A DNA stretch of 64,000 nucleotides from the NCBI RefSeq assembly GCF_029238675.1, contig NZ_JAQWFR010000027.1:1-64000 (forward strand). The letters are read 5' to 3'. This stretch comes from Oceanicoccus sp. GTDB taxonomy: Bacteria; Pseudomonadota; Gammaproteobacteria; Pseudomonadales; Dasaniaceae. Below are positions 1-64,000 of this stretch, in pieces; the first letter of the stretch is position 1, and every line of letters starts with the position of its first letter. Under the pieces are notes generated by a model. It worked only from the letters and a program-made list of their open reading frames with translations. It ran no database searches and was not told the DNA's origin. Made by a program: the position numbers and the translations under genes.

Positions 1-1436
1 GTCGCTGTAATTGGCCGCTCCCACAGGAATGCCCAGGAACCATCCCAAATTAATAACGCCCTCCTCAAATTATCTTCCAACATACCGCCGAGGATAAAGC
101 CGAGCAGCAGTGGAGCCAGAGGGAAATCCAGTACGCGAAACATAACGGCGGCAACACCAATGGCAACCATCATGGTCAAATCAACTGTATTAAATGAAAC
201 CAGGTAGACACCAATTAGCGAGAAAAACAGGATAATGGGAGTAAGCAATTGTCGGGGAATTTCCAGCAGTTTGGAAATATAGGGAATCAACGGCAAATTC
301 AAAACCAGCAAAATAATATTACCGAGGTACATGGAAATAATAACCGCCCAGAATACCGAGGGATGGTCGATATACAAGCGCGGCCCCGGTTGTACACCAT
401 AGGAAAGCAACGCACCTAACATAACAGCCGTAGTAGCAGAGCCAGGAATACCCAGCGTTAACAAAGGTACAAATGAGCCTGTTGACGCAGCATTGTTGGC
501 GGTTTCCGGTGCCGCTAATCCTCTGGCACTGCCTCTACCAAATTCTTCCTTCTTTTTTGCTGGCGCCAGATTGCGCTCCATGCCGTAGGCCAGGAATGAG
601 GCAATCGTTGCACCTGCTCCGGGCAAAATACCCACAAAGAACCCTAGCACGGAAGAGCGACTCACCGCAGGAGCAATATCTTTTACCTCCTCCCCAGTCA
701 ATTTAAGCGAACCCAATTCCGTCTTGGACATCTTGCCCGCCGCCGAACTGGCAGAGGATAGCTCTCCCCTTAACACCACTAATAACGCCTCCGCCAAGGC
801 GAAAGTAGCCATTGATAGCAGCAGGAAACTGATTCCACCATACAAGTCAGGCATGCCAAAGGTGAAGCGCTGTATACCCGAAGGGTCCTCACCGACAGTG
901 GCCAACATGAGTCCCAGTAATGTCATCAATATCGCTTTCAGAATCTGGCCTTTTCCAGAGAAAGCTGCAATGGCCGTACAGCCAAACAACATTAAGGCAA
1001 AATAGTCCGCCGACTGAAAACTCAGGCTCACCGAAGCCAGCACAGGAACCAGCGCAAACAGGAAAATGGCGCCGATCGTGCCGCCAAAAAATGAACTGTA
1101 AGCAGCTAATGCCAACGCCTTACCCGCCATCCCATTTTTGGCCATGGGATGGCCATCAAAGGCAGTGGCTACGGCGCCTGAGACCCCCGGCGCATTAATC
1201 AGGATAGCCGAGGTTGAACCGCCAAACACCGCGCCATAATAAACACCCGCCATCAGGATCATCCCTGATGCCGGATCGAAACCGTAGGTAATAGGTATCA
1301 TCAGGGCAATGGCTGACACTGGCCCTAGTCCGGGCAACATGCCGATAAAAGTTCCCGCAAAACAACCCACTAACACCATCATCAAGTTGATTGGAGTAAA
1401 TGCCGTTGCCAGTCCGGTTAGTATCCCCTCTATCAT
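1..1436 (-). CDS. tctA: TctA family TTT permease, large subunit (C-terminus cut by window edge)
   Basis: Large membrane subunit of a tripartite tricarboxylate transporter, which moves small organic acids across the inner membrane together with TctB and the periplasmic protein TctC. The ATG at 1436 opens a frame reading MIEGILTGLATAF and staying open to base 1. It contains the Gly/Pro-rich TctA signatures GMLPGLGPVSA near the N-terminus and LGIPGSATTAVMLGA in the second half. The last readable residues are FLWERPITA. The paralogue at 3106-4605 has LLERPVT at the equivalent place, some 25 residues before its end, so only about 20-25 residues should lie outside the window. It is the last readable gene of the leftward operon, 33 nt after tctB. 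The substrate is unknown. Confidence 0.93.
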   Translation of the reverse strand, partial: MIEGILTGLATAFTPINLMMVLVGCFAGTFIGMLPGLGPVSAIALMIPITYGFDPASGMILMAGVYYGAVFGGSTSAILINAPGVSGAVATAFDGHPMAKNGMAGKALALAAYSSFFGGTIGAIFLFALVPVLASVSLSFQSADYFALMLFGCTAIAAFSGKGQILKAILMTLLGLMLATVGEDPSGIQRFTFGMPDLYGGISFLLLSMATFALAEALLVVLRGELSSASSAAGKMSKTELGSLKLTGEEVKDIAPAVSRSSVLGFFVGILPGAGATIASFLAYGMERNLAPAKKKEEFGRGSARGLAAPETANNAASTGSFVPLLTLGIPGSATTAVMLGALLSYGVQPGPRLYIDHPSVFWAVIISMYLGNIILLVLNLPLIPYISKLLEIPRQLLTPIILFFSLIGVYLVSFNTVDLTMMVAIGVAAVMFRVLDFPLAPLLLGFILGGMLEDNLRRALLIWDGSWAFLWERPITA

Positions 1437-1469
1437 CACATTATTTCCTTGTTAGTCGTACTTCGAGCA

Positions 1470-1961
1470 TTACAATGCCTCCAATATAATACGGTAGAGA
1501 CTGCCATCGTCGAGGTAGAGACCAAACAACTGGGTCAACATGCCCCACATAAACAGCACCAGCCCGGCAGCAATTGAGAAACACAGCATTAGTCGCTTTT
1601 CGCCCAGAATGATAAAGCCAATACATAAAAACAGCAGGGTAGCCAGGATAAAACCAAGGAAACTGAAACTCAGCGAATAAACTACCATCAGTGAAGTCAG
1701 TAGAATCATGGGCTTCCATTGATAACCGGCCACAGCGTCTCTAATCGATAGATTTTCCGAGTCGTTAGCGGGCATAAACAGCTGCACCAGCGAGCAAATT
1801 ATGGTTAGTATGGCCAACCCTGTTGGCAAGGTCCTGGGTGTAAAGAACTCCCCCACTGCGGTCGGGTCAGCTGGTATATCGAAGCTGTATCGAAAGTAAA
1901 ACAGTGCGAATACCAGCAGCAGCGCTGCCCCAACTTTGTCTTTGTTATCAATCATCGCCAT
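1470..1961 (-). CDS. tctB: TctB family TTT small membrane subunit
   Basis: Small membrane subunit of a tripartite tricarboxylate transporter, pairing with the TctA encoded 33 nt downstream. The 163-residue product has four hydrophobic stretches, at roughly residues 10-27, 45-62, 80-112 and 118-145. That is the expected TctB topology and length. The family varies greatly in sequence, so the call rests on topology plus position between tctC (2013-2996) and tctA (1-1436). The start at 1961 has a second in-frame ATG two codons later, and neither has a strong Shine-Dalgarno sequence. Co-transcription is inferred from the 51-nt and 33-nt gaps to its neighbours. Confidence 0.85.
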   Translation of the reverse strand: MAMIDNKDKVGAALLLVFALFYFRYSFDIPADPTAVGEFFTPRTLPTGLAILTIICSLVQLFMPANDSENLSIRDAVAGYQWKPMILLTSLMVVYSLSFSFLGFILATLLFLCIGFIILGEKRLMLCFSIAAGLVLFMWGMLTQLFGLYLDDGSLYRIILEAL

Positions 1962-2012
1962 AGGATTCTCGACAGGAAATTGTGTTAAAAACTGATAGTC
2001 AACGTAACGACG

Positions 2013-2996
2013 CTATTTTTTTACCATACCCAAATCGAGCATGATTTTCCCCAACTCACGCTCCTGTTTGGCGAGAAAATCAACGAAGTCCTGGCCAGCA
2101 AGATACAGGTTGGTCCAACCCCGGCTGACACGAATTTCATCCCACTCCGATGTATCATAAAGATCGCGCAAGAGCTTGTGATAGTATTGCGAGCGCTCTG
2201 CAGGGAAGCCTGGTGCGGCAAAAAAACCGCGCCAATTGGTAAATTCAACATCAACTCCAGATTCAACCAGCGTTGGAACGTCAGGAGCATATTCGACACG
2301 CTTACGCGCTGTCATAGCCAGAATCCGCACCTCACCCTGCCTGGCCAGTGCTATGGCCTCACTAAGGCCAGTAGATAGCAACTGCGTTTCTTTCGAAAGC
2401 AACCCCACCATAGCTTTTGCACCGGCATTATAGGGGATATAGCGCATTTGCCTTGCATCCACCCCCGACTTCTTAAAGGCCAGCGCTGCTACCAGGTGGT
2501 CCATACTGCCACGCACCGAACCGCCGGCAACTTTTACGTTTCTGGGATCCAATCGATAGTCGTCGATGACCTGCTGCCAGCTCTGGTACTTCGAATCGGC
2601 CGTCACCACAAAAGCGCCGTGGTCTGCGATTACCGCAGCAACCGGTATCAAGTCTTTGTAAGACTGGGGGAAGATATTCTTCAGGGATTTTAGAATAATG
2701 GGAGTCGAACTGATCAGTAAGGTATTGTGCTGACGACTAGCGGTTTCTATTAAATAAGCAATTGCCTTACTGCCATCGCCGCCCGACATATTTTCATAGG
2801 AGGCAGAGTCAACCAGCCCTGATCGTGACAAAGCCTCACCAACACCACGCGCCGTGGTATCCCAGCCGCCACCGGCACCGCCTGGTATTAATAAATGGAC
2901 CCTGTCAGCCGCCACCGTCAAGGGCGAAAATACACTCAAGACGATTAGCACAAAACCATATGTGCGAAAATAAGTAATAAGCTTGCCCACACCCAT
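2013..2996 (-). CDS. tctC: TctC/Bug family periplasmic solute-binding protein
   Basis: Periplasmic substrate-binding component of the first TTT system. The open frame reaches back to an ATG at 3134, inside the end of tctA, but the first 46 residues look nothing like a secretion signal. Starting at the ATG at 2996 gives MGVGKLITYF followed by a hydrophobic core and cleavage near LTVAA-D, then the family start HLLIPGGAGGGWDTTARGVG. That gives 327 residues, the usual size. The beta-strand plus Gly-rich loop after the signal is the typical Bug-family carboxylate-binding element. The gene lies between tctA (3106-4605) and tctB (1470-1961). The ligand cannot be read from sequence. Confidence 0.88.
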   Translation of the reverse strand: MGVGKLITYFRTYGFVLIVLSVFSPLTVAADRVHLLIPGGAGGGWDTTARGVGEALSRSGLVDSASYENMSGGDGSKAIAYLIETASRQHNTLLISSTPIILKSLKNIFPQSYKDLIPVAAVIADHGAFVVTADSKYQSWQQVIDDYRLDPRNVKVAGGSVRGSMDHLVAALAFKKSGVDARQMRYIPYNAGAKAMVGLLSKETQLLSTGLSEAIALARQGEVRILAMTARKRVEYAPDVPTLVESGVDVEFTNWRGFFAAPGFPAERSQYYHKLLRDLYDTSEWDEIRVSRGWTNLYLAGQDFVDFLAKQERELGKIMLDLGMVKK

Positions 2997-3105
2997 GCCC
3001 CACGGCCTAGATAGAAAAATTGACTCTCGTCCAGTATAGATAAGTAACTCTCTCAGATACCTTGCAGGACGAGAGTTGAATGCAACGACTGAGAAATCAG
3101 GAATC

Positions 3106-4605
3106 TTATTTTTTAACGGTTTGGGATAAAGCATTCACTAAACGCCCCCCCAGCAAAGAAACAAAAAGTAATACAATAATTCCAATAGTCACCGGTCGCT
3201 CAAGCAGGTAACTCCACTGCGCACCGCTGATTTGATAGGTGTAAATCAGATTACTTTCCGCCATATTGCCAAGAAGAATACCGATTACAGCAGCAGGCAC
3301 AGAATAGTCGAAACGTTTAAACAGCCAGCCAATAAGGGAAAATATCATTACGGTATACGGCCCCGCCATATTACCGGTTAAGCCGAAAGCGCCAAAGACA
3401 GCCAGAGCAAGCACCGACGGTATCAGGTAGGTCATCGGTACTTTAACAATATTGGCCAACAGAGGAATAAATACCAGCCCCAGAGCTATCAGCAAGAATG
3501 CCTGGCCAAAATTAGCAAAGATGATGGCGTATACGACATCTGTCTGCTCGCGAATAAACTGCGGACCGCCGGTAATATTGTGCATGGCAAATGCAGCAAG
3601 CATAACCGCAGTGGCGCCACCACCAGGAATACCGAGGGCCAGTAGCGTCGCCATCGACCCCGCTTCCGAGGTACTGTTGGCCGCTTCCGACGCCACCACC
3701 CCGGCGGGATTGCCCTTGCCGAACGACTCGGGATTCTTGTCCTTGCGCTTGGTTTCTATATAAGACAATAAATTAGCAACCGAAGAACCCACCCCCGGAA
3801 TCGCACCAACAAATATGCCGATGACGCTGCCACGTAAAATCACCCAGGGGTAGGTAACCGCACGTTTAAACGAGGCAAAAATCACCCTTACGCTGACCTT
3901 GCGCGCACTGCTGTCGGCGACAAGGTATTGCGTGTTAACCAGCTTAAATAACTCCGACGCGGCAAACATACCCATCATGGCGGGAATAGCCGGAATTCCA
4001 TCGAGTAAATAGGCGCTACCCAAGGTGCCCCGGGCCACCCCGGCTTCGCTATAGCCGACCGTACCTATCAGCAAGCCGATAAGCCCGGACATAATGCCCT
4101 TGGCAAGGTGCGCTCCACTGAGGCTGGCGATTAAGGTAACCCCCCAAAGAACCACCGCACTCATTTCGGCAGGCCCCAGTGTCAGCACCGCACTGGAGAT
4201 AGGCTGGATCAGGAAAAACAACATGCTGTAGCCAATAATCACCGCTATACAGGAAGACCCTAAGGCAATACCCAAGGCGATATTGTGCTCACCCTTACGG
4301 GACATGGGATAACCATCAAACGCCGTAGCGATGGAAGAAGACGTGCCGGGAATATTCATCAGTATGGCGGGTATGCTGCCGCCAAAACTGCCCCCCGTGA
4401 AGATCGCGGTTAAAAACAACATGGCCTGCATAAAATCCATATACAGCGTCATCGGCAAGAAAATAGCCATCGCCATGGAAATCTGTAGCCCGGGAATGGC
4501 GCCAAAAATCAACCCGATCAGAATACCGGGAATAACAATTAACCAGGGGGTAAAACTGGAGAACAGCAACCCAAGGCCGCTATGTAAAGCATCGACATCA
4601 ATCAT
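3106..4605 (-). CDS. tctA: TctA family TTT permease, large subunit
   Basis: Complete 499-residue TctA, the usual length, and the large membrane subunit of the second TTT system. Visible signatures are IFGAIPGLQISMAMAIF near residue 35, GGSFGGSIPAILMNIPGTSS at about 70-90, IPGVGSSVANLLSYIETKR near 265-285, and ALGIPGGGATAVMLAAF near 325. About ten to twelve hydrophobic segments alternate with short loops. It follows tctB (4613-5068) with a 7-nt gap, so the two are almost certainly translated from one mRNA. It is clearly paralogous to the truncated TctA at the left edge, sharing gene order and the (L/W)ERP(V/I)T C-terminal motif, which suggests duplication of a tctCBA block or recruitment of a second one. 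Confidence 0.95.
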   Translation of the reverse strand: MIDVDALHSGLGLLFSSFTPWLIVIPGILIGLIFGAIPGLQISMAMAIFLPMTLYMDFMQAMLFLTAIFTGGSFGGSIPAILMNIPGTSSSIATAFDGYPMSRKGEHNIALGIALGSSCIAVIIGYSMLFFLIQPISSAVLTLGPAEMSAVVLWGVTLIASLSGAHLAKGIMSGLIGLLIGTVGYSEAGVARGTLGSAYLLDGIPAIPAMMGMFAASELFKLVNTQYLVADSSARKVSVRVIFASFKRAVTYPWVILRGSVIGIFVGAIPGVGSSVANLLSYIETKRKDKNPESFGKGNPAGVVASEAANSTSEAGSMATLLALGIPGGGATAVMLAAFAMHNITGGPQFIREQTDVVYAIIFANFGQAFLLIALGLVFIPLLANIVKVPMTYLIPSVLALAVFGAFGLTGNMAGPYTVMIFSLIGWLFKRFDYSVPAAVIGILLGNMAESNLIYTYQISGAQWSYLLERPVTIGIIVLLFVSLLGGRLVNALSQTVKK

Positions 4606-4612
4606 GGCAACC

Positions 4613-5068
4613 TCAATACTCCGTCGGCAAAATTAGCATGGGCAGTGGATAGGGCAACATCTGCGAGAAAAACCACGTCATTAATGACGCAAAACACAGG
4701 CTGTATCCCAGCAGCCAGCGCCAACGTCGCTCACCGTGACACCATAGAAACAGGGCTATAAACAGACAGGTGCCAACGTCGAAACCAAGCCAGGGGAGCG
4801 TTACAACATAAGCCGCAAAAAGCGAGACGACAGGCACAATCGTGGCGAAGGGTTCGAGCTCGGGAGCTTGCTGATCTCTTTTCCGCCATTGGTTTATAAA
4901 CTCGATCGCGCAGAGAATGAACACCAACCCGGTAAGGGGCAGAACAAGAATCAGATTTATCACCTGACTGGAAGCGTTATAGGCATCCCAACAGTAGCCA
5001 AGCACAAGTGCTAGCAACACAGTGAGCACCAGCAAGTCTGCTATCTGGTGTTTATTAAAAGTTGTCAC
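4613..5068 (-). CDS. tctB: TctB family TTT small membrane subunit
   Basis: Small membrane subunit of the second TTT system. The 151 residues contain four hydrophobic segments, at about 10-25, 35-52, 78-95 and 100-135, and a basic, charged cytoplasmic loop (WRKRDQQAPELE) after the second. That is normal for TctB in size and topology. It sits 12 nt after the preceding tctC and 7 nt before tctA, so the order tctC-tctB-tctA repeats that of the genes at 1-2996. Primary sequence conservation in the family is weak, so position carries much of the call. Confidence 0.85.
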   Translation of the reverse strand: MTTFNKHQIADLLVLTVLLALVLGYCWDAYNASSQVINLILVLPLTGLVFILCAIEFINQWRKRDQQAPELEPFATIVPVVSLFAAYVVTLPWLGFDVGTCLFIALFLWCHGERRWRWLLGYSLCFASLMTWFFSQMLPYPLPMLILPTEY

Positions 5069-5080
5069 AGTGATCTCCGT

Positions 5081-6088
5081 CTAATGCTGAAGCAGGTATC
5101 CATAGTGTTTAATAATCTCAAAATTGGTTGTCATCATGGCTTCGGATCGTTCCGGCCCAATCCAACGCCTTCCTATTTCGCCGCGATCAAGCAGTTTTCG
5201 AAGATCTTCGTTCTCAAGTGCCTTTTTAAGGGCTGAAGTGATCAAGTCATATCGCGCGGGGAAATTGCGCTTGAAGGCTGTTGAGGTTGCATAGCCGCGT
5301 ATCGAACCCGGTAACACCGGCGCTTCAACACCGGCAGGTTTTAATACTTCATTTAAAGTGGGTACACCCCAATTTGCACTGGGCTGGTCACTAACGATCG
5401 CTACCGGATTTAAATATTCACGAATACTCTCACTGCCTTTGGCACTAATTACAATAAAATCAACGACGCCTCCGGCCACAGCGGCCCGCGCCTGACCGCC
5501 ACTGTTATAGGTCACCAGATTGAGGTTATCGGTAGGAATACCGTTGACTTCAAGCAACAGCTTTGCCATTAAATGACCACCTGAGCCACGCACCACCGAA
5601 GCCCTGACTGTTTTCGGCTTGGTGCGAATTGCTTCTAACACTTCGGGTAAGCTTTTATACTTGGAGCGTTTACTCAATGCGATAAGCTCTTCGTCAAACC
5701 ACTGAAAATTCATATAAGAAAAATCGTTTATCGTATACTCGGCATTGCCTTCAATGATGGTATTGGTCAGGTAGGGAGAAAAGGTAGAGGCAAAAATCGT
5801 ATAACCATCATCAGGTCTTGCCAGAACATAGTTGGCAGCCAGTAGCGTACCGGCGCCTTTTTTATTAATGACCTTGACGGGTTGACCCAACTCGTCGGCA
5901 AGGTAGGACGACATAGCCCGGGCCATTCTATCAGCGCTCCCGCCCACGCCAAAGCCAACCACCATTGTTAGCGGCTTGTTAGGAAAATCATCGGCGACGG
6001 CAGGCCTTGCTGCAACGCACATGACTGCAAGGGCAAGCCAAATCACAGCTGCCAGGCAGTCCCGTTGTTTATATTGGATATTAATCAT
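5081..6088 (-). CDS. tctC: TctC/Bug family periplasmic solute-binding protein
   Basis: Periplasmic binding protein of the second TTT system, 335 residues. A signal peptide spans about residues 1-32, with cleavage near AVADD. The mature protein begins FPNKPLTMVVGFGVGGSADR, the typical first strand and Gly-rich ligand-binding loop of Bug proteins. Further family features are the PDDGYTIF segment near residue 93 and the Gly-rich VRGSGGHLMAKLL near 167. The next genes are tctB and tctA with gaps of 12 and 7 nt, so this is probably the cognate receptor of that permease. It differs clearly from the other two TctC proteins of the operon, so it may bind a different ligand. Confidence 0.9.
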   Translation of the reverse strand: MINIQYKQRDCLAAVIWLALAVMCVAARPAVADDFPNKPLTMVVGFGVGGSADRMARAMSSYLADELGQPVKVINKKGAGTLLAANYVLARPDDGYTIFASTFSPYLTNTIIEGNAEYTINDFSYMNFQWFDEELIALSKRSKYKSLPEVLEAIRTKPKTVRASVVRGSGGHLMAKLLLEVNGIPTDNLNLVTYNSGGQARAAVAGGVVDFIVISAKGSESIREYLNPVAIVSDQPSANWGVPTLNEVLKPAGVEAPVLPGSIRGYATSTAFKRNFPARYDLITSALKKALENEDLRKLLDRGEIGRRWIGPERSEAMMTTNFEIIKHYGYLLQH

Positions 6089-6098
6089 TATTGCCTTG

Positions 6099-6929
6099 TT
6101 ATTGTATGTTGCTTTCCAGCACCACTGGTTTTAAACCAGTAGACACTATTATTGGTGCCACCTGTCGTGAGGACAGATAATCAAGCAATCTTTTTGCATC
6201 ACTTTTGTTGAGCGCTCGTTTTGTAATCGCCGCAGAAAAGGTCGTTGTCTTTTGCAGTTCTGCCGGTATCTGCCCAACATAATCCACCCCTTCGATGGGT
6301 AATATCTCGCTAACCTGCTGGAAGCCAATTTCTACTTCACCCCTTGCAACAACACTCGCTACCCGCTCACTAAGAATGCGCTTGCTCTTAGGCTTAATCC
6401 GATCCCATATCCCCATCTCAGGAAACAACACACCGGACAGGTAAGTGCCGCTGGCGCTCGCTGAGTAACCTATGGATTCAGCCTCCAGCAACGTTTCGAT
6501 AAAAGCCTCTTTAGTAGTTATATCTGGTTTTTCCGCGCCACTTTTCACCGCCATTCCGATCACCGAATGAACCAGGTCAACCCGACTTTCCGAATCCACC
6601 TCCCCCTTGCTGTTCAGATTATTCAAAGAGGATTGCGACAGGATAATAACATCGAAAACCTCACCACGTGCCAGCCGTACGGGGATTGAATCATAGGCTC
6701 CGCCTGAAGAAGAACCATAGGCGGTTTCCAGTTTGATGCCGGTCTGTTGCTCAAATTGCGGGCCAAGCACATCATAAGCGGCGGCAAATCCACCTGAGCT
6801 TATGACCTTTAACTGCCCCTCGGCCTTAGCCTCAATTGAATTACCTGAAAATGACTGGCAGGCTGTAAGTGCCAGCGCCAATAAAATGATCAGCGTGTTA
6901 TGCGGGATCTTCTTTATCAAATTTTTCAT
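6099..6929 (-). CDS. ModA-like extracytoplasmic binding lipoprotein
   Basis: Predicted lipoprotein: a short basic N-terminus (MKNLIKK), a hydrophobic core and a lipobox ending LTAC, followed by a type II periplasmic binding fold. The mature sequence begins LKVISSGGFAAAYDVLGPQF and continues with TAYGSSSGGAYDSIPVRLARG, the pattern of the molybdate-binding ModA family and its uncharacterised relatives. No ModB or ModC genes are nearby. Instead it lies between two tctC genes, 5 nt after one and 10 nt before the next, so a ligand used by the TTT operon, not molybdate, is a reasonable inference. The frame also opens at a GTG (6938) overlapping the upstream stop as GTGA. I prefer the ATG at 6929 because it gives a cleaner signal sequence. 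About 277 residues. Confidence 0.8.
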   Translation of the reverse strand: MKNLIKKIPHNTLIILLALALTACQSFSGNSIEAKAEGQLKVISSGGFAAAYDVLGPQFEQQTGIKLETAYGSSSGGAYDSIPVRLARGEVFDVIILSQSSLNNLNSKGEVDSESRVDLVHSVIGMAVKSGAEKPDITTKEAFIETLLEAESIGYSASASGTYLSGVLFPEMGIWDRIKPKSKRILSERVASVVARGEVEIGFQQVSEILPIEGVDYVGQIPAELQKTTTFSAAITKRALNKSDAKRLLDYLSSRQVAPIIVSTGLKPVVLESNIQ

Positions 6930-6934
6930 AATCG

Positions 6935-8026
6935 TCACTTGTTTTTAATATTCAATTTATATTCGCGACGGAGCCAGTCACGCACCCATTCTTTCTGCTC
7001 TATCGGAATATCGGTTGCCAGTTTATAGACTCGATCCGCAGCCTCTCCCGTTAAGTGTTTGTAGGAGCCAATCACCCGATTCCTCGCCTCGATATACTCA
7101 GGGTCGCGCTGCATAGCCCGGATAGCCGCCTGGTAGGTTTCAACAATGCTGTCGGGGGTTTCCTTTGGCACCACAAGAATCTTGGTGCCAACCCCGGCAG
7201 AGAAAAGCGCAAACCAGCTTTCCCAGGCAACACCGGCTGGTGGCTTGCCATGGATGATTTCATAGACTTCTGAAAAACTGGGCAAGTCGGGAAAAACCGG
7301 ATCCCGCACCAATACGCCCTCCTCATTAAGCACCCCCAGGGAAAACAAGGGAGTCGCTCTACCAGTAGCAATGAGTGGCTGTATATATTCGATGTACGCC
7401 GCCGATGTTTGAAAGTCGATGGTTGCTTCACCGCGCTCAAAGGCCAGCCGGCCCGCACCGCGACCGCGAACACCAAAAAAGGGCTTAACATCCAGCCCCA
7501 GTTGCTGGAACCCCAAAAGGAGTAACAGATCAATCGATGTGGCGCCCAGGCTACCAAAAACCAGACGTTTGTCTTTTAAGCTGCTAATTTCACTAGCGTT
7601 TTTTATTCCAAATACGGGCGTAGTGTAGACCACGCCGCCGGAGGGGTAGATCGTCAGTGGACGCCAATGTCTATAATCGTACCTGACCCGAGGATCCCCC
7701 AGTAGAAAGGGAAAATGCGTCGATGTGGTGGAGACCATAGACGACAAACCATCGGCACGGATCTTCGCGGCAAATGAATTTGCCGCCTTAGTCGACCCAC
7801 TACCGGGTTTGTAAACAATATTCACCGCAGGATTACCCGGTAAATATTTTTCCAGGAACGGCGCCATAAAGCGCGCCCAGGCACCCGACCCACCATCTTC
7901 CCTAAATGGCACTATCAACTCGAGGGTTTTACCTGAAAAATTGGTTTCAGCCAGTGCCGGCATTGTAAATTGCATGGCAAGACCACAAATTAACGGCAGC
8001 AGCAGCTTTCGGCCTGTTGTTTTCAT
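6935..8026 (-). CDS. tctC: TctC family periplasmic solute-binding protein (operon-leading, no adjacent TctAB)
   Basis: First gene of the leftward operon. It encodes a 363-residue TctC-type binding protein, slightly longer than usual, with a signal peptide ending at ALAE-T (residues 1-27). The core reads LELIVPFREDGGSGAWARFM, so the Gly-rich loop is retained but with charged residues, and GSGSTKAANSFAAKI follows near residue 80. No tctB or tctA follows directly; the next gene is the ModA-like lipoprotein. It may therefore feed one of the two permeases downstream or act as a ligand-sensing partner for the divergent TctE-like kinase, as proposed for some orphan TctC proteins. The 247-nt gap to the divergent response regulator should contain the operon promoter. 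Confidence 0.87.
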   Translation of the reverse strand: MKTTGRKLLLPLICGLAMQFTMPALAETNFSGKTLELIVPFREDGGSGAWARFMAPFLEKYLPGNPAVNIVYKPGSGSTKAANSFAAKIRADGLSSMVSTTSTHFPFLLGDPRVRYDYRHWRPLTIYPSGGVVYTTPVFGIKNASEISSLKDKRLVFGSLGATSIDLLLLLGFQQLGLDVKPFFGVRGRGAGRLAFERGEATIDFQTSAAYIEYIQPLIATGRATPLFSLGVLNEEGVLVRDPVFPDLPSFSEVYEIIHGKPPAGVAWESWFALFSAGVGTKILVVPKETPDSIVETYQAAIRAMQRDPEYIEARNRVIGSYKHLTGEAADRVYKLATDIPIEQKEWVRDWLRREYKLNIKNK

Positions 8027-8273
8027 TACTGATTCCTAATTAGCACGCAGGGAGATTTGCAGACGCAATATTACACTCTCGCAAGCCAGAAACCTGCAAT
8101 ATATCGCATGACATATCATCACCATGTAGGACAACCAGTGGCTGCTCAACTTTTATTTTCTTATACACAGAACAAAAAGTATAAATCCCGGATGCTTTCA
8201 AGTTCCTTTCATTTCATGTATAAAGTTTCAAGCCCCGATCCTAATAACAAATAAAAGCCATTCCGGATAATTG

Positions 8274-8957
8274 ATGCGAACTTTAATCATTGAAGACAAC
8301 GATGATATAGCCGAGTGCATCCAGCAATCACTTTGCGATATGGGTATTGCCTCTGACTGGTTTGCCGAGGGCAAAGAAGTACGAGAGGCGTTCCGTACTG
8401 AAGATTACGATTTACTGATACTTGATCTAAATTTGCCCGACGCCGATGGATTGAAAATCCTCCAGGAGTTTAGAAAACGAGGGCAAGACACCCCGGTACT
8501 GATTATCTCAGCCCGCTCATCCATTGACGACCGTGTCAGCGGCCTGGACTGTGGTGCGGATGATTATCTTAGCAAGCCCTTCGATTTACACGAACTCGAT
8601 GCACGCGTCCGTGCGCTGCTGAGGCGAAATAAGAACACCCGGAACCCCCTGATCACATTCGGGCCACTGCAATTTAATCAATCATCCCGGGAATTCAGCC
8701 TGGCCAACCAACCATTGGATCTATCTCCCCGCGAACGAGCCGTGCTGGAAATCCTGCTGCGGCAGAATGGGCAAGTCATCAGCAAAGACAACATTGCCCT
8801 CCATGTCTTTAATTATGAAGATGAGGCCAGCGTGTCATCTATTGAGCTGTACATCCACAGACTGCGTAAAAAGCTCTGTGATTCCGGGGTTAGCGTGGTT
8901 ACCAAGCGCGGTTTGGGTTATGCCCTTCAATTAGAGACGGACCAGGGTCGTGTTTAG
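8274..8957 (+). CDS. tctD: TctD-like OmpR-family response regulator
   Basis: DNA-binding response regulator of 227 residues. The receiver domain (about 1-115) has the acidic pocket EDND at 7-10, phospho-acceptor Asp51 in LILDLNLP, and the conserved Lys in LSKPFD near 101. The C-terminal winged helix (about 130-222) has LSPRERAVLEILLR and ends with SIELYIHRLRKKL and TKRGLGYAL, as in OmpR/PhoB. A TTG directly precedes the ATG at 8274, but the GGA at 8265-8267 is better spaced for the ATG. It is divergent from the TTT operon and overlaps the sensor kinase gene by 8 nt. This matches TctD, which activates tricarboxylate transport in Salmonella; the function here is inferred from that parallel. Confidence 0.92.
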   Translation: MRTLIIEDNDDIAECIQQSLCDMGIASDWFAEGKEVREAFRTEDYDLLILDLNLPDADGLKILQEFRKRGQDTPVLIISARSSIDDRVSGLDCGADDYLSKPFDLHELDARVRALLRRNKNTRNPLITFGPLQFNQSSREFSLANQPLDLSPRERAVLEILLRQNGQVISKDNIALHVFNYEDEASVSSIELYIHRLRKKLCDSGVSVVTKRGLGYALQLETDQGRV

Positions 8958-10317
8958 GTCAATCCATACGCGGCTTCTTGCCTGGCTGGTTATCCCGTTG
9001 CTGTTTATGTCCGCCGCCCACCTCATTAGCACTTACATTAATACTCATAAAACCTCCGAGAGGATCTTCGATAAATTACTGGTTACCTTAGCGTTAACCA
9101 TCTCTGAACACGCCCTCGCTTCGGAGGGCGACCTGTTGACAGAAGATCTGCTGGAACTCATTCGCGTCACTACTAATGACAACCTGTATTACAAGGTCAT
9201 TGGTCCAAACGGGTCATTTGTTACAGGCTATAACACCATTCCCGAACCACAGAGTGGCATTCAGGAGCTGGAAGAACACCTGTATTTTTACGACGCCGTT
9301 TTTCTGGACCAGAAGGTACGCGTGATTGCCGTATCAAGCCTGATTGAGGGCCGCGACCTGGATGGCTGGATGACGACCTTTGTCGCCCAGACCATCAATG
9401 ATCGCAACGCCTATATTGATTCAATATTAGCGGATACGATATTCCGAGTGATAATTCTGGTCGTAGTTGCCTCCGTACTGTTGTACGTCGGCGTCTCGTT
9501 CGGCCTGCAACCGCTAAAACAATTACAGGCATCAGTGCAGCAGCGTCACCCAAAAGATCTTTCGCCCCTTGACCAGGGCAACTTACCACGAGAAATCACT
9601 GGTTTAGTTTTCGCACTCAATCACTTACTACAGCGCCTGTCGGCGAATACCTCGCTGACCAAGCGCTTTGTGGAAAATGCCGCTCATCAATTACGCACCC
9701 CTGTTGCCGCGCTATTACCCCAAACTGATATGGCGTTACGCCGGGCTGAAAGCGAACGTGAACGTGTCGCGGTGGGAAAAATCAAACGCAATGCCGAAAA
9801 TATCGCCCGCCTGACTCATCAATTGTTAAACCTAACCACAGCGGAAGCCATTGCACTGGGTTATCAACACTTTAAAACTATCGATCTGGCCGAGGCTGTC
9901 AAAAAGCATACTTCAATTTTCCTGGAACTCTACCCGAATGCAGATTTAAAACTGGAGCTTCAACCGACACCAATGCAGGGCGACGAACTGTGTATTAATG
10001 AGGTTATTGATAACTTATTAGACAATGCCAGAAAATACGGCGATAGCTCGCAAGCCATCACCGTGCGCACCTTCCAGCAAGACACCCAATGTATTCTGGA
10101 AGTCAGTGACCAGGGCTGTGGAGTACCGGAGGCATGCCGGGAAAAAGTAACCGAACGATTTTATCGATTATCGCATGATTCCACTGGTTCCGGGTTAGGC
10201 CTGGCCATTGTCAAGGAAATTGTCCAGGCTCATCGAGGGCAACTGGAAATCGGCTCTGGGCCAGACGGTCTGGGAACCTGCGTCCGTTGCCGATTCCCTA
10301 TACTATCTGAATCATAA
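8950..10317 (+). CDS. tctE: TctE-like sensor histidine kinase
   Basis: Membrane histidine kinase of 455 residues. TM1 is at about 8-29, followed by a periplasmic sensor region of about 130 residues of the kind seen in TctE (2CSK_N type), and TM2 at about 163-184. The H-box is FVENAAHQLRTPVAALL with phospho-acceptor His246. The ATPase domain shows the N-box NEVIDNLLDNARKYG (350-364), the G1 box SDQGCGVPE and the G2 box GSGLGLAIVKE (413-423). The start is a GTG inside the last codons of tctD, so translation is coupled. It probably senses an organic acid and phosphorylates TctD to control the divergent TTT operon. The ligand is unknown. Confidence 0.92.
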   Translation: MFRSIHTRLLAWLVIPLLFMSAAHLISTYINTHKTSERIFDKLLVTLALTISEHALASEGDLLTEDLLELIRVTTNDNLYYKVIGPNGSFVTGYNTIPEPQSGIQELEEHLYFYDAVFLDQKVRVIAVSSLIEGRDLDGWMTTFVAQTINDRNAYIDSILADTIFRVIILVVVASVLLYVGVSFGLQPLKQLQASVQQRHPKDLSPLDQGNLPREITGLVFALNHLLQRLSANTSLTKRFVENAAHQLRTPVAALLPQTDMALRRAESERERVAVGKIKRNAENIARLTHQLLNLTTAEAIALGYQHFKTIDLAEAVKKHTSIFLELYPNADLKLELQPTPMQGDELCINEVIDNLLDNARKYGDSSQAITVRTFQQDTQCILEVSDQGCGVPEACREKVTERFYRLSHDSTGSGLGLAIVKEIVQAHRGQLEIGSGPDGLGTCVRCRFPILSES

Positions 10318-10475
10318 GAGCAGACAGAGCTCTTATCCAAAGCCCTACAAATCCTTTCAGTTTGAAAGGTAATTGAAAGATAGCACGATATAGAATGCGG
10401 GCACTGAGAAACTCAGTAGAACTGTTGTTTGACAATAGATTTGGACATAAATAATAACTAAGGGGTATTTACACT

Positions 10476-13178
10476 ATGAACACATATCCGAAAAGGCCTG
10501 GATTTAAAAAAAGCAGAATTGCCATGGGCCTGCTCATAGCTGCGGGATCTATGGGCTTAACGCCTACAGCCCTATATGCGGCTGAAGAGACAGTGGTTGA
10601 AGAAGTAGTAATAACCGGCTCCAATATTCGCAGAAAGGGTGATTTTGATAACCCCGCCCCAGTACAAACAGTGGGCCAAATGGAGATCGGTAATGCCGGT
10701 GCCGTACAAATACAGGATGTTTTTAAGAGCATTACTTCTAACTCCGGTTCACAGCTTGCCAACCGGCAAAATGAACGCCAGGGCGTTTCCCAATTTAGTT
10801 TACGTGGACTAGGTGTTGGCTCAACCCTAACCCTGGTTAATGGTCGAAGAGCAGGTCTTTTCGCCGTTCCAGATGATACCGGACAGTTGTTCACTGATGT
10901 CAACCAGTACCCCGTCAACATGATCGAGCGGGTAGAAGTGCTGACAGATGGCGCCTCAGCAACCTATGGCTCAGAAGCTTTGGCCGGTGTTGTCAATATC
11001 ATAACCCGGGATAAATTCGAAGGCCTGGAGTTCACCGCCGAAGCGCGTGATGCTTCAAATTCCTCACAGCAGTTAAGTAGCGCATTTGGTGCCGCCTTTG
11101 ATAAAGGGCACTTCACTATTTTCGCAAACTACTACACACAAGACGGCAATTTCCGCGGTGATTTCGACTGGATTGAAGATAATCAGACGTTCTCATCCAG
11201 CACTGGCTCACCAGGCACTTACTCAACTGCGACCACCGATCCGGTGGATGGCTCAATAACTCACGGTCTGGGAAGCTCATCCACACGGGTTCCCGATGCC
11301 GATTGCCTTGAGGCAGAGGGTACTATATCAAGTAGCCGTTGCCGCTATAACTTTATCGATCAGCGGCGCCTGATTGCTGAAGAAGAGCGCTTTCAAGTAT
11401 TTTCAAAATTCAATTTTGATATATCAGAATCCGCTTCGTTCTATTCTGAAATTAGCCATTCCCGCAATCAGGTGACGGATGCACTGGGTGGTGCCGTACT
11501 ACGTACCGGCCCCTTAGGCGGCAATATGTTTATACCCGGCAGTCATCCCTTCAACTTTTGGGTAGACCAGGGTGGCGACCAACCGGTTTATTTGGATCCA
11601 ACCACCAATGCCGCAGACTGGGCTAACGGCACTTTGGTAGCGACCGATTTGGCGGGTCAATTCAGACCGCTGGGCACCGTGCTGGGTGATGGACCCAACG
11701 CCGATGAAATTAAAACGGTTTTTACCAATAGCCGTATTTCGAGCGGTTTCGATATTGACTTAAAAAATGACTGGTTTTTGGCTCTTAACTACACCTGGGC
11801 CAATTCCGATTACACCCGTCGTGAACCGAGAAACTACGCTGTAGATTTGCTTCAGGAGATTATTAATGATGGCCGCTGGAACCCCTTTGGTACGGCTGTA
11901 GTGTCACCTGACTTGGTTTCCCCCAAAGACGGTGCAACAACTGCGGGTAATGAGTCACTGGTGCTTCAAGAATTCTCTCGCTCTAAAACCAATACAGGTA
12001 GCGTCATGCAACAGGTAGCAGAGGCTATACTGAGCGGCGAAGTCAGTGAAAGTATTGCTGTAGCCGTAGGCGCTCAATATCGTCGCTTAGACTTCGAAGA
12101 CTTCCCTGATGGACTGAGCGGCGTGCTTGAAGGTGGCCGAGCTGATGAAACCAGCCCTAGTGAAGGTTCCCAGGATGCTATCGCACTCTTCACCGAATTG
12201 GCCTGGTCAGTCAGTGATGACCTGGAAACACAGTTCGCATTACGTTATGAGGACTATGATGATAAGGGTGGCTCTACGCTTGACCCGAAAGTTGCTTTTA
12301 AATACAACGTCAACGACGATTTGTCGGTACGGGGTTCATGGGGCACGTCATTTCAGGCGCCATCCATTAAGCAAGTTTCAGGCTCCACGGGTAATGCCAC
12401 AGTCACCGACCCACAGCAACCGGGCGCGGGGACTTTCAATGCCACTGTAGTAACCGGTGGCTCAGCTGACCTGGATCCTCAATCATCAACAAACTATAAC
12501 CTGGGCTTGCTGTACACCGCTGACAATGGCCTGGACCTATCTGTAGATTACTGGGTCTATGAACTGGAAGACCTTATTCTTCCCGGTGCATCTCCCCAGG
12601 TAATCGTGGATAACTGCGGCGCTGGCACTTGCCCGGATGTGCTTCGTGATGCAACTGGCCAGATAAACGCAGTACTCACGTCTTTCGATAACAGAGGCAC
12701 AGCCGATGTTAGAGGTATAGATGTGAAAATTGCCTATGCCCCAGACTGGAATGCAGAGGGTGATTGGATCTTTGACCTGTCACTGACCAAGTTCCTGGAA
12801 TATGATTCATCGGAGTTTGGCGATGTTAAAAACTCACGTAACTTTGGTAATCCATTCGGCTCCACACCAGATACCAAGCTAAATGGTGGAGTTACCTGGA
12901 TGAATGGCAACCACTACGTTAACCTGAGTGCTCGCTTTGTTGGTGACTATACTGATGACCAGACGGACGAGACTGTCGATAGCCAAACCACTTATGACGC
13001 TCGCTATTCTTATGTCTTCCCAGGGCTGATTGCTGGCGGTGACACAACGGTTACTGCAGGTGTGGTTAACATCACCGATGAAGATCCATCCCTGATTGAC
13101 AACCGTCCAGGCTTTGACACCGAGGTTCACGATCCCAGAGGCCGTCAACTCTATGTTAGCGTCAAGCAAACCTTTTAA
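10476..13178 (+). CDS. TonB-dependent outer membrane receptor
   Basis: A 900-residue outer membrane receptor for TonB-energised uptake. The signal peptide covers about residues 1-35 (cleavage after LYAA) and a TonB-box-like stretch TVVEEVVITGSNIRR follows. The plug has VQDV-type spacing and the signatures LRGLGVGSTLTLVNGRR and RVEVLTDGASATYGSEAL then AGVVNII. The barrel ends in the canonical C-terminal Phe (VSVKQTF). This group of receptors resembles those abundant in marine and plant-associated proteobacteria rather than classical siderophore receptors. An AAGGGG Shine-Dalgarno lies about 10 nt before the ATG, 158 nt after tctE. It may deliver the substrate of the TTT operon into the periplasm; that is inference from position only. 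Confidence 0.93.
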   Translation: MNTYPKRPGFKKSRIAMGLLIAAGSMGLTPTALYAAEETVVEEVVITGSNIRRKGDFDNPAPVQTVGQMEIGNAGAVQIQDVFKSITSNSGSQLANRQNERQGVSQFSLRGLGVGSTLTLVNGRRAGLFAVPDDTGQLFTDVNQYPVNMIERVEVLTDGASATYGSEALAGVVNIITRDKFEGLEFTAEARDASNSSQQLSSAFGAAFDKGHFTIFANYYTQDGNFRGDFDWIEDNQTFSSSTGSPGTYSTATTDPVDGSITHGLGSSSTRVPDADCLEAEGTISSSRCRYNFIDQRRLIAEEERFQVFSKFNFDISESASFYSEISHSRNQVTDALGGAVLRTGPLGGNMFIPGSHPFNFWVDQGGDQPVYLDPTTNAADWANGTLVATDLAGQFRPLGTVLGDGPNADEIKTVFTNSRISSGFDIDLKNDWFLALNYTWANSDYTRREPRNYAVDLLQEIINDGRWNPFGTAVVSPDLVSPKDGATTAGNESLVLQEFSRSKTNTGSVMQQVAEAILSGEVSESIAVAVGAQYRRLDFEDFPDGLSGVLEGGRADETSPSEGSQDAIALFTELAWSVSDDLETQFALRYEDYDDKGGSTLDPKVAFKYNVNDDLSVRGSWGTSFQAPSIKQVSGSTGNATVTDPQQPGAGTFNATVVTGGSADLDPQSSTNYNLGLLYTADNGLDLSVDYWVYELEDLILPGASPQVIVDNCGAGTCPDVLRDATGQINAVLTSFDNRGTADVRGIDVKIAYAPDWNAEGDWIFDLSLTKFLEYDSSEFGDVKNSRNFGNPFGSTPDTKLNGGVTWMNGNHYVNLSARFVGDYTDDQTDETVDSQTTYDARYSYVFPGLIAGGDTTVTAGVVNITDEDPSLIDNRPGFDTEVHDPRGRQLYVSVKQTF

Positions 13179-13197
13179 ACGCTAGCTTGATACACAA

Positions 13198-13231
13198 AAT
13201 CCCGCGTACACTTGTACGCGGGATTTTTTTT
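13198..13231 (+). terminator. Rho-independent terminator after TonB receptor
   Basis: A near-perfect GC-rich hairpin whose arms (13198-13210 and 13213-13225) centre on CCCGCGTAC/GTACGCGGG is followed by a run of eight T (13224-13231). It lies 20 nt after the receptor stop and ends that transcript before the next gene. Confidence 0.92.
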
Positions 13232-13284
13232 AACTGAACAACAGGTAATATTCAATAAGGGTTAAACAGTATGGAGTGGCCAAT

Positions 13285-13797
13285 ATGCTCAGGTTAATAA
13301 CTATTTCCATCGTCGCACTTGTACCCGCCTTGGGTTTTGCTAATAACTCCGGCTTGCAGAATGGATTGCTGGATTGCTCCCGTATAGCAAGCGATGTAAA
13401 GCGTCTGGCCTGTTTTGATGAGCTCGCACCACCGCTAAATCAACAAGCCTCCACTTCACCCACCATGCCCGCAGAAAAACCCAAACAACCAGAACTCCCA
13501 GCCAATACTGGTGCCGAGAGAAAACAACCCGGTGAGAAGTATTTGTACGGGAAAAACAATGCCGATAAAGCGCCTGCAATCTATAAATACACGCTTACCA
13601 GAGCCAAAAAGGACAACCGCGGCCGCTGGCTTTTTTACTTCAGCAATGGTCAGGTCTGGAGCCAACTTGAAGCCAAGCCCCTACCCAGACCCAAACCTGT
13701 ACCCATGAAAGCCACTATCTCTGAAGCCATTATGGGCAGCTATTCGCTGCGACTGGGTGATGGGCAACGCTCTATTAAAGTACGGCGTTTACGCTAA
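13285..13797 (+). CDS. Putative periplasmic protein with CxRI...RLACFDELA motif
   Basis: Unrecognised secreted protein of about 170 residues. The signal peptide is MLRLITISIVALVPALGFA, with cleavage before NNSG. The mature N-terminus has LLDCSRIASDVKRLACFDELA, a two-Cys motif seen at the N-termini of several gammaproteobacterial periplasmic proteins, including some type VI secretion-associated ones; its role is unknown. A Pro/Gln-rich linker (about 45-75) precedes a compact C-terminal domain with FYFSNGQVWSQLE and a basic end (SIKVRRLR). The open frame extends to a GTG at 13276, but GGAG at 13273-13276 is well placed for the ATG at 13285. It is a monocistronic-looking gene converging on folE. 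I propose no function. Confidence 0.75.
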   Translation: MLRLITISIVALVPALGFANNSGLQNGLLDCSRIASDVKRLACFDELAPPLNQQASTSPTMPAEKPKQPELPANTGAERKQPGEKYLYGKNNADKAPAIYKYTLTRAKKDNRGRWLFYFSNGQVWSQLEAKPLPRPKPVPMKATISEAIMGSYSLRLGDGQRSIKVRRLR

Positions 13798-13820
13798 TCG
13801 AGTAACAATAACCAACAAAA

Positions 13821-14546
13821 TTAAGCAGACAGAAATTCTTTTCGGCTAATAGCATTTTCTTTAAATTGGCCACCTAAAGCTGTGGTTTGGGTTACTGAGG
13901 AAGCATCCATAACACCCCGTGCTTTTACGCAGTAATGCGAGGCATCAATTCTTACCGCTACATGCTCCGTTTCCAGTAAAGTTTGTAACGCTAATAAAAT
14001 CTGCTGAGTTAAGCGCTCCTGCACTTGGGGACGCTGGGCGAAAAAGCGCACGATACGATTAATCTTGGATAAACCAATAATTTTATCACCAGGTATATAA
14101 GCCACCTTGGCAACACCATCGATGGTGACAAAATGGTGCTCACAGGTGCTGACTAAACTAATGCCACTTACCTTAACCATCTCTTCCACCCCCATCTTAT
14201 TTTCAATGGCGGTAATTTTAGGAAATTGGCTGTAATCCAACCCGGAGAAAATCTCATCAACATACATCTTGGCAATACGATGGGGGGTCTCACACAAACT
14301 ATCATCGGTGAGGTCCAGACCTAGAGCACTTACCACATCAGTCATAGCTTCGCGAATACGCTGGTACTTTTCATCCCGGCTTAACGGTTTTGCGGTTAGA
14401 GGAGTCTCCAAACCCGCCTCGATCAGCGCTTTGCGAACAAGCTCTGCTTCATCTGAATATGCAATTGGCACTGCAGTTGAGGCTGAAGTTGAGGCTGAAG
14501 TTGGAATAGTGGGAAAGCTAAGTGGTTGTTCAGCGGCTGAGTCCAT
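13821..14546 (-). CDS. folE: GTP cyclohydrolase I
   Basis: Converts GTP to 7,8-dihydroneopterin triphosphate, the first step of folate (and queuosine precursor) synthesis, in the cytoplasm. The 241 residues closely follow E. coli FolE from about residue 30 on: [20 protein letters not shown], then STCEHHF and HYCVKARG. These give the zinc ligands Cys135, His138 and Cys206 and the catalytic His137. The N-terminus carries an extra 25-30 residues rich in Ser, Thr and Ala, partly encoded by a 12-bp tandem repeat at 14476-14503. No better internal start is visible. It converges with the gene at 13285-13797 and has its own upstream region shared with the divergent hydrolase. Confidence 0.96.
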
Positions 14547-14703
14547 AGTTATTCCTTATTAATATTGTCTGCAGTAAGATACGTAAACCCGATTCATATT
14601 GGATTCATTACAGAGTGATTTTTTACCAGGCCAGAGCATACCTGGCCTCAACACCCCCCTGGCATGCTAGAATCAGCCCCCCCTTAGCCACTAACTACCC
14701 TTT

Positions 14704-15609
14704 ATGACATTTCTGGAACAACTCGAACCCCTTGCTTTCACCGCCTCGGACAATGTCACCCTAAGAGGCTGGCAGACCCCTTTAAGTGGTAAACCCATTA
14801 TCTATTTCCGCCATGCCAATGGGTTTAGCAGCCTATGCTATGAGCCGATGCTGAAGCTATTAGCACCCCATTACGACCTGGTGATGATGGACACTCAGGG
14901 GCATGGCAATAGTGATAAAGGGGATAGTATTAGTTGGCAGCAATGCGCCATACATAGCGTAGAACATATCGAGGCCAGTTATAGCCAATGGAATAGCCAG
15001 TGGCAGGGGGAAGGCAATATCCCGCTTTATGGCCTGGGCCATAGTTTTGGCGCGATTATGACCCTGCTGACAGTCGGCCACCGCCCGCAACTATTTACCC
15101 GCACGATTTTGCTAGATCCTGTGATGTTTTCGCCCTTCATGCTGCTATTAAATCGGCTTATGCATCAACTGGGACAATCCAAACACAATCCAATGTTCAG
15201 CCAAGCCCTCAAGCGTCGCAGCAGCTGGCCCAACCGCCAAAGCGCCTTTGAAGCGCTGCGCAACCGTGGCATTTATAAAGGGTGGGATGATGCCTGCCTG
15301 CGAGCCTATACCGACCACTGCCTGGCGGAAGATGAACAGGGAGCACAGCTAAAATGCTTACCAGAAACTGAAGCTTACTTTTTTTTAGCAAAAACAGGCC
15401 CATTATGGCCCTCGGCTAAAAAAGTGGCTACGCCAATGACTCTGATTGTTGGGGAAAAAACCTACCCCTTTGTCAGAGCAACCGCGGCTAAAGCAGCCAG
15501 GCAATATGCCCCTATTGATCGCCTGGTGGTCGAGGGGGGGCATTGTTTTATGCAGGAACACCCAACTGAAACCGCTGAATTAATTCTGAAACTTTTATCA
15601 CAAGGTTAA
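14704..15609 (+). CDS. Alpha/beta hydrolase
   Basis: Cytoplasmic alpha/beta-fold hydrolase of 301 residues with no signal peptide. The nucleophile elbow is GLGHSFGA with Ser114. The oxyanion-loop region is FRHANGFSS, and MMDTQGHGNSDK is the usual strand-4/helix segment of this fold. The catalytic His is probably His280 in VVEGGHCFMQEHP near the C-terminus, and the acid is likely in LIVGEKTYP or the preceding loop. A lid-like insertion spans about residues 135-210. Many such proteins act on esters or lipid-like substrates; the substrate here cannot be told. It is divergent from folE and 42 nt upstream of the CvpA-like gene, possibly co-transcribed. Confidence 0.88.
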   Translation: MTFLEQLEPLAFTASDNVTLRGWQTPLSGKPIIYFRHANGFSSLCYEPMLKLLAPHYDLVMMDTQGHGNSDKGDSISWQQCAIHSVEHIEASYSQWNSQWQGEGNIPLYGLGHSFGAIMTLLTVGHRPQLFTRTILLDPVMFSPFMLLLNRLMHQLGQSKHNPMFSQALKRRSSWPNRQSAFEALRNRGIYKGWDDACLRAYTDHCLAEDEQGAQLKCLPETEAYFFLAKTGPLWPSAKKVATPMTLIVGEKTYPFVRATAAKAARQYAPIDRLVVEGGHCFMQEHPTETAELILKLLSQG

Positions 15610-15651
15610 ACCAATCCATGCAGGTCAATGGAAAACACAGAGAGAGCAACT

Positions 15652-16509
15652 ATGGCTTCAGGTATTTTAATCACCGCCGTTTTAATCTTTGCCGTGCGAG
15701 GCATGTTGCTTGGTTTTAGCGGCGTTATTGGCCGGCTACTGGGCTTCGCTGCAGGCTATTTCGTAGCTTTTAGCTATCGTTTGCAGCTGGCTGAATTTAT
15801 CACCCAAAACACCAGTATTACCCTGCCCTCTATTGCCCTGCAAATGATGAGTGGTTTGGGGCTATTTATTGTCACTATGCTGGTCACCGGCCTATTAGTT
15901 TCAGCGACGTTTAAACTACTTGGTTCAGTCATCCCGCTTTTTAAGGCCATTGTCGATAATGACTCTGTCGGCGGTAAAGTGGCAGGAGCTACGTTAAATG
16001 GCACTATTGCCGCCGCTATCGTTTTGTTGGGTATTTGGGGCTTTGGGCAGGCAACCAATAAACAAGACCCCAATGACCCGCTACAGCAATTCGCCAATCA
16101 GTTTGGGGAAAAAGTCTTCGGCGTGATTACCGACGGTGAAGATCTTAACTTTCAGGGTTTCTCCCAATCGTTCTCACAAACCATCAGCAACGGTCAGGTC
16201 ATCAGCAGTTCCAGCTCAACGACTACTTATTCCAATACTGGCTCTGCGGTTATCAGCAATGGCTCAAAAACCCTCAGTATTGATTCGGTTAGAGAAGTGC
16301 TTGAACAAGCCAGCCAAAACACCGATGGTATCGATACCGAGGAGTTGCTGAACAACCCTCAGCTGCAAAGCCTGATCAATAACCCCGAACTGCGAGATAT
16401 GGTTCTACAAAAACTGGAGAATAACCCTGGGCAACTCCAGGATATTCAGCAGCAGATTATGAATAACCCGCAACTGCTTGAACTTATGCAACGTCTGCAA
16501 TCGCAATAA
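15652..16509 (+). CDS. CvpA-like membrane protein with C-terminal NNP (STI1-like) repeats
   Basis: Inner-membrane protein of about 285 residues. Residues 1-135 form four hydrophobic segments and include the CvpA-like N-terminus ILITAVLIFAVRGMLLGFSG. A Ser/Thr/Asn-rich linker (about 160-205) follows. The C-terminal 60 residues carry four NNP-started units (NNPQLQSLI, NNPELRDMV, NNPGQLQDI, NNPQLLELM), resembling STI1 modules of co-chaperones, which bind hydrophobic segments. CvpA proteins are known for colicin V export and envelope stress tolerance, usually without this tail. An upstream ATG at 15628 would add eight polar residues; I prefer 15652 because it places the hydrophobic segment at the N-terminus with AGAG-type spacing. 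It follows the hydrolase by 42 nt. Confidence 0.78.
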   Translation: MASGILITAVLIFAVRGMLLGFSGVIGRLLGFAAGYFVAFSYRLQLAEFITQNTSITLPSIALQMMSGLGLFIVTMLVTGLLVSATFKLLGSVIPLFKAIVDNDSVGGKVAGATLNGTIAAAIVLLGIWGFGQATNKQDPNDPLQQFANQFGEKVFGVITDGEDLNFQGFSQSFSQTISNGQVISSSSSTTTYSNTGSAVISNGSKTLSIDSVREVLEQASQNTDGIDTEELLNNPQLQSLINNPELRDMVLQKLENNPGQLQDIQQQIMNNPQLLELMQRLQSQ

Positions 16510-16595
16510 TTTTAGTAGAGGCAAGTGAGCGGTATTTACTGTAATACAGCACGAAAAGATAAACTCTACCACTAACAACACTAAAGGAATCCGTT

Positions 16596-17042
16596 ATGCA
16601 TATCTGGGTCGATGCCGATGCCTGCCCCAACGTCATTAAGGAGATATTATTTCGCGCCGCTAATCGCGTACAAATACCGGTCACCCTGGTCGCCAACCAA
16701 TATATAAAAACCCCGCCCTCGCCGTATATTAAATCAGTGCAAGTAGCCGCAGGTTTTGATGTGGCAGATAACCATATAGCCCAGGAAACTCAAGCTGGAG
16801 ATATTGTTATTACCGCCGATATTCCGCTAGCCGCAGATATTGTTGCCAAGGGCGCCTATGGCATTAACCCGCGCGGCACACTGTATACCGAACAAAATAT
16901 CAAACAGACATTAACCATGAGAAATTTTATGGAAGAAATGCGTAGCACAGGACAAGCCAGTGGCGGGCCACCACCACTGGACTCAAAAGATAAACAGGCC
17001 TTTGCCAATACACTGGACAAACTGCTTGCCAAAGCCAAATAA
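16596..17042 (+). CDS. YaiI/YqxD family protein (DUF188)
   Basis: Conserved cytoplasmic protein of 148 residues, the standard length of the YaiI/YqxD (UPF0178) family. Motifs seen are the N-terminal [17 protein letters not shown] (an acidic PIN-like first motif), [12 protein letters not shown] near residue 72, and ALINP-like [13 protein letters not shown] near 88. The conserved Gly/Pro-rich [15 protein letters not shown] near 129 is diagnostic for the family. The fold is PIN-domain-like, so nuclease activity has been suggested, but no function is firmly established. It has its own Shine-Dalgarno (AAAGGA, 10 nt before the ATG) and lies 120 nt upstream of ppnP. Confidence 0.92.
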
Positions 17043-17082
17043 GATCCAAATATATTAATCCCTCTTACTGTGAATTTTAACG

Positions 17083-17133
17083 TATAATCGCGCCCCTCAA
17101 TTTTTGAGCTCAGTGCTATGGCCCATAGCACTG
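17083..17133 (+). promoter_or_regulatory. ppnP promoter and 5' leader with 23-nt palindrome
   Basis: A consensus -10 box TATAAT is at 17083-17088, without a good -35. Downstream, in the presumed leader, lie a small inverted repeat CTCAA/TTGAG (17096-17108) and a perfect 11-bp inverted repeat CAGTGCTATGG/CCATAGCACTG (17111-17133) with a single central base. No T-run follows, so it is not a terminator. It is either an operator or an RNA hairpin about 20 nt before the ppnP Shine-Dalgarno. Confidence 0.55.
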
Positions 17134-17162
17134 ATCAGTACACCGATTTCAGGAGCTAGATG

Positions 17163-17444
17163 ATGTTTAATGTTAACGAATACTTTGATGGCAAAGTGGC
17201 CTCAATCGCTTTTCAAACTGCAACCCTGCCCGCCACTGTTGGCGTTATGGCTGTGGGTGAGTTTGAGTTTGGCACCAGCCAGAAAGAAACTATGACGATT
17301 GTTAGTGGTGCGCTTACGGTGAAGTTACCGGGCAGTGATAATTGGAAAACCTTTAATGCTGGCGAGCACTTTATTGTTGAAGCTAACGAAAAATTTCAAT
17401 TGAAGGTTGCCATCGAAACGGCCTACCTATGTACTTATGAGTAA
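17163..17444 (+). CDS. ppnP: Pyrimidine/purine nucleoside phosphorylase
   Basis: Small cupin-fold enzyme that phosphorolyses several nucleosides to base and (deoxy)ribose-1-phosphate in salvage. The 93-residue product aligns along its length with E. coli PpnP (formerly YaiE): [65 protein letters not shown] and the end YLCTYE. Two ATGs are adjacent at 17160 and 17163. The second aligns with the family start and sits 7 nt after AGGAG (17151-17155), so it is chosen. Its 5' leader holds a 23-nt palindrome that may regulate it. It converges with the TonB receptor gene across a shared terminator. Confidence 0.95.
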
Positions 17445-17463
17445 TATTAAATTATTGATAAAA

Positions 17464-17488
17464 AAAGGGGCGAATAAATCGCCCCTTT
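17464..17488 (-). terminator. Bidirectional terminator between ppnP and the TonB receptor
   Basis: Stem AAAGGGGCGA/TCGCCCCTTT (17464-17473 with 17479-17488), loop of five. Read on the minus strand the stem is followed by about seven T (17467 down to 17460), so it mainly ends the leftward receptor transcript. On the plus strand only three T follow, giving a weaker stop for ppnP. Confidence 0.85.
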
Positions 17489-17507
17489 CTACGCTATAAC
17501 AACAGTC

Positions 17508-20093
17508 TTAGAATTGGTAGGTAGCTCCCGCATACCAGTAAGCACCATTAAAACCAAATGGAGCCGAGCGACGCGAATAGGTAAATACACCAGGACTACT
17601 AACTATAATATTACCACCAGGTGCATCTTCCAAGGTCCCACCTCGACCATTACCAATCTCGTTCTTATCGGGATACTCATCAAAGATGTTATTACCACCT
17701 ACATTAAAGCTCAGCCCATTATCAAAGGCGTAGCGAACATTAAGGTCCGTAACAATAACAGCACCATAAGTCTGTCGACCACCATCTTCAACCGTATATT
17801 CACCGAAGCGATTAAGCGTCAAGTTTGCTTGCCAGTTACCCAGCATATATAAACCTGATAGGTTGATTCTATCTTCTGGCTGCCACTCCTCAATAATTGA
17901 AATATCCTGACTAGTGAAAACCGTTTCTGGGTCTACAGCTGCTAGACCACCACCGGTATATATATCTGTAACATCGGTTTCCGTCTTATTGGCAGCGAAG
18001 GTAATATCCAAAGTACCTTGACCCAATTCAATACCGGAGTAGGTGGTAATTAAATCAAAACCTTCCGTCTCTGTATTGGCACCATTAAGGAAGAATTGAG
18101 CTGAAGTTGCTCCCGCTGCATCTAAGGCGTCACCCAAATTCCCTGAAGGATCATCAGCAGCTTTCAAGCCACCACTGAGGACGATGCGATCATCAATATC
18201 AATTTTATAAAAGTCTAACGTGATACTCAGTTGATCTAGCGGCGTGTAAATAAAACCCAGGCTATAGTTATCAGACTCTTCCTCTTTTAGCGATGGAATA
18301 CCAATATCTTGAGCTAGCTGACTATCATTCCTATAAGTTCCCCTTTGCTCTGCCACCAAATTACCTGTGCCATCATCAACAAACTGGGTACTTATATTAT
18401 TAAAATACAACTGCTGCATGGATGGCGCCCTAAAGCCTGTACTGATGGCGCCCCGTAAACGGAAGGTATCGGTCAACGTCCAATTACCCGCTAATTTAAA
18501 ATTAGTGGTATCACCAAAGTCGTCATAATCATCATAACGAACCGCAGTACTTACCAACACATCCGCAGAGACTTGATATTCTCCATCCACATAGAATGAA
18601 TAAACGTCTCGCTCTTCATCCACTGCCGAAATAGGCGCTATACCATTAAAACCTTGAATAGCTCCGCCAGCATTTTGTGGATATAAATCACTGCCATCTG
18701 CCGGGTCCGTATCAAAGTCGGCATAAGCATAAGGCTGGCCCGGTGTAATTTCATAACTATCCGTTCTAAATTCAAAACCATAAGCCAGCGACAAATCACC
18801 CAAGCCCTGATTAAAATCCAGATTGATCGTTTGCAAACCTAATTCAAGACCGTAAGCCGCGGCGCTACGGGGAATCGTGGCTCGGATATCATCGTCACTC
18901 AGTCCCTCACCAAAATTCAAATAATTTACATAAGAATAATTGATCGAGTTATCGGTATCATACTCAATCTCATTGGTACCGTCGGTATAGGAAATATCCA
19001 TGTCGATACCATTTTCAAATTCCATGGTATAACCAATGTTTAGCGAAAAATCATCGATTTGGGAATGAATAATCGGCAAAAAACCATCAGGGATAACATT
19101 GTCACCATCATCTAGATAGGAACTACTCCCGGAAGATGGATTTCGGTAAAAAGCCCCCGACTCATTTTCACGCTCCGAGTACGTCATAAAACCATAAAGC
19201 TCGCCACCGCCCAAATTGTAGGCCGCATTCACAGTAAAGGCATACTGCTCGGAGTCGGCATCACCAATTCTAAAACTACCTCGATCAAAAATTAGTTCTC
19301 TGGGGTCACCAATTTCATCAATACCATTCATATCGGTATCGGTACAACCACCATAGGCACAAGCGCCCTGCAAACCAGCACGATTGGTTCTACCGCGATC
19401 ACGGTAATTAAAGGTCGCATTAAGGAAGCCACCATCACCGAGCTTAAAACCCTTAGAGGCATCGAAGTTGTAGGTTTCACCATCTCCCTCGCTGTACTCA
19501 CCGTAAGACCCGCTGATACTGCCACCTTCATCAGCATCTTTTAAAATAATATTAATAACACCCGCAATAGCATCAGAACCATATTGTGCCGCTGCACCAT
19601 CGCGTAATACTTCAATACGCTTTATCGACGCTGCGGGTATTGCATTCATATCAACACCGGCAGTACCGCGCCCTACCGATGTATTAATATGAATCAGTGA
19701 TGCTTGGTGACGACGCTTACCATTGATCAACACCAAGGTTTGGTCAGGGCCTAAGCCACGCAGTGTTGCTGGGCGCAAGGCATCCGAACCATCACTGATA
19801 CTCGAACTTGAAAAGTTAAACGAAGGCGCCAGGCTCTGTAACATACGTCCAACCTCGGTATGACCGGTATTAGCCATAGCTTCAGCATTAAGCACGTCAA
19901 CAGGTACTGGTAAATCCTCTGCGGAGCGACCCTGGGTACGAGTACCAATGGTGACCACCTCTTCTATAACTTGATTAGCACCCGCTGTTTGTTGCGCCAA
20001 CGTGTTAGATGCCGCTAGCACCAAAGCGAAAGTAACCGTTACCAACACCCCACTAGGTCTATATCGTATTAATAAATTACTATTGTTTTTCAT
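17508..20093 (-). CDS. TonB-dependent outer membrane receptor
   Basis: Outer membrane TonB-dependent receptor of 861 residues from the ATG at 20093. The frame extends to 20135, but those 14 residues precede a normal signal peptide, and GGGGTGA is well spaced for 20093. The signal ends at NTLAQQ, followed by VIEEVVTIGTRTQGR (TonB-box region and the common GTR start of the plug). Plug signatures are LRGLGPDQTLVLINGKRRH and RIEVLRDGAAAQYGSDAI then AGVINIIL. The barrel is rich in Asp/Gly loops and ends in Phe (AGATYQF). The ligand is unknown; no Fur-box-like sequence was found upstream and there is no linked ABC transporter. It is monocistronic, ending at the shared terminator 20 nt downstream. 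Confidence 0.94.
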   Translation of the reverse strand: MKNNSNLLIRYRPSGVLVTVTFALVLAASNTLAQQTAGANQVIEEVVTIGTRTQGRSAEDLPVPVDVLNAEAMANTGHTEVGRMLQSLAPSFNFSSSSISDGSDALRPATLRGLGPDQTLVLINGKRRHQASLIHINTSVGRGTAGVDMNAIPAASIKRIEVLRDGAAAQYGSDAIAGVINIILKDADEGGSISGSYGEYSEGDGETYNFDASKGFKLGDGGFLNATFNYRDRGRTNRAGLQGACAYGGCTDTDMNGIDEIGDPRELIFDRGSFRIGDADSEQYAFTVNAAYNLGGGELYGFMTYSERENESGAFYRNPSSGSSSYLDDGDNVIPDGFLPIIHSQIDDFSLNIGYTMEFENGIDMDISYTDGTNEIEYDTDNSINYSYVNYLNFGEGLSDDDIRATIPRSAAAYGLELGLQTINLDFNQGLGDLSLAYGFEFRTDSYEITPGQPYAYADFDTDPADGSDLYPQNAGGAIQGFNGIAPISAVDEERDVYSFYVDGEYQVSADVLVSTAVRYDDYDDFGDTTNFKLAGNWTLTDTFRLRGAISTGFRAPSMQQLYFNNISTQFVDDGTGNLVAEQRGTYRNDSQLAQDIGIPSLKEEESDNYSLGFIYTPLDQLSITLDFYKIDIDDRIVLSGGLKAADDPSGNLGDALDAAGATSAQFFLNGANTETEGFDLITTYSGIELGQGTLDITFAANKTETDVTDIYTGGGLAAVDPETVFTSQDISIIEEWQPEDRINLSGLYMLGNWQANLTLNRFGEYTVEDGGRQTYGAVIVTDLNVRYAFDNGLSFNVGGNNIFDEYPDKNEIGNGRGGTLEDAPGGNIIVSSPGVFTYSRRSAPFGFNGAYWYAGATYQF

Positions 20094-20528
20094 AATATCA
20101 CCCCATTTGTTTCCTATTGAAAAGCAATGATGCAAATAACATGAGAACTACATTACTCGTAAAGAGTTAATGTATAGTGATGAAAAATGAAACAATCAAT
20201 AAGAATACCAAGCTGGGAACAGCTGGTATGAAAAACACAGAAAAACAAATCATATACTTACCCTGTAGGCACTAGCAAAGCTTAATACACTTACAAGCAG
20301 CCAACCTGATAACTACAGCATTACAGCTAACTGTTAATCAGCACCAATATTGTTGTGTCTCTTCCCAAGCACTACAAGTTATTACTGCGTTTTTAGTTAT
20401 TAGCGGTTTAACGATACTCCCCTAAAAAAAGTATTACTAGCCTTTTATAGATTGAAATCTCTCATGCTTATAAGCATTGTTAATAACTATCTAACTGGCC
20501 CGTTATATGTCACTAAAATTCGAAACTC
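20094..20528. other. AT-rich non-coding stretch upstream of the TonB receptor
   Basis: About 435 nt of low-GC sequence without a credible reading frame or strong hairpin. It should contain the promoter of the leftward receptor gene. I found no convincing Fur box, riboswitch core or repeat in it. Confidence 0.6.
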
Positions 20529-20684
20529 ATGCGGTCTCGCTTTAGCGCTTTTTGCACAGCCAACATCCGTTATTTAATCAAGACTCATCACCGGTCTAAG
20601 CGGCAGCATAATGATGAAATCACCCTTGCCGAGACTCTGGGGCATACACCACAGACAGGCGAAAAAATACCATCAAGCGTTTGA
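20520..20684 (+). pseudogene. Fragment of a YchJ-like (UPF0225) gene
   Basis: A short frame, open from 20517 to the TGA at 20682-20684, encodes KLMRSRFSAFCTANIRYLIK followed by THHRSKRQHNDEITLAETLG and HT. This matches the central segment of YchJ-family proteins as I recall it (LMRSRYxAF, then YLIKTWH about ten residues on, and a later HT). The N-terminal and C-terminal CPCGSG-type SEC-C zinc motifs of full-length YchJ are absent on both sides, and a stop lies five codons before the Met. It is therefore a remnant, not a working gene. It could be old transfer debris or decay of a resident copy. The resemblance is by eye only. Confidence 0.45.
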
Positions 20685-20811
20685 TATTGTTTATTTTTTG
20701 CCAACTAGTTACCTTTTTAAATCCGCAAAAGTGACTAGAATTGCTCGACAAATCAGCTAAGCGAACCTCAACCAACCGATAACCGCAGAACACTGAATAC
20801 AAACAGACCCT

Positions 20812-21186
20812 ATGCGATCATTACTAACATTGACTTTGGCCTTTGCCCTTTTAGTGACTTATATGGAAATCATCGCGCCTACACAGGCCGCAATGGTACC
20901 CAGCACTACTGCTAAAGTCGTTCGCACAGCCTCTACTACCCCTACCCTTATTGCCACAGCACCCAAAGCCGAGGCCCCGCAGCCCAAGCTAAACCTGAGT
21001 TTGCCTGCCCTCGACAGCCTGGAACAACCCCTTAGTAGCCAACAGACCTCAAAAACCGGTATCTTCATTCCCAAACAAGATAGCGACAAAACCGCTGTTA
21101 GCTACAACGCTGAGCTGGTGTTTGATGCCAAAAAAGGCGAACAGGTAACAGGCGGCAAAATTCACATCAAAATCCCCCTAAGCTAA
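20812..21186 (+). CDS. Small secreted protein, function unknown
   Basis: Unrecognised 124-residue protein with a clear signal peptide (MRSLLTLTLAFALLVTYMEI, cleavage near TQAA-M). The mature part is rich in Ala, Pro, Thr and Lys and has low complexity up to about residue 85. It ends with a short beta-like segment (AELVFDAKKGEQVTGGKIHI). There are no Cys residues and no membrane anchor beyond the signal. It lies 88 nt before deaD on the same strand, with promoter-like sequence (TATAAT near 21214) in between, so it is probably a separate transcript. Composition and signal support a real gene, but no homologue is recognised. Confidence 0.55.
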   Translation: MRSLLTLTLAFALLVTYMEIIAPTQAAMVPSTTAKVVRTASTTPTLIATAPKAEAPQPKLNLSLPALDSLEQPLSSQQTSKTGIFIPKQDSDKTAVSYNAELVFDAKKGEQVTGGKIHIKIPLS

Positions 21187-21274
21187 GCTTCCCGAAAAGC
21201 CCCAAAGGCCGTATAATCCGCCGCCACACTTCCGGTGGGGCCAAACAGCGTCACACCAACTATCGAGAACATTC

Positions 21275-23089
21275 ATGTCAGCCCCCGAAACCACCAGTTT
21301 TAAAGACCTGGCGTTAGCCGCTCCCGTGCAAAAAGCCATTGATAATGTCGGCTATGAGCAGCCCTCGCCGATTCAAGCCGCCAGTATTCCGCACCTGTTA
21401 AATGGTGATGACCTGCTTGGGGTTGCCCAAACCGGTACCGGTAAAACAGCGGCCTTTGCTTTACCGCTGCTAAGCAAAATCGACATCAAACTGAAAACCC
21501 CGCAAACACTGGTGCTAGCCCCTACCCGTGAGCTAGCCATTCAAGTGGCCGAAGCCTTTCAAACTTACGCCAGCCAAATGAAGGGGTTTCATGTACTGCC
21601 CATTTATGGCGGCCAGGATATGAGCGGGCAATTGCGCCAACTCAAACGCGGTGTTCATGTGGTGGTAGGTACGCCCGGGCGTATTATGGATCACCTGCGC
21701 CGCGGCAGCCTGAAGCTGGAAGGTTTAACGAGCCTGGTATTAGATGAAGCTGATGAAATGTTACGCATGGGTTTTATCGATGACGTAGAGTGGATTTTAG
21801 AACACACCCCCAAGGAGCGTCAGGTTGCATTGTTTTCAGCCACCATGCCCAAGCCGATTCGCAAAGTGGCAGACCGCTACCTGAATAATCCAAAAGAAGT
21901 CAGCATTGCCAGAGAGTCCACTACCGCCGCCAAAATAGAGCAGAACTATCTTATCGTTAATGGCTTTGAGCGTAAGCTCGACGCGATTACCAGAATTCTT
22001 GAAGCCGATAGTTTTGATGCGATGATTATTTTTGTACGCACTAAAACCGCCACCGCCGAGCTGGCAGAAAAACTGGAAGCCCGTGGTTACTCCGCATCAG
22101 CATTAAACGGCGATATGAATCAGGCGTTACGTGAACGCACTATCAACCGCCTCAAGAAAAAACAACTCGATATTATTGTGGCTACCGATGTCGCAGCCCG
22201 AGGCATCGATGTTGAACGTGTTAGCCATGTTTTAAACTTTGATATTCCCTACGACCCGGAAGCTTATGTACACCGCATTGGTCGCACAGGTCGTGCCGGT
22301 AGAGAAGGTAAGGCGATATTATTTGTAGCGCCCCGTGAAAAGCGCCTGTTGCAAGCGATAGAAAAATCGACCCGCCAGCCTATTGCTAAAATGGAGCTGC
22401 CCTCTGGCGTTGAAGTCTCTAGTAAACGTATAGAACAGTTTAAACAACAACTAACTGAAGCACTGGAAAATCAAAAATTGGATTTTTTCCATCAGGTGCT
22501 TTCCGAATATAGCATTGAAGCAGATCGCTCTGCGGAAGATATTGCCTGTGCACTGGCTTATCTATTACAAAAAGATAAACCGCTTGAAGTCAAAGATGAA
22601 CCGAAACGAAAAAACCAGCGGGACAGCTTTGATAAACCGGAGCGCAACGACAACAGAAAATCTGCTCGCAAAAGAGAAGAAGGCAAGCGTAATAAAACCG
22701 ATATCAATATGGTGCGCTACAGAATCGAAGTGGGCCGTGACGATGGTGTTACGCCCGGCAATATAGTGGGCGCTATTGCCAATGAAACCGGCATTGATGG
22801 CGACCATATAGGTCATATCAAACTACATGACAACCACTCAACGGTTGACCTGCCTGAAGGCATGCCAAAGGATATGCTTAACACACTGAAAAAAGTGCGT
22901 ATCTGCAATAAAACGATTTTTATGGCCGAGGAAAGTACAGCAGACAAAGGTAGCAAAGCCAAACCGCCCAAAAAGAAAAAGGGCGCATCAAACGCTGGCG
23001 GCAAAGTTAAAGACAAAGTCGGTAAAGGCAAAAAAACCGATAGCACAGCAAAAGTGAAAAAACGGAAAGCGAAAAAGCCAGCCAAATAG
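21275..23089 (+). CDS. deaD: DEAD-box RNA helicase DeaD/CsdA
   Basis: ATP-dependent RNA helicase for ribosome assembly and mRNA turnover, especially in the cold. All helicase motifs are visible in 604 residues: Q motif (GYEQPSPIQ), I AQTGTGKTAA near 52-61, Ia PTRELAIQ, Ib GTPGR, II DEAD near 158, III SAT, IV MIIFVRTK, V ATDVAARGID and VI HRIGRTGRAGR. A charged linker (about 430-475) leads to a DbpA/CsdA RNA-binding domain (MVRYRIEVGRDDGVTPGNIV, then VDLPEGMP). The last 45 residues are an extreme Lys-rich tail. Domain order and length match CsdA rather than the shorter RhlE/RhlB types. It converges with thiF across a hairpin. Confidence 0.95.
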   Translation: MSAPETTSFKDLALAAPVQKAIDNVGYEQPSPIQAASIPHLLNGDDLLGVAQTGTGKTAAFALPLLSKIDIKLKTPQTLVLAPTRELAIQVAEAFQTYASQMKGFHVLPIYGGQDMSGQLRQLKRGVHVVVGTPGRIMDHLRRGSLKLEGLTSLVLDEADEMLRMGFIDDVEWILEHTPKERQVALFSATMPKPIRKVADRYLNNPKEVSIARESTTAAKIEQNYLIVNGFERKLDAITRILEADSFDAMIIFVRTKTATAELAEKLEARGYSASALNGDMNQALRERTINRLKKKQLDIIVATDVAARGIDVERVSHVLNFDIPYDPEAYVHRIGRTGRAGREGKAILFVAPREKRLLQAIEKSTRQPIAKMELPSGVEVSSKRIEQFKQQLTEALENQKLDFFHQVLSEYSIEADRSAEDIACALAYLLQKDKPLEVKDEPKRKNQRDSFDKPERNDNRKSARKREEGKRNKTDINMVRYRIEVGRDDGVTPGNIVGAIANETGIDGDHIGHIKLHDNHSTVDLPEGMPKDMLNTLKKVRICNKTIFMAEESTADKGSKAKPPKKKKGASNAGGKVKDKVGKGKKTDSTAKVKKRKAKKPAK

Positions 23090-23093
23090 AACG

Positions 23094-23118
23094 GCGACGA
23101 TTTATTGCAAATCGTCGC
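23094..23118. terminator. Hairpin between convergent deaD and thiF
   Basis: Ten-bp stem GCGACGATTT/AAATCGTCGC (23094-23103 with 23109-23118) lies 5 nt after the deaD stop and overlaps the last thiF codons. It lacks a real T-run on either side, so it may be a weak or Rho-assisted stop or an mRNA 3'-end stabiliser for both genes. Confidence 0.4.
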
Positions 23119-24229
23119 TGCTTTCAAGCAATGCGGCAATGCCACCGGATAGCGACCACACCCCGTCAACGCCCTGTGACTGCATATAACTAACGGCCTT
23201 ACTACTGCGCAAACCACTTTGACAGTACAACAAATACTGAGCATCACTATCCAGCGCCGAAGGTAGACCAGCTGCGATAAGGTCATCCACCGGAATAACT
23301 TCGCCACCAATATTAAAGGCCTGGTGCTCCACCTGCGAGCGCACATCAATTAAGCGAATACCAGGCTGGTTTATCCTTGCAATAAATTCCGCTGGCCCTA
23401 ACCCGCGATCAACGGCATCAGGCCTGCTGCAAACGGGCTGATAATCTTTACGGAAATTGTCGGGGCCAGCGTCCCCCTGGCATAATAAACAGCCAGGCGA
23501 CGTTTTCAAATTAAAGGTTTTAAATCGAAAATCCAGCGCATTAACCTGGGCCAACTGATTGGCAATAACACCCGGCAATCTGGCGATATACTTAATCGCC
23601 TCCAACGCTTGCAATACTCCCAGCATACCCGGTACAACACCCAACACACCCGCCTGGTTGCAATCCGGCACTTCGCTGACTTCAGGAAATAGACAACGAA
23701 AACACGCGCCACCGGGCACAAACATAGCCAGCTGCCCCGAAAAACCCAGCACACTGCTGTAAATCCAGGGCTTTTTATTGTCGTGACAAAGGTCGTTCAA
23801 AAGATATCGCGTATGAAAATTATCCGTACAGTCGATCACTAAATCATGGCACGCAATCAACTGGCCAGCATTATTCTCCGTTAAAGGCTGCTCTACCGCG
23901 TGAATAGTAATAGCACTATTGAGCTCCAATAAACGCGCTGCTGCCACGGTAGATTTTAACTGCCCAATATCCTGTTCAGTAAATAAAATCTGTCGCTGCA
24001 AATTTGACAAGCTAATACGGTCGCCATCAACCAGGGTTAAATGACCCACCCCCGCCGCCGCTAAATACTGCGCAGCGGGGCAACCAAGACCACCCACACC
24101 GACAATCAATACCTTTGATTGTTTTAGCGCCCGCTGACCGGCCACTGAAAAATCGCCTAACTGAATATGACGCTGATAGCGCTGCCACTCTGCGGCAGAA
24201 AATTCACCCTGGCTATCGAAGGCCGTCAT
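23102..24229 (-). CDS. thiF: ThiF/MoeB-type adenylyltransferase fused to a rhodanese domain
   Basis: Adenylates the C-terminal Gly of ThiS so that sulfur can be loaded for thiazole synthesis. The E1-like domain (about 1-255) has the nucleotide loop GVGGLG (44-49), the Arg-finger segment LSNLQRQILF, the zinc pairs CFRC (176/179) and CLLC (247/250), and Cys190 in PDCNQAGVLG, where the family has its catalytic Cys. Residues 275-375 form a rhodanese domain whose active loop CQSGLR begins at Cys336. Last in the thi operon, it overlaps thiDE by four bases (ATGA), so ThiF is a better name than MoeB. The fused rhodanese could pass persulfide to ThiS, a job the ThiI rhodanese domain does in E. coli. 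Confidence 0.9.
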   Translation of the reverse strand: MTAFDSQGEFSAAEWQRYQRHIQLGDFSVAGQRALKQSKVLIVGVGGLGCPAAQYLAAAGVGHLTLVDGDRISLSNLQRQILFTEQDIGQLKSTVAAARLLELNSAITIHAVEQPLTENNAGQLIACHDLVIDCTDNFHTRYLLNDLCHDNKKPWIYSSVLGFSGQLAMFVPGGACFRCLFPEVSEVPDCNQAGVLGVVPGMLGVLQALEAIKYIARLPGVIANQLAQVNALDFRFKTFNLKTSPGCLLCQGDAGPDNFRKDYQPVCSRPDAVDRGLGPAEFIARINQPGIRLIDVRSQVEHQAFNIGGEVIPVDDLIAAGLPSALDSDAQYLLYCQSGLRSSKAVSYMQSQGVDGVWSLSGGIAALLESSDDLQ

Positions 24230-25734
24230 AGTGGCCTGCCCTCAGCAATCGCCTGCATCAATCGCCGTGTTTTCGCCCTGGGATCTTTATCCAGCGTAAT
24301 CGCAGTAATCATTGCAATACCTGAGACACCGGTGGCCGCTACAGCCTTGATATTATGCTCATCAATGCCCGCAATAGACACCAAAGGATAGTCGAGACTG
24401 CCAGCCCAATACTGTAAGCCTTCCAGCCCATGCGGCACCCATGGCATAGCTTTGGTGGTGGTTGCAAAGGTGGGGCCACAGGCGATATAGGATGGCTGAA
24501 TCGCCCGAGCTCGAGCCACCTCAAAATGACTATGGCTGCTTAAACCCAAACGCAGTCCCGCCTGGCTAATTGCATTCAGGTCGGCGGTTAATAAGTCCTC
24601 TTGGCCCAGGTGCACACCATAGGCTTTTTTCTCAATCGCTAATTGCCAGTAATCATTAATAAATAAACGACAATCAAATGTTTTAGCGATGGCAACGGCC
24701 CGCTCTATTTCGTCCGCCAATGCCTGGCCGGTTAAATTTTTTACGCGTAATTGGGCTGTACTCACTCCAGTTGGCAGTAATTGCTCCAGCCAGTCAGCGC
24801 TATCTACCACAGGATATAAGCCCAGTTCTGGTCGTGCTGAATCAACACAGGGTAAAAAGTTTAAGGCTACCTGCTGATTCGCTACTGACGTTGAATAAGT
24901 GGGCCAATAAGCTGAAGGAAACCCGGATACAGCTACAGCTCCTTTTTCATCATTGACAGAACGAGCGTTAATCAAGCCCTGTTGAATCACCATTTTCGCA
25001 ATCACCAGGGCATCTCTAACCTCATAGCCTAAGGCTAAGGCGCTGGCTATAGCCGATGCAAAAGCACAACCTGTGCCCCGGCTATGGAGTGTTTTTTCCC
25101 GGGGTTGTGATACATAAAAATTCAGCGCAGCGTTATAACAGTAATCACTAGCCTGCTCACCTTCCAAATGCCCACCTTTAAGTACCACCCAATGGGCACC
25201 ACCCTCAGCCAAAGACTTTGCGGCTGCCTGCTGTGTTTCGGGGCCGGTAATCGTCTGGGATAAGATCTGCTCTGCTTCTGGAATATTAGGGGTAAGCACT
25301 GTACACAGTGGCAGCAATTTCTCCCGCAAAAGCGACAGTGCACTTTTATCGAAAGTATCACCATCACTGGAGGTTGCTAGCACAGGATCGTAAACAATCG
25401 GGATGGATAGCGCAGATAATTTATCGACTAAAAGCTGAACCTGCTCGGCATTAACCAATAAACCAATTTTTATCAGCTGTGGCTTTAACGCCAGCGCCGC
25501 ATCAATTTGCTGCTCAAGTTTATCGATAGCAACCGGATTAATAGAAAATAGTTGCTGATTATTTTGCGCAGTAATAGCCGTGATCGCCGTAGCCGCATGA
25601 ACACCCAAAGCTTCACAGGTTTTGACATCTTGCTGGATACCCGCAAGGCCGGAACTATCACTGCCGGCAATACATAGCACCACCGGCTTGCTGGCTCGCC
25701 TGGCTATATAAGAATGTGTTTTCACAGGCGACAT
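24226..25734 (-). CDS. thiDE: Bifunctional HMP(-P) kinase / thiamine phosphate synthase (ThiD-ThiE fusion)
   Basis: One 502-residue chain carries both steps that join the two halves of thiamine. The ThiD part (about 15-265) phosphorylates hydroxymethylpyrimidine: VLCIAGSDSSGLAGIQQDVK at the start, DPVLATSSGD-like DPVLATSSDGD, and LHSRGTGCAFASAIASALA for the anion hole. The ThiE part (about 305-500) condenses HMP-PP with thiazole phosphate: GLYPVVDS, AQLRVKN, LFINDYWQLA, YGVHLGQEDL, GLSSHSHFE, GPTFATTTK and VSIAGID. The start chosen is the ATG at 25734, which overlaps the thiG stop as TAATG; an earlier in-frame start at 25749 would lie inside thiG. The gene overlaps thiF at its 3' end. Confidence 0.93.
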   Translation of the reverse strand: MSPVKTHSYIARRASKPVVLCIAGSDSSGLAGIQQDVKTCEALGVHAATAITAITAQNNQQLFSINPVAIDKLEQQIDAALALKPQLIKIGLLVNAEQVQLLVDKLSALSIPIVYDPVLATSSDGDTFDKSALSLLREKLLPLCTVLTPNIPEAEQILSQTITGPETQQAAAKSLAEGGAHWVVLKGGHLEGEQASDYCYNAALNFYVSQPREKTLHSRGTGCAFASAIASALALGYEVRDALVIAKMVIQQGLINARSVNDEKGAVAVSGFPSAYWPTYSTSVANQQVALNFLPCVDSARPELGLYPVVDSADWLEQLLPTGVSTAQLRVKNLTGQALADEIERAVAIAKTFDCRLFINDYWQLAIEKKAYGVHLGQEDLLTADLNAISQAGLRLGLSSHSHFEVARARAIQPSYIACGPTFATTTKAMPWVPHGLEGLQYWAGSLDYPLVSIAGIDEHNIKAVAATGVSGIAMITAITLDKDPRAKTRRLMQAIAEGRPL

Positions 25735-26513
25735 TAACTTTGGTGCCAAAATGGCGTACCGATAGTCGGCGTGCTGGGCTGGGCCAAATCACGTTCAGGC
25801 ATTAAGCCCGCTTCGTAAGCTGCCCGGCCTGCTTTAAGGGCATGATTAAAACCCGTAGCCATGGTTACCGGGTCAGGAGATTGGGCGATAGCGGTATTTA
25901 GTAATACCGCATCGTAACCCATTTCCATAGCCTCAGCAGAATGGGAGGGTGCGCCAATGCCAGCATCAACCACCAGGGTAATATCCGGCAAGCGCTGACG
26001 TAAATTTTTTAAGGCATAGGGGTTAATTAAGCCTTTACCGGTACCGATTGGCGCACCCCAGGGCATCAAAATACGACAGCCGGCTTCTACCAACTTTTCA
26101 CAAAGCACCAAATCATCGGTGCAATAGGGGAACACTTCAAAGCCCTGGGCAATTAATTCTTTTGTGGCTTCCAATAAGGCAAAGGGGTCGGGCTGCAAAC
26201 TATATTCGTCCCCTATTACTTCCAGCTTAATCCACGGGGTATCAAATACTTCGCGGGCCATTTGTGCCGTGGTAATAGCTTCTTTGACAGAGTGGCAACC
26301 GGCGGTATTGGGTAAAATATGAATATCCAGGTCGCGCAAACTTTGCCAAAAAATATTGCCCCCATCCTGTTCCTGCGATTGCCGCCGCAATGATACGGTC
26401 ACCACATCAGCGCCGGAGGCCGCAATGGCATCCACCATAATTTGTGGCGATGGATACAGTGCCGAGCCAATAAACAGGCGGCTATTGATTTCTTTATCAG
26501 CCAAGGTCCACAT
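25734..26513 (-). CDS. thiG: Thiazole synthase
   Basis: Forms the thiazole phosphate ring from deoxyxylulose phosphate, dehydroglycine and ThiS-thiocarboxylate. The 259 residues follow the TIM-barrel family closely: [39 protein letters not shown], the Schiff-base Lys in [62 protein letters not shown] and VLLNTAIA. It lies 2 nt after thiS and overlaps thiDE by one base, tight spacing that fits a complex of ThiG with ThiS. It uses dehydroglycine supplied by the ThiO encoded upstream, so the pathway is of the aerobic type, with no ThiH in the window. Confidence 0.97.
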
Positions 26514-26515
26514 CG

Positions 26516-26719
26516 TTATCCCCCTTGCATTGGCACCAATAATTCAACACGGTCACCCTGCTGCAATAATAATTGGTCGTACTCTGTTTTGGGTACAAAG
26601 TTTTCATTAACAGCAATGGCAAAATTGTCTGGCTTATCGGATAAACCGGCAATCATCTGCTGGATGGATTGCTCAGGGACAATCTCCGTCACCTGATCAT
26701 TTAAAAAAATCGTAATCAC
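26516..26719 (-). CDS. thiS: ThiS sulfur carrier protein
   Basis: Ubiquitin-like carrier of 67 residues, normal for ThiS. It begins [14 protein letters not shown] and ends in the obligatory Gly-Gly (LLVPMQGG), which ThiF adenylates and which becomes a thiocarboxylate donating sulfur to ThiG. The middle [16 protein letters not shown] is the usual strand before the last turn. It lies between thiO and thiG with gaps of 2 nt on each side. Confidence 0.96.
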
Positions 26720-26721
26720 GA

Positions 26722-27819
26722 TTAACTTACCCGCCCTTCATTATAAATCGATGGAAACTGCGACTCGGCAATGGTTTGGGTTTGCACATAACGAAGCACT
26801 TCTTCAGCCAGTGCTGGCGCTAATAACCAACCGTGACGAAACAAGCCATTGACCCTGATCAAACCATCGGCCGTACTGATTAACGGCAAGTTATCCATCA
26901 GTGCCGGCCGACAATTGGTTTTGGTTTCAGTAATGCGCGCTTCGGCAAAGCCCGGATGAATGGCATATAAGGCCGATAATAATTCCAGCGCCGAGCGCAC
27001 ACTAATAGCGCTGTTATCATCGCTCTCTATTTGAGTGGCACCCAAAATATACTGCTGGTCTTTTTGTGGCACCAAATACAAACGATAACGAGGGTGCATC
27101 AAACGCACCATCCGGCTAATAGTCACTTCAGGAGCATGTACCCACAATAACTCTCCCCGCACACCGCGCAGTTTTTCAATATCCTGTTTCGCACCCAGAC
27201 CCCGGCAATCAATCACCAGGTCAAAATGGAATTGCTGATCGGCTGTATGCAACTGTTGCGGCCCTATTTTTTCTATCGCGGTATTGGCATACCAGTTGGC
27301 GCCGCCAGCCATTAACTGCTCGGCCAGCTTGCGCATAATTTCTCGCGGATATAGCCAGCCCTCATCAGCCAGCTGGGTCGCCTGTTGGAATTGCGTCGCC
27401 AGATCAGGCTCACAGTCTGCCAGGGCAGTCTGGTTCAATAGACGCACAGAAGAATCGTCGGGGATTTTTCGCTGCAGGGTTAAATTAAACCGTTGTAAGT
27501 CTGCCTGGTCTTGTTGATGGGCTACTACCAAACTGCCGCGCTGAAAAAAACAATCTTCAGCATCCAGTGACGCCACCAGCTCAGGCCAAAGCGATAAACC
27601 CCGCTGGCCCAATTGGTAAATCAAGCTCTCTGCTGACTCAAGTTCACTGTAGGGCGCTAACATACCGGCAGCGGTATAGGCGGCAGCCCCGCCAAAATCC
27701 GCCGGGTCTTTATCGAACAGACTGACCTGGTGGCCAGCACGTTGCAGCTGCCACGCCAGCAGCCGCCCCATAATACCGGCGCCGGCAATACCAATCTGTA
27801 AACCTGTTTGCGTCACCAT
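26722..27819 (-). CDS. thiO: Glycine oxidase ThiO
   Basis: FAD-dependent oxidase that turns glycine into dehydroglycine (iminoacetate) for thiazole synthesis with O2 as acceptor. The 365 residues show the Rossmann motif IGIAGAGIMGRLLAWQL near the N-terminus followed by the acidic strand end SLFDKD. The DAO-family features GGAAAYTAAGMLAPYSELE, LVIDCRGLGA, RYRLYLVPQKDQQYILGAT and the late NGLFRHGWLLAP are all present. The frame also opens at a GTG (27828) overlapping the thiC stop as TAGTG; the ATG at 27819 is chosen because it starts shortly before the Rossmann strand. Translational coupling with thiC is likely either way. Presence of ThiO instead of ThiH implies aerobic thiamine synthesis. 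Confidence 0.93.
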   Translation of the reverse strand: MVTQTGLQIGIAGAGIMGRLLAWQLQRAGHQVSLFDKDPADFGGAAAYTAAGMLAPYSELESAESLIYQLGQRGLSLWPELVASLDAEDCFFQRGSLVVAHQQDQADLQRFNLTLQRKIPDDSSVRLLNQTALADCEPDLATQFQQATQLADEGWLYPREIMRKLAEQLMAGGANWYANTAIEKIGPQQLHTADQQFHFDLVIDCRGLGAKQDIEKLRGVRGELLWVHAPEVTISRMVRLMHPRYRLYLVPQKDQQYILGATQIESDDNSAISVRSALELLSALYAIHPGFAEARITETKTNCRPALMDNLPLISTADGLIRVNGLFRHGWLLAPALAEEVLRYVQTQTIAESQFPSIYNEGRVS

Positions 27820-27827
27820 GGGCGTCA

Positions 27828-29726
<1,899 letters not shown>

Positions 29727-29794
29727 TCATGGCAAACAATTAAGGAGCGGCCTGGCGGAGCGACAAGAGGCATTAACAACTGCCTGCATGACTA

Positions 29795-29897
29795 CTTGTT
29801 TCCTACGCAGGTATTAACCTGTTCAGGTACTACGGGTTTGGCTTAAACCATCTCAGCTTATTCCAGAGCTAACTCCGGGCAAAGCACCCCGACAAGA
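29795..29897 (-). promoter_or_regulatory. TPP riboswitch (THI element) of the thi operon
   Basis: Read on the minus strand, the region shows P1 arm CTTGT, then CGGGGTGC, the diagnostic CTGAGATGG, ACCCGTAGTACCTGA, the second-half core CAGGTTAATACCTGCG and TAGGAAACAAG closing P1. These are the conserved pyrimidine- and pyrophosphate-sensor elements of THI boxes. It lies 84 nt before the thiC start. No strong terminator separates it from thiC, so control may act on translation initiation or through a transcription stop not visible here. Confidence 0.95.
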
Positions 29898-29917
29898 CGC
29901 GATAATTAGTGCAGAAG

Positions 29918-29946
29918 ATTCTACGGAATTTACTTGAAGATAACAA
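29918..29946 (-). promoter_or_regulatory. thi operon promoter
   Basis: On the minus strand TTGTTA (29941-29946) and TAGAAT (29918-29923) are separated by exactly 17 nt and lie about 20 nt upstream of the riboswitch P1. Transcription should start near 29911, giving a leader of about 200 nt. Confidence 0.65.
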
Positions 29947-30094
29947 TCAGGCAATGGGTTGGATTTTTTGGGCATAGTGGCGCCTGTTGAGAGTCAGCCC
30001 AGCAAGGGCGCCACGGGACGGGCCCTATGCCAAGCACTTAAGGCTTATGATAGAATCCGCAGCCTAAACCACCCGGCCAGAAATCAACCACCCA

Positions 30095-30823
30095 ATGAGC
30101 GATAAAGACTCCATTTACTCACAGCCCTTAGACTCTATTACCAACTTTAGCTTTGATAAAAAAGTGGTGCAGGTCTTCCCGGATATGATCCAACGCTCGG
30201 TGCCAGGCTATGGCACCATTATCGCTATGACCGGGGTACTGGCAGAGCGCTATGCCCAGGCCCATAGCCATTGTTATGACCTGGGCAGCTCATTGGGGGC
30301 TTCTACCCTGTCGATGCGACAGCAGCTCGATGGGCGCGACTGTAAAATTATCGCCGTGGATAACTCCGCCGCCATGCAGCAACAGTGTCAGCAGATTATT
30401 GACCAGGATACTGCCAATACCCCTGTTGAGTTGGTAGAAGCCAATATCCAGGACGTTGACATCGAAAACGCCTCAGTCGTGGTGTTAAATTTCACTTTAC
30501 AATTTATTAGCAAGGATGAACGGGAAGCTTTATTGCAAAAAATTTATAACGGCATGCTCGACGGCGGTATTTTAGTCTTGTCTGAAAAATTTTGTTTTGA
30601 TGACCCACACCTGCAAGAACTGAATACGGATTTACACCATAGCTTTAAGCGCGCCAACGGTTATAGCGATATGGAAATCAGCCAGAAACGTACCGCTCTG
30701 GAAAAGGTGTTACTCCCCGAAACCATGGTCACCCACCAGCAGCGTTTAAAAACAGTCGGCTTTAATAATGTGGATGTGTGGTTTCAGTGTTTTAATTTTG
30801 CGTCGTTGGTCGCCATCAAATAA
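30095..30823 (+). CDS. cmoA: Carboxy-SAM synthase
   Basis: Converts S-adenosylmethionine and prephenate to carboxy-SAM, the donor for tRNA wobble uridine modification (cmo5U34). The 242 residues match Cmo[21 protein letters not shown], the SAM site [21 protein letters not shown], and [10 protein letters not shown], the FTLQF motif typical of Cmo[10 protein letters not shown] and [19 protein letters not shown] follow. A TATGATAGAAT-like -10 region lies about 45 nt upstream. Its stop overlaps the cmoB start as TAATG, so the two are translationally coupled, as in E. coli. Confidence 0.96.
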
Positions 30824-31812
30824 TGATTGATTACCAGCCCTTTATTGAACAACTTAACAGCGACGATGATAACCGCGAAGCCCTGGCACAATGGCTTGAG
30901 CAAATGCCGGCCCAAATCGCCAAGGGCTTAGATGAAAAACGCTATGGCGACTTACCGCGCTGGAAATCGGTATTAGCACAGTTACCCGACTGGCCGACAG
31001 CCGCTTACGATTTAAACCAGACCGCTATTCAACTCACCAATGAAAATGCTCTAACGGCTGAACAGCACAGCGACTTCAAACAACAGTTACAGGGCCTGCA
31101 CCCCTGGCGCAAAGGCCCCTTTAATCTATTTGATGTAGAGATTGATACCGAGTGGCGCTCCGATTGGAAATGGGATCGTTTAAAAGATCATATCGAACCC
31201 TTGCAGGGCAAAAAGGTATTGGATATCGGCTGTGGCAGTGGCTACCACTGCTGGCGTATGCGCGGCGCAGGTGCAGATCTGGTGATAGGTATTGATCCCA
31301 CCCCTTTATTTATTGTGCAGTTTTTTACCCTGCAAAAATATATTCAGGATCATCGCGTCACCGTATTGCCAATGGGCATTGAACACCTACCGGAAAAGCT
31401 AAGGTTCTTTGATAGTGTTTTTTCCATGGGTGTGCTGTATCACCGCCGCTCACCCTTTGACCACTTGATGGAACTGCGTGATAGTTTAACCAGTGGCGGC
31501 GAACTGGTATTAGAAACCCTGGTCATTGAAGGAGATGAAGGCGAAGTACTGGTGCCCGAAGGCCGCTATGCACGGATGGGCAATGTCTGGTTTTTACCCA
31601 GCTGCCCCACCATGATGCGATGGCTAAAAAAGGTCGGCTTTAAGGATATTAAGCTAGTCAATGTAACAGACACCACTATCGAGGAGCAGCGCAGCACAGA
31701 GTGGATGACTTTCCATTCACTGGAGCAGTTTTTAGACCCTGAAAATCACAGTAAAACCATTGAAGGTTACCCCGCCCCGCGCAGAGCCATTTTTACCGCT
31801 AAAGCCCCTTGA
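30823..31812 (+). CDS. cmoB: tRNA U34 carboxymethyltransferase
   Basis: Transfers the carboxymethyl group from carboxy-SAM to 5-hydroxyuridine at tRNA position 34. The 329 residues contain the CmoB-specific N-terminal helical part (about 1-85), then LHPWRKGPFNLFDVEIDTEW and RSDWKWDRL. The SAM fold follows, with VLDIGCGSGYHCWRMRGAGA, GIDPTPLFIVQF, SVFSMGVLYHRRSP and the late ARMGNVWFLPS. It starts within the cmoA stop codon (TAATG). It converges with the rsmC-like gene, and no terminator hairpin is visible in the 55-nt gap. Confidence 0.97.
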   Translation: MIDYQPFIEQLNSDDDNREALAQWLEQMPAQIAKGLDEKRYGDLPRWKSVLAQLPDWPTAAYDLNQTAIQLTNENALTAEQHSDFKQQLQGLHPWRKGPFNLFDVEIDTEWRSDWKWDRLKDHIEPLQGKKVLDIGCGSGYHCWRMRGAGADLVIGIDPTPLFIVQFFTLQKYIQDHRVTVLPMGIEHLPEKLRFFDSVFSMGVLYHRRSPFDHLMELRDSLTSGGELVLETLVIEGDEGEVLVPEGRYARMGNVWFLPSCPTMMRWLKKVGFKDIKLVNVTDTTIEEQRSTEWMTFHSLEQFLDPENHSKTIEGYPAPRRAIFTAKAP

Positions 31813-31867
31813 AGCCGCCAATCCTGTGAGTACCAACAGTTTGCTTCCAACCTGAATAAATAGAGGT

Positions 31868-32914
31868 TTACAAAGCCAGGGCAATCACTTTAAAACTTTT
31901 ATTACTGGCAACCGTCTCAACGCTGGAAAATAACGGCGCGGCTTTTTTTTCCAGGGGAATAAAACTGTTAACCACAAACAAGCCTCGCCCGCCCGGTGCT
32001 AACAAACGTTTGCAAGTCTGCAAAAAACGACGGGTAAGATCACCTTCAATATCAAACCCTTGATGAAAAGGCGGGTTACAAATAATCAAATCCGCTTGCT
32101 TTGAAATAGCTTCTGCACAGTTATCAATCAGCACTTCACCACTAAGCTTATGTTTGGCAAAGTTCTGCTTACAGGCATTAATCGCCGTAATATTATTGTC
32201 CGTGGCCAGATAATCAGCCGATAAAAACTGATGCGCCATGACGGATAAAAACCCATAGCCACAGCCTAAATCAATAACCTGCTCGGGCAATGTTTCAAAT
32301 ATTCCCAGATAATTGGCTAAGGTATCGATTAAAAAAACACTACCCTGATCAACCTTATTCCAGCCAAATATACCCGGCTTGCTAATAAAAGACAGGTCGC
32401 CAGCAACCACCGTGGAAAATTCGGTATAGTTTTTATCGTCCAGTGGGTCAGCAGCAATAGCTTCGCGAGTCAGTGTTGCTAACAGGGTGCTTTGGGGGCC
32501 GCGCTGTTTATCTGCAGGGCAGCCTAATAAGGCCGCAGCCTTGCTTACGTAGGTTTTAATGCCTTCGTTTTTATAACCTGCCAGCAGCAACTCACCCTGC
32601 GGTTTTAAATACCGGGCAGCAGCATTAATAATATGATGGACAACGGCTTTTTCTTTAGAAACGCGATAGTAGATAACATCAAAGCTGCTCAGCTCGAAAC
32701 CGGAAAAATCATAATCTGATAAGGCCGCCTTAAAACCTTTTTTTTGCAGTGCCAAATACACATCATAGCGGTTACTTATCACCTGCAAATTTTTCGCCGG
32801 GGTTATACTGGCAATATCCTGCTCAGTGATATTTTCATCCACCAGCCAGAGTGCTTGCCCATTCCCCTGCTGCTGCAATGCCGGTTGCAATAACTGCCAC
32901 GCTAAATCCTTCAT
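31868..32914 (-). CDS. rsmC: rRNA m2G methyltransferase, RsmC/RlmG family
   Basis: SAM-dependent guanine-N2 methyltransferase of ribosomal RNA, 348 residues. It has the family's two-domain layout. A degenerate N-terminal methyltransferase-like half (1-150) is followed by a catalytic half with VIDLGCGYGFLSVMA (motif I), a TDNN acidic loop and LIICNPPFHQGFD (the NPPFH guanine-N2 active-site motif). The linker KPGIFGWNKVDQGSVFLIDTL resembles RsmC (PGVFSRDGLDVGS) more than RlmG, so 16S G1207 is the likelier target, but the Gln after NPPFH occurs in RlmG. It overlaps rsuA by four bases, a sensible pairing of two 16S rRNA modifiers. Confidence 0.82.
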   Translation of the reverse strand: MKDLAWQLLQPALQQQGNGQALWLVDENITEQDIASITPAKNLQVISNRYDVYLALQKKGFKAALSDYDFSGFELSSFDVIYYRVSKEKAVVHHIINAAARYLKPQGELLLAGYKNEGIKTYVSKAAALLGCPADKQRGPQSTLLATLTREAIAADPLDDKNYTEFSTVVAGDLSFISKPGIFGWNKVDQGSVFLIDTLANYLGIFETLPEQVIDLGCGYGFLSVMAHQFLSADYLATDNNITAINACKQNFAKHKLSGEVLIDNCAEAISKQADLIICNPPFHQGFDIEGDLTRRFLQTCKRLLAPGGRGLFVVNSFIPLEKKAAPLFSSVETVASNKSFKVIALAL

Positions 32915-33600
32915 AGGCTGGCCACCTCTTCAGGTGTCAAGGCGCGATATTCACCCGGCATCAAATCTTCATCCAGTACAATATGACCTATGCGTTCACG
33001 GTGAAGCATTTCAACTTTATTACCTACCGCCGCCAACATACGTTTTACTTGATGGTATTTTCCTTCACTGATCGTAAGCCTTGCCGTTTGCACATCAACC
33101 ACTTCCATTTGAGCAGGTTTTGTGGGGCGTTTTTCATTATCCAAATGAATACCCTGCTCAATTTTTACGACCGCTTCATCGGTAATAGGGTCTGCAGTTT
33201 CCAGTAGATACGTTTTTTGGCAATCGCGGTTTGGGGAAGTTACTCGATGAGACCACTGCCCGTCGTCGGTCAGTAATAGCAAGCCGGTGGTATCAATATC
33301 CAGCCGCCCGGCGATATGTAATTGGTCGAGATTATCTTCGTCGAATAATTCCAGCACCGTAAGATGCTCACGGTCTTTAGTGGCAGAGACGTAACCCAGG
33401 GGTTTGTGCAGCATAAAATATCTTGCGGTGGCAGCACGCAGCACTTCACCATCAATGGCCACCTCTGCACTTTCTTCAACATGGGTGCGAGGGTCAGTCA
33501 CCCTGGCACCATCAACGGTCACCCTATTGAATTTCAGTATCTTCTTGGATTCGGCTCGAGAAAGATCGGTAACCGCCGTTAAGTATTTATCCAGGCGCAT
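32911..33600 (-). CDS. rsuA: 16S rRNA pseudouridine(516) synthase
   Basis: Isomerises U516 of 16S rRNA. The 229-residue protein has an N-terminal S4 RNA-binding domain (MRLDKYLTAVTDLSRAESKK, residues 1-60). The RsuA/RluB/E/F-type catalytic domain follows, with YFMLHKPLGYVSA, the catalytic Asp in AGRLDIDTTGLLLLTDDG, KTYLLE, and EGKYHQVKRMLAAVG, which is the family KYHQVKRM motif. Length and S4 domain fit RsuA better than RluE (no S4) or RluB/F (longer). It is followed by the rsmC-like gene with an ATGA overlap. Confidence 0.9.
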   Translation of the reverse strand: MRLDKYLTAVTDLSRAESKKILKFNRVTVDGARVTDPRTHVEESAEVAIDGEVLRAATARYFMLHKPLGYVSATKDREHLTVLELFDEDNLDQLHIAGRLDIDTTGLLLLTDDGQWSHRVTSPNRDCQKTYLLETADPITDEAVVKIEQGIHLDNEKRPTKPAQMEVVDVQTARLTISEGKYHQVKRMLAAVGNKVEMLHRERIGHIVLDEDLMPGEYRALTPEEVASL

Positions 33601-33646
33601 AGTGTTTTTGCTTTACTTCGCAGAGAATGAATAGAGTGCAACCATA

Positions 33647-34519
33647 TTAAAAGATCGCTAACTGAGTTTCATCTTTAATTGTTTTGGCCAGAGGCTGCCA
33701 CCCCGGTAAGCCATCCAATAACTGATGAAACATAGCGGCCTGTTCTGGCGCGCCAATATTATCCGGCGTATGGATAAAAACGATTGGCTGAATGCCCTGC
33801 TGTTGCCATTCGGCTATCTTGTTAACCCAGGGCAGCAAATATTGCTGATTATGATGAAAATCAGCTCCGCCAACAAAGCGGATAATAGGGTGCTTTGCTG
33901 TAGGGATAGCATGCACAGGCAAACGAGGTTTTTTACGGTGCGCGTCTTTTTCCTGCTCAGTAATCGCCGGGCGGCTAAACAGGGCACGGCTATCAAAGCA
34001 CACTCTATCTACCTGAAATTTATGCAGGGTCTGATTCAGAGTCTTTTCCTCATCACCACGATTAAAAAAATCACGATGCCTGACTTCAACCGCAAAACTA
34101 TAGTCACTGGGTAGCTCTTTTAGGAAACGCTGTAGATCAGGCAACTGCTCGGGAGCAAAACTATCCGGCAACTGAATCATAAACGCCCCCAGATTATCTC
34201 CCAGGGGCTCAAGCCGCTTAAGAAACTCAGACAATTCAACACCGCAGTAGCGCAAATAATTTTCGTGGGTGATTTTTCTGGGTAGTTTAAAACAAAAACG
34301 AAAGTCAGGCTGGGCCTGTGATTTCCAGCTGGCTACAGTGCTTTGCGTAGGCAGTGCGTAAAAGGTGGTATTGCCTTCAACACTATTGAAGACTGATGAA
34401 TAGTGCTGAAGAAAATTTTTACTATTAGCGCCCGCAGGAAACAAGCTCCCTATCCATTGCCGGTTCGACCACATGGGTAAACCCAGGCTGTAGAGAGATG
34501 ACTGCGGGGTGGAGGACAT
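33647..34519 (-). CDS. DUF72 family protein (YecE-like)
   Basis: Conserved cytoplasmic TIM-barrel-like protein of 290 residues. Family features are LPMWSNRQWIGSLFPAGANS near the N-terminus, the SVEGNTTFYALPTQSTVASW segment, FCFKLPRKITHE, FMIQLPDSF, FAVEVRHRDFF, RVCFDSRALF and the VFIHTPDN region near the C-terminus. The function of DUF72 proteins is not firmly known. Its stop codon region lies 46 nt before rsuA, and it begins at the prfC stop (overlap at 34519, TAATG), so it is probably expressed from the prfC promoter. Confidence 0.9.
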   Translation of the reverse strand: MSSTPQSSLYSLGLPMWSNRQWIGSLFPAGANSKNFLQHYSSVFNSVEGNTTFYALPTQSTVASWKSQAQPDFRFCFKLPRKITHENYLRYCGVELSEFLKRLEPLGDNLGAFMIQLPDSFAPEQLPDLQRFLKELPSDYSFAVEVRHRDFFNRGDEEKTLNQTLHKFQVDRVCFDSRALFSRPAITEQEKDAHRKKPRLPVHAIPTAKHPIIRFVGGADFHHNQQYLLPWVNKIAEWQQQGIQPIVFIHTPDNIGAPEQAAMFHQLLDGLPGWQPLAKTIKDETQLAIF

Positions 34520-36105
34520 TAATGCTCTCTGGTTGCCCTGAATTGCACATCAGGCCAACGCTCTTCCATCAATTGCAGGTTAACGCGAGTTGGCGCTAAG
34601 TAAGTAAGGTGACCGCCGCCATCTATCGCCAAATTTTCTGCCGCTTTCCTTTTAAATTCGCTCAGCATTTTCTCGTCGTCGCATTCAATCCAGCGGGCGG
34701 TATACACACTGACCGGCTCATAGATCGCTTCAACTTTATACTCATCTTTTAAACGGTAGGCGACCACTTCATATTGCAGCTGACCAACCGCACCCACAAT
34801 TAAGTTGGAATTGCTGACCGGCATAAAGACCTGTGTAGACCCTTCTTCCGATAACTGCTGTAAACCTTTTTGCAAAGCCTTGGCTTTTAGCGGATCTTTA
34901 AGACGAATTAAGCGAAACATTTCCGGTGCAAAATGCGGGATACCGGTGAACTTTAACTCTTCACCCTCGGAGAAAGTGTCACCAATCTGAATGGTGCCAT
35001 GGTTATGCAAGCCGATAATATCACCAGAGCGTGCCACCTCCACCGCTTCTCGCTCACCGGCTTTAAAGGTCACTGCGTCGGCAATTTTTACGTCTTTGGC
35101 AATACGCACATGTTTCATTTTCATACCCTTGGTATAAGTACCAGAGCAAATACGCATAAAGGCAATACGGTCGCGGTGCTTGGGGTCCATATTGGCTTGA
35201 ATCTTAAATACAAAGCCACTGAATTTTTCTTCGTCGGGGGCAACTTCCCGGCTGGCCGTTTCCCTTGCCAATGGCGACGGAGCCCACTCCACAAAACCAT
35301 CCAGCATTTCACGTACACCAAAATTGGACAAGGCCGTACCAAAAAACACTGGCGTTAAGGTACCGGCTAAATAAGCGTCCAGATCGAACTCATGGCTAGC
35401 GCCACGTACCAACTCTATCTCTTCGGCAAAATCTTCGTAATAAACACCCAGCAGCTTTTTGGCTTCGTCACTCTCAAGACCCTGTATTTGAATATCATCG
35501 GCAATAACATTGCTTTGGCCTTGCTGGAATACATGAATAATATCGGTATAGAGGTTATAGACTCCTTTAAACTCTTTACCCATACCTATCGGCCAGTTGA
35601 TGGGCGCCCCTTGAATGGACAGCACCTTTTCAATTTCATCTAACAGGTCAATAGGGTCGCGAATATCGCGGTCCATTTTGTTCACAAAGCTAAGGATAGG
35701 GGTATCACGCAGGCGACAGACATCCATTAATTTAATGGTGCGGGCCTCGACACCCTTGGCGCCGTCAACCACCATCAGGGCAGAATCTACGGCGGTTAAG
35801 GTACGATAGGTATCTTCAGAGAAATCTTCGTGCCCCGGGGTATCCAGCAGGTTGACGGTGCGCTCTTTATAAGGGAATTGCATCACCGATGATGTTACCG
35901 AGATACCCCGCTCCTGCTCCATGCCCATCCAGTCTGAGGTGGCATGGCGGTCAGACTTTTTGCCCTTTACGGTACCTGCCACCTGAATAAGCTGGCCCAA
36001 TAACAGTAGCTTCTCGGTAATGGTGGTTTTACCGGCATCCGGGTGCGAGATGATAGCGAACGTGCGTCGTTTATTGACTTCATTAATAAAATTGGCTTCA
36101 GCCAT
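34519..36105 (-). CDS. prfC: Peptide chain release factor 3
   Basis: GTPase that removes RF1/RF2 from the ribosome after termination. The 528 residues have the standard translational GTPase motifs: G1 [14 protein letters not shown], the switch region [16 protein letters not shown]3 [16 protein letters not shown] and G4 FVNKMDRD. The RF3-specific central region includes [17 protein letters not shown]. The C-terminal domain has [19 protein letters not shown] and the near-terminal [12 protein letters not shown]. It is the first gene of a unit that continues into the DUF72 gene by a TAATG overlap. A perfect TATAAT lies about 145 nt upstream in the 3' end of hipA. Confidence 0.97.
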
Positions 36106-36248
36106 GTATCTAAATTCCCAACTTGTACAAAGATTTGCACAAGAATAAAGTTAACTCTAAGCCCTGATTATCAAGTAGTTTACCAAGGCCTGCAGCCAGC
36201 AAAGCCTCCCGTATTTGTAATCAATCCAGAGCGATTAAATTGTGGCGT

Positions 36249-36277
36249 ATTATACGCCCGTGCCTGCCAAAGGCACG
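36249..36277 (-). promoter_or_regulatory. Possible prfC promoter with adjacent dyad
   Basis: On the minus strand a consensus TATAAT (36249-36254) sits in GGCGTATAATACGCC, itself an inverted repeat. Just upstream is a 7-bp dyad CGTGCCT/AGGCACG (36259-36277). Both overlap the last codons and stop of hipA. The -35 is poor. The absence of a T-run argues against a terminator. Confidence 0.35.
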
Positions 36278-37473
36278 TTTTGTAAATGTTTTTCAATTAC
36301 CTCAATCATATCCTTCGTAAGAGGTAAATTTGTCTTCTCACGATGCCAGACTTCGTGAAAGGCTAAAACCGTTTCACGCGCCGTATCCAATACTAGCTTT
36401 TCTGGCAGCATGGCTTTAGCGGCCAAGTGCGACAACTCATCCAACGTAAATTCACTAAACTTCTTAGTGCGGCTGACTTTCAGCGATGCACTATCATCAG
36501 GAATATAAGCAATAGTTGAAACAAAATCATAAGCTGGCGCTATTGAGGCAGTTTGCTTATCGTTATATATCACCGACCAGTTCTTAAGATGCATATCCGC
36601 ATTGCCGATCAGCGTGTTAAACACCAAGCGACGGATAAACTCAACCACATCACCCTCATGCCCTTCCAGGCCTATAACTTGAGCGATATTACGCATACTG
36701 GCTTTCTTGTATTTGGCTTCCGGGTATACCCCAAAGACCTGCGCAAAGTCTTCCATGTGAATAGCCTGCCCATCAGCACTGCGATCAAAACGCTTAATCG
36801 CAAAAGCACTATCCCCAAATCGTCCAATACCTTCCGGGATACCCCCGATCTGGTCGATAGAAAGTAGCTGCGTCTCTGGTACATCCATACCCAGCATCCG
36901 CGCTAATTCCATCATGGCAAATTCATTTTCTGGTACGGCTTCAAAGCGTGACGATGGCAATTTCACAATCCAGGAGCCACCTGTTCCAGAGGCTGGGATG
37001 GTCAAACCTGCCGCCTGCTGCACCGCTGAAAACTTCAACTGCACCCCAGCCAGTGAAAACCGCATTGGCTGTTCTAATGGCTCCCCCTCTTCCACCTCTT
37101 CATGCACATTCGGTGGCAGGGTCTCACCTTCGGCAGGTACGACAGTTATCGCACCGGGCAAGTCCTGCCCGAGCACCCACAGTAAAAAAAACTCGCGCGC
37201 CGGATTAACATTCGCGCGTTCCGCCAGATAATGACGCATCGTTTCTTCTGGCAATAAGTTCGAGAAAAACGGCGTAAGCTTAGTTTGTGTCGGCTTAAAA
37301 TCCGTAATCAAACCACCCAAAGAGTCCTTAAACCCCAAACTTAAAACAGGTCGCGCTTCATCGCTGATATAGTCATCCGTAAACGCAAATAATGTTCTGT
37401 CATGCCCAACGTTGGTAATCGTCCCTATCAGCTGGCCATAGAGCAGAACATTCAATGTCGAAACACTACTCAT
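36250..37473 (-). CDS. hipA: HipA-like serine/threonine kinase toxin
   Basis: Kinase toxin of the HipBA type, which in E. coli phosphorylates GltX and induces persistence. The 407-residue chain starts at the ATG at 37473, overlapping hipB by 8 nt; the frame extends a further 16 codons into hipB. The N-terminal subdomain begins LNVLLYGQLIGTI. The couple-domain segment RFSLAGVQLKFSAV contains Ser140, equivalent to the autophosphorylated Ser150 loop of E. coli HipA. GSWIVKLPS, the catalytic NADMHLKNWSV (Asp293) and the metal-binding APAYDF (Asp316) are intact, so the kinase should be active. Gene order antitoxin-toxin and length agree with classical HipA (about 440). Confidence 0.92.
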   Translation of the reverse strand: MSSVSTLNVLLYGQLIGTITNVGHDRTLFAFTDDYISDEARPVLSLGFKDSLGGLITDFKPTQTKLTPFFSNLLPEETMRHYLAERANVNPAREFFLLWVLGQDLPGAITVVPAEGETLPPNVHEEVEEGEPLEQPMRFSLAGVQLKFSAVQQAAGLTIPASGTGGSWIVKLPSSRFEAVPENEFAMMELARMLGMDVPETQLLSIDQIGGIPEGIGRFGDSAFAIKRFDRSADGQAIHMEDFAQVFGVYPEAKYKKASMRNIAQVIGLEGHEGDVVEFIRRLVFNTLIGNADMHLKNWSVIYNDKQTASIAPAYDFVSTIAYIPDDSASLKVSRTKKFSEFTLDELSHLAAKAMLPEKLVLDTARETVLAFHEVWHREKTNLPLTKDMIEVIEKHLQNVPLAGTGV

Positions 37474-37774
37474 CCGCGTCACCATCCAGACTATAAACAG
37501 GCGATACCGCTTCCAAATCATCTCCGCCCACAGCAGAGCGCATAATCGACTTAATAGCCGGCATAGACTTCTTAGGTGCTAAAAACAGCTCCAAATCCAA
37601 CACACGGGCCAAAGCAATCAAGCTGGATATACGCAGATCAACACCACCCGCCTCAATCTTAGAGATATGGCTTTGGGGCACACCAGAGCGCGCACTCAAC
37701 TCCCGTTGGCTAAGCCCCTTACGCGCCCGCGCCTCTCGTAGCGCTTCCAGTATTTGATCATTGTTATAAGTCAT
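37466..37774 (-). CDS. hipB: HipB-like antitoxin, Xre-family repressor
   Basis: Antitoxin and autorepressor of 102 residues. An XRE helix-turn-helix occupies about residues 6-66 (LREARARKGLSQRELSARSG, PQSHISKIEAGGVDLRISSL, ALARVLDLELFL). The remaining 35 residues are a flexible tail, as in HipB, where the tail is the Lon degradation target. It is followed by hipA with an 8-nt overlap. Two copies of GATAT-N8-ATATC lie directly upstream; E. coli HipB binds TATCC-N8-GGATA, the same architecture, so these are probable operators. The ATG has only a weak Shine-Dalgarno. Confidence 0.92.
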   Translation of the reverse strand: MTYNNDQILEALREARARKGLSQRELSARSGVPQSHISKIEAGGVDLRISSLIALARVLDLELFLAPKKSMPAIKSIMRSAVGGDDLEAVSPVYSLDGDADE

Positions 37775-37778
37775 TCTT

Positions 37779-37796
37779 GATATTCTTTTCTATATC
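37779..37796 (-). promoter_or_regulatory. Candidate HipB operator O1
   Basis: Perfect inverted repeat GATAT-N8-ATATC ending 5 nt before the hipB start codon. On the minus strand it overlaps a TATAGA that could be the -10 box of the hipBA promoter (with TTGCAG 18 nt upstream). Same half-sites and spacer length as the copy at 37853-37870. Confidence 0.6.
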
Positions 37797-37852
37797 TAAG
37801 TTTACACAATATCTGCAAAAACATATCACAACATACCAAACAGCACAACAAT

Positions 37853-37870
37853 GATATATAAAAACATATC
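37853..37870 (-). promoter_or_regulatory. Candidate HipB operator O2
   Basis: Second GATAT-N8-ATATC, extended to ATGATAT/ATATCAT (37851-37872). Its centre is 74 bp from that of O1, close to seven helical turns, so dimers on both sites would face the same side of DNA. It lies 12 nt after the csrA-like gene. Confidence 0.6.
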
Positions 37871-37882
37871 ATAAAGACTAGT

Positions 37883-38068
37883 TTATGCGACCATCAAAAC
37901 ACGGCGATTTAGCTTGTATACGATCATAGATTTCCTGCCGGTGGATCCCTGCCTCTTTGGGGCTTTAAACCCCAGCCGGACCTGGCATCCCTGAACGTCT
38001 AAAGCGGTTAATCTAATATCATCACCTAATGTAATAATTTGGCCAATTTTTCTGGTGAGTATTAGCAT
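37883..38068 (-). CDS. csrA: Divergent CsrA/RsmA-like RNA-binding protein
   Basis: CsrA-family post-transcriptional regulator of 61 residues. The N-terminal half is canonical ([20 protein letters not shown], then [12 protein letters not shown]). After APK the usual EVAVHREEIYQRI is replaced by [20 protein letters not shown], so the conserved VHRE element, whose Arg44 contacts GGA RNA in classical CsrA, is altered. An Arg remains one position further on and the tail is unusually basic. The frame extends 17 codons upstream, but AAGGGA is 8 nt before the ATG at 38068. It lies 108 nt upstream of hipB on the same strand. It is probably a second, specialised CsrA; the main housekeeping copy is not in this window. 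Confidence 0.83.
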
Positions 38069-38255
38069 CTGTGTTTCCCTTTTGTTTAGAATGGATAGTG
38101 AAGAAATTTTATCCGCCACAGCGCAACAACTGAACCTGCCCTACTTAGAGTGCAATCTTATTAGTGGGAGACTTATCCATCCTATGGGGACACGAACAAG
38201 CCCCACAATACGCTTATAGTAAGAGCGAACATCACTACCCAAAAGGACTTAGCTA

Positions 38256-38888
38256 ATGATCAGCTTCGAGACGGCCCTCCAATTTTTTATTGTTAATAGC
38301 AGCCTCTGCCTAATACCCTGCGCAGAGATGATTATTGTTATCACCCAGTCATCAACGCAGGGCTGGAAAGCGGGTATGACTTTTGTAGCAGGTACCTGTT
38401 TGGCGTTAACCGTTCAGGTGATGCTGATGGCTTTTGGGGTGTCTGCTATTATTCAAACATCCGAGTGGATTTTTAATGGTTTGAAAATTGTTGGCGTTTG
38501 CTATCTGTTTTTTCTAGCCTGGCAAATGTTCTCTCGCCCCATTGCATTAACAACGCAAGGCGTACAACCGTTCAAATCACGGGCAACATTATTTCGTGAA
38601 GGTATGGTGCTTAACTTTTCTACCCCAATGACGCCGCTTTTTTTGCTGTTTCTGATCCCAAGTTTTATTGATACTGAAAGAGGCAATATTATGCTGCAGT
38701 CATTTCAGTTAGGTGGCGTTATCATTCTGGCGATCCTCTCTATGTACACGGCGTACTGCATTGCGGCAGATAGAGCTGGCGCGCTTATTTTACAATCGGA
38801 AAGGTTTCAGGGCTATTTACAACGGGGAGCGGCATCAACGATTGCTGGCTTTGCGATTTATTTGGCGTTGGCGCAGCAATCGTTATGA
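38256..38888 (+). CDS. LysE/RhtB family exporter
   Basis: Inner-membrane efflux protein of 210 residues with about six hydrophobic segments, as in LysE/RhtB amino-acid exporters. The usual N-terminal PGP motif region is here LIPCAEMIIVITQSSTQGWK, so PGP is replaced by PCA. The later G(L)KIVGVCYLFFLAWQMF and FREGMVLNFSTPMTPLFLLF, which corresponds to the GxxxNxxNPK region, are recognisable though diverged. The substrate is unknown. It stands alone on the plus strand, with AAAGGA about 10 nt before the ATG. Confidence 0.85.
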   Translation: MISFETALQFFIVNSSLCLIPCAEMIIVITQSSTQGWKAGMTFVAGTCLALTVQVMLMAFGVSAIIQTSEWIFNGLKIVGVCYLFFLAWQMFSRPIALTTQGVQPFKSRATLFREGMVLNFSTPMTPLFLLFLIPSFIDTERGNIMLQSFQLGGVIILAILSMYTAYCIAADRAGALILQSERFQGYLQRGAASTIAGFAIYLALAQQSL

Positions 38889-38913
38889 GGGAAGTATGTT
38901 TAGCTTTCAGAAC

Positions 38914-39516
38914 CTAGTCATTTTTTACCAGCATTTCATCTGACAGGAAAAAGTGGCCATTCAGTTTTCTCATTTTCTTTTCTGAAAAATCTGCGGGGGT
39001 ATATTCATTAGAGGACTTTTCATCCGTCAGCAAGCCCAGGCACTGGTAAGCCTCAGCAACCAGCTCACTACAGAAAATTGCAGACAGATCTTTATGGTTA
39101 TGGCCAAAGGGACCGTCATTGGCAGACTTTAGCAATTGCACCTTCTCGTGCTTATAGCTTTTGCTACGCAACTGCTTTCTCAGTTCCATCAGTTTTAATA
39201 GAGTACCGGTAGGTAAAGAAGCCCCTTTTAATTGCCTTACTGCAATATCACCACTGTATTTATGTACCCGATCACTCAACGGTACCAACTGCACCCCCAT
39301 GCGTGGAGGACTGGATTCCAAATTGTCTATATTACTTGGCATAGTACATTCCCATATGGTTAGAAAGTCATATTCGGGAATTCGCATTACCATGCCAACA
39401 TGTGAAAACTTGCTCAAGGTGCCATATTTAATAACATCACTAAAAGCACCTCTGGCAGAATATAAAACCAGATCTCCTGTTTTAAGCTCATTACGTATGA
39501 TTGAATAGCTAATCAT
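38914..39516 (-). CDS. YiiX-like permuted NlpC/P60 (papain-like) hydrolase
   Basis: Probable cysteine hydrolase or amidase of the circularly permuted NlpC/P60 class (YiiX/YebB group), 200 residues. LKTGDLVLYSARGAFSDVIK near the N-terminus leads to the catalytic His39 in FSHVGMVM, and SAIFCSELVAEAYQCLGLL holds the likely nucleophile Cys149. This order, His before Cys, is the permuted arrangement. No signal peptide is seen, so it is probably cytoplasmic; some relatives act on lipids or peptides. A GTG directly precedes the ATG; GGAG is 8 nt before the ATG at 39516, which is chosen. Convergent with the LysE-type gene. Confidence 0.75.
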   Translation of the reverse strand: MISYSIIRNELKTGDLVLYSARGAFSDVIKYGTLSKFSHVGMVMRIPEYDFLTIWECTMPSNIDNLESSPPRMGVQLVPLSDRVHKYSGDIAVRQLKGASLPTGTLLKLMELRKQLRSKSYKHEKVQLLKSANDGPFGHNHKDLSAIFCSELVAEAYQCLGLLTDEKSSNEYTPADFSEKKMRKLNGHFFLSDEMLVKND

Positions 39517-39728
39517 CACTCACTCCTGATACCGAGTTAAAGAACAGCATAGCTACTGAGCATCTTTTTTAGCTTCCCCACACGGTCAATCTTATACGGG
39601 AAAACATCATAAGATTCGACAGTTACTACCCCAGCCAAAAAGAGCAGTCATATTTACTAAAAACACAGGAAATAACCAGAGCAAAAGCGTCTAAATTATT
39701 TAACATTCTTGACGGCGATATAAGCCCT

Positions 39729-39745
39729 TGCGACACTAGGTCGCA
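39729..39745 (+). promoter_or_regulatory. RegA/PrrA-box-like palindrome upstream of regB
   Basis: TGCGAC-N5-GTCGCA, with half-sites GCGAC and GTCGC as in the GCGNC...GNCGC pattern reported for RegA/PrrA sites. It ends about 20 nt before a TATACT (39767-39772) that could be the -10 box of regB. Six T follow after CCC, so a weak terminator is an alternative reading, but no gene is oriented into it. Confidence 0.5.
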
Positions 39746-39807
39746 CCCTTTTTTCACTGGTTAGGTTATACTCCCCCGCGTCATTAACACCCACTTAACC
39801 CATCCCG

Positions 39808-41091
39808 ATGAAGACAAGACCTTTACAGCTTACCGCCTCCATTGCCAATCTCAGGCGTCTGGCAATGATCCGCCTGATTCTGGTGTTCGCACTGCTAACG
39901 GCGCTGACTTATATTTATCTGGGGCCTACTCCCGAAGATATTGATAGCGCTCACCTGAGCATTTTGGCTTTTATGGCGCTGGTAAATATATTGACCTATT
40001 GGCGCTTACAACAACCCTGGCCAGTTACTGATGCAGAGTATTTTTTTCAGCTATTGGTTGATCTGGGAAATTTCACCTGGCTGCTTTATGTTAGTGGCGG
40101 CGCCACCAACCCGTTTGTTTCTTATTATTTAGTACCACTGACTATTTCAGCTGCTGTATTGCCCTGGCGCTATACCTGGATAGTGGCCGGATTGTCGCTA
40201 AGCGCCTACACCTTACTACTGTTTTTTTACCAGCCATTGCCTCTTTTACAGCCGGCCATGGACCACAGCCAACATGGCAGCGCATTAAATGCACATATCA
40301 TTGGTATGTGGATTACCTTTGCATTAAGTACCGGCCTGATTACGTATTTTGTGGTGAAGATGGCTAATGCGTTAAGGCAGCAGGAAATCACCCAGGCGTC
40401 TAACAGGGAAAATGAGTTGCGCGATGAACAAATTCTTGCGGTGGCCACACTGGCTGCCGGCACAGCCCATGAGCTGGGTACACCACTGGCCACAATGACG
40501 GTGTTAGTCGAAGAGCTGCAACAGGAATATCAACAGCAAAAAGAGTTGGGGGAAGATTTAACACTGCTGAATACTCAGTTAAGTAGCTGTAAAAAAATTC
40601 TTCAGGGGCTGGTATCTACAGCTGAAGCGCACAACCATGGACAGCGCCAGGCTGTAATATGTACAGAGTATGTACAACAGCTGTTAAGCCACTGGCAGGT
40701 ATTGCGTCCCGATGCGACCTATCAATTCTCGGCCAGTGACAGTAGTCAATTGCTGACTCTTGAAGTAGACACTACGCTGGACCAGGCCATTAATAATTTA
40801 TTAAATAATGCCGCTGACGCTAAAGCGGATAATATCGAAGTCTCCGTAGGCAGTGATGATAAGCAGTTGATATTAACTATTCGTGACCACGGGGAAGGTA
40901 TACCACCCGATCTGGCGGAGCAATTGGGCAAACCGTTTATTAGCACCAAAGGCAAAGGGCTGGGGCTGGGATTATTTCTTAGTCATGCAACCATCAGCCG
41001 CTATAACGGTAGTATTACGCTGCGTAATCATGTCGATGGCGGTACACTGGCCACTATTATTTTACCCGCTAAACCAGCACAGGCTTTGTAA
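39808..41091 (+). CDS. regB: RegB/PrrB-type redox sensor histidine kinase
   Basis: Membrane sensor kinase of 427 residues, five to six TM segments within residues 20-185. It has the RegB quinone-binding heptapeptide GGATNPF (97-103), the H-box LAAGTAHELGTPLATM with His221, and Cys261 in LSSCKKILQGL, at the place of the redox-active Cys265 of Rhodobacter RegB. The ATPase domain has NNLLNNAADA, DHGEGIP and GKGLGLGLFLSHA. RegB signals the redox state of the quinone pool to RegA, switching respiratory and energy genes. It is followed by regA after 2 nt, and a RegA-box-like palindrome lies upstream, which suggests autoregulation. Confidence 0.92.
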   Translation: MKTRPLQLTASIANLRRLAMIRLILVFALLTALTYIYLGPTPEDIDSAHLSILAFMALVNILTYWRLQQPWPVTDAEYFFQLLVDLGNFTWLLYVSGGATNPFVSYYLVPLTISAAVLPWRYTWIVAGLSLSAYTLLLFFYQPLPLLQPAMDHSQHGSALNAHIIGMWITFALSTGLITYFVVKMANALRQQEITQASNRENELRDEQILAVATLAAGTAHELGTPLATMTVLVEELQQEYQQQKELGEDLTLLNTQLSSCKKILQGLVSTAEAHNHGQRQAVICTEYVQQLLSHWQVLRPDATYQFSASDSSQLLTLEVDTTLDQAINNLLNNAADAKADNIEVSVGSDDKQLILTIRDHGEGIPPDLAEQLGKPFISTKGKGLGLGLFLSHATISRYNGSITLRNHVDGGTLATIILPAKPAQAL

Positions 41092-41093
41092 TC

Positions 41094-41621
41094 ATGGAGC
41101 GCTTTTTACTCGTCGATGACGATGACGTTTTTACTCAAGTACTGGCCCGCGCTTTGCATCGCCGCGGGCTGGAATGCGTCTGCGCACACAATTCTGCCGA
41201 GGCTTTACAACTGGCACAGCAAGAGAGCTTTAGTAAAGCCATTATTGATTTAAAAATGGAAGGCCCTTCTGGTTTAACCTTGATACCCACACTAAAACAA
41301 CAGCAACCCGATATAGATATTGTGATGCTAACGGGTTACTCCAGTGTGGCAACGGCGGTGGAAGCCGTTAAGCTAGGGGCTATCAATTATTTGTGCAAGC
41401 CCGCCAATACCGATGATATTCTGGCGGCCTTTGAGAATATTGAAGGGGATATTAAGGCAGAAATTCCTGAGCAAAGACCCTCTGTTGACCGATTAGAATG
41501 GGAACATATCCAGAAAGTGCTGGCAGAATACGATGGCAATATTTCTGCTACAGCCCGAGCATTGGGTATGCATCGGCGAACCTTGCAGCGAAAGTTGAAT
41601 AAACGCCCGGTAAAAGAGTAA
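41094..41621 (+). CDS. regA: RegA/PrrA/ActR-type response regulator
   Basis: Response regulator of 175 residues, the compact size of RegA. The receiver has VDDDD (8-12), phospho-acceptor Asp52 (AIIDLKMEGPSGL), Thr80 (MLTGYSS) and Lys102 (LCKPAN). After a short Pro/Gln linker, the C-terminal Fis-type helix-turn-helix reads LEWEHIQKVLAEYDGNISAT followed by ARALGMHRRTLQRKL, almost the invariant RegA/PrrA recognition helix. There is no sigma54 ATPase domain. It is co-transcribed with regB (2-nt gap) and convergent with the CBS-GGDEF gene 3 nt on. Confidence 0.95.
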   Translation: MERFLLVDDDDVFTQVLARALHRRGLECVCAHNSAEALQLAQQESFSKAIIDLKMEGPSGLTLIPTLKQQQPDIDIVMLTGYSSVATAVEAVKLGAINYLCKPANTDDILAAFENIEGDIKAEIPEQRPSVDRLEWEHIQKVLAEYDGNISATARALGMHRRTLQRKLNKRPVKE

Positions 41622-41624
41622 GAA

Positions 41625-42542
41625 CTAGCTCGCCACTACTTTGTTGCGACCACCACCCTTGGCTTGGTACAAGGCTTTATCCGCCGATTCAATCAACTCA
41701 CGCCAATTCTCCTCGCAGCTTGCGGCAACCCCTATGCTAATTGTCAGGCATTCAAAGGGGCTTTCTTTATGGGGCAAAGCCATGGTTTCAACCGCCTCCC
41801 TGACACGCTCAGCAGCAACAATAGCATCATCCTTATTAGTCTCAGGCATCAGCAACAGAATTTCTTCACCGCCGTAGCGATAGACCCGGTCACTTTCCCG
41901 CATACTGTCCTTGATCGTATCAGCCAAAGCGCGCAGGGCATTGTCCCCTCGCTGATGGCCGTAATAGTCGTTGTATTTTTTAAAGAAATCGACGTCCATC
42001 AGCGCGATGGCATAGCCTTTTTTATAGCGCCTGGCGGAAGCTTCGGTAAAGTTTAACTCCACCTCCATAGCCCGACGATTACCAATTTTCATCAATGCAT
42101 CTTCGTTGGAGAGTAAATGCAGCTCATGATTTTCTGTCTCTAATTGGCTTTGCCGTTCAATCAGGTGAACGTAGGCATCGACCATATCGGTTTGGGTCAC
42201 CAGGCCGACTAATTGCTCGTGTTCGTTAATCACCAACAAGTGCCGCAATTTGCGACTGCGCGCTAAAACCAGCGCATCATATAAAGAGGTGGTCTGCTGC
42301 ACACAGACAGGGTCTTTGGTCATCACTTCAGCTACGGCGACATCAGCAACATCCCGGTTAATCAATGCCTCGGAAAATAATCGAACGATATCTCGCTCGG
42401 TGATAATACCTTTAGGGAAACCACTTTCACTAACGAGAACGCATGAACATTGTTTCTCGCACATAATGGCCACTGCATCTGCCAGACAATCAGCGGGGGA
42501 AACACCCGCTACAATGTCTGTCATTAATTCGCCAATGATCAT
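41625..42542 (-). CDS. CBS-domain diguanylate cyclase
   Basis: Cytoplasmic c-di-GMP synthase of 305 residues. Two CBS domains (about 1-60 and 68-128; FPKGIITERDIVRLF and LVGLVTQTDMVDAY end them) form a Bateman module that usually binds adenine nucleotides. A short coiled linker (HLIERQSQLETENHELHLLS) leads to a GGDEF domain with the active motif GGEEI (224-228) in RYGGEEILLLMPE. The inhibitory I-site RESD (215-218) lies five residues before it, so product inhibition is expected. Output may therefore depend on cell energy or nucleotide state. It converges with regA with only 3 nt between stops. Confidence 0.92.
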   Translation of the reverse strand: MIIGELMTDIVAGVSPADCLADAVAIMCEKQCSCVLVSESGFPKGIITERDIVRLFSEALINRDVADVAVAEVMTKDPVCVQQTTSLYDALVLARSRKLRHLLVINEHEQLVGLVTQTDMVDAYVHLIERQSQLETENHELHLLSNEDALMKIGNRRAMEVELNFTEASARRYKKGYAIALMDVDFFKKYNDYYGHQRGDNALRALADTIKDSMRESDRVYRYGGEEILLLMPETNKDDAIVAAERVREAVETMALPHKESPFECLTISIGVAASCEENWRELIESADKALYQAKGGGRNKVVAS

Positions 42543-42584
42543 AAAACTTCCACCACTTTTATTGATACAACCATTCAGGAGTCA

Positions 42585-44315
42585 TTATTCAACCATTTTA
42601 TTTTGTTGAATAATTCTTGGCTCAGCAGCGGCTTCAAAGGTTTTACCATCGCTGGATTTAATCGCCTGGGTCACGCCACTAAAGGACCGAAGGTACAGTT
42701 TATGCCCCCGTTTCTTTAATGAATTTTGCACTGGGCCAGGTAGACTTTTTTCTGTCATTGTCACTTGCGGGCGCCACTGGTTATGGACGCGGGGCGTTGT
42801 CAGCGCCTGCTCTACTGTCATGCCCAGGTCTAACATATTCATGATGCCTTGCAATACCTGGGTAATGATCGTCGGGCCACCCGCCGCACCAATACTGATA
42901 ACAGGCTGGCCATCTTTGACCACAATGGTTGGGCTCATACTCGATAAGGGGCGCTTGCCCGGTTGTACGCTGTTTGCCTCGCTGCCCACCAAACCATAAG
43001 CGTTAGGTACGCCGGGCTGAATGGAAAAGTCATCCATTTGGTTATTCATTAATACGCCGGTGCCGGGTATCACCACTTTCGAACCAAAGGGTGTATTTAA
43101 AGTAGTGGTAATAGCTACCCAGTTACCCCATTGGTCGGCGGCGGAAATATGGGTCGTGTGTTTGCCAAAAAAATCAATCTCGGCGTTGGGTGGATTGCCA
43201 TGGCTAATATCAATATTGGCTTGTTTAAAGTCGATTTTTTTTGCCAATTGGTCCGCATAGCTTTGTGCAATTAAACCTTTGGGCACTTTGACAAAATCAG
43301 GGTCGCCTAAAAATTGAGCGCGATCAGCAAAAGCGGCACGCATGCTTTCGGCCAATAAATAATATCGATCTGCTTCACTTAAGACGGCGATATCAAAGTT
43401 CTCTAACATATTGAGTATTTGCGCTACATGCACGCCGCCGGAGCTGGGTGGTGGAAAACCGTAGATGCTATAACCCCGGTAATCACTTTTTACCGGTTCA
43501 CGAATCCGCATTGTATAGTTGGCCATATCGTCGGCGGTTAAAATACCGTTATGGTTTCTCATCCACTGGTCAACGGCTTTGGCAAAGTCACCACGGTAAA
43601 AATAATCAATACCTTGCTCGGCTATTTGCCGGTAGGTATTGGCCAGATCCTTTTGCACTAAGCGATGGCCCGCAGGCCAGGGCTCGCCTGTTTGATCTAA
43701 TAAAATCGCTGCGGTTGGCGGAAATAATTTGATGGTTTCCTGGCTGGATGTTATTCGCTGATGGGATACGGCACTCAGGGGGAAACCCTGCTCTGCAATA
43801 TCAGCGGCAGGTAGTAATAAGTCCTTTAAGCTAAGTTTGCCGCCCTGTTTGAGCATATAGTCGTAAGCCGCTAAGGCACCGGGGACACCTATAGCCAGGG
43901 CGCCGGTTTTGCTCAATGCACTATTCGCCTTGCCGTCTCGAATATACATATCGCGGCGGGCTGCTTGCGGTGCCATTTCACGGCCATCAATGGCCTCTAC
44001 TGTACTATCGGCATAGTGGATAACAGCGAAGTTGCCATTACCTATACCGGAGTTGTGGTTATCAACAACGCCCAGTGTCAATGCAGCAGCCACCGCTGCA
44101 TCAATTGCGGTACCGCCCTGCTCCAGGGCATTGAGACCAGCCTGTGTGGCCAGGGGATGGATAGTGGCAACCGCACCTAAACCGCTGGCACTGGTGCGGG
44201 CATAGTTGCTGGCGCGGGAATAATCGGTCTCAGAACTTTGTGCAGCAGCATTGGCCGCCAGGGTGGTTAGTACCAACAACAGGCTTAATGCCCATGTGGT
44301 TAATCGCGCCGTCAT
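42585..44315 (-). CDS. ggt: Gamma-glutamyltransferase
   Basis: Periplasmic, autoprocessed hydrolase and transferase for glutathione and gamma-glutamyl compounds. The 576 residues have a signal peptide (1-25, cleavage at ANAAAQ). The large subunit includes AVATIHPLATQAGLNALEQG, GTAIDAAVAAALTLGVVDNH and IDGREMAPQAA. The small subunit begins at Thr387 in KHTTHISAADQWGNWVAIT, the N-terminal nucleophile (E. coli Thr391). The GSKVVIPGTGVLMNNQMDDF, KRPLSSMSPTIVV and GAAGGPTIITQVLQ motifs are all present. It stands alone; the gap to the CBS-GGDEF gene is 42 nt on the same strand. Confidence 0.96.
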   Translation of the reverse strand: MTARLTTWALSLLLVLTTLAANAAAQSSETDYSRASNYARTSASGLGAVATIHPLATQAGLNALEQGGTAIDAAVAAALTLGVVDNHNSGIGNGNFAVIHYADSTVEAIDGREMAPQAARRDMYIRDGKANSALSKTGALAIGVPGALAAYDYMLKQGGKLSLKDLLLPAADIAEQGFPLSAVSHQRITSSQETIKLFPPTAAILLDQTGEPWPAGHRLVQKDLANTYRQIAEQGIDYFYRGDFAKAVDQWMRNHNGILTADDMANYTMRIREPVKSDYRGYSIYGFPPPSSGGVHVAQILNMLENFDIAVLSEADRYYLLAESMRAAFADRAQFLGDPDFVKVPKGLIAQSYADQLAKKIDFKQANIDISHGNPPNAEIDFFGKHTTHISAADQWGNWVAITTTLNTPFGSKVVIPGTGVLMNNQMDDFSIQPGVPNAYGLVGSEANSVQPGKRPLSSMSPTIVVKDGQPVISIGAAGGPTIITQVLQGIMNMLDLGMTVEQALTTPRVHNQWRPQVTMTEKSLPGPVQNSLKKRGHKLYLRSFSGVTQAIKSSDGKTFEAAAEPRIIQQNKMVE

Positions 44316-44619
44316 ATCTTGCCTTATAACGTTATAGGGTTATTAATCTGAGCTACTGTAGGGTTTATTGTCTTTTTACTCAACCTTAGACAACCTTTTG
44401 CCCAGTGGCCCAGTCAACCACCCGCAGACAGGTCGCCAGAAATAAACCTGATTAGGCACGCCACTTAACGTGCTATTATCATCCCAAGCTTTATTGACTT
44501 AAATGATGTACTGATAGTACTTTATGGTAAATAAATAGCTTAATGTTATCTCTTTATAATAAATATTTTATTTATAGTGCTTTTCCCAAGCTTACTGTAG
44601 ACCAACAAACGCCGACGCA
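44316..44619. other. AT-rich spacer between ggt and the transposase gene
   Basis: About 300 nt, very A/T-rich toward the right end. It should hold the leftward ggt promoter. I looked here for the left terminal inverted repeat of an insertion sequence matching the sequence after 45294 and did not find one. Confidence 0.5.
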
Positions 44620-45294
44620 ATGACAGCAAATAAAAACCGATACTACAAGTATTCGCGCATAAGCGAAGCGAAATTTCGACAAATTTTGCGCTGCTTTGCT
44701 ATGGACCTCACAGCGACACAGACTGCTCAGCTCACCGATGTCAGCGTGCGCTCGATCAACAGCATTTTTCTGAAAATCAGGGGGCGCATCACTACACTGT
44801 GTGAGGCGGGGTCGCCCTATGCCAGCAATGATGAAAGTCGCGGCACAGGTGTTGGCGCCAGCACCGACGATAAAGACCAGGACCCGGTTAATCAATATGT
44901 CGCTTTTGGTATCTACCAGCGCGACGATAAGATTTATACCGAGTTTGCTCCCCACGATACTCGCCACATACTGCAACAAAACCAACGCTATGGTGCCAAG
45001 CTGGATGAGCTGACCGCTACAGAGGGCTGGAAAGACTACGACGGCCTGGCCGATGTTGACCAAACCCGCCTATACCACGTAAATAGCACCGACGAGGTTG
45101 CCGGCCCAGCCGGTAGTACCATAAATACCGTAGATTCGTTCTGGAGCTTTGCCAAGCGCCGTATGGCCCAGTTTAATGGCATTCACAAGCACACATTTTA
45201 TCTGCACTTAAAAGAAACCGAATTCCGGTTTAATTACCGCCGGGATAATATTTATCGCACTTTACTAAAAATGCTGCTTACCACACCCCTATAG
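44620..45294 (+). CDS. IS1595-family (ISXO2-like) transposase, probably degenerate
   Basis: Product of 224 residues. The N-terminal zinc-less HTH region (YYKYSRISEAKFRQILRCFA, TATQTAQLTDVSVRSINSIF) and the C-terminal HxNxxxSFWSFAKRRMAQFNG-like part (STINTVDSFWSFAKRRM, HLKETEFRFNYRR) are typical ISXO2-like. The middle is not: where relatives have an EVDESYFGG-type acidic motif followed by a basic Gly-rich stretch, this protein has only NDESRGTGVGA, apparently an in-frame loss of about ten residues. The usual ESFWS Glu is Asp here. No flanking inverted repeats or target duplication were seen. It is likely an inactive remnant or an orphan transposase copy. Confidence 0.75.
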   Translation: MTANKNRYYKYSRISEAKFRQILRCFAMDLTATQTAQLTDVSVRSINSIFLKIRGRITTLCEAGSPYASNDESRGTGVGASTDDKDQDPVNQYVAFGIYQRDDKIYTEFAPHDTRHILQQNQRYGAKLDELTATEGWKDYDGLADVDQTRLYHVNSTDEVAGPAGSTINTVDSFWSFAKRRMAQFNGIHKHTFYLHLKETEFRFNYRRDNIYRTLLKMLLTTPL

Positions 45295-45516
45295 GCAGCA
45301 CTGACTCCAAGACATTGAAAAATAAGAACTTTATCTTGATTTAGAGATAATATGACTTGATTGAGTAGGTATAATCCGCTGTTTATTTCGCTATCTACGG
45401 ATTTTTTTCTAGCGGCTAGTGTCCTATATTTTAACCATCAGATGCGCAGAATTTTATAGCAGTAAGGCTATGCGAATAGCCAACTCCATCCACGTCTCTC
45501 AGTTGTACCCTTAATG

Positions 45517-45543
45517 GCACCCATATCCGGGTGCTTTTTTTTT
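45517..45543 (+). terminator. Orphan Rho-independent terminator
   Basis: Stem GCACCC/GGGTGC (45517-45522 with 45529-45534), loop of six, then nine T. It lies more than 220 nt after the transposase stop, so it could end that transcript or an unannotated RNA. Part of a 560-nt stretch (45295-45855) with no credible reading frame. Confidence 0.75.
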
Positions 45544-45679
45544 GATCCAAAAAGCGGTGAGTTAAGTAGATATCCTTACAGGGCTCTCGGTAATTACTCA
45601 TTTTCTTACCAGCCGCTGTCAATTAATCTGTAAACATTGAAACACACACCATTCCAGGTCTCGAACATAAATACTTTTT

Positions 45680-45702
45680 AGCACCCTCAAGGGTGCTTTT
45701 TT
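45680..45702 (+). terminator. Second orphan terminator
   Basis: Stem AGCACCC/GGGTGCT (45680-45686 with 45691-45697) with loop TCAA and six T. It uses the same stem sequence as the terminator 160 nt upstream, but no gene lies between them. The mscS gene starts 150 nt further on. Confidence 0.75.
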
Positions 45703-45855
45703 ATGTCGGACTTATGTGGCCGGTCTAACTAGCCAGTCTACGACGCCTACACTATTCCCCACAAGCTGTTAGAATGCCGGCCAACCATAATCAAAATAAA
45801 CCTGGATCAAAAAAACTGATTTATTAATAGCCCGTCAATGATACCGGAGAAGATT

Positions 45856-46671
45856 ATGGAATTTAATATCGACAAGCTACTTGAAGACGCCCCTAACCTG
45901 GTCGTCACCTATGGCGCTCAACTGATAACTGCGCTGGTTATCTTTATTATTGGTAAATGGATAGCAAAAGCCATTGCCAATGCCATTACCCATAATATGA
46001 ACAAAAAAAATGTTGATAAAACTATCAGCAACTTTGTTGGCAATATTATTTATACCGCTTTATTTGCCTTCGCTATTATTGCAGCACTGGGTCAAATCGG
46101 CATTGAAACCGCATCGTTTGTTGCCATTATCGGCGCCGCCGGTTTAGCCGTTGGTTTTGCGCTACAGGGCTCCTTATCCAATTTCGCCTCAGGGGTGTTG
46201 TTAATTTTATTCCGCCCAATACGCTCCGGTGATTTTGTCGAGGCCGCCGGCGAAGCAGGTGTTATTGATGAAGTCGGCATTTTTAGTACCACAATGAAAA
46301 CCGGTGATAACAAAGTCATTATTATTCCTAATTCCAATATTATGGGCGGCAATATCACCAACTACTCAATGGAAGCCACTCGCCGCATCGATTTGATGGT
46401 AGGTATTGGCTATGACGCTGATATTCGAAAAGCCAAGCAAGTGCTTGAAGAAATCATCAACAATGAAAGTCGTATTTTAAAAGACCCCGCCGTCACCATT
46501 GCAGTAGCAGAACTGGCTGACTCCTCGGTCAATTTTGTGGTGCGCCCATGGGTTAACTCCGAAGACTACTGGCCCACTAAATTCGAATTACTGGAAACCA
46601 TTAAACTCCGTTTCGACCGGGAAGGGATTAGTATTCCGTTCCCACAAATGGATGTTCACTTACAACAATAA
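45856..46671 (+). CDS. mscS: Small-conductance mechanosensitive channel MscS
   Basis: Homo-heptameric inner-membrane channel that opens under hypo-osmotic tension. The 271 residues have three TM helices (about 20-45, 65-85, 90-115). The pore helix TM3 reads IIGAAGLAVGFALQGSLSNFASG, with the Gly/Ala packing and the QGSLSN end typical of MscS, and FRPIRSGDFVE starts the beta domain. NKVIIIPNSNIMGGNITNYS and the C-terminal FPQMDVHL are standard. The frame opens at 45838, but GGAG at 45845-45848 is well placed for the ATG at 45856. Its 3' end runs into a 14-nt tandem repeat. Confidence 0.94.
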   Translation: MEFNIDKLLEDAPNLVVTYGAQLITALVIFIIGKWIAKAIANAITHNMNKKNVDKTISNFVGNIIYTALFAFAIIAALGQIGIETASFVAIIGAAGLAVGFALQGSLSNFASGVLLILFRPIRSGDFVEAAGEAGVIDEVGIFSTTMKTGDNKVIIIPNSNIMGGNITNYSMEATRRIDLMVGIGYDADIRKAKQVLEEIINNESRILKDPAVTIAVAELADSSVNFVVRPWVNSEDYWPTKFELLETIKLRFDREGISIPFPQMDVHLQQ

Positions 46672-46719
46672 TTTTTTAACAATAATTTTTTAACTTTAGT
46701 CTTTTAACTTTAATCTTTT
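46664..46719. repeat. Four tandem 14-nt units between mscS and the DUF481 gene
   Basis: Units 1 and 2 are AACAATAATTTTTT; units 3 and 4 are AACTTTA(G/A)TCTTTT. The first unit includes the mscS stop codon, and the array ends 14 nt before the next ATG. It looks like a minisatellite from two rounds of duplication. Confidence 0.85.
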
Positions 46720-46733
46720 AAACAGGACCAACA

Positions 46734-47471
46734 ATGAAATTAAATGTATTACAAAAAACCCTGGCTGCTTCTTTAGTAGCCAGCGTTCTGACTGCAAACC
46801 ACTCTCTCGCTGAAGAGGAAACCAAACTATGGAGCGGCAGTGTTGAGTTTGGCTTTGTTGATACCAGCGGCAATACTGAAGAAACCACCACCAAAAGCCG
46901 TGCCGAGATATTCCGTGAAACAGAGCAATGGAAGTACACCTTTTTATTCAACTCTTCTGCCTCGCAAACCGACGGCGACAATACCGCTGAGAAGTATTTT
47001 TTAGCCAACCGCTTATCCTATAAGTATGCTGACCAGGACTATGTCTATGGGTATCACTCCTACGACGATGATCGCTTTAGCGGCTTTGACTATATAACCA
47101 CATTCTCAATGGGTTATGGCCGAACCATTTTAGATAATGAAACCATGAAGTGGGATGCTGAAGTCGGTCCCGGTTATCGCTCTAGCAAAGTGGATGATGA
47201 AAGCAACGGTGAAGATAGTGAAGAAATTGTATTAAGAATGTTCACCAACTATAAATGGGAATTTTCAGAAAATGCTACTTTTTCACAAGGCTTTGATGTT
47301 GAAGCCGGTGAGGACAATACGATCAGCAACTCCAGAACAGCACTTGAAGTTAAAGTGATTGGCGAAGTGGCAATTGTGCTTTCTTATACGGTCAAGTACA
47401 AAGAAGAAGTACCAGCAGACACCAAGCATGCTGACACTGAAACTACAGTGGCGGTTAGTTACTCGTTTTAA
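46734..47471 (+). CDS. DUF481 outer membrane protein (YdiY-like)
   Basis: Putative outer membrane beta-barrel protein of 245 residues. The signal peptide spans 1-26 (cleavage at SLAEE). The mature part shows the DUF481 pattern: WSGSVEFGFVDTSGNTEETT, a run of alternating hydrophobic strands with acidic loops, YVYGYHSYDDDRFSGFDYIT, and a C-terminal strand ending in Phe (TTVAVSYSF). E. coli YdiY and relatives are described as salt- or acid-responsive; a role here beside mscS would fit osmotic adaptation but is inference. It begins after a 56-bp tandem repeat that forms its leader. Confidence 0.88.
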   Translation: MKLNVLQKTLAASLVASVLTANHSLAEEETKLWSGSVEFGFVDTSGNTEETTTKSRAEIFRETEQWKYTFLFNSSASQTDGDNTAEKYFLANRLSYKYADQDYVYGYHSYDDDRFSGFDYITTFSMGYGRTILDNETMKWDAEVGPGYRSSKVDDESNGEDSEEIVLRMFTNYKWEFSENATFSQGFDVEAGEDNTISNSRTALEVKVIGEVAIVLSYTVKYKEEVPADTKHADTETTVAVSYSF

Positions 47472-47695
47472 TATTACCGGCGGCAGACACCGTCACCCTG
47501 TCTGCCAAAGTGATACAACTATACAAAGCATTTCATAAATTGAGGCACTTTAATGTCGCTGGAAAGTGTGACTTAATAGCCGCTGCACTTGAAATGCTGT
47601 TTTATTAACCCATATAGATTGTTGACCAAAAACAATAAAGCTTGCCATTGGCCTGATTAACCACTGATCGCGAGCACACTACTGAGGAAAAAATC

Positions 47696-48157
47696 ATGTT
47701 GATCGGCCAAAATTCTGTTGTAAGTATCCAATACACCCTGACCAACGACAGCGGTGAAATTATGGACCAGTCCCTGGAGGGGCAACCTTTAGTGTACTTA
47801 CACGGTGCGGCGGGTATTATCCCCGGCCTTGAAAATGAACTCACCGGCAAAACTGCAGGCGCCGACTTTAAAGTGACTATTAAACCTGAAGAAGCCTATG
47901 GCGACCATGTTCCGGAAATGGTGCAGGAAGTACCCCGCACGTCTTTCCCACCCGACCAGGATATCCAGGTAGGTATGCAGTTTAATGCTGAGTCACCTAA
48001 TGGCCCTATGACAGTCGCTGTTACTGCAGTTGCTGATGACACCATTACAGTCGATGGCAATCACCCTTTAGCGGGTTTGACCTTGCACTTTGAAGGCAAA
48101 ATTGAAGGCGTCCGCGAAGCGACTGCTGAAGAGCAAGAGCACGGCCACGCTCACTAA
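47696..48157 (+). CDS. slyD: FKBP-type peptidyl-prolyl isomerase, SlyD-like
   Basis: Cytoplasmic prolyl isomerase and chaperone of 153 residues. The FKBP part is split by an insert-in-flap domain, as in SlyD: VVSIQYTLTNDSGEIMDQSL, PLVYLHGAAGIIPGLENELT, then KPEEAYGDHVPEMVQEVPRT, and the second FKBP part NHPLAGLTLHFEGKIEGV. The C-terminus is a short acidic and His-containing tail (EEQEHGHAH), much shorter than the metal-binding tail of E. coli SlyD, so it may be closer to SlpA/FkpB. It is 12 nt upstream of the CoA transferase gene, probably co-transcribed. Confidence 0.9.
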   Translation: MLIGQNSVVSIQYTLTNDSGEIMDQSLEGQPLVYLHGAAGIIPGLENELTGKTAGADFKVTIKPEEAYGDHVPEMVQEVPRTSFPPDQDIQVGMQFNAESPNGPMTVAVTAVADDTITVDGNHPLAGLTLHFEGKIEGVREATAEEQEHGHAH

Positions 48158-48169
48158 GCTACCTCACTC

Positions 48170-49375
48170 ATGCCTAGCCGCAAACGCCCACTAGAGGGCA
48201 TCCGTGTTATTGAATTGGGCCAGTTACTGGCAGGCCCCTTTACCGGCTCTATGCTGGCCTATTTTGGCGCTGAAGTGATTAAGGTTGAACCCCCCAAAGG
48301 CGGTGACCCTATTCGAGGCTGGCGTGAAGTGCAAAACGGTACCTCATTGTGGTGGCATAGCCTGGGCCGTAATAAGAAATCTGTCGCCATTGATTTAAAA
48401 GCCGAGGAAGGTCGAGAGTTGGTGCGTCAGTTGATTGATACAGCTGATGTGTTAGTTGAAAACTTTCGTCCCGGTGTGATGGAAAAATGGGGACTTGGAC
48501 CCGATGCCATCAAAAAGACTAACCCCGGTATTATCTACACTCGAATTTCCGGTTACGGGCAGGATGGCCCCAATTCAGTTAAGCCCGGTTATGCGTCGGT
48601 TTGTGAAGGCTACAGCGGCTTTCGTTATGTTAATGGCTTTGAAAATCAGGCCCCCGTTCGCCCTAATTTAAGTATTGGCGACACTATTGCCGCTATCCAT
48701 GCTGCGCTGGGGGTCACCCTTGCGATTATTGAACGCAGCAATAATGAAAACAGTGAAGGGCAAGTGATTGATGTGGCCCTGTATGAGTCCATGTTTAACT
48801 TAATGGAAGCGGTGATTCCTGAATATGACGGCGCCGGTGTCATTCGCGAGCCATCAGGTACTACCGTCACCGGTATCGTACCGACTAATACCTACCGCTG
48901 TCGCGATGCCAGGTATGTGGTCATTGGCGGTAACGGCGATGCTATTTTTAAACGCCTGATGATTGCTGCCGGCCACCCTGAAATGGCGGAAAATCCTGAA
49001 ATGGCCGACAACGCTGGCCGCGTAATTCACGAAGTAGACATTGATAACGCTTTGGCTAAGTGGTGTTTGGATAATGATGCTAAAACCATTATTGATATTT
49101 TAGAGGCCGAGCGTGTACCCGTTGGCCCTATCTATAATGTCGAAGATATGATGAACGACGCGCACTATCAGGCGCGCGGGATGTTTGAGCAGGTTGAAAT
49201 TGATGGCAAACCGCTGAAGATTCCGGCGATTTTACCGAAGTTAAAATCAACACCCGGAGCAACGACCTGGTCAGGGCCTCAGTTGGGCAGTCATAATGAC
49301 GAAGTGCTGGGTGAGCTATTGGGCCTGAGCGACGAACAACTGGCCGAGCTTAAAAACAACCGTATTATTGCCTGA
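48170..49375 (+). CDS. CaiB/BaiF family (class III) CoA transferase
   Basis: Cytoplasmic CoA transferase of 401 residues that moves CoA between acyl groups. Family signatures are LEGIRVIELGQLLAGPFTGS, LAYFGAEVIKVEPPKGGDPI, LGRNKKSVAIDLKAEEGREL, DVLVENFRPGVMEKWGLG, YTRISGYGQDGP and the catalytic Asp in LSIGDTIAAIHAALG. A late VPVGPIYNVEDMMNDAHYQA is also typical. The particular acids used (formate/oxalate, succinate, carnitine or others) cannot be told. It lies 12 nt after the slyD-like gene and converges with argG. Confidence 0.92.
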   Translation: MPSRKRPLEGIRVIELGQLLAGPFTGSMLAYFGAEVIKVEPPKGGDPIRGWREVQNGTSLWWHSLGRNKKSVAIDLKAEEGRELVRQLIDTADVLVENFRPGVMEKWGLGPDAIKKTNPGIIYTRISGYGQDGPNSVKPGYASVCEGYSGFRYVNGFENQAPVRPNLSIGDTIAAIHAALGVTLAIIERSNNENSEGQVIDVALYESMFNLMEAVIPEYDGAGVIREPSGTTVTGIVPTNTYRCRDARYVVIGGNGDAIFKRLMIAAGHPEMAENPEMADNAGRVIHEVDIDNALAKWCLDNDAKTIIDILEAERVPVGPIYNVEDMMNDAHYQARGMFEQVEIDGKPLKIPAILPKLKSTPGATTWSGPQLGSHNDEVLGELLGLSDEQLAELKNNRIIA

Positions 49376-49411
49376 TTAACTCAAACAGCACTCTAAGACT
49401 TACAATAAGGA

Positions 49412-50632
49412 TTACAACAGGGAACGACCCTTGTTGGCCGCAATGCGCATGCGCAGCGCATTAAGCTTGATAAAGCCCTCGGCATCCTGCTGGTCATAGG
49501 CGCCGGCATCATCTTCAAAGGTCGCGATACTCTCATCAAATAGCGACTGATCAGAACGACGGCCAACCACGGTGACATTGCCCTTATACAGCTTCACGCG
49601 TACATCACCGTTAACAAATTGCTGGGATTCATCAATCGCTGTCTGCAACATTTGACGCTCGGGCGCCCACCAATAACCGTTATAGACCAACTCAGCATAT
49701 TTCGGCATCAGGCTATCTTTTAAGTGAGCCACTTCACGGTCTAATGTAATCGACTCAATAGCGCGGTGGGCCGGCATCATAATGGTGCCCCCTGGAGTCT
49801 CATAGCAACCGCGGGACTTCATACCTACATAGCGGTTTTCTACAATATCCAAACGACCAATACCGTTAGCACCACCAACTTTGTTCAGGTACGCCAATAC
49901 GGTAGCTGGTGACATTTCCTCACCGTCGATAGCGACAATATCACCACCGCGGTAGGTTAATTCAAGATAAGTGGGTGTGTCGGGGGCCTGTTCAGGAGAC
50001 ACACTCCAGCGCCACATATCATCTTCGGCTTCTGCCCATGGGTCTTCCAGAATACCGCCTTCATAGGAGATATGCAGTAGATTAGCATCCATTGAATAGG
50101 GTGATTTTTTCTTGCTACCGGCAAAATCAACGGGAATATCGCGCTCGGCACAGTAAGCCATTAAGGTCTCACGGGAGGTCAGGTCCCACTCGCGCCATGG
50201 CGCAATCACTTGAATACCGGGCTTAAGGGCATAGGCACCCAACTCAAAACGCACCTGGTCATTACCTTTACCGGTGGCACCGTGGGAAATCGCATCGGCA
50301 CCGGTTTCATTGGCAATCTCAATCAGGCGCTTGGCAATTAATGGGCGGGCAATGGAGGTGCCCAGCAGGTACTCGCCTTCATAGATGGTGTTGGCGCGAA
50401 ACATAGGGAATACATAGTCGCGAACAAACTCTTCTTTCAGGTCATCAATATAGATTTCTTTAACACCCAAAGCCTCAGCCTTGGCGCGAGCTGGCTCAAC
50501 TTCTTCGCCCTGGCCGATATCAGCGGTAAAGGTCACCACTTCGCAATTATAGGTATCTTGCAACCAACGGACGATAACGGAAGTATCCAGACCACCGGAA
50601 TAGGCCAAAACGACTTTGTTGATATCAGACAT
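49412..50632 (-). CDS. argG: Argininosuccinate synthase
   Basis: Joins citrulline and aspartate with ATP, the penultimate step of arginine synthesis. The 406 residues show [18 protein letters not shown] (ATP pyrophosphatase P-loop), [43 protein letters not shown]-like [32 protein letters not shown] and [24 protein letters not shown] 12 nt upstream is in frame, but GGAG falls 7 nt before the ATG at 50632. The order argG-motY-pyrC-rnt is that known from Pseudomonas. Confidence 0.97.
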
Positions 50633-50752
50633 GAAAATCTCCACACAGGCTGTAAACCATGGTTCTAGGGGGTTTTGAGGGCGGGTATTCTACTGGGGTT
50701 TAGCGCAGAAGGCGAGAGGGTGACAGTCTTAATTATCAACTGCCACCGCACA

Positions 50753-50857
50753 CGTCATTCCCGCGCACGCGGGAATCCAGTGCTGTCAATTTCCGCAGCC
50801 TGCCCTCGAGTGCTTTATGAGCATGCAGGCTGGATTCCCGCCTGCGCGGGAATGACG
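50753..50857. repeat. REP/BIME-like pair of inverted 28-nt repeats
   Basis: CGTCATTCCCGCG...GCGGGAATCCAG (50753-50780) faces its near-perfect reverse complement CTGGATTCCCGCC...GCGGGAATGACG (50830-50857). Each half is itself a hairpin. This CGTCATTCCCGCG element is a common dispersed palindrome in proteobacterial genomes. It lies between the divergent-side upstream region of argG and the 3' end of motY. Confidence 0.85.
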
Positions 50858-50870
50858 GTTTGCGGCGAGC

Positions 50871-51743
50871 TTAAAGTCCGTCCCGCTCCAGACGGATGGT
50901 AACGCGGCGGTTAGCCGAGCGTTTTTTGGCATTGGCGTTACTGGCCACCGGATAGCGCTCACCATGGTAGCGGGTAGTAATAATGGCTTCATCTACCCCT
51001 TTGGCAATCAAGTATTGGGTCACTGCCTCAGCCCGGCGCTTGGATAAATCCAGGTTATAAAGACGCCGGCCCGCATTGTCGGCATGACCATCAATAAAGA
51101 AACCGGTGATTGACGAGTCGGCCTTAACATACTGCACCACATGGTCCAGCTGGGTTTTCGAGGACTTGGTTAACTCATATTTGGCAGTGGGGAAGTGAAT
51201 ACGGGAACGATTGATCTGGTCAAAATTAACCGGCAACAAAGCCGACAGGCAGCCCCGATACTGATCATAGGCTTTACGAAAGTTAACCGAGGACAAAAAG
51301 ACTTCAGTCTGCTCATCTTCGGCATACCAGGAAGGACGGGAAAAAACCGGTGACATACCATTATACAATTCATTGAGTAGCTGATGGGTGCGTTTTTTAC
51401 CCAGGGAGATTGAGGGCTTACCCGCACTAACTTTGACCACACCCATATCCAGGCCGCGGCGAGTTTCATCCCATACTGGCGCGGCAGAGACTAACCTCGC
51501 TTCTCCGGGCTTCATCGCCTTACGGGTGGAAGCCAAATAGAACTTCTGCTCTTCTCCGGCCCGATTAGCGAATACCGCATCACCAAAATAGGGTACCGGC
51601 TGCAACATTTTGCACTCGAAGGGGGAAAGCTCCAGCCTCCACTCGGCATGATTCATACCTGGCCCAAGGCGCACCGCCTGCACAGACAGTGTCAAACAGC
51701 CGATTAACAACCCCAAAATAACCTGTAAATACCCACGACTCAT
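50871..51743 (-). CDS. motY: MotY-like flagellar motor T-ring protein (OmpA-type C-terminus)
   Basis: Periplasmic protein of 290 residues. The signal peptide (1-22) ends at SVQAV. Residues 25-160 resemble the MotY N-terminal domain (GMNHAEWRLELSPFECKMLQ, PYFGDAVFANRAGEEQKFYL) that attaches to the basal body. Residues 175-290 are an OmpA-like peptidoglycan-binding domain (FFIDGHADNAGRRLYNLDLS, KRRAEAVTQYL, YHGERYPVASNANAKKRSAN, RRV). In Vibrio and Pseudomonas MotY helps anchor stator units. Position beside pyrC and rnt matches PA3526. No other flagellar gene is in the window, as usual for this locus. Confidence 0.9.
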   Translation of the reverse strand: MSRGYLQVILGLLIGCLTLSVQAVRLGPGMNHAEWRLELSPFECKMLQPVPYFGDAVFANRAGEEQKFYLASTRKAMKPGEARLVSAAPVWDETRRGLDMGVVKVSAGKPSISLGKKRTHQLLNELYNGMSPVFSRPSWYAEDEQTEVFLSSVNFRKAYDQYRGCLSALLPVNFDQINRSRIHFPTAKYELTKSSKTQLDHVVQYVKADSSITGFFIDGHADNAGRRLYNLDLSKRRAEAVTQYLIAKGVDEAIITTRYHGERYPVASNANAKKRSANRRVTIRLERDGL

Positions 51744-51883
51744 AGCAATCTCCTACTACTTTTCTTCTATTATCAGGCCCTTATCGGCAAATCAGCCAAT
51801 TTCTTTAAACCCGGCCTCGAATCCGGTAGCATGCACGCTCAAAGGCCATTGGCCGACACTCCCTGTATTGAAAGAAGTGATCC

Positions 51884-52930
51884 ATGACATCAGCCCCAAC
51901 AGAACTCACCCTGACCCGCCCGGACGACTGGCACGTTCACCTGCGAGATGAACAAGCACTTAGACACACTGTACCGGCCATGGCTCGGTACTTTGGCCGC
52001 ACTATTGTCATGCCTAACCTGGCACCCCCTGTCAGTAATGGAGCGCAGGCCAGTGCCTATCGCGAGCGGATTATGCAGGCCCAGCAAGATTGCCCCCGTC
52101 AGGTAGAACCCCTGATGGTGATTTATTTAACCGATAACACCACCGCTGAAGATATTCGCCAGGCCAAAGCGGCGGGTGTTGTGGCCTGCAAACTTTACCC
52201 TGCCGGTGCCACCACCAACTCTGACTCTGGCGTTACCGATATCAATAAGATTTACCCCGCACTGGAAGCCATGCAGCAGGAAGGCCTGCGGTTTTTATTG
52301 CACGGCGAGGTGACAGACCACGAGATTGATATCTTCGATCGTGAAAAAGTCTTTATTGATCGCTCACTGCGACAGCTCGCTAAAGACTTCCCCGAATTAC
52401 CTATGGTGCTGGAACATATCACCACCAAAGACGCGGCACAGTTTGTAGCTGAGGCTGGCCAGAATGTAGCTGCCACCATCACCGCGCATCACCTGCTGTA
52501 TAACCGCAACGACATGCTGGCGGGCGGTATTCGCCCGCACTATTACTGCCTGCCTATTTTGAAACGCAATATTCACCAGCAGGCCCTGATAGACGCCGCG
52601 ACCAGCGGCAGTAACAAGTTTTTCCTGGGCACGGATTCTGCGCCCCATACCCAGAACAATAAAGAAACCAGTTGCGGTTGTGCCGGTAGCTATACTGCCC
52701 ACGCCGCTATTGAGCTGTATGCCCAGGCTTTTGAGCAAGCTGGTGCACTGGACAAGCTGGAACAATTTGCCAGCCATAATGGCCCCGACTTTTATGGTAT
52801 GGAAAGAAACAAAGATACTATTACATTAAAAAAATCTGCCTGGCAGGTCGCCGAACGTTTACCGCTGGGCGACTCACACGTTATCCCACTTTGCGCCGGC
52901 GAAACACTGCAATGGCAAGTTGTCGCCTAG
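51884..52930 (+). CDS. pyrC: Dihydroorotase
   Basis: Zinc enzyme closing carbamoyl aspartate to dihydroorotate in pyrimidine synthesis. The 348 residues follow the E. coli-type (class II) Pyr[13 protein letters not shown] (zinc His pair), [29 protein letters not shown] (carbamylated Lys), [61 protein letters not shown] (catalytic Asp) and [22 protein letters not shown] lies about 8 nt before the ATG. It is followed 13 nt later by rnt, probably in the same transcript. Confidence 0.97.
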
Positions 52931-52943
52931 CTAAGGAATATAT

Positions 52944-53597
52944 GTGAACGACGAACAGTTTAACGAAGAAGAACTTCACCCACTATCGAAACGGTTTCGC
53001 GGTTTTTTACCCGTGGTGATCGATGTGGAAACCGGCGGCTTTGATTGCCAGACCGATGGTTTACTGGAAATTGCAGCCACCACTGTGACCATGGACGACC
53101 GGGGCGATCTTAAACCGGATAAAACCTTTGTCTTTAATGTGGTGCCTTTTGAAGGGGCTAATCTCGACCCGGCGGCGCTGGAGTTTACCGGTATTGATCC
53201 TCACCATCCCTTTCGCGAAGCCGACCCGGAAGAAACGGTTTTTACCGAGTTACTGCAGGCTATCAGAAAACAGGTCAAAGCCCATGATTGTACCCGTGCG
53301 GTACTGGTGGGCCACAACGCTCACTTTGACCACGGTTTTGTGATGGCGGCGGTAGAGCGCTGCCAGATTAAGCGCAATCCATTTCACCCCTTTTCGGTAT
53401 TTGATACTGCGACGCTGGCGGGCCTGGCCTTTGGGCAAACGGTTTTAGCTAAAGCCTGCCAAACAGCGGAAATCGCTTTTGATAATGCCGAGGCACATTC
53501 GGCGGCCTACGACACAGAAAAAACTGCGGAATTATTTTGCCTGATTGTTAATCGCTGGAAGGACCTTGGTGGTTTTCCTACTCCAACATCGGATTAG
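52944..53597 (+). CDS. rnt: Ribonuclease T
   Basis: 3'-5' exoribonuclease that trims tRNA and other stable RNA 3' ends. The 217 residues have the DEDD motifs: [20 protein letters not shown] (Asp and Glu), the [13 protein letters not shown] Asp, and [14 protein letters not shown] (His and last Asp). The start is a GTG at 52944: AAGGA at 52933-52937 fits it, and the overlapping ATG at 52942 runs straight into a stop. Its TAG overlaps the stop of the converging kinase gene, so the two genes share four bases. Confidence 0.95.
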
Positions 53598-55147
53598 GTA
53601 ATCGCCAAACTAAAGTAAAAACTGGCGCCACCTTTTGGATTATGCTCAAAACCAATGGTCCCGCCCTGAGCCTGGATAATTGACTGGCAGATTGATAAAC
53701 CAATGCCCATGCCATTGGTTTTTGTTGTATAGAAAGGGTTAAACACCTGATCTTCTTTACCCTCTGCAATCCCAACGCCATGATCAATAACACGGATAAA
53801 GACCGCATTGCCTTGCCGCTCGGTTTTTACCATTACGCCCTGGGCGGAGCTATTAGCCATTGCCGTTGCCTCCATGGCATTGCGAATTAAATTCAGGGTC
53901 ACCTGTTGAATTTGCACCACATCCAAATGCAAGGCTGGTAAGTCCAACTGCGGCTCAAAATGCACGCTCACATCATTGATGCGTGAATCGACCTCAGCCA
54001 GGACTATCACCTCCATGACCATCTCATTAACATCGACCTCCGATAGCACACCGTTGGGTTTTTTTACATAGCTGCGCATTCTGTGGATCACTTCAGAGGC
54101 ACGCTCAGACTGAACATTCAATTTGTCCAGTAACTCGGCAAGTTGCTGGTGCTGGAAATTCTCACGCTCCAATAGACGCCGGGCAACCCTGGAATAATTG
54201 GAAATCGCCGTCAGCGGCTGGTTGACCTCATGGGCAATACCCGCAGCCATTGCCCCGGTAGTATTTAACCGCTCCATATGGGCAATATTCTGGCGCTGGG
54301 ACTCCAGCTCCTGGCGGGCAATACGCAGCGCTTCTTCACTGTCTAACCATTCACTGATATCACGAAAGACAACAACCGCCCCGCCCTCGGCCCTGGGTGT
54401 TGAGGTGATGGCTATGGGTAAAAAGGTATTGTCTCGCCGCCTGATTAGCTTCATATCACTATGGGCTGACTGCCCCATACGGTAGCTAAGATAAGGCAGT
54501 GTTTCATGCTCCTGCATCTTAACAGTCTCATCCACTTCAAACAGCCTGAGTGCAGTTAGCTGTTCTCCCAGGCAGTCGGCCACGGCCCAGCCACAAATAA
54601 CCATCGCCGAGGGGTTTAGCATAGTAATACGGCCATCTTTGTCGAGGCCGATAATCCCTTCACTGACCGCATTGAATATTTGGTGATTTTCAGATTCCAG
54701 CTCAAAATTTCTTCTGGCTAACTGGCGCTCAAGACGGTGAATTTTTATATGGTTGCGAACACGGGCAACCACTTCATCCGCCTGGAAGGGTTTGGAAATA
54801 TAGTCCACGCCGCCCACAGCAAAGGCTTTAACTTTGGCGCTACTAATTTCCAGTGCCGAAAGAAATATAATGGCGATATCGGCAGTATCGGGGTTGTTTT
54901 TCAGTATTTCACAGACCTCATAGCCATCTATACCCGGCATCATAATATCGAGCAGGATCAACGAGGGTTTAGTTTGTTGAGCGATCTGTACCGCTGTTTC
55001 TCCATCCTCGGCGGTCAGTAATTTATAACCACCATTAGACAGTGTCTTATAAAGGATTTTCAGGTTGACAGGATTATCATCGACCAGCAGCACATGCTCC
55101 AATACACCTTTTTCTTGCTCTGCCTGTGGTATGGATAAATCACTCAT
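53594..55147 (-). CDS. Receiver-PAS-histidine kinase, FixL-like
   Basis: Soluble sensor kinase of 517 residues. An N-terminal receiver domain (about 17-135) has VDDNP, phospho-acceptor Asp67 ([16 protein letters not shown]) and Lys in ISKPF. A PAS domain follows (154-266; [20 protein letters not shown] to [13 protein letters not shown]). Then comes a FixL/NtrB-type transmitter with [16 protein letters not shown] (His306), [11 protein letters not shown] and [18 protein letters not shown]. There is no TM segment or haem-ligand signature that I can identify, so the signal is unknown. The frame also opens at 55189; 55147 is preferred by sequence though its Shine-Dalgarno is poor. It is divergent from a FixJ-like regulator, its probable partner. 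Confidence 0.9.
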
Positions 55148-55317
55148 AGTGGAATAAAGCCCTTGCCTTGTCAGCGATGCTGAAAGCACCGCTATAGTTA
55201 TTAGATTAGCATCAGCAACACGGGCATATCTATAAATACATCGATAAGGCTTTACTGAAGCGACAAAATGCCATATAAATCAATGATAACCAATAATAAA
55301 TTGCTGGAGCATTCAAG

Positions 55318-55947
55318 ATGGATATAGCTGCATGTGTTCATGTCGTCGAGGATGACGATGCCGTTCGGGACTCACTTCAAATGATGCTGGAGTCCATTGG
55401 CTACCGGGTTCAGGCTTTTGCAAGTGCCGACAGTTTTCTGGATGCTTACTCCCAGGATATGGCCGGTTGTATTGTGCTGGACATCCGTATGCCCGGCATG
55501 AACGGCATGGAATTACACCGCAAGCTTAACGAGATTAACTCCATCCTACCGATTATTTTTGTAACCGGACACGGTGATGTACCGATGGCAGTAGAAGCCA
55601 TGCAACAAGGTGCTTTGGACTTTGTCCAAAAACCCTATCGCGAGCAGGAGCTGCTGGACAAAATCAGCCAGGCTATGACCCTCGACCAGGAGAACCGCGA
55701 TAGCCTGCAACAAAAACAAGTCATCTTTGCCGGCATCAATGAACTAACAGCGCGGGAAGGCGATGTAATGCGACAGATGGTGGAGGGCAAGGCGAATAAG
55801 GTTATCGCTATTGAACTGAATATCAGCCAGCGGACGGTAGAAATTCATCGCGCCCGGGTAATGGAAAAGCTGAACGCCAACTCACTGGCCCATTTGGTGA
55901 GAATGTATTTATCTGTCGAAGCTGAGATAAATAGCCAGCACGCCTGA
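55318..55947 (+). CDS. FixJ-like LuxR-family response regulator
   Basis: Transcriptional regulator of 209 residues. The receiver domain has VVEDDDAVRDSL, phospho-acceptor Asp55 (CIVLDIRMPGMNGMEL), the FVTGHGDVPMAVEAMQQGAL segment and FVQKPYREQELLD, all close to FixJ. The C-terminal LuxR-type HTH reads LTAREGDVMRQMVEGKANKV followed by IAIELNISQRTVEIHRARVM. Translation starts at the ATG after AGCATTCAAG. It faces the receiver-PAS kinase gene across 170 nt, and the two probably form one signalling pair. Confidence 0.93.
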   Translation: MDIAACVHVVEDDDAVRDSLQMMLESIGYRVQAFASADSFLDAYSQDMAGCIVLDIRMPGMNGMELHRKLNEINSILPIIFVTGHGDVPMAVEAMQQGALDFVQKPYREQELLDKISQAMTLDQENRDSLQQKQVIFAGINELTAREGDVMRQMVEGKANKVIAIELNISQRTVEIHRARVMEKLNANSLAHLVRMYLSVEAEINSQHA

Positions 55948-55956
55948 AATCTTTGC

Positions 55957-58071
55957 TTAAGCCACGGTACGCTTAAACGGCGGCAGGGAATTTAACATCG
56001 CCTGGCCGTAACGCTTACTAACCACTCGGCGGTCTAACAAAGTCACTCTGCCGCTATCGGTTTCTGTTCTCAATAAACGGCCACTGGCCTGCACTAGTTT
56101 AAGTGCGGCATCCGGCACGGTTATATCCATAAACGGATTGCCGCCACGACTTTCAATCCACTCCGCCAATGCCGACTCGACAGGTTGGTCTGGCACTGCA
56201 AAAGGGATTTTGGCAATCACCACATGGGTGCAATACAAACCGGGTAAGTCAACACCCTCGGCAAAACTGGCCAAGCCAAAAATCACACTGCCATCACCGG
56301 CATCCACTGCTTCTTTATGCATTCTTAGCACTTCGTGTTTGGGATAATGCCCCTGCATAATAATGCGCTGCTGCCACTCTAAAGTAATTCCTTCAAACAC
56401 CTGCTCCATTTGGCGGCGGGAAGCAAATAGCACCAGACTACCCTGTTTGCTATTTAATAGTTCCGGCAGCATATCGATAAGCGCTTCAGTATGGGCCTCT
56501 GCATCGGAAGGTTCACAGGGCATTTGCGGCACCACTAATTCACCGGCCTCAGCAAAATTAAACGGACTGGGCACCACGGCATAATTGGTTTGCTCCGGCG
56601 TGCCGGCACGCATCTTAAAACGATCAAAACCACCCAGTGCAGTTAAGGTTGCGGAGGTAATAACCGCGCCGTAACAGCGGTTCCATAAATACTGGGATAA
56701 AGTGTTCGCCGCCAAAATCGGGCTGGTGGAAACTTCAAAATCCAGATTGCCACCGGCGCCCTCTACCACCGCAATCCAGCGACCGCGTGGCGGGTCTTCC
56801 ACAGTATTGGCATGGCTGTAATCAGACCATAAAGAGTAGTTACCCTCGGCACGGCCACGCAACATCGACAGGGGTGGAAACCAGGCTTCGGCGATGGTTT
56901 TAGGAATCGCATGCTCGGCATCTTCCATCGCCTCTTCCAATAATTTACAGCAGCCGTCCAATGCATCCTGCATACCGCGAAATTGCATGACCAACTCAGT
57001 GGCCTGCGCTCTTAACACATCCGGCACCAAACCCTGTTCAAAACGATGGGTAGGAATAGAACCACGACGACCAGGCTCAACACTGACCATGGATTCCAAA
57101 CTATTAAACAGCATACCCATATGCTGTTTAAGCGTTTCCATAATCGGCGGCAGGGCCTGCAGGTGTCGCCCAATACCGGCAGCATTACCCAACTGCGGCG
57201 CCGCTTTGGCCAGCACTTTAATACCCTGGTCTAACCAGCGCTCGGTTGAACGCACGCGGCTAAATTGTGAAAAATGGTTAATCGCCTTATCCGGCAAGTG
57301 ATGGCCTTCATCAAAAATAAAAATACAATCTTCAGGGTCGGGCAAAATGGCGCCACCGCCCAAAGCTAAATCTGCCAATACCAAATCGTGATTGGTGACA
57401 ATCACATCAACGCTGCCTAACTGCTCGCGCCCTTTATAAAAACAGCACTGACTAATATTGGCGCAGCGACGACCCGTGCACTGAGCATGATCAGTAGTGA
57501 CCCTGGACCAGGTTGGCACATCCAATTCCTGCGACCAGGCATCGCGGTCACCATCCCAGTCACCCGCCCCTAGTGCGGTCAGCATATCCTGATAAACATT
57601 CAATGTTTGCGTATCCACCTGCGCCTGTTGTTCGTCGGGATAAAGCGCCATAGCTTCACTGTTAGCGTTGCTATCTTGCAACACCGCATCCAGTTTAGAC
57701 AGGCATAAATAACGCCCACGACCTTTAGCCAGGGCGAAATTAAATGACAGATCACTGTGACGTAAAATATCGGGCAGGTCTTTATGAATAATCTGTTCTT
57801 GCAGGGCAACGGTTGCGGTAGAGATGACCAGAGTTTTCTCCAAAGCTTGGGCAATGGGTACCGCAGCTACGGTATAAGCGATGGTTTTGCCCGTACCCGT
57901 TCCCGCCTCTACGACGCAGACTGGCGTATCTTGCTGGTCATTTTTTGCTGTGAGCGTGCGCGCCACTTCGGCGATCATTAAACGCTGGCCATAGCGGGCT
58001 TTTAACTCTTTGCTATCCAGCAAGGAGGTATAAGCCGATTGGATGGATTCTTTTATGGTGTCAGTTAACAT
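55957..58071 (-). CDS. dinG: ATP-dependent DNA helicase DinG
   Basis: XPD-like superfamily 2 helicase, 5'-3', that clears R-loops and damaged replication structures. In 704 residues: motif I EAGTGTGKTIAYTVA, Ia VISTATVALQEQ, the four Fe-S Cys (start of YLCLSK, then CTGRRCANISQCCF), NHDLVLADLALGG, the DEAH-type box DEGHHLPD, TSATL, LVLFASRRQ and the late GLASFAEGVDLPG and QASGRLLRTETDSGRV. The frame opens at a TTG (58080), but the ATG at 58071 matches the family start (MLTDTIKESI). It is 15 nt downstream-side of the acyltransferase gene on the same strand. Confidence 0.95.
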   Translation of the reverse strand: MLTDTIKESIQSAYTSLLDSKELKARYGQRLMIAEVARTLTAKNDQQDTPVCVVEAGTGTGKTIAYTVAAVPIAQALEKTLVISTATVALQEQIIHKDLPDILRHSDLSFNFALAKGRGRYLCLSKLDAVLQDSNANSEAMALYPDEQQAQVDTQTLNVYQDMLTALGAGDWDGDRDAWSQELDVPTWSRVTTDHAQCTGRRCANISQCCFYKGREQLGSVDVIVTNHDLVLADLALGGGAILPDPEDCIFIFDEGHHLPDKAINHFSQFSRVRSTERWLDQGIKVLAKAAPQLGNAAGIGRHLQALPPIMETLKQHMGMLFNSLESMVSVEPGRRGSIPTHRFEQGLVPDVLRAQATELVMQFRGMQDALDGCCKLLEEAMEDAEHAIPKTIAEAWFPPLSMLRGRAEGNYSLWSDYSHANTVEDPPRGRWIAVVEGAGGNLDFEVSTSPILAANTLSQYLWNRCYGAVITSATLTALGGFDRFKMRAGTPEQTNYAVVPSPFNFAEAGELVVPQMPCEPSDAEAHTEALIDMLPELLNSKQGSLVLFASRRQMEQVFEGITLEWQQRIIMQGHYPKHEVLRMHKEAVDAGDGSVIFGLASFAEGVDLPGLYCTHVVIAKIPFAVPDQPVESALAEWIESRGGNPFMDITVPDAALKLVQASGRLLRTETDSGRVTLLDRRVVSKRYGQAMLNSLPPFKRTVA

Positions 58072-58095
58072 GCAGCACAACTATCATGAAAAAGA

Positions 58096-59250
58096 TCAGG
58101 CAAAATCTTTTTTGCGGTCAATCGTATTCGCGTAAATACCTAGTGCAAACTCTCTGTGCTCAGCAGGTAGGGCATTAATACGCGCACTAAAGGCTGCCTC
58201 GCCCGCGGCTAAATCCTGTGCGGAAAAAGTCTGGTGATCACTGGAGTGTACACCTTCGGGATAGTGCCCATGCAACAATTTATAGGCAAAAAAGTTACTG
58301 CTATGTAGCACATAGTTGCCAACAACCTGTCGATCAATGGCATCAGCTACCGCATCGGCATTGTCAAACTCACCTTCTAATGGCACACCAAAAGACACAT
58401 GTACATTGCCTTTATTACCAGCAATACCTTTGGCAATAGACTCTACATCTTCATGCTCGTCTTTTTGATATTCACCGTGGGTGGCGGTTTCATAAAGCTC
58501 TTTCGCTTTAGCACCATCGCAGGGGTCTAGCTCATAAGAAATAGAGACCGGCACAATATGTAACTTATTAATATAGTCAGAGAGACTTTCTGTCTGTTTT
58601 TGTTGGCTCATAGCCAGCATTTTTATAATGGCAGGCTCAGTACGGTCATTACCATCTTTGGCTCGACCTTCGCGCTGGGCAATCCATATGGGGTTGTTAT
58701 CTTCTTCTATGGAGTGACGAATATAGCTGGACAGCATTTTATAGGCAGCCAGTATTTGCCGTGGCCCCTTGGCGGAGCGCTTTACGATAAAGCTTTTATT
58801 TAGCCTCATTAAGTCGGATACATAGGGCTTGGTTAACAGATTGTCACCAATGGCAATGCGCACGGTATCATGGTCGTTGTGATATAGCGCATAGGTAACG
58901 AAGGCGGGGTCCATGGTGATATCGCGATGGTTGCTCATAAACAGATAGGGTTTATTCGGGTCCAATGCGTCCAATCCGGATACGGTAAGGCCTGTGGTGG
59001 TGCTTTCTATCATGCCGTCCATATACCCTTTGACCACATGCTGAAAATCTTCGACGGTGCTAACACCCCGTAGCTGGCGTGAAATGACAAAACGAATAAT
59101 GGGATAAACCAGCCAGGTAAAGGCTTTATGCCATGGGCCCAGTTTTAAGCTGGCCACCGCAGCAACCAGCTCATCATCAGCCAGCAAATTGTTTAAAACG
59201 GAAGCCACTTCTTCATTATTATAGGGACGGATATCCGCAAACTGGCCCAT
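58096..59250 (-). CDS. PlsC-domain acyltransferase
   Basis: Probable glycerophospholipid-type acyltransferase of 384 residues. The N-terminal 100 residues are conserved in this subgroup but unlike PlsC of E. coli. The acyltransferase core has LFMSNHRDITMDPAFV, where the usual HX4D appears as NHRDITMD, then SFIVKRS and NPIWIAQREGRAKDGND (the R-EGxR element). LHIVPVSISYELDPCDGAK is the fourth block. No strong TM helix is seen apart from FTWLVYPIIRFVISRQL (49-65). The substrate is not known. An upstream GTG (59259) is possible; the ATG at 59250 is 11 nt after AGG. Confidence 0.82.
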   Translation of the reverse strand: MGQFADIRPYNNEEVASVLNNLLADDELVAAVASLKLGPWHKAFTWLVYPIIRFVISRQLRGVSTVEDFQHVVKGYMDGMIESTTTGLTVSGLDALDPNKPYLFMSNHRDITMDPAFVTYALYHNDHDTVRIAIGDNLLTKPYVSDLMRLNKSFIVKRSAKGPRQILAAYKMLSSYIRHSIEEDNNPIWIAQREGRAKDGNDRTEPAIIKMLAMSQQKQTESLSDYINKLHIVPVSISYELDPCDGAKAKELYETATHGEYQKDEHEDVESIAKGIAGNKGNVHVSFGVPLEGEFDNADAVADAIDRQVVGNYVLHSSNFFAYKLLHGHYPEGVHSSDHQTFSAQDLAAGEAAFSARINALPAEHREFALGIYANTIDRKKDFA

Positions 59251-59408
59251 GTGATTCACTACCTTTAGTTAAACTTGATTGGCGGCGAACGATACCGGAA
59301 ATGGGCTGCTTAGTCATCCGCAACGCACCCGATCGAACAAAAACCACGCAGATAAACCATGACTTGAAGGCAGGCACGAACTAATTAGCGTCATCCATCT
59401 GAATTAGC

Positions 59409-59437
59409 TTGACGCCCCCCATGCTAATCCCTATGAT
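59409..59437 (+). promoter_or_regulatory. Promoter of the initiator tRNA gene
   Basis: TTGACG (59409-59414) and TATGAT (59432-59437) are separated by exactly 17 nt and followed by the GC-rich discriminator GCGCGCC, typical of stringently controlled stable-RNA promoters. Start expected near 59444, 50 nt before the tRNA. Confidence 0.75.
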
Positions 59438-59494
59438 GCGCGCCTTGCTTAACAACAGCCAGCAACGGCCTGTTGTTTCGACAGAGCTTATTGA

Positions 59495-59571
<77 letters not shown>

Positions 59572-59763
59572 ATTCAAGATACGCCCGTTAGATAGAAGCC
59601 AGAGGATCGGTACCTACTACATCTGGCGCAGCCGCTAAAAAAACCTACCCACCGATTAAGGTGAACTATTACCAATATCCGCCGAGACGATTGGTAAGCC
59701 GTTGGTCAAATGCTAAAATCCTCGCACGATTTTTTTCAACCAACCCGACATAGAACCTTCGGC

Positions 59764-60036
59764 ATGAAAAAACACCTATCAATTGCTTTAACCACCACTT
59801 TAGTTGCATTTTCTTTAAGCGCTTCGGCTGCCAGGCCTGCCAGCATCACCTTCGAATCTAATGGCACAACCGCTGACGGCGTTGAATACGCTAACTTCAG
59901 TGTTAAATGCTCTAATGGCGAGAAACAAATATTGACCGCATGGGATAACCGCAAAAAATGGTGTGTGGGTAGTGATCCTCTGGAAAACTGTCACCAGAAG
60001 CAGATCAAAACCGCTAAGAAAGCCTGTAAAGATTAA
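59764..60036 (+). CDS. Small secreted Cys-containing protein
   Basis: Unrecognised protein of 90 residues. The frame opens at 59710, but those 18 residues are unlike a signal, whereas the ATG at 59764 starts MKKHLSIALTTTLVAFSLSA with cleavage near SASA-AR. The mature part of about 65 residues has four Cys (VKCSNGEK, KWCVGS, ENCHQK, KACKD), probably two disulfides, and many Lys. It is followed 25 nt later by a strong terminator, so it is a single-gene transcript between the tRNA and a phosphatase gene. I cannot assign a function. Confidence 0.75.
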   Translation: MKKHLSIALTTTLVAFSLSASAARPASITFESNGTTADGVEYANFSVKCSNGEKQILTAWDNRKKWCVGSDPLENCHQKQIKTAKKACKD

Positions 60037-60060
60037 CCGCTTATTTGGGCGCAAGTATTA

Positions 60061-60096
60061 AACCCAGCCTGATTAATTATCAGGCTGGGGTTTTTT
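60061..60096 (+). terminator. Rho-independent terminator
   Basis: Stem CCCAGCCTGAT/ATCAGGCTGGG (60063-60073 with 60079-60089), loop of five, then G and six T. Ends the transcript of the small secreted protein gene. Confidence 0.92.
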
Positions 60097-60164
60097 ATGT
60101 CTGGCAGCTACACTTAAGTGGTAACCGTGATTTATTGTCTAATTCACTATCAGGTAGGCAAGCT

Positions 60165-60440
60165 GTGCAGATTCTCGATAACTACTATGAGCCAAGCCCA
60201 CTAGCACGTGCTATAGAGCCGAATTATAAAGGCAGTGGCTTCAAGCTCTCGCCAGGCGAGCAATCGAGCATAGTGGCTGATTCAACACAGGGCCATTCAA
60301 CACAGGACCATTCAACACAGAACAATGAGCAAGCCGCCCTACCCCTGCATTTTTATCTGCAAAACCTGCACTACCAAAGACTTAATCACAGCATCAACTC
60401 GGCAAGCAAAGAAAAGCGCAAGCAAAAAGAACAGCAATAA
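60165..60440 (+). CDS. Doubtful small protein with STQ(G/D)H repeats
   Basis: A frame is open from 60045 to 60440, but its first part crosses the preceding terminator, so I take the GTG at 60165, which follows AGGTAGG by about 8 nt. This gives 91 residues: QILDNYYEPSPLARAIEPNY at the start, a repeat segment STQGH-STQDH-STQNN encoded by three 15-nt units (60279-60323), and a very basic end (SKEKRKQKEQQ). No signal peptide or known domain is seen. The coding status is uncertain. Confidence 0.3.
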   Translation: MQILDNYYEPSPLARAIEPNYKGSGFKLSPGEQSSIVADSTQGHSTQDHSTQNNEQAALPLHFYLQNLHYQRLNHSINSASKEKRKQKEQQ

Positions 60441-60463
60441 GGTTGCCCGCCTTCTGCTGCTAT

Positions 60464-61252
60464 TTATACAAGGTAACGCGATTGCAACCAGTTGCGCTCA
60501 ACCTCGCCCATCCCTAAAACTTCCTGCAAATAATCTTCAACCCGTGGGAACTCCTTGTCGATAATCTCAAAGGCAGATTGCAAATAGTCGGGCCGCACCT
60601 CCAGCATCGGGCGCATAACCTCTGGCTCACCCGGCCATTGGTATTTTTGACTGATGCGGGCAACCTCCTTATCAACCGAAAGGTAATCAGCTGTCAGCAT
60701 ATAATCCGCAAAAATAGTTTCCCGTGATACGCCCAGGGCCGATAACATCATTGCCGCTGCAAAACCCGTGCGATCTTTACCCGCCGCACAATGCACCAAA
60801 GACCCGCCCTCATCCAGATTTAAAAAACAGCTAAACATTTTTCGGTATTGTTCCGACTGGTCAAAAACGAACTCTTTATTAACGTCACACATAAAGCCGG
60901 CCAGCTGCTCGCTATTCATTGTACCCGCCGCGATTATCTCTACAAAATCCACCGCATTGCCGGGGTTAATCGGCAACGGAACCATTTCCGGCATCGCGGA
61001 TTCAGGCAATAGACTGGGGTCTTTTAGTCGCTCATCATCCCGCCTGAAATCAAAGACTATACGGATATCCAGGCTACCAAACTGGTCCTGGTCATTATCG
61101 GTAAGCTTGGACAACTCGCCGGAACGAAATAGCTGGCGCCATTTTATAGCTCGACCATCCCTTGTTTTATAGCCACCGTAATCACGAAAGTTAGGGGTTC
61201 CCTCAAAGGGGATATGGCGACGGGTGGCAACATCAGTTTTATCATCAAACAT
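60464..61252 (-). CDS. Tyrosine-protein phosphatase (dual-specificity type)
   Basis: Protein or lipid phosphatase of 262 residues with no signal peptide. The N-terminal part EGTPNFRDYGGYKTRDGR and WRQLFRSGELSKLT is that of the bacterial tyrosine phosphatase family that includes LipA/MptpB-type enzymes. The P-loop is VHCAAGKDRTG, with nucleophile Cys155 and Arg161 (CX5R, with Lys and Asp as in MptpB, which also acts on phosphoinositides). The general acid is likely in the FDFRRDDERLKDPS region. The substrate is unknown. It is monocistronic and faces the gene pair at 59764-60440. Confidence 0.9.
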   Translation of the reverse strand: MFDDKTDVATRRHIPFEGTPNFRDYGGYKTRDGRAIKWRQLFRSGELSKLTDNDQDQFGSLDIRIVFDFRRDDERLKDPSLLPESAMPEMVPLPINPGNAVDFVEIIAAGTMNSEQLAGFMCDVNKEFVFDQSEQYRKMFSCFLNLDEGGSLVHCAAGKDRTGFAAAMMLSALGVSRETIFADYMLTADYLSVDKEVARISQKYQWPGEPEVMRPMLEVRPDYLQSAFEIIDKEFPRVEDYLQEVLGMGEVERNWLQSRYLV

Positions 61253-61333
61253 ATTTACGGCTCTGTTATTTTTCCGGGGTGATTATAGATAGATCGCTAT
61301 AGATAGAAGGGGGGTAATAATAAAGAAGAAATA

Positions 61334-61359
61334 AAAAAGGAGCCACCAAAGGTGGCTCC
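61334..61359 (-). terminator. Leftward Rho-independent terminator
   Basis: Nine-bp stem GGAGCCACC/GGTGGCTCC (61339-61347 with 61351-61359), loop of three. On the minus strand it is followed by six T (61338 down). No protein gene on the minus strand lies upstream of it before rpsT, which is divergent. Confidence 0.85.
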
Positions 61360-61500
61360 AGCTCACGAGGGGAGAGCTACGTGAAAACTTAAAGACTTAG
61401 TCCAGCAAAGCGAGCTCGGTAGCGGTTTACCGCCACCTGGGCCTGCAGCATTTCATAGCAACAAGCAGCATTCACTATCCGATTAACATGAATTCAGCTT
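61334..61500 (-). ncRNA. Candidate small RNA divergent from rpsT
   Basis: Inferred from a strong leftward terminator (61334-61359) preceded by a structured sequence without a normal gene. On the minus strand there is an 8-bp hairpin GGTGGCGG-TAAA-CCGCTACC (61419-61438) and a further small stem AGCTC/GAGCT before the terminator. The 5' end is not defined; a TAATAA near 61505-61510 might be a -10. A 14-codon frame (61427-61471, MLLVAMKCCRPRWR) with GGA 6 nt before its ATG runs into the first hairpin, so a dual-function RNA is possible. It matches no RNA family that I recognise. Confidence 0.45.
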
Positions 61501-61648
61501 AGCCTTATTAGCGCCTGACTTCATGGGTAAAAAGTTGGCAATTATTTTATTGACGGAGGGAGCCCAGGTTTTACGCGGGTTCACAAACAGCCCTGCCAAC
61601 TAGTTACATTTTTAATCACTAAAAACCAGCAATAACTAGCCGATGCGG

Positions 61649-61677
61649 TTGACATCGAGGTCTTTACAAGGAATAAT
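61649..61677 (+). promoter_or_regulatory. rpsT promoter
   Basis: Perfect -35 TTGACA (61649-61654), 17-nt spacer, and -10 AATAAT (61672-61677), followed by a GC-containing discriminator. Start near 61684, about 50 nt before the S20 start codon. Confidence 0.8.
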
Positions 61678-61735
61678 CCCGCCTCCTAATTTTCCACTCT
61701 TTTTTAAAGACCACATTAGACACAGGATTTAAACC

Positions 61736-62002
61736 ATGGCGAATTCACCACAAGCCAAAAAACGCGCCCGCCAGGGCGAGAAGCGTCGCCAGCACAATGC
61801 CGGTCTTCGCTCTGTTGTTCGTACTTCTATCAAGAAAGTATTGGCCGCTATCGCCACTGGCAATGCCGAAGAAGCTACTGCAGCCTACGCCGCAGCCGTA
61901 CCGGTTATTGACCGCATGGCAGACAAAGGCATTATTCACAAGAATAAAGCTGCTCGTCATAAGAGCCGCCTTAACTCACAGGTAAAGGCCCTGGCTGCTT
62001 AA
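61736..62002 (+). CDS. rpsT: 30S ribosomal protein S20
   Basis: Primary 16S rRNA-binding protein of 88 residues. It begins [20 protein letters not shown] and has the family segments [40 protein letters not shown] and the end [10 protein letters not shown], i.e. the basic three-helix S20 fold. Length is normal (E. coli 87). ACAGGA lies about 9 nt before the ATG. It is monocistronic: a consensus promoter is upstream and a bidirectional terminator follows 18 nt after the stop. It converges with proB. Confidence 0.98.
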
Positions 62003-62019
62003 TTGAGTAGCCTGAAGGC

Positions 62020-62047
62020 AAAAAAACCGGCGATAGCCGGTTTTTTT
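62020..62047. terminator. Bidirectional terminator between rpsT and proB
   Basis: Stem CCGGC/GCCGG (62027-62031 with 62036-62040), loop GATA, extended by A-run/T-run pairing. It has seven T on the plus strand (62041-62047) and seven A before it (62020-62026), so it serves both converging transcripts. Confidence 0.9.
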
Positions 62048-62073
62048 ATGCCTGGTGCTTAAGCCCCGCAAGA

Positions 62074-63201
62074 TTACATCAACACCAGATTATCCCGGTG
62101 AATCAATTCCTCTTCACCCTGGTAGCCTAATATCTCTTCAATCTCCTGACTGGCCTTACCAATAATTTGCCGGGCATCAAAAACGCTGTAATTCACCAGG
62201 CCTCGGGCAATTTCATTACCGGCCCGATCCGTACAAGACACCAGGTCACCCCGGCTAAAAGCCCCGGAAACTGCCCTGACACCTACAGGCAATAAACTAC
62301 GGCCTGATTCGCGCAACACTTTTACCGCCCCATCATCCAGTTGCACCGTGCCATTTAACTGCGACATGCCTGCCAGCCACTGCTTGCGGGCCACCAGTGG
62401 CCGCTGCTTGGCTTTTAGCAATGTACCCAAGGCCTGCTGAAGGGAAAGGCGCAACAATACATCCTGGAATTCGCCCCCCACAATCACCGTACTGGCACCG
62501 GACCGAGCAGCCAATTTAGCCGCCCGCACCTTGGTAACCATACCGCCACGACCCAGTGCTCCAGCGCTGCCTCCGGCCATCTGCTCCAGATTCTCGTCAT
62601 CAACTGCCGCCTCAATCACCAATTTGGCATCAGGGTTAGTGCGTGGGTCGGCGCTATACAAACCCTCCTGGTCGGTCAATATAATCAAACGGTCAGCATC
62701 AATCAGGTTGGCCACCAACGCAGCCAGTGTGTCATTGTCACCGAAGCGGATTTCATCGGTCACCACCGTGTCATTCTCATTCACCACAGGAATCACCCCC
62801 AGCTTTAACAGCGTGGTGAGTGTGCCCCTGGCATTTAAATAACGGTCGCGAGCGGAGATATCATCATGCCCCAACAAGACCTGGGCAGTATGCAGGTCAA
62901 ACTTCTGGAAACAGGACTCATAAGCCTGCACCAGCCCCATCTGGCCCAGTGCAGCGGCTGCCTGGAGGTCATGCAGGGCATGGGGCCTTTCAACCCAGCC
63001 TAAACGACTCATACCCACCGCGACAGCACCGGATGAGACCAATACCAGCTCTATGCCCTGCTGGCGCAACTCGGCCATCTGTGCAGTCCAGCCGGCAATA
63101 GCCTCCATATCCAGACCTTTGCCATTGGCGGTCAGCAATGCACTGCCAATTTTAACGACCCAGCGCTGGGGCCTAACGGTTGTTTGCTGCGTATTCATCA
63201 T
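62074..63201 (-). CDS. proB: Glutamate 5-kinase
   Basis: Phosphorylates glutamate, the first and feedback-controlled step of proline synthesis. About 375 residues: the amino-acid kinase domain (1-260) has [92 protein letters not shown] and [21 protein letters not shown]-terminal PUA domain (about 275-375) follows. The frame opens at a TTG (63210) overlapping the obg stop; the ATG at 63201 (another ATG directly follows) is preferred. It is the second gene of an obg-proB transcript, a common gammaproteobacterial pair. Confidence 0.96.
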
Positions 63202-63206
63202 TTCAC

Positions 63207-64000
63207 TCAAGGTTCGTAGACCACCTCAACATCGTAATCATCTTCATCCCAATCATCATCGTCATCTTGCTCTGCTTGCCTGGCAGCCCTGGCCGCTTTG
63301 CGCACTGCAGCCAATTGCTGGATTCGCAGGCGTGACTCTTCCTGCATGCGACTCTGGATATCAGCCTCCATAGCCACCAACTCAGGATCTTCCAATTCTC
63401 TTTCTTTGCAGGCTTCAAGATAAGCCATCACATCACCACAGATAGGCTCGACACCCAGCTTACTAATAGCCGCAATGGAGTAAACCGGCCCCTGCCAGCC
63501 CAGCGCATCAATCACCTTCTGGCATCGCTCTTCGCGCTCATTTTCTGGCAGCAGATCCATTTTGTTCAATACCAACCAGCGGTCGCGCTGATGCAAGGTA
63601 GGGCTAAAACGCTCTAACTCAGTAATAATCGCCTGCGCCGCCTCAGCGGGGTCACTGCCATCGAAAGGCGCCATATCAACAAGATGCAGTAATAAGCGAG
63701 TACGGGTCAGGTGCTTTAAAAAGCGAATCCCCAAACCTGCACCTTCGGAGGCACCTTCAATCAAGCCCGGGATATCAGCGACCACAAAGCTGCGGTGGGC
63801 CTGCACTTTTACCACACCCAGGTTCGGCACCATAGTCGTAAACGGATAGCCCGCTACTTTAGGCTTCGCCGCCGATACTGCACGGATAAAGGTCGACTTA
63901 CCCGCATTGGGCAGCCCCAGCAAACCCACATCCGCTAAAACCTTTAATTCCAATTTCAGATTGCGGAACTCACCTTCTGAGCCCGGTGATGTTTGTCTGG
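63207..64000 (-). CDS. obgE: Obg/CgtA GTPase (N-terminus beyond window)
   Basis: Essential GTPase of 50S assembly and stringent response. The frame is open to the right edge: the residues before the GTPase domain read [20 protein letters not shown], i.e. the end of the glycine-rich OBG domain, so roughly the first 140 residues are outside. Seen are G1 [16 protein letters not shown], the switch [15 protein letters not shown]3 [19 protein letters not shown]4 LVLNKMDLL and the G5 region [10 protein letters not shown]. The C-terminal tail is highly acidic ([15 protein letters not shown]), as in other gammaproteobacterial ObgE. It overlaps the frame of proB. Operon rplU-rpmA-obgE-proB is expected outside the window. 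Confidence 0.96.

Follow-up and report, generated by a model that had tools for sequence, protein, structure and literature searches.

A CvpA-like membrane protein with an STI1-like C-terminal tail in Oceanicoccus

The gene described here lies at positions 15652 to 16509 on the forward strand of the window, by which we mean the whole 64,000-nucleotide stretch of Oceanicoccus sp. DNA that was analysed. It is an open frame of 285 codons plus a stop, and the same architecture is found in four other members of the genus. The program-made open reading frame opens 24 nt further 5', at 15628, while a start at 15652 is backed by the MA start common to five aligned genus members and is also favoured by a GAGAGAG stretch shortly 5' of the ATG (15640 to 15646, forward strand), a putative ribosome-binding stretch read in the sequence. 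The gene is separated by 42 nt from an alpha/beta hydrolase gene on its 5' side and by 86 nt from a DUF188 gene on its 3' side; its neighbours are GTP cyclohydrolase I, the hydrolase, DUF188 and Ppnp. At the homologous loci a class II aldolase is found upstream in L002 to L005, carbonic anhydrase in L002, L004 and L005, and DUF188 in L003 and L005 (some labels at all these loci were given by eye), and no shared functional theme was found among the neighbours of the window gene and of L002 to L005. An HSP20 gene (6.6e-19) occurs at 222 to 659 on the reverse strand of L003, one gene past DUF188 by the G004 homologue, and was not seen near the other homologues. Two large open frames near the gene in the window, at 10476 to 13178 (forward) and 17508 to 20135 (reverse), look by eye like TonB-dependent receptors.

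All features of the protein are given on the forward strand. Residues 1-138 (15652 to 16065) form the CvpA-like module, with four hydrophobic segments seen as hydropathy peaks at residues 4-20, 24-40, 69-85 and 110-126. A linker at residues 139-209 (16066 to 16278), rich in Ser, Asn and Thr in its second half, is followed by a predicted amphipathic helix at residues 210-222 (16279 to 16317), which rests on models of low to modest confidence and on a hydrophobic moment of 0.53 for residues 210-223, and which is not conserved across all five genus species in the alignment. The STI1/DP2-like tail comprises residues 229-285 (16336 to 16506). The first-pass annotation had pointed to four NNP units within the last 60 or so residues, and these are indeed present, beginning at residues 234 (234-236, 16351 to 16359), 243 (243-245, 16378 to 16386), 257 (257-259, 16420 to 16428) and 271 (271-273, 16462 to 16470). 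Shuffling the last 61 residues 200,000 times never gave four or more NNP, and gave at least three in about 1e-5 of cases, which rules out the cluster as a product of chance. The described order of a CvpA-type four-TM part, a Ser/Asn-rich linker and an NNP tail is likewise borne out by hydropathy, by the sequence and by the genus homologues, and the anatomy of the protein as a CvpA-like membrane protein with an STI1-like tail is well supported.

Matches to the protein at E <= 0.001 occur in 10 of 95 related genomes, and a full-length tailed counterpart is found in five: the window's own genome and four more of the genus, with identities of 75, 38, 45 and 39% to the window protein. The one remaining genus member (G003, 64% complete) gave no match. 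Identity to G005 is 81% over the TM part, drops to 66% in the linker and amounts to 74% in the tail. The linker is the part that varies most in length between species, and the tail is retained, yet conserved no better than the TM part. Synonymous sites were saturated in linker and tail when dN/dS was estimated by segment.

In Pfam, both halves of the window protein are recognised below the family cut-offs. Colicin_V (PF02674) matches residues 5-90 with 20.7 bits (E 4.3e-4, cut-off 29.3) and STI1-HOP_DP (PF17830) matches residues 230-283 with 17.5 bits (E 0.004, cut-off 29.1); since the tail stays below the latter, we describe it as STI1-like without assigning it to the family. The same pair was found in all four genus homologues scanned, with STI1-HOP_DP scores of 17.1, 17.6, 20.9 and 13.3 bits, and Colicin_V reaches 30.5 bits, above its cut-off, in one of them (L004). 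GatB_Yqey scores about as well as STI1-HOP_DP on the window tail (17.3 bits, E 0.0044), and recurs in one of eight relatives scanned, weakly. Other Pfam matches to the tails of relatives include UBQLN1, RPN13_C, ZNHIT3_C, Com_YlbF, QSregVF, OSCP and ASXH, the last passing marginally in L004 (26.1 bits against a cut-off of 25.8). No protease family was matched by the window protein in Pfam, and NCBIfam MarP gave 10.1 of 250 bits, which rules out a MarP-type protease; the TM part of MarP is CvpA-like, and this score of 10 bits is a hint of that.

The resemblance of the tail to STI1 domains, claimed in the first-pass annotation, is carried mainly by profile searches, and a search of this kind had been named beforehand as a test that could refute the claim. 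A profile built from the five genus tails was searched against 177,635 PDB sequences and gave 11 matches up to E 1. The best natural chain was human HOP (PDB 7KW7), with a whole-chain E of 1.7e-5 and its top stretch, in DP2, at 0.0041 alone; the DP2 domain of yeast Sti1 followed as the next natural match (E 0.0044), and Sti1 DP1 (E 0.35) and TIC40 (E 0.48) matched weakly. Designed repeat proteins, to judge by their names, account for four of the 11 matches and include the top hit overall (E 6.4e-7), which ranks above HOP; three further matches, at E 0.5-0.7, are to other proteins. When the tail profile was reversed (one control) or its columns were shuffled (two controls), no STI1 protein came up in the PDB to E 1. 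With HOP and Sti1 DP2 matched at significant E values and these controls negative, the tail does have an STI1 profile match. The steps between the D/N/S-P positions are spaced 9-14-14 in the window protein and 9-13-10 in the DP2 domains of HOP and Sti1, and vary among relatives.

A more distant family with a similar layout is found in seven of 244 genomes of the order (G025, G067, G035, G065, G212, G124 and G126), where the CvpA-like module is followed by an STI1-like stretch and a DUF4124-like end. The STI1-like stretch seems to be duplicated in these proteins, with an hhalign value of 95.2% between the halves. A profile from six of the seven, without the window's genus, matched only Sti1 DP2 (0.0032) and Sgt2 (0.05) in the PDB up to E 0.1, and hhalign of the window-type against the distant tails gave 95.7% (E 9e-9), compared with 0.3% for the reversed control. 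This control, together with the reversed and column-shuffled profiles above, shows that the STI1 match is not due to composition alone. DUF4124 is above its cut-off in L015, L016, L019 and L051 and sub-threshold in L008 and L009, and the Pfam scan reported no DUF4124 match for L022. One distant relative, L009, is above both of the other cut-offs (Colicin_V 62.4 bits, STI1-HOP_DP 31.9 bits), and the combination of a CvpA-like module with STI1 may therefore already be visible in domain databases. Among the open-access papers searched we found none with this architecture, and no description of a CvpA-STI1 fusion, of a periplasmic STI1 domain or of pairings of CvpA, DUF4124 and STI1-HOP.

The Pfam STI1 model at E <= 0.01 matched in 16 of the 244 order genomes. 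The match lies in a CvpA-like protein in ten of them, including the window's own genome and a genome of the same species, and in three it lies in a short protein whose start resembles a signal peptide; the remaining three matches (one sulfatase-like, two transporter-like) were judged by eye to be chance. G001 carries a tailed protein yet is absent from these 16. At class level the model matched in eight of 369 genomes, with a CvpA-like protein in the window's own only and the other seven judged by eye as chance, and at phylum level (E <= 0.005) in four of 398, where the CvpA-like cases were the window's own genome and G065 and one match was judged by eye as chance. Further long CvpA-like proteins, L053, L054 and L055 (G063, G170, G147) and L007 (G019), have helical-looking NP/DP tails that go unrecognised by any STI1 model; no STI1 match was reported by Pfam for the long relatives L006, L007 and L055, whose tails are similar by eye only. 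Short proteins with a signal-peptide-like start (L021, L023, L026, L031 and L032 from G042, G106 and G133, and L075 from G647) have in common an STI1-like tail and a segment of the IELVDG type, which is conserved. In L023 STI1-HOP_DP reaches 35.4 bits, above the cut-off, and a tail profile of four such proteins again places HOP DP2 (0.0034) and Sti1 DP2 (0.023) first in the PDB.

The gene is not the canonical cvpA of its genome, as is clear from a second, canonical CvpA gene elsewhere (115.3 bits) and from the tree of CvpA-like domains. In this unrooted tree of 20 domains, with several long-branched rows and one clipped canonical row, 15 long-tailed and five canonical proteins fall on opposite sides of a branch with support 100/99. 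Colicin_V matches are present in 142 of 145 order genomes; among the matches listed, six open frames exceed 300 residues and all are members of the distant tailed family, and the canonical CvpA frames among them are mostly about 160-240 residues, without room for this tail. By their sequences, the tailed proteins are a CvpA-like subfamily distinct from canonical CvpA. Enteric bacteria are described as needing canonical CvpA to resist deoxycholate, and a role in export is proposed for it (PMC6705877).

A scan of contigs gave three loci, one of which encodes a protein identical to that of the window, and the alignments used for structure prediction therefore had three rows. The full-length model was unusable (pLDDT 46.8), and the tail model (residues 206-285; pLDDT 69.7, pTM 0.47) shows, with modest confidence, a first helix followed by five short ones, with breaks at or near the NP steps. 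A disordered tail had been named as evidence against the first-pass proposal of a membrane-tethered handling site for hydrophobic peptides; the prediction is instead a string of short helices, but with a pLDDT of about 70. Of that proposal, the STI1 resemblance thus holds up in profile searches with controls, and the structural part stands as predicted short helices of modest confidence. Foldseek found no match to the tail model in the PDB up to E 10, and a second look with VIA aligned one unrelated chain (Z 2.0); these outcomes do not show the folds to differ.

On which side of the membrane the tail would lie, a point on which the first-pass annotation made no statement, can be approached from the loop charges. 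In the window protein K/R are absent ahead of TM1; the TM2-TM3 loop has one and the TM3-TM4 loop three, and R16 and R27 sit near the TM1-TM2 turn. In most of 15 proteins it is the TM3-TM4 loop that carries the most K/R, less clearly so in L005, L009 and L051 (only three segments were called in L009 and L015). Under the positive-inside rule, by which K/R-rich loops are on the cytoplasmic side, both termini would therefore be outside. A DUF4124-type frame was seen by eye in nine of 11 loci that match the DUF4124-like profile part, and eight of the nine are preceded by a signal-peptide-like or hydrophobic stretch, with only few in-frame residues before the frame in L070; a Pfam scan of two such loci confirmed DUF4124 in both. 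In MarP, four TM helices are described as being followed by a protease domain in the periplasm (PMC4992679). Because of the charge pattern, the DUF4124 end of the distant relatives and the MarP analogy, the tail is probably outside the cytoplasm, in the periplasm.

It is improbable, on this evidence, that the tail instead faces the cytoplasm and serves as a HOP-like co-chaperone that handles newly made membrane proteins on the inner side of the membrane. Such a role would fit the proteins whose solved STI1 domains are matched, since HOP, Sti1, Sgt2 and TIC40 are cytosolic or stromal proteins, but the loop charges, the DUF4124 end of relatives and MarP all speak against it, as do the signal-peptide-like proteins that carry a similar tail. 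With a periplasmic tail, a HOP-like partnership with cytosolic Hsp70/Hsp90 would be excluded. Bacteria are stated to be without a HOP ortholog (PMC7688965).

The explanation we tentatively prefer, although we put it somewhat short of an even chance, is that the tail is a membrane-tethered, periplasmic STI1-like groove that holds hydrophobic or amphipathic helices of clients or partners. It is favoured by the DP2 matches of the two profiles, by L009 and by the ten CvpA-like proteins among the 16 matching order genomes. Several results weigh against it: the window protein stays under both Pfam cut-offs, with GatB_Yqey close to STI1-HOP_DP on the tail; a designed repeat protein outranks HOP; the tail model is of modest confidence and has no Foldseek match; the tail is conserved no better than the TM part; L006, L007 and L055 lack a reported STI1 match; and the gene neighbours lend it no support. 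The four-TM CvpA-like module would anchor an STI1/DP2-like helical domain via the flexible linker. Both termini would be outside, with the tail on the periplasmic side, next to the inner membrane. The short NP-capped helices would form an open hydrophobic groove, and this could reversibly hold amphipathic or hydrophobic helices, as the DP2 domain of HOP and the STI1 domains of ubiquilins do in the cytosol. The groove of HOP DP2 is reported to bind a helix of the glucocorticoid receptor (PDB 7KW7), and an STI1 domain of the ubiquilin family to bind a transmembrane helix, with internal sequences acting as placeholders (PMC13083928, PMC13083955). The predicted 210-222 helix may be such an internal placeholder, and the likely effect would be that exposed hydrophobic segments of envelope proteins are kept soluble, or that a partner is tethered at the membrane surface.

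The same helix is the basis of a different explanation, in which the groove mainly binds its own 210-222 helix or that of a neighbour and thereby clusters the CvpA-like module. The models place this helix directly before the tail, and the STI1 domains of ubiquilin and Dsk2 are described as binding their own internal helices and driving self-association (PMC13083928, PMC13083955), but the helix is not retained in all five species, and we consider self-association unlikely as the main role. It is also rather unlikely that the tail serves as a spacer, helical or in part disordered, whose NP caps resemble STI1 by convergence and which has no groove. The sub-threshold Pfam score, the modest model confidence and the lack of a Foldseek match would agree with a spacer, as would the designed helical repeats with NPE turns that match the tail profile too. 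Against this, two independent profiles rank Sti1 or HOP DP2 first among natural chains, reversed and shuffled controls fail to match STI1, the spacing is DP2-like and one relative (L009) is above the STI1 cut-off.

Work on STI1 domains, in proteostasis and ALS, has treated them as holders of hydrophobic helices in the cytosol, and a periplasmic setting would be unfamiliar for such a domain. In a bacterial form that is anchored in the membrane and probably periplasmic, the groove would have a minimal natural setting, without TPR, ubiquitin or Hsp70 partners. Such a form would also suggest that the CvpA fold, which is little understood, is able to anchor periplasmic domains, as in MarP. One may speculate further, though we regard it as doubtful, that bacteria have an extracytoplasmic STI1 system in which CvpA-like four-TM anchors and, separately, signal-peptide proteins present periplasmic grooves that hold amphipathic or transmembrane segments of envelope proteins. 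In that case the STI1 groove would be an ATP-independent holdase on the side of the membrane, older or more widespread than its use in eukaryotic co-chaperones.

Compared with known systems, the window protein shares with CvpA (Colicin_V, PF02674) the four-TM module and a weak family match, above the cut-off in several relatives, but falls on the other side of the tree and is a separate gene in the genome. With the STI1/DP2 domains of HOP (STIP1), Sti1, Sgt2 and ubiquilin it has in common the profile similarity, the short helices started by NP or DP (five in the window tail, predicted with modest confidence) and a near-identical spacing; it differs in that its tail is below the PF17830 cut-off, is joined to a CvpA-like module, is probably periplasmic and comes without TPR, UBL or UBA domains. 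Chloroplast TIC40, a weak profile match (E 0.48), is likewise a membrane-anchored protein with an STI1-like domain, but its STI1-like domain is on the stromal side and its anchor is of another type than CvpA. MarP, the mycobacterial membrane protease, is described with the same order of four N-terminal TM helices and an extracytoplasmic domain (PMC4992679), the latter being a trypsin-like protease of which the window protein has none. By analogy only, the protein can be set beside PpiD-YfgM, whose domains are described as handling proteins at the inner membrane, on its periplasmic face (PMC9643414), the position proposed here for the tail, whereas PpiD and YfgM each have one TM segment and carry other periplasmic domains.
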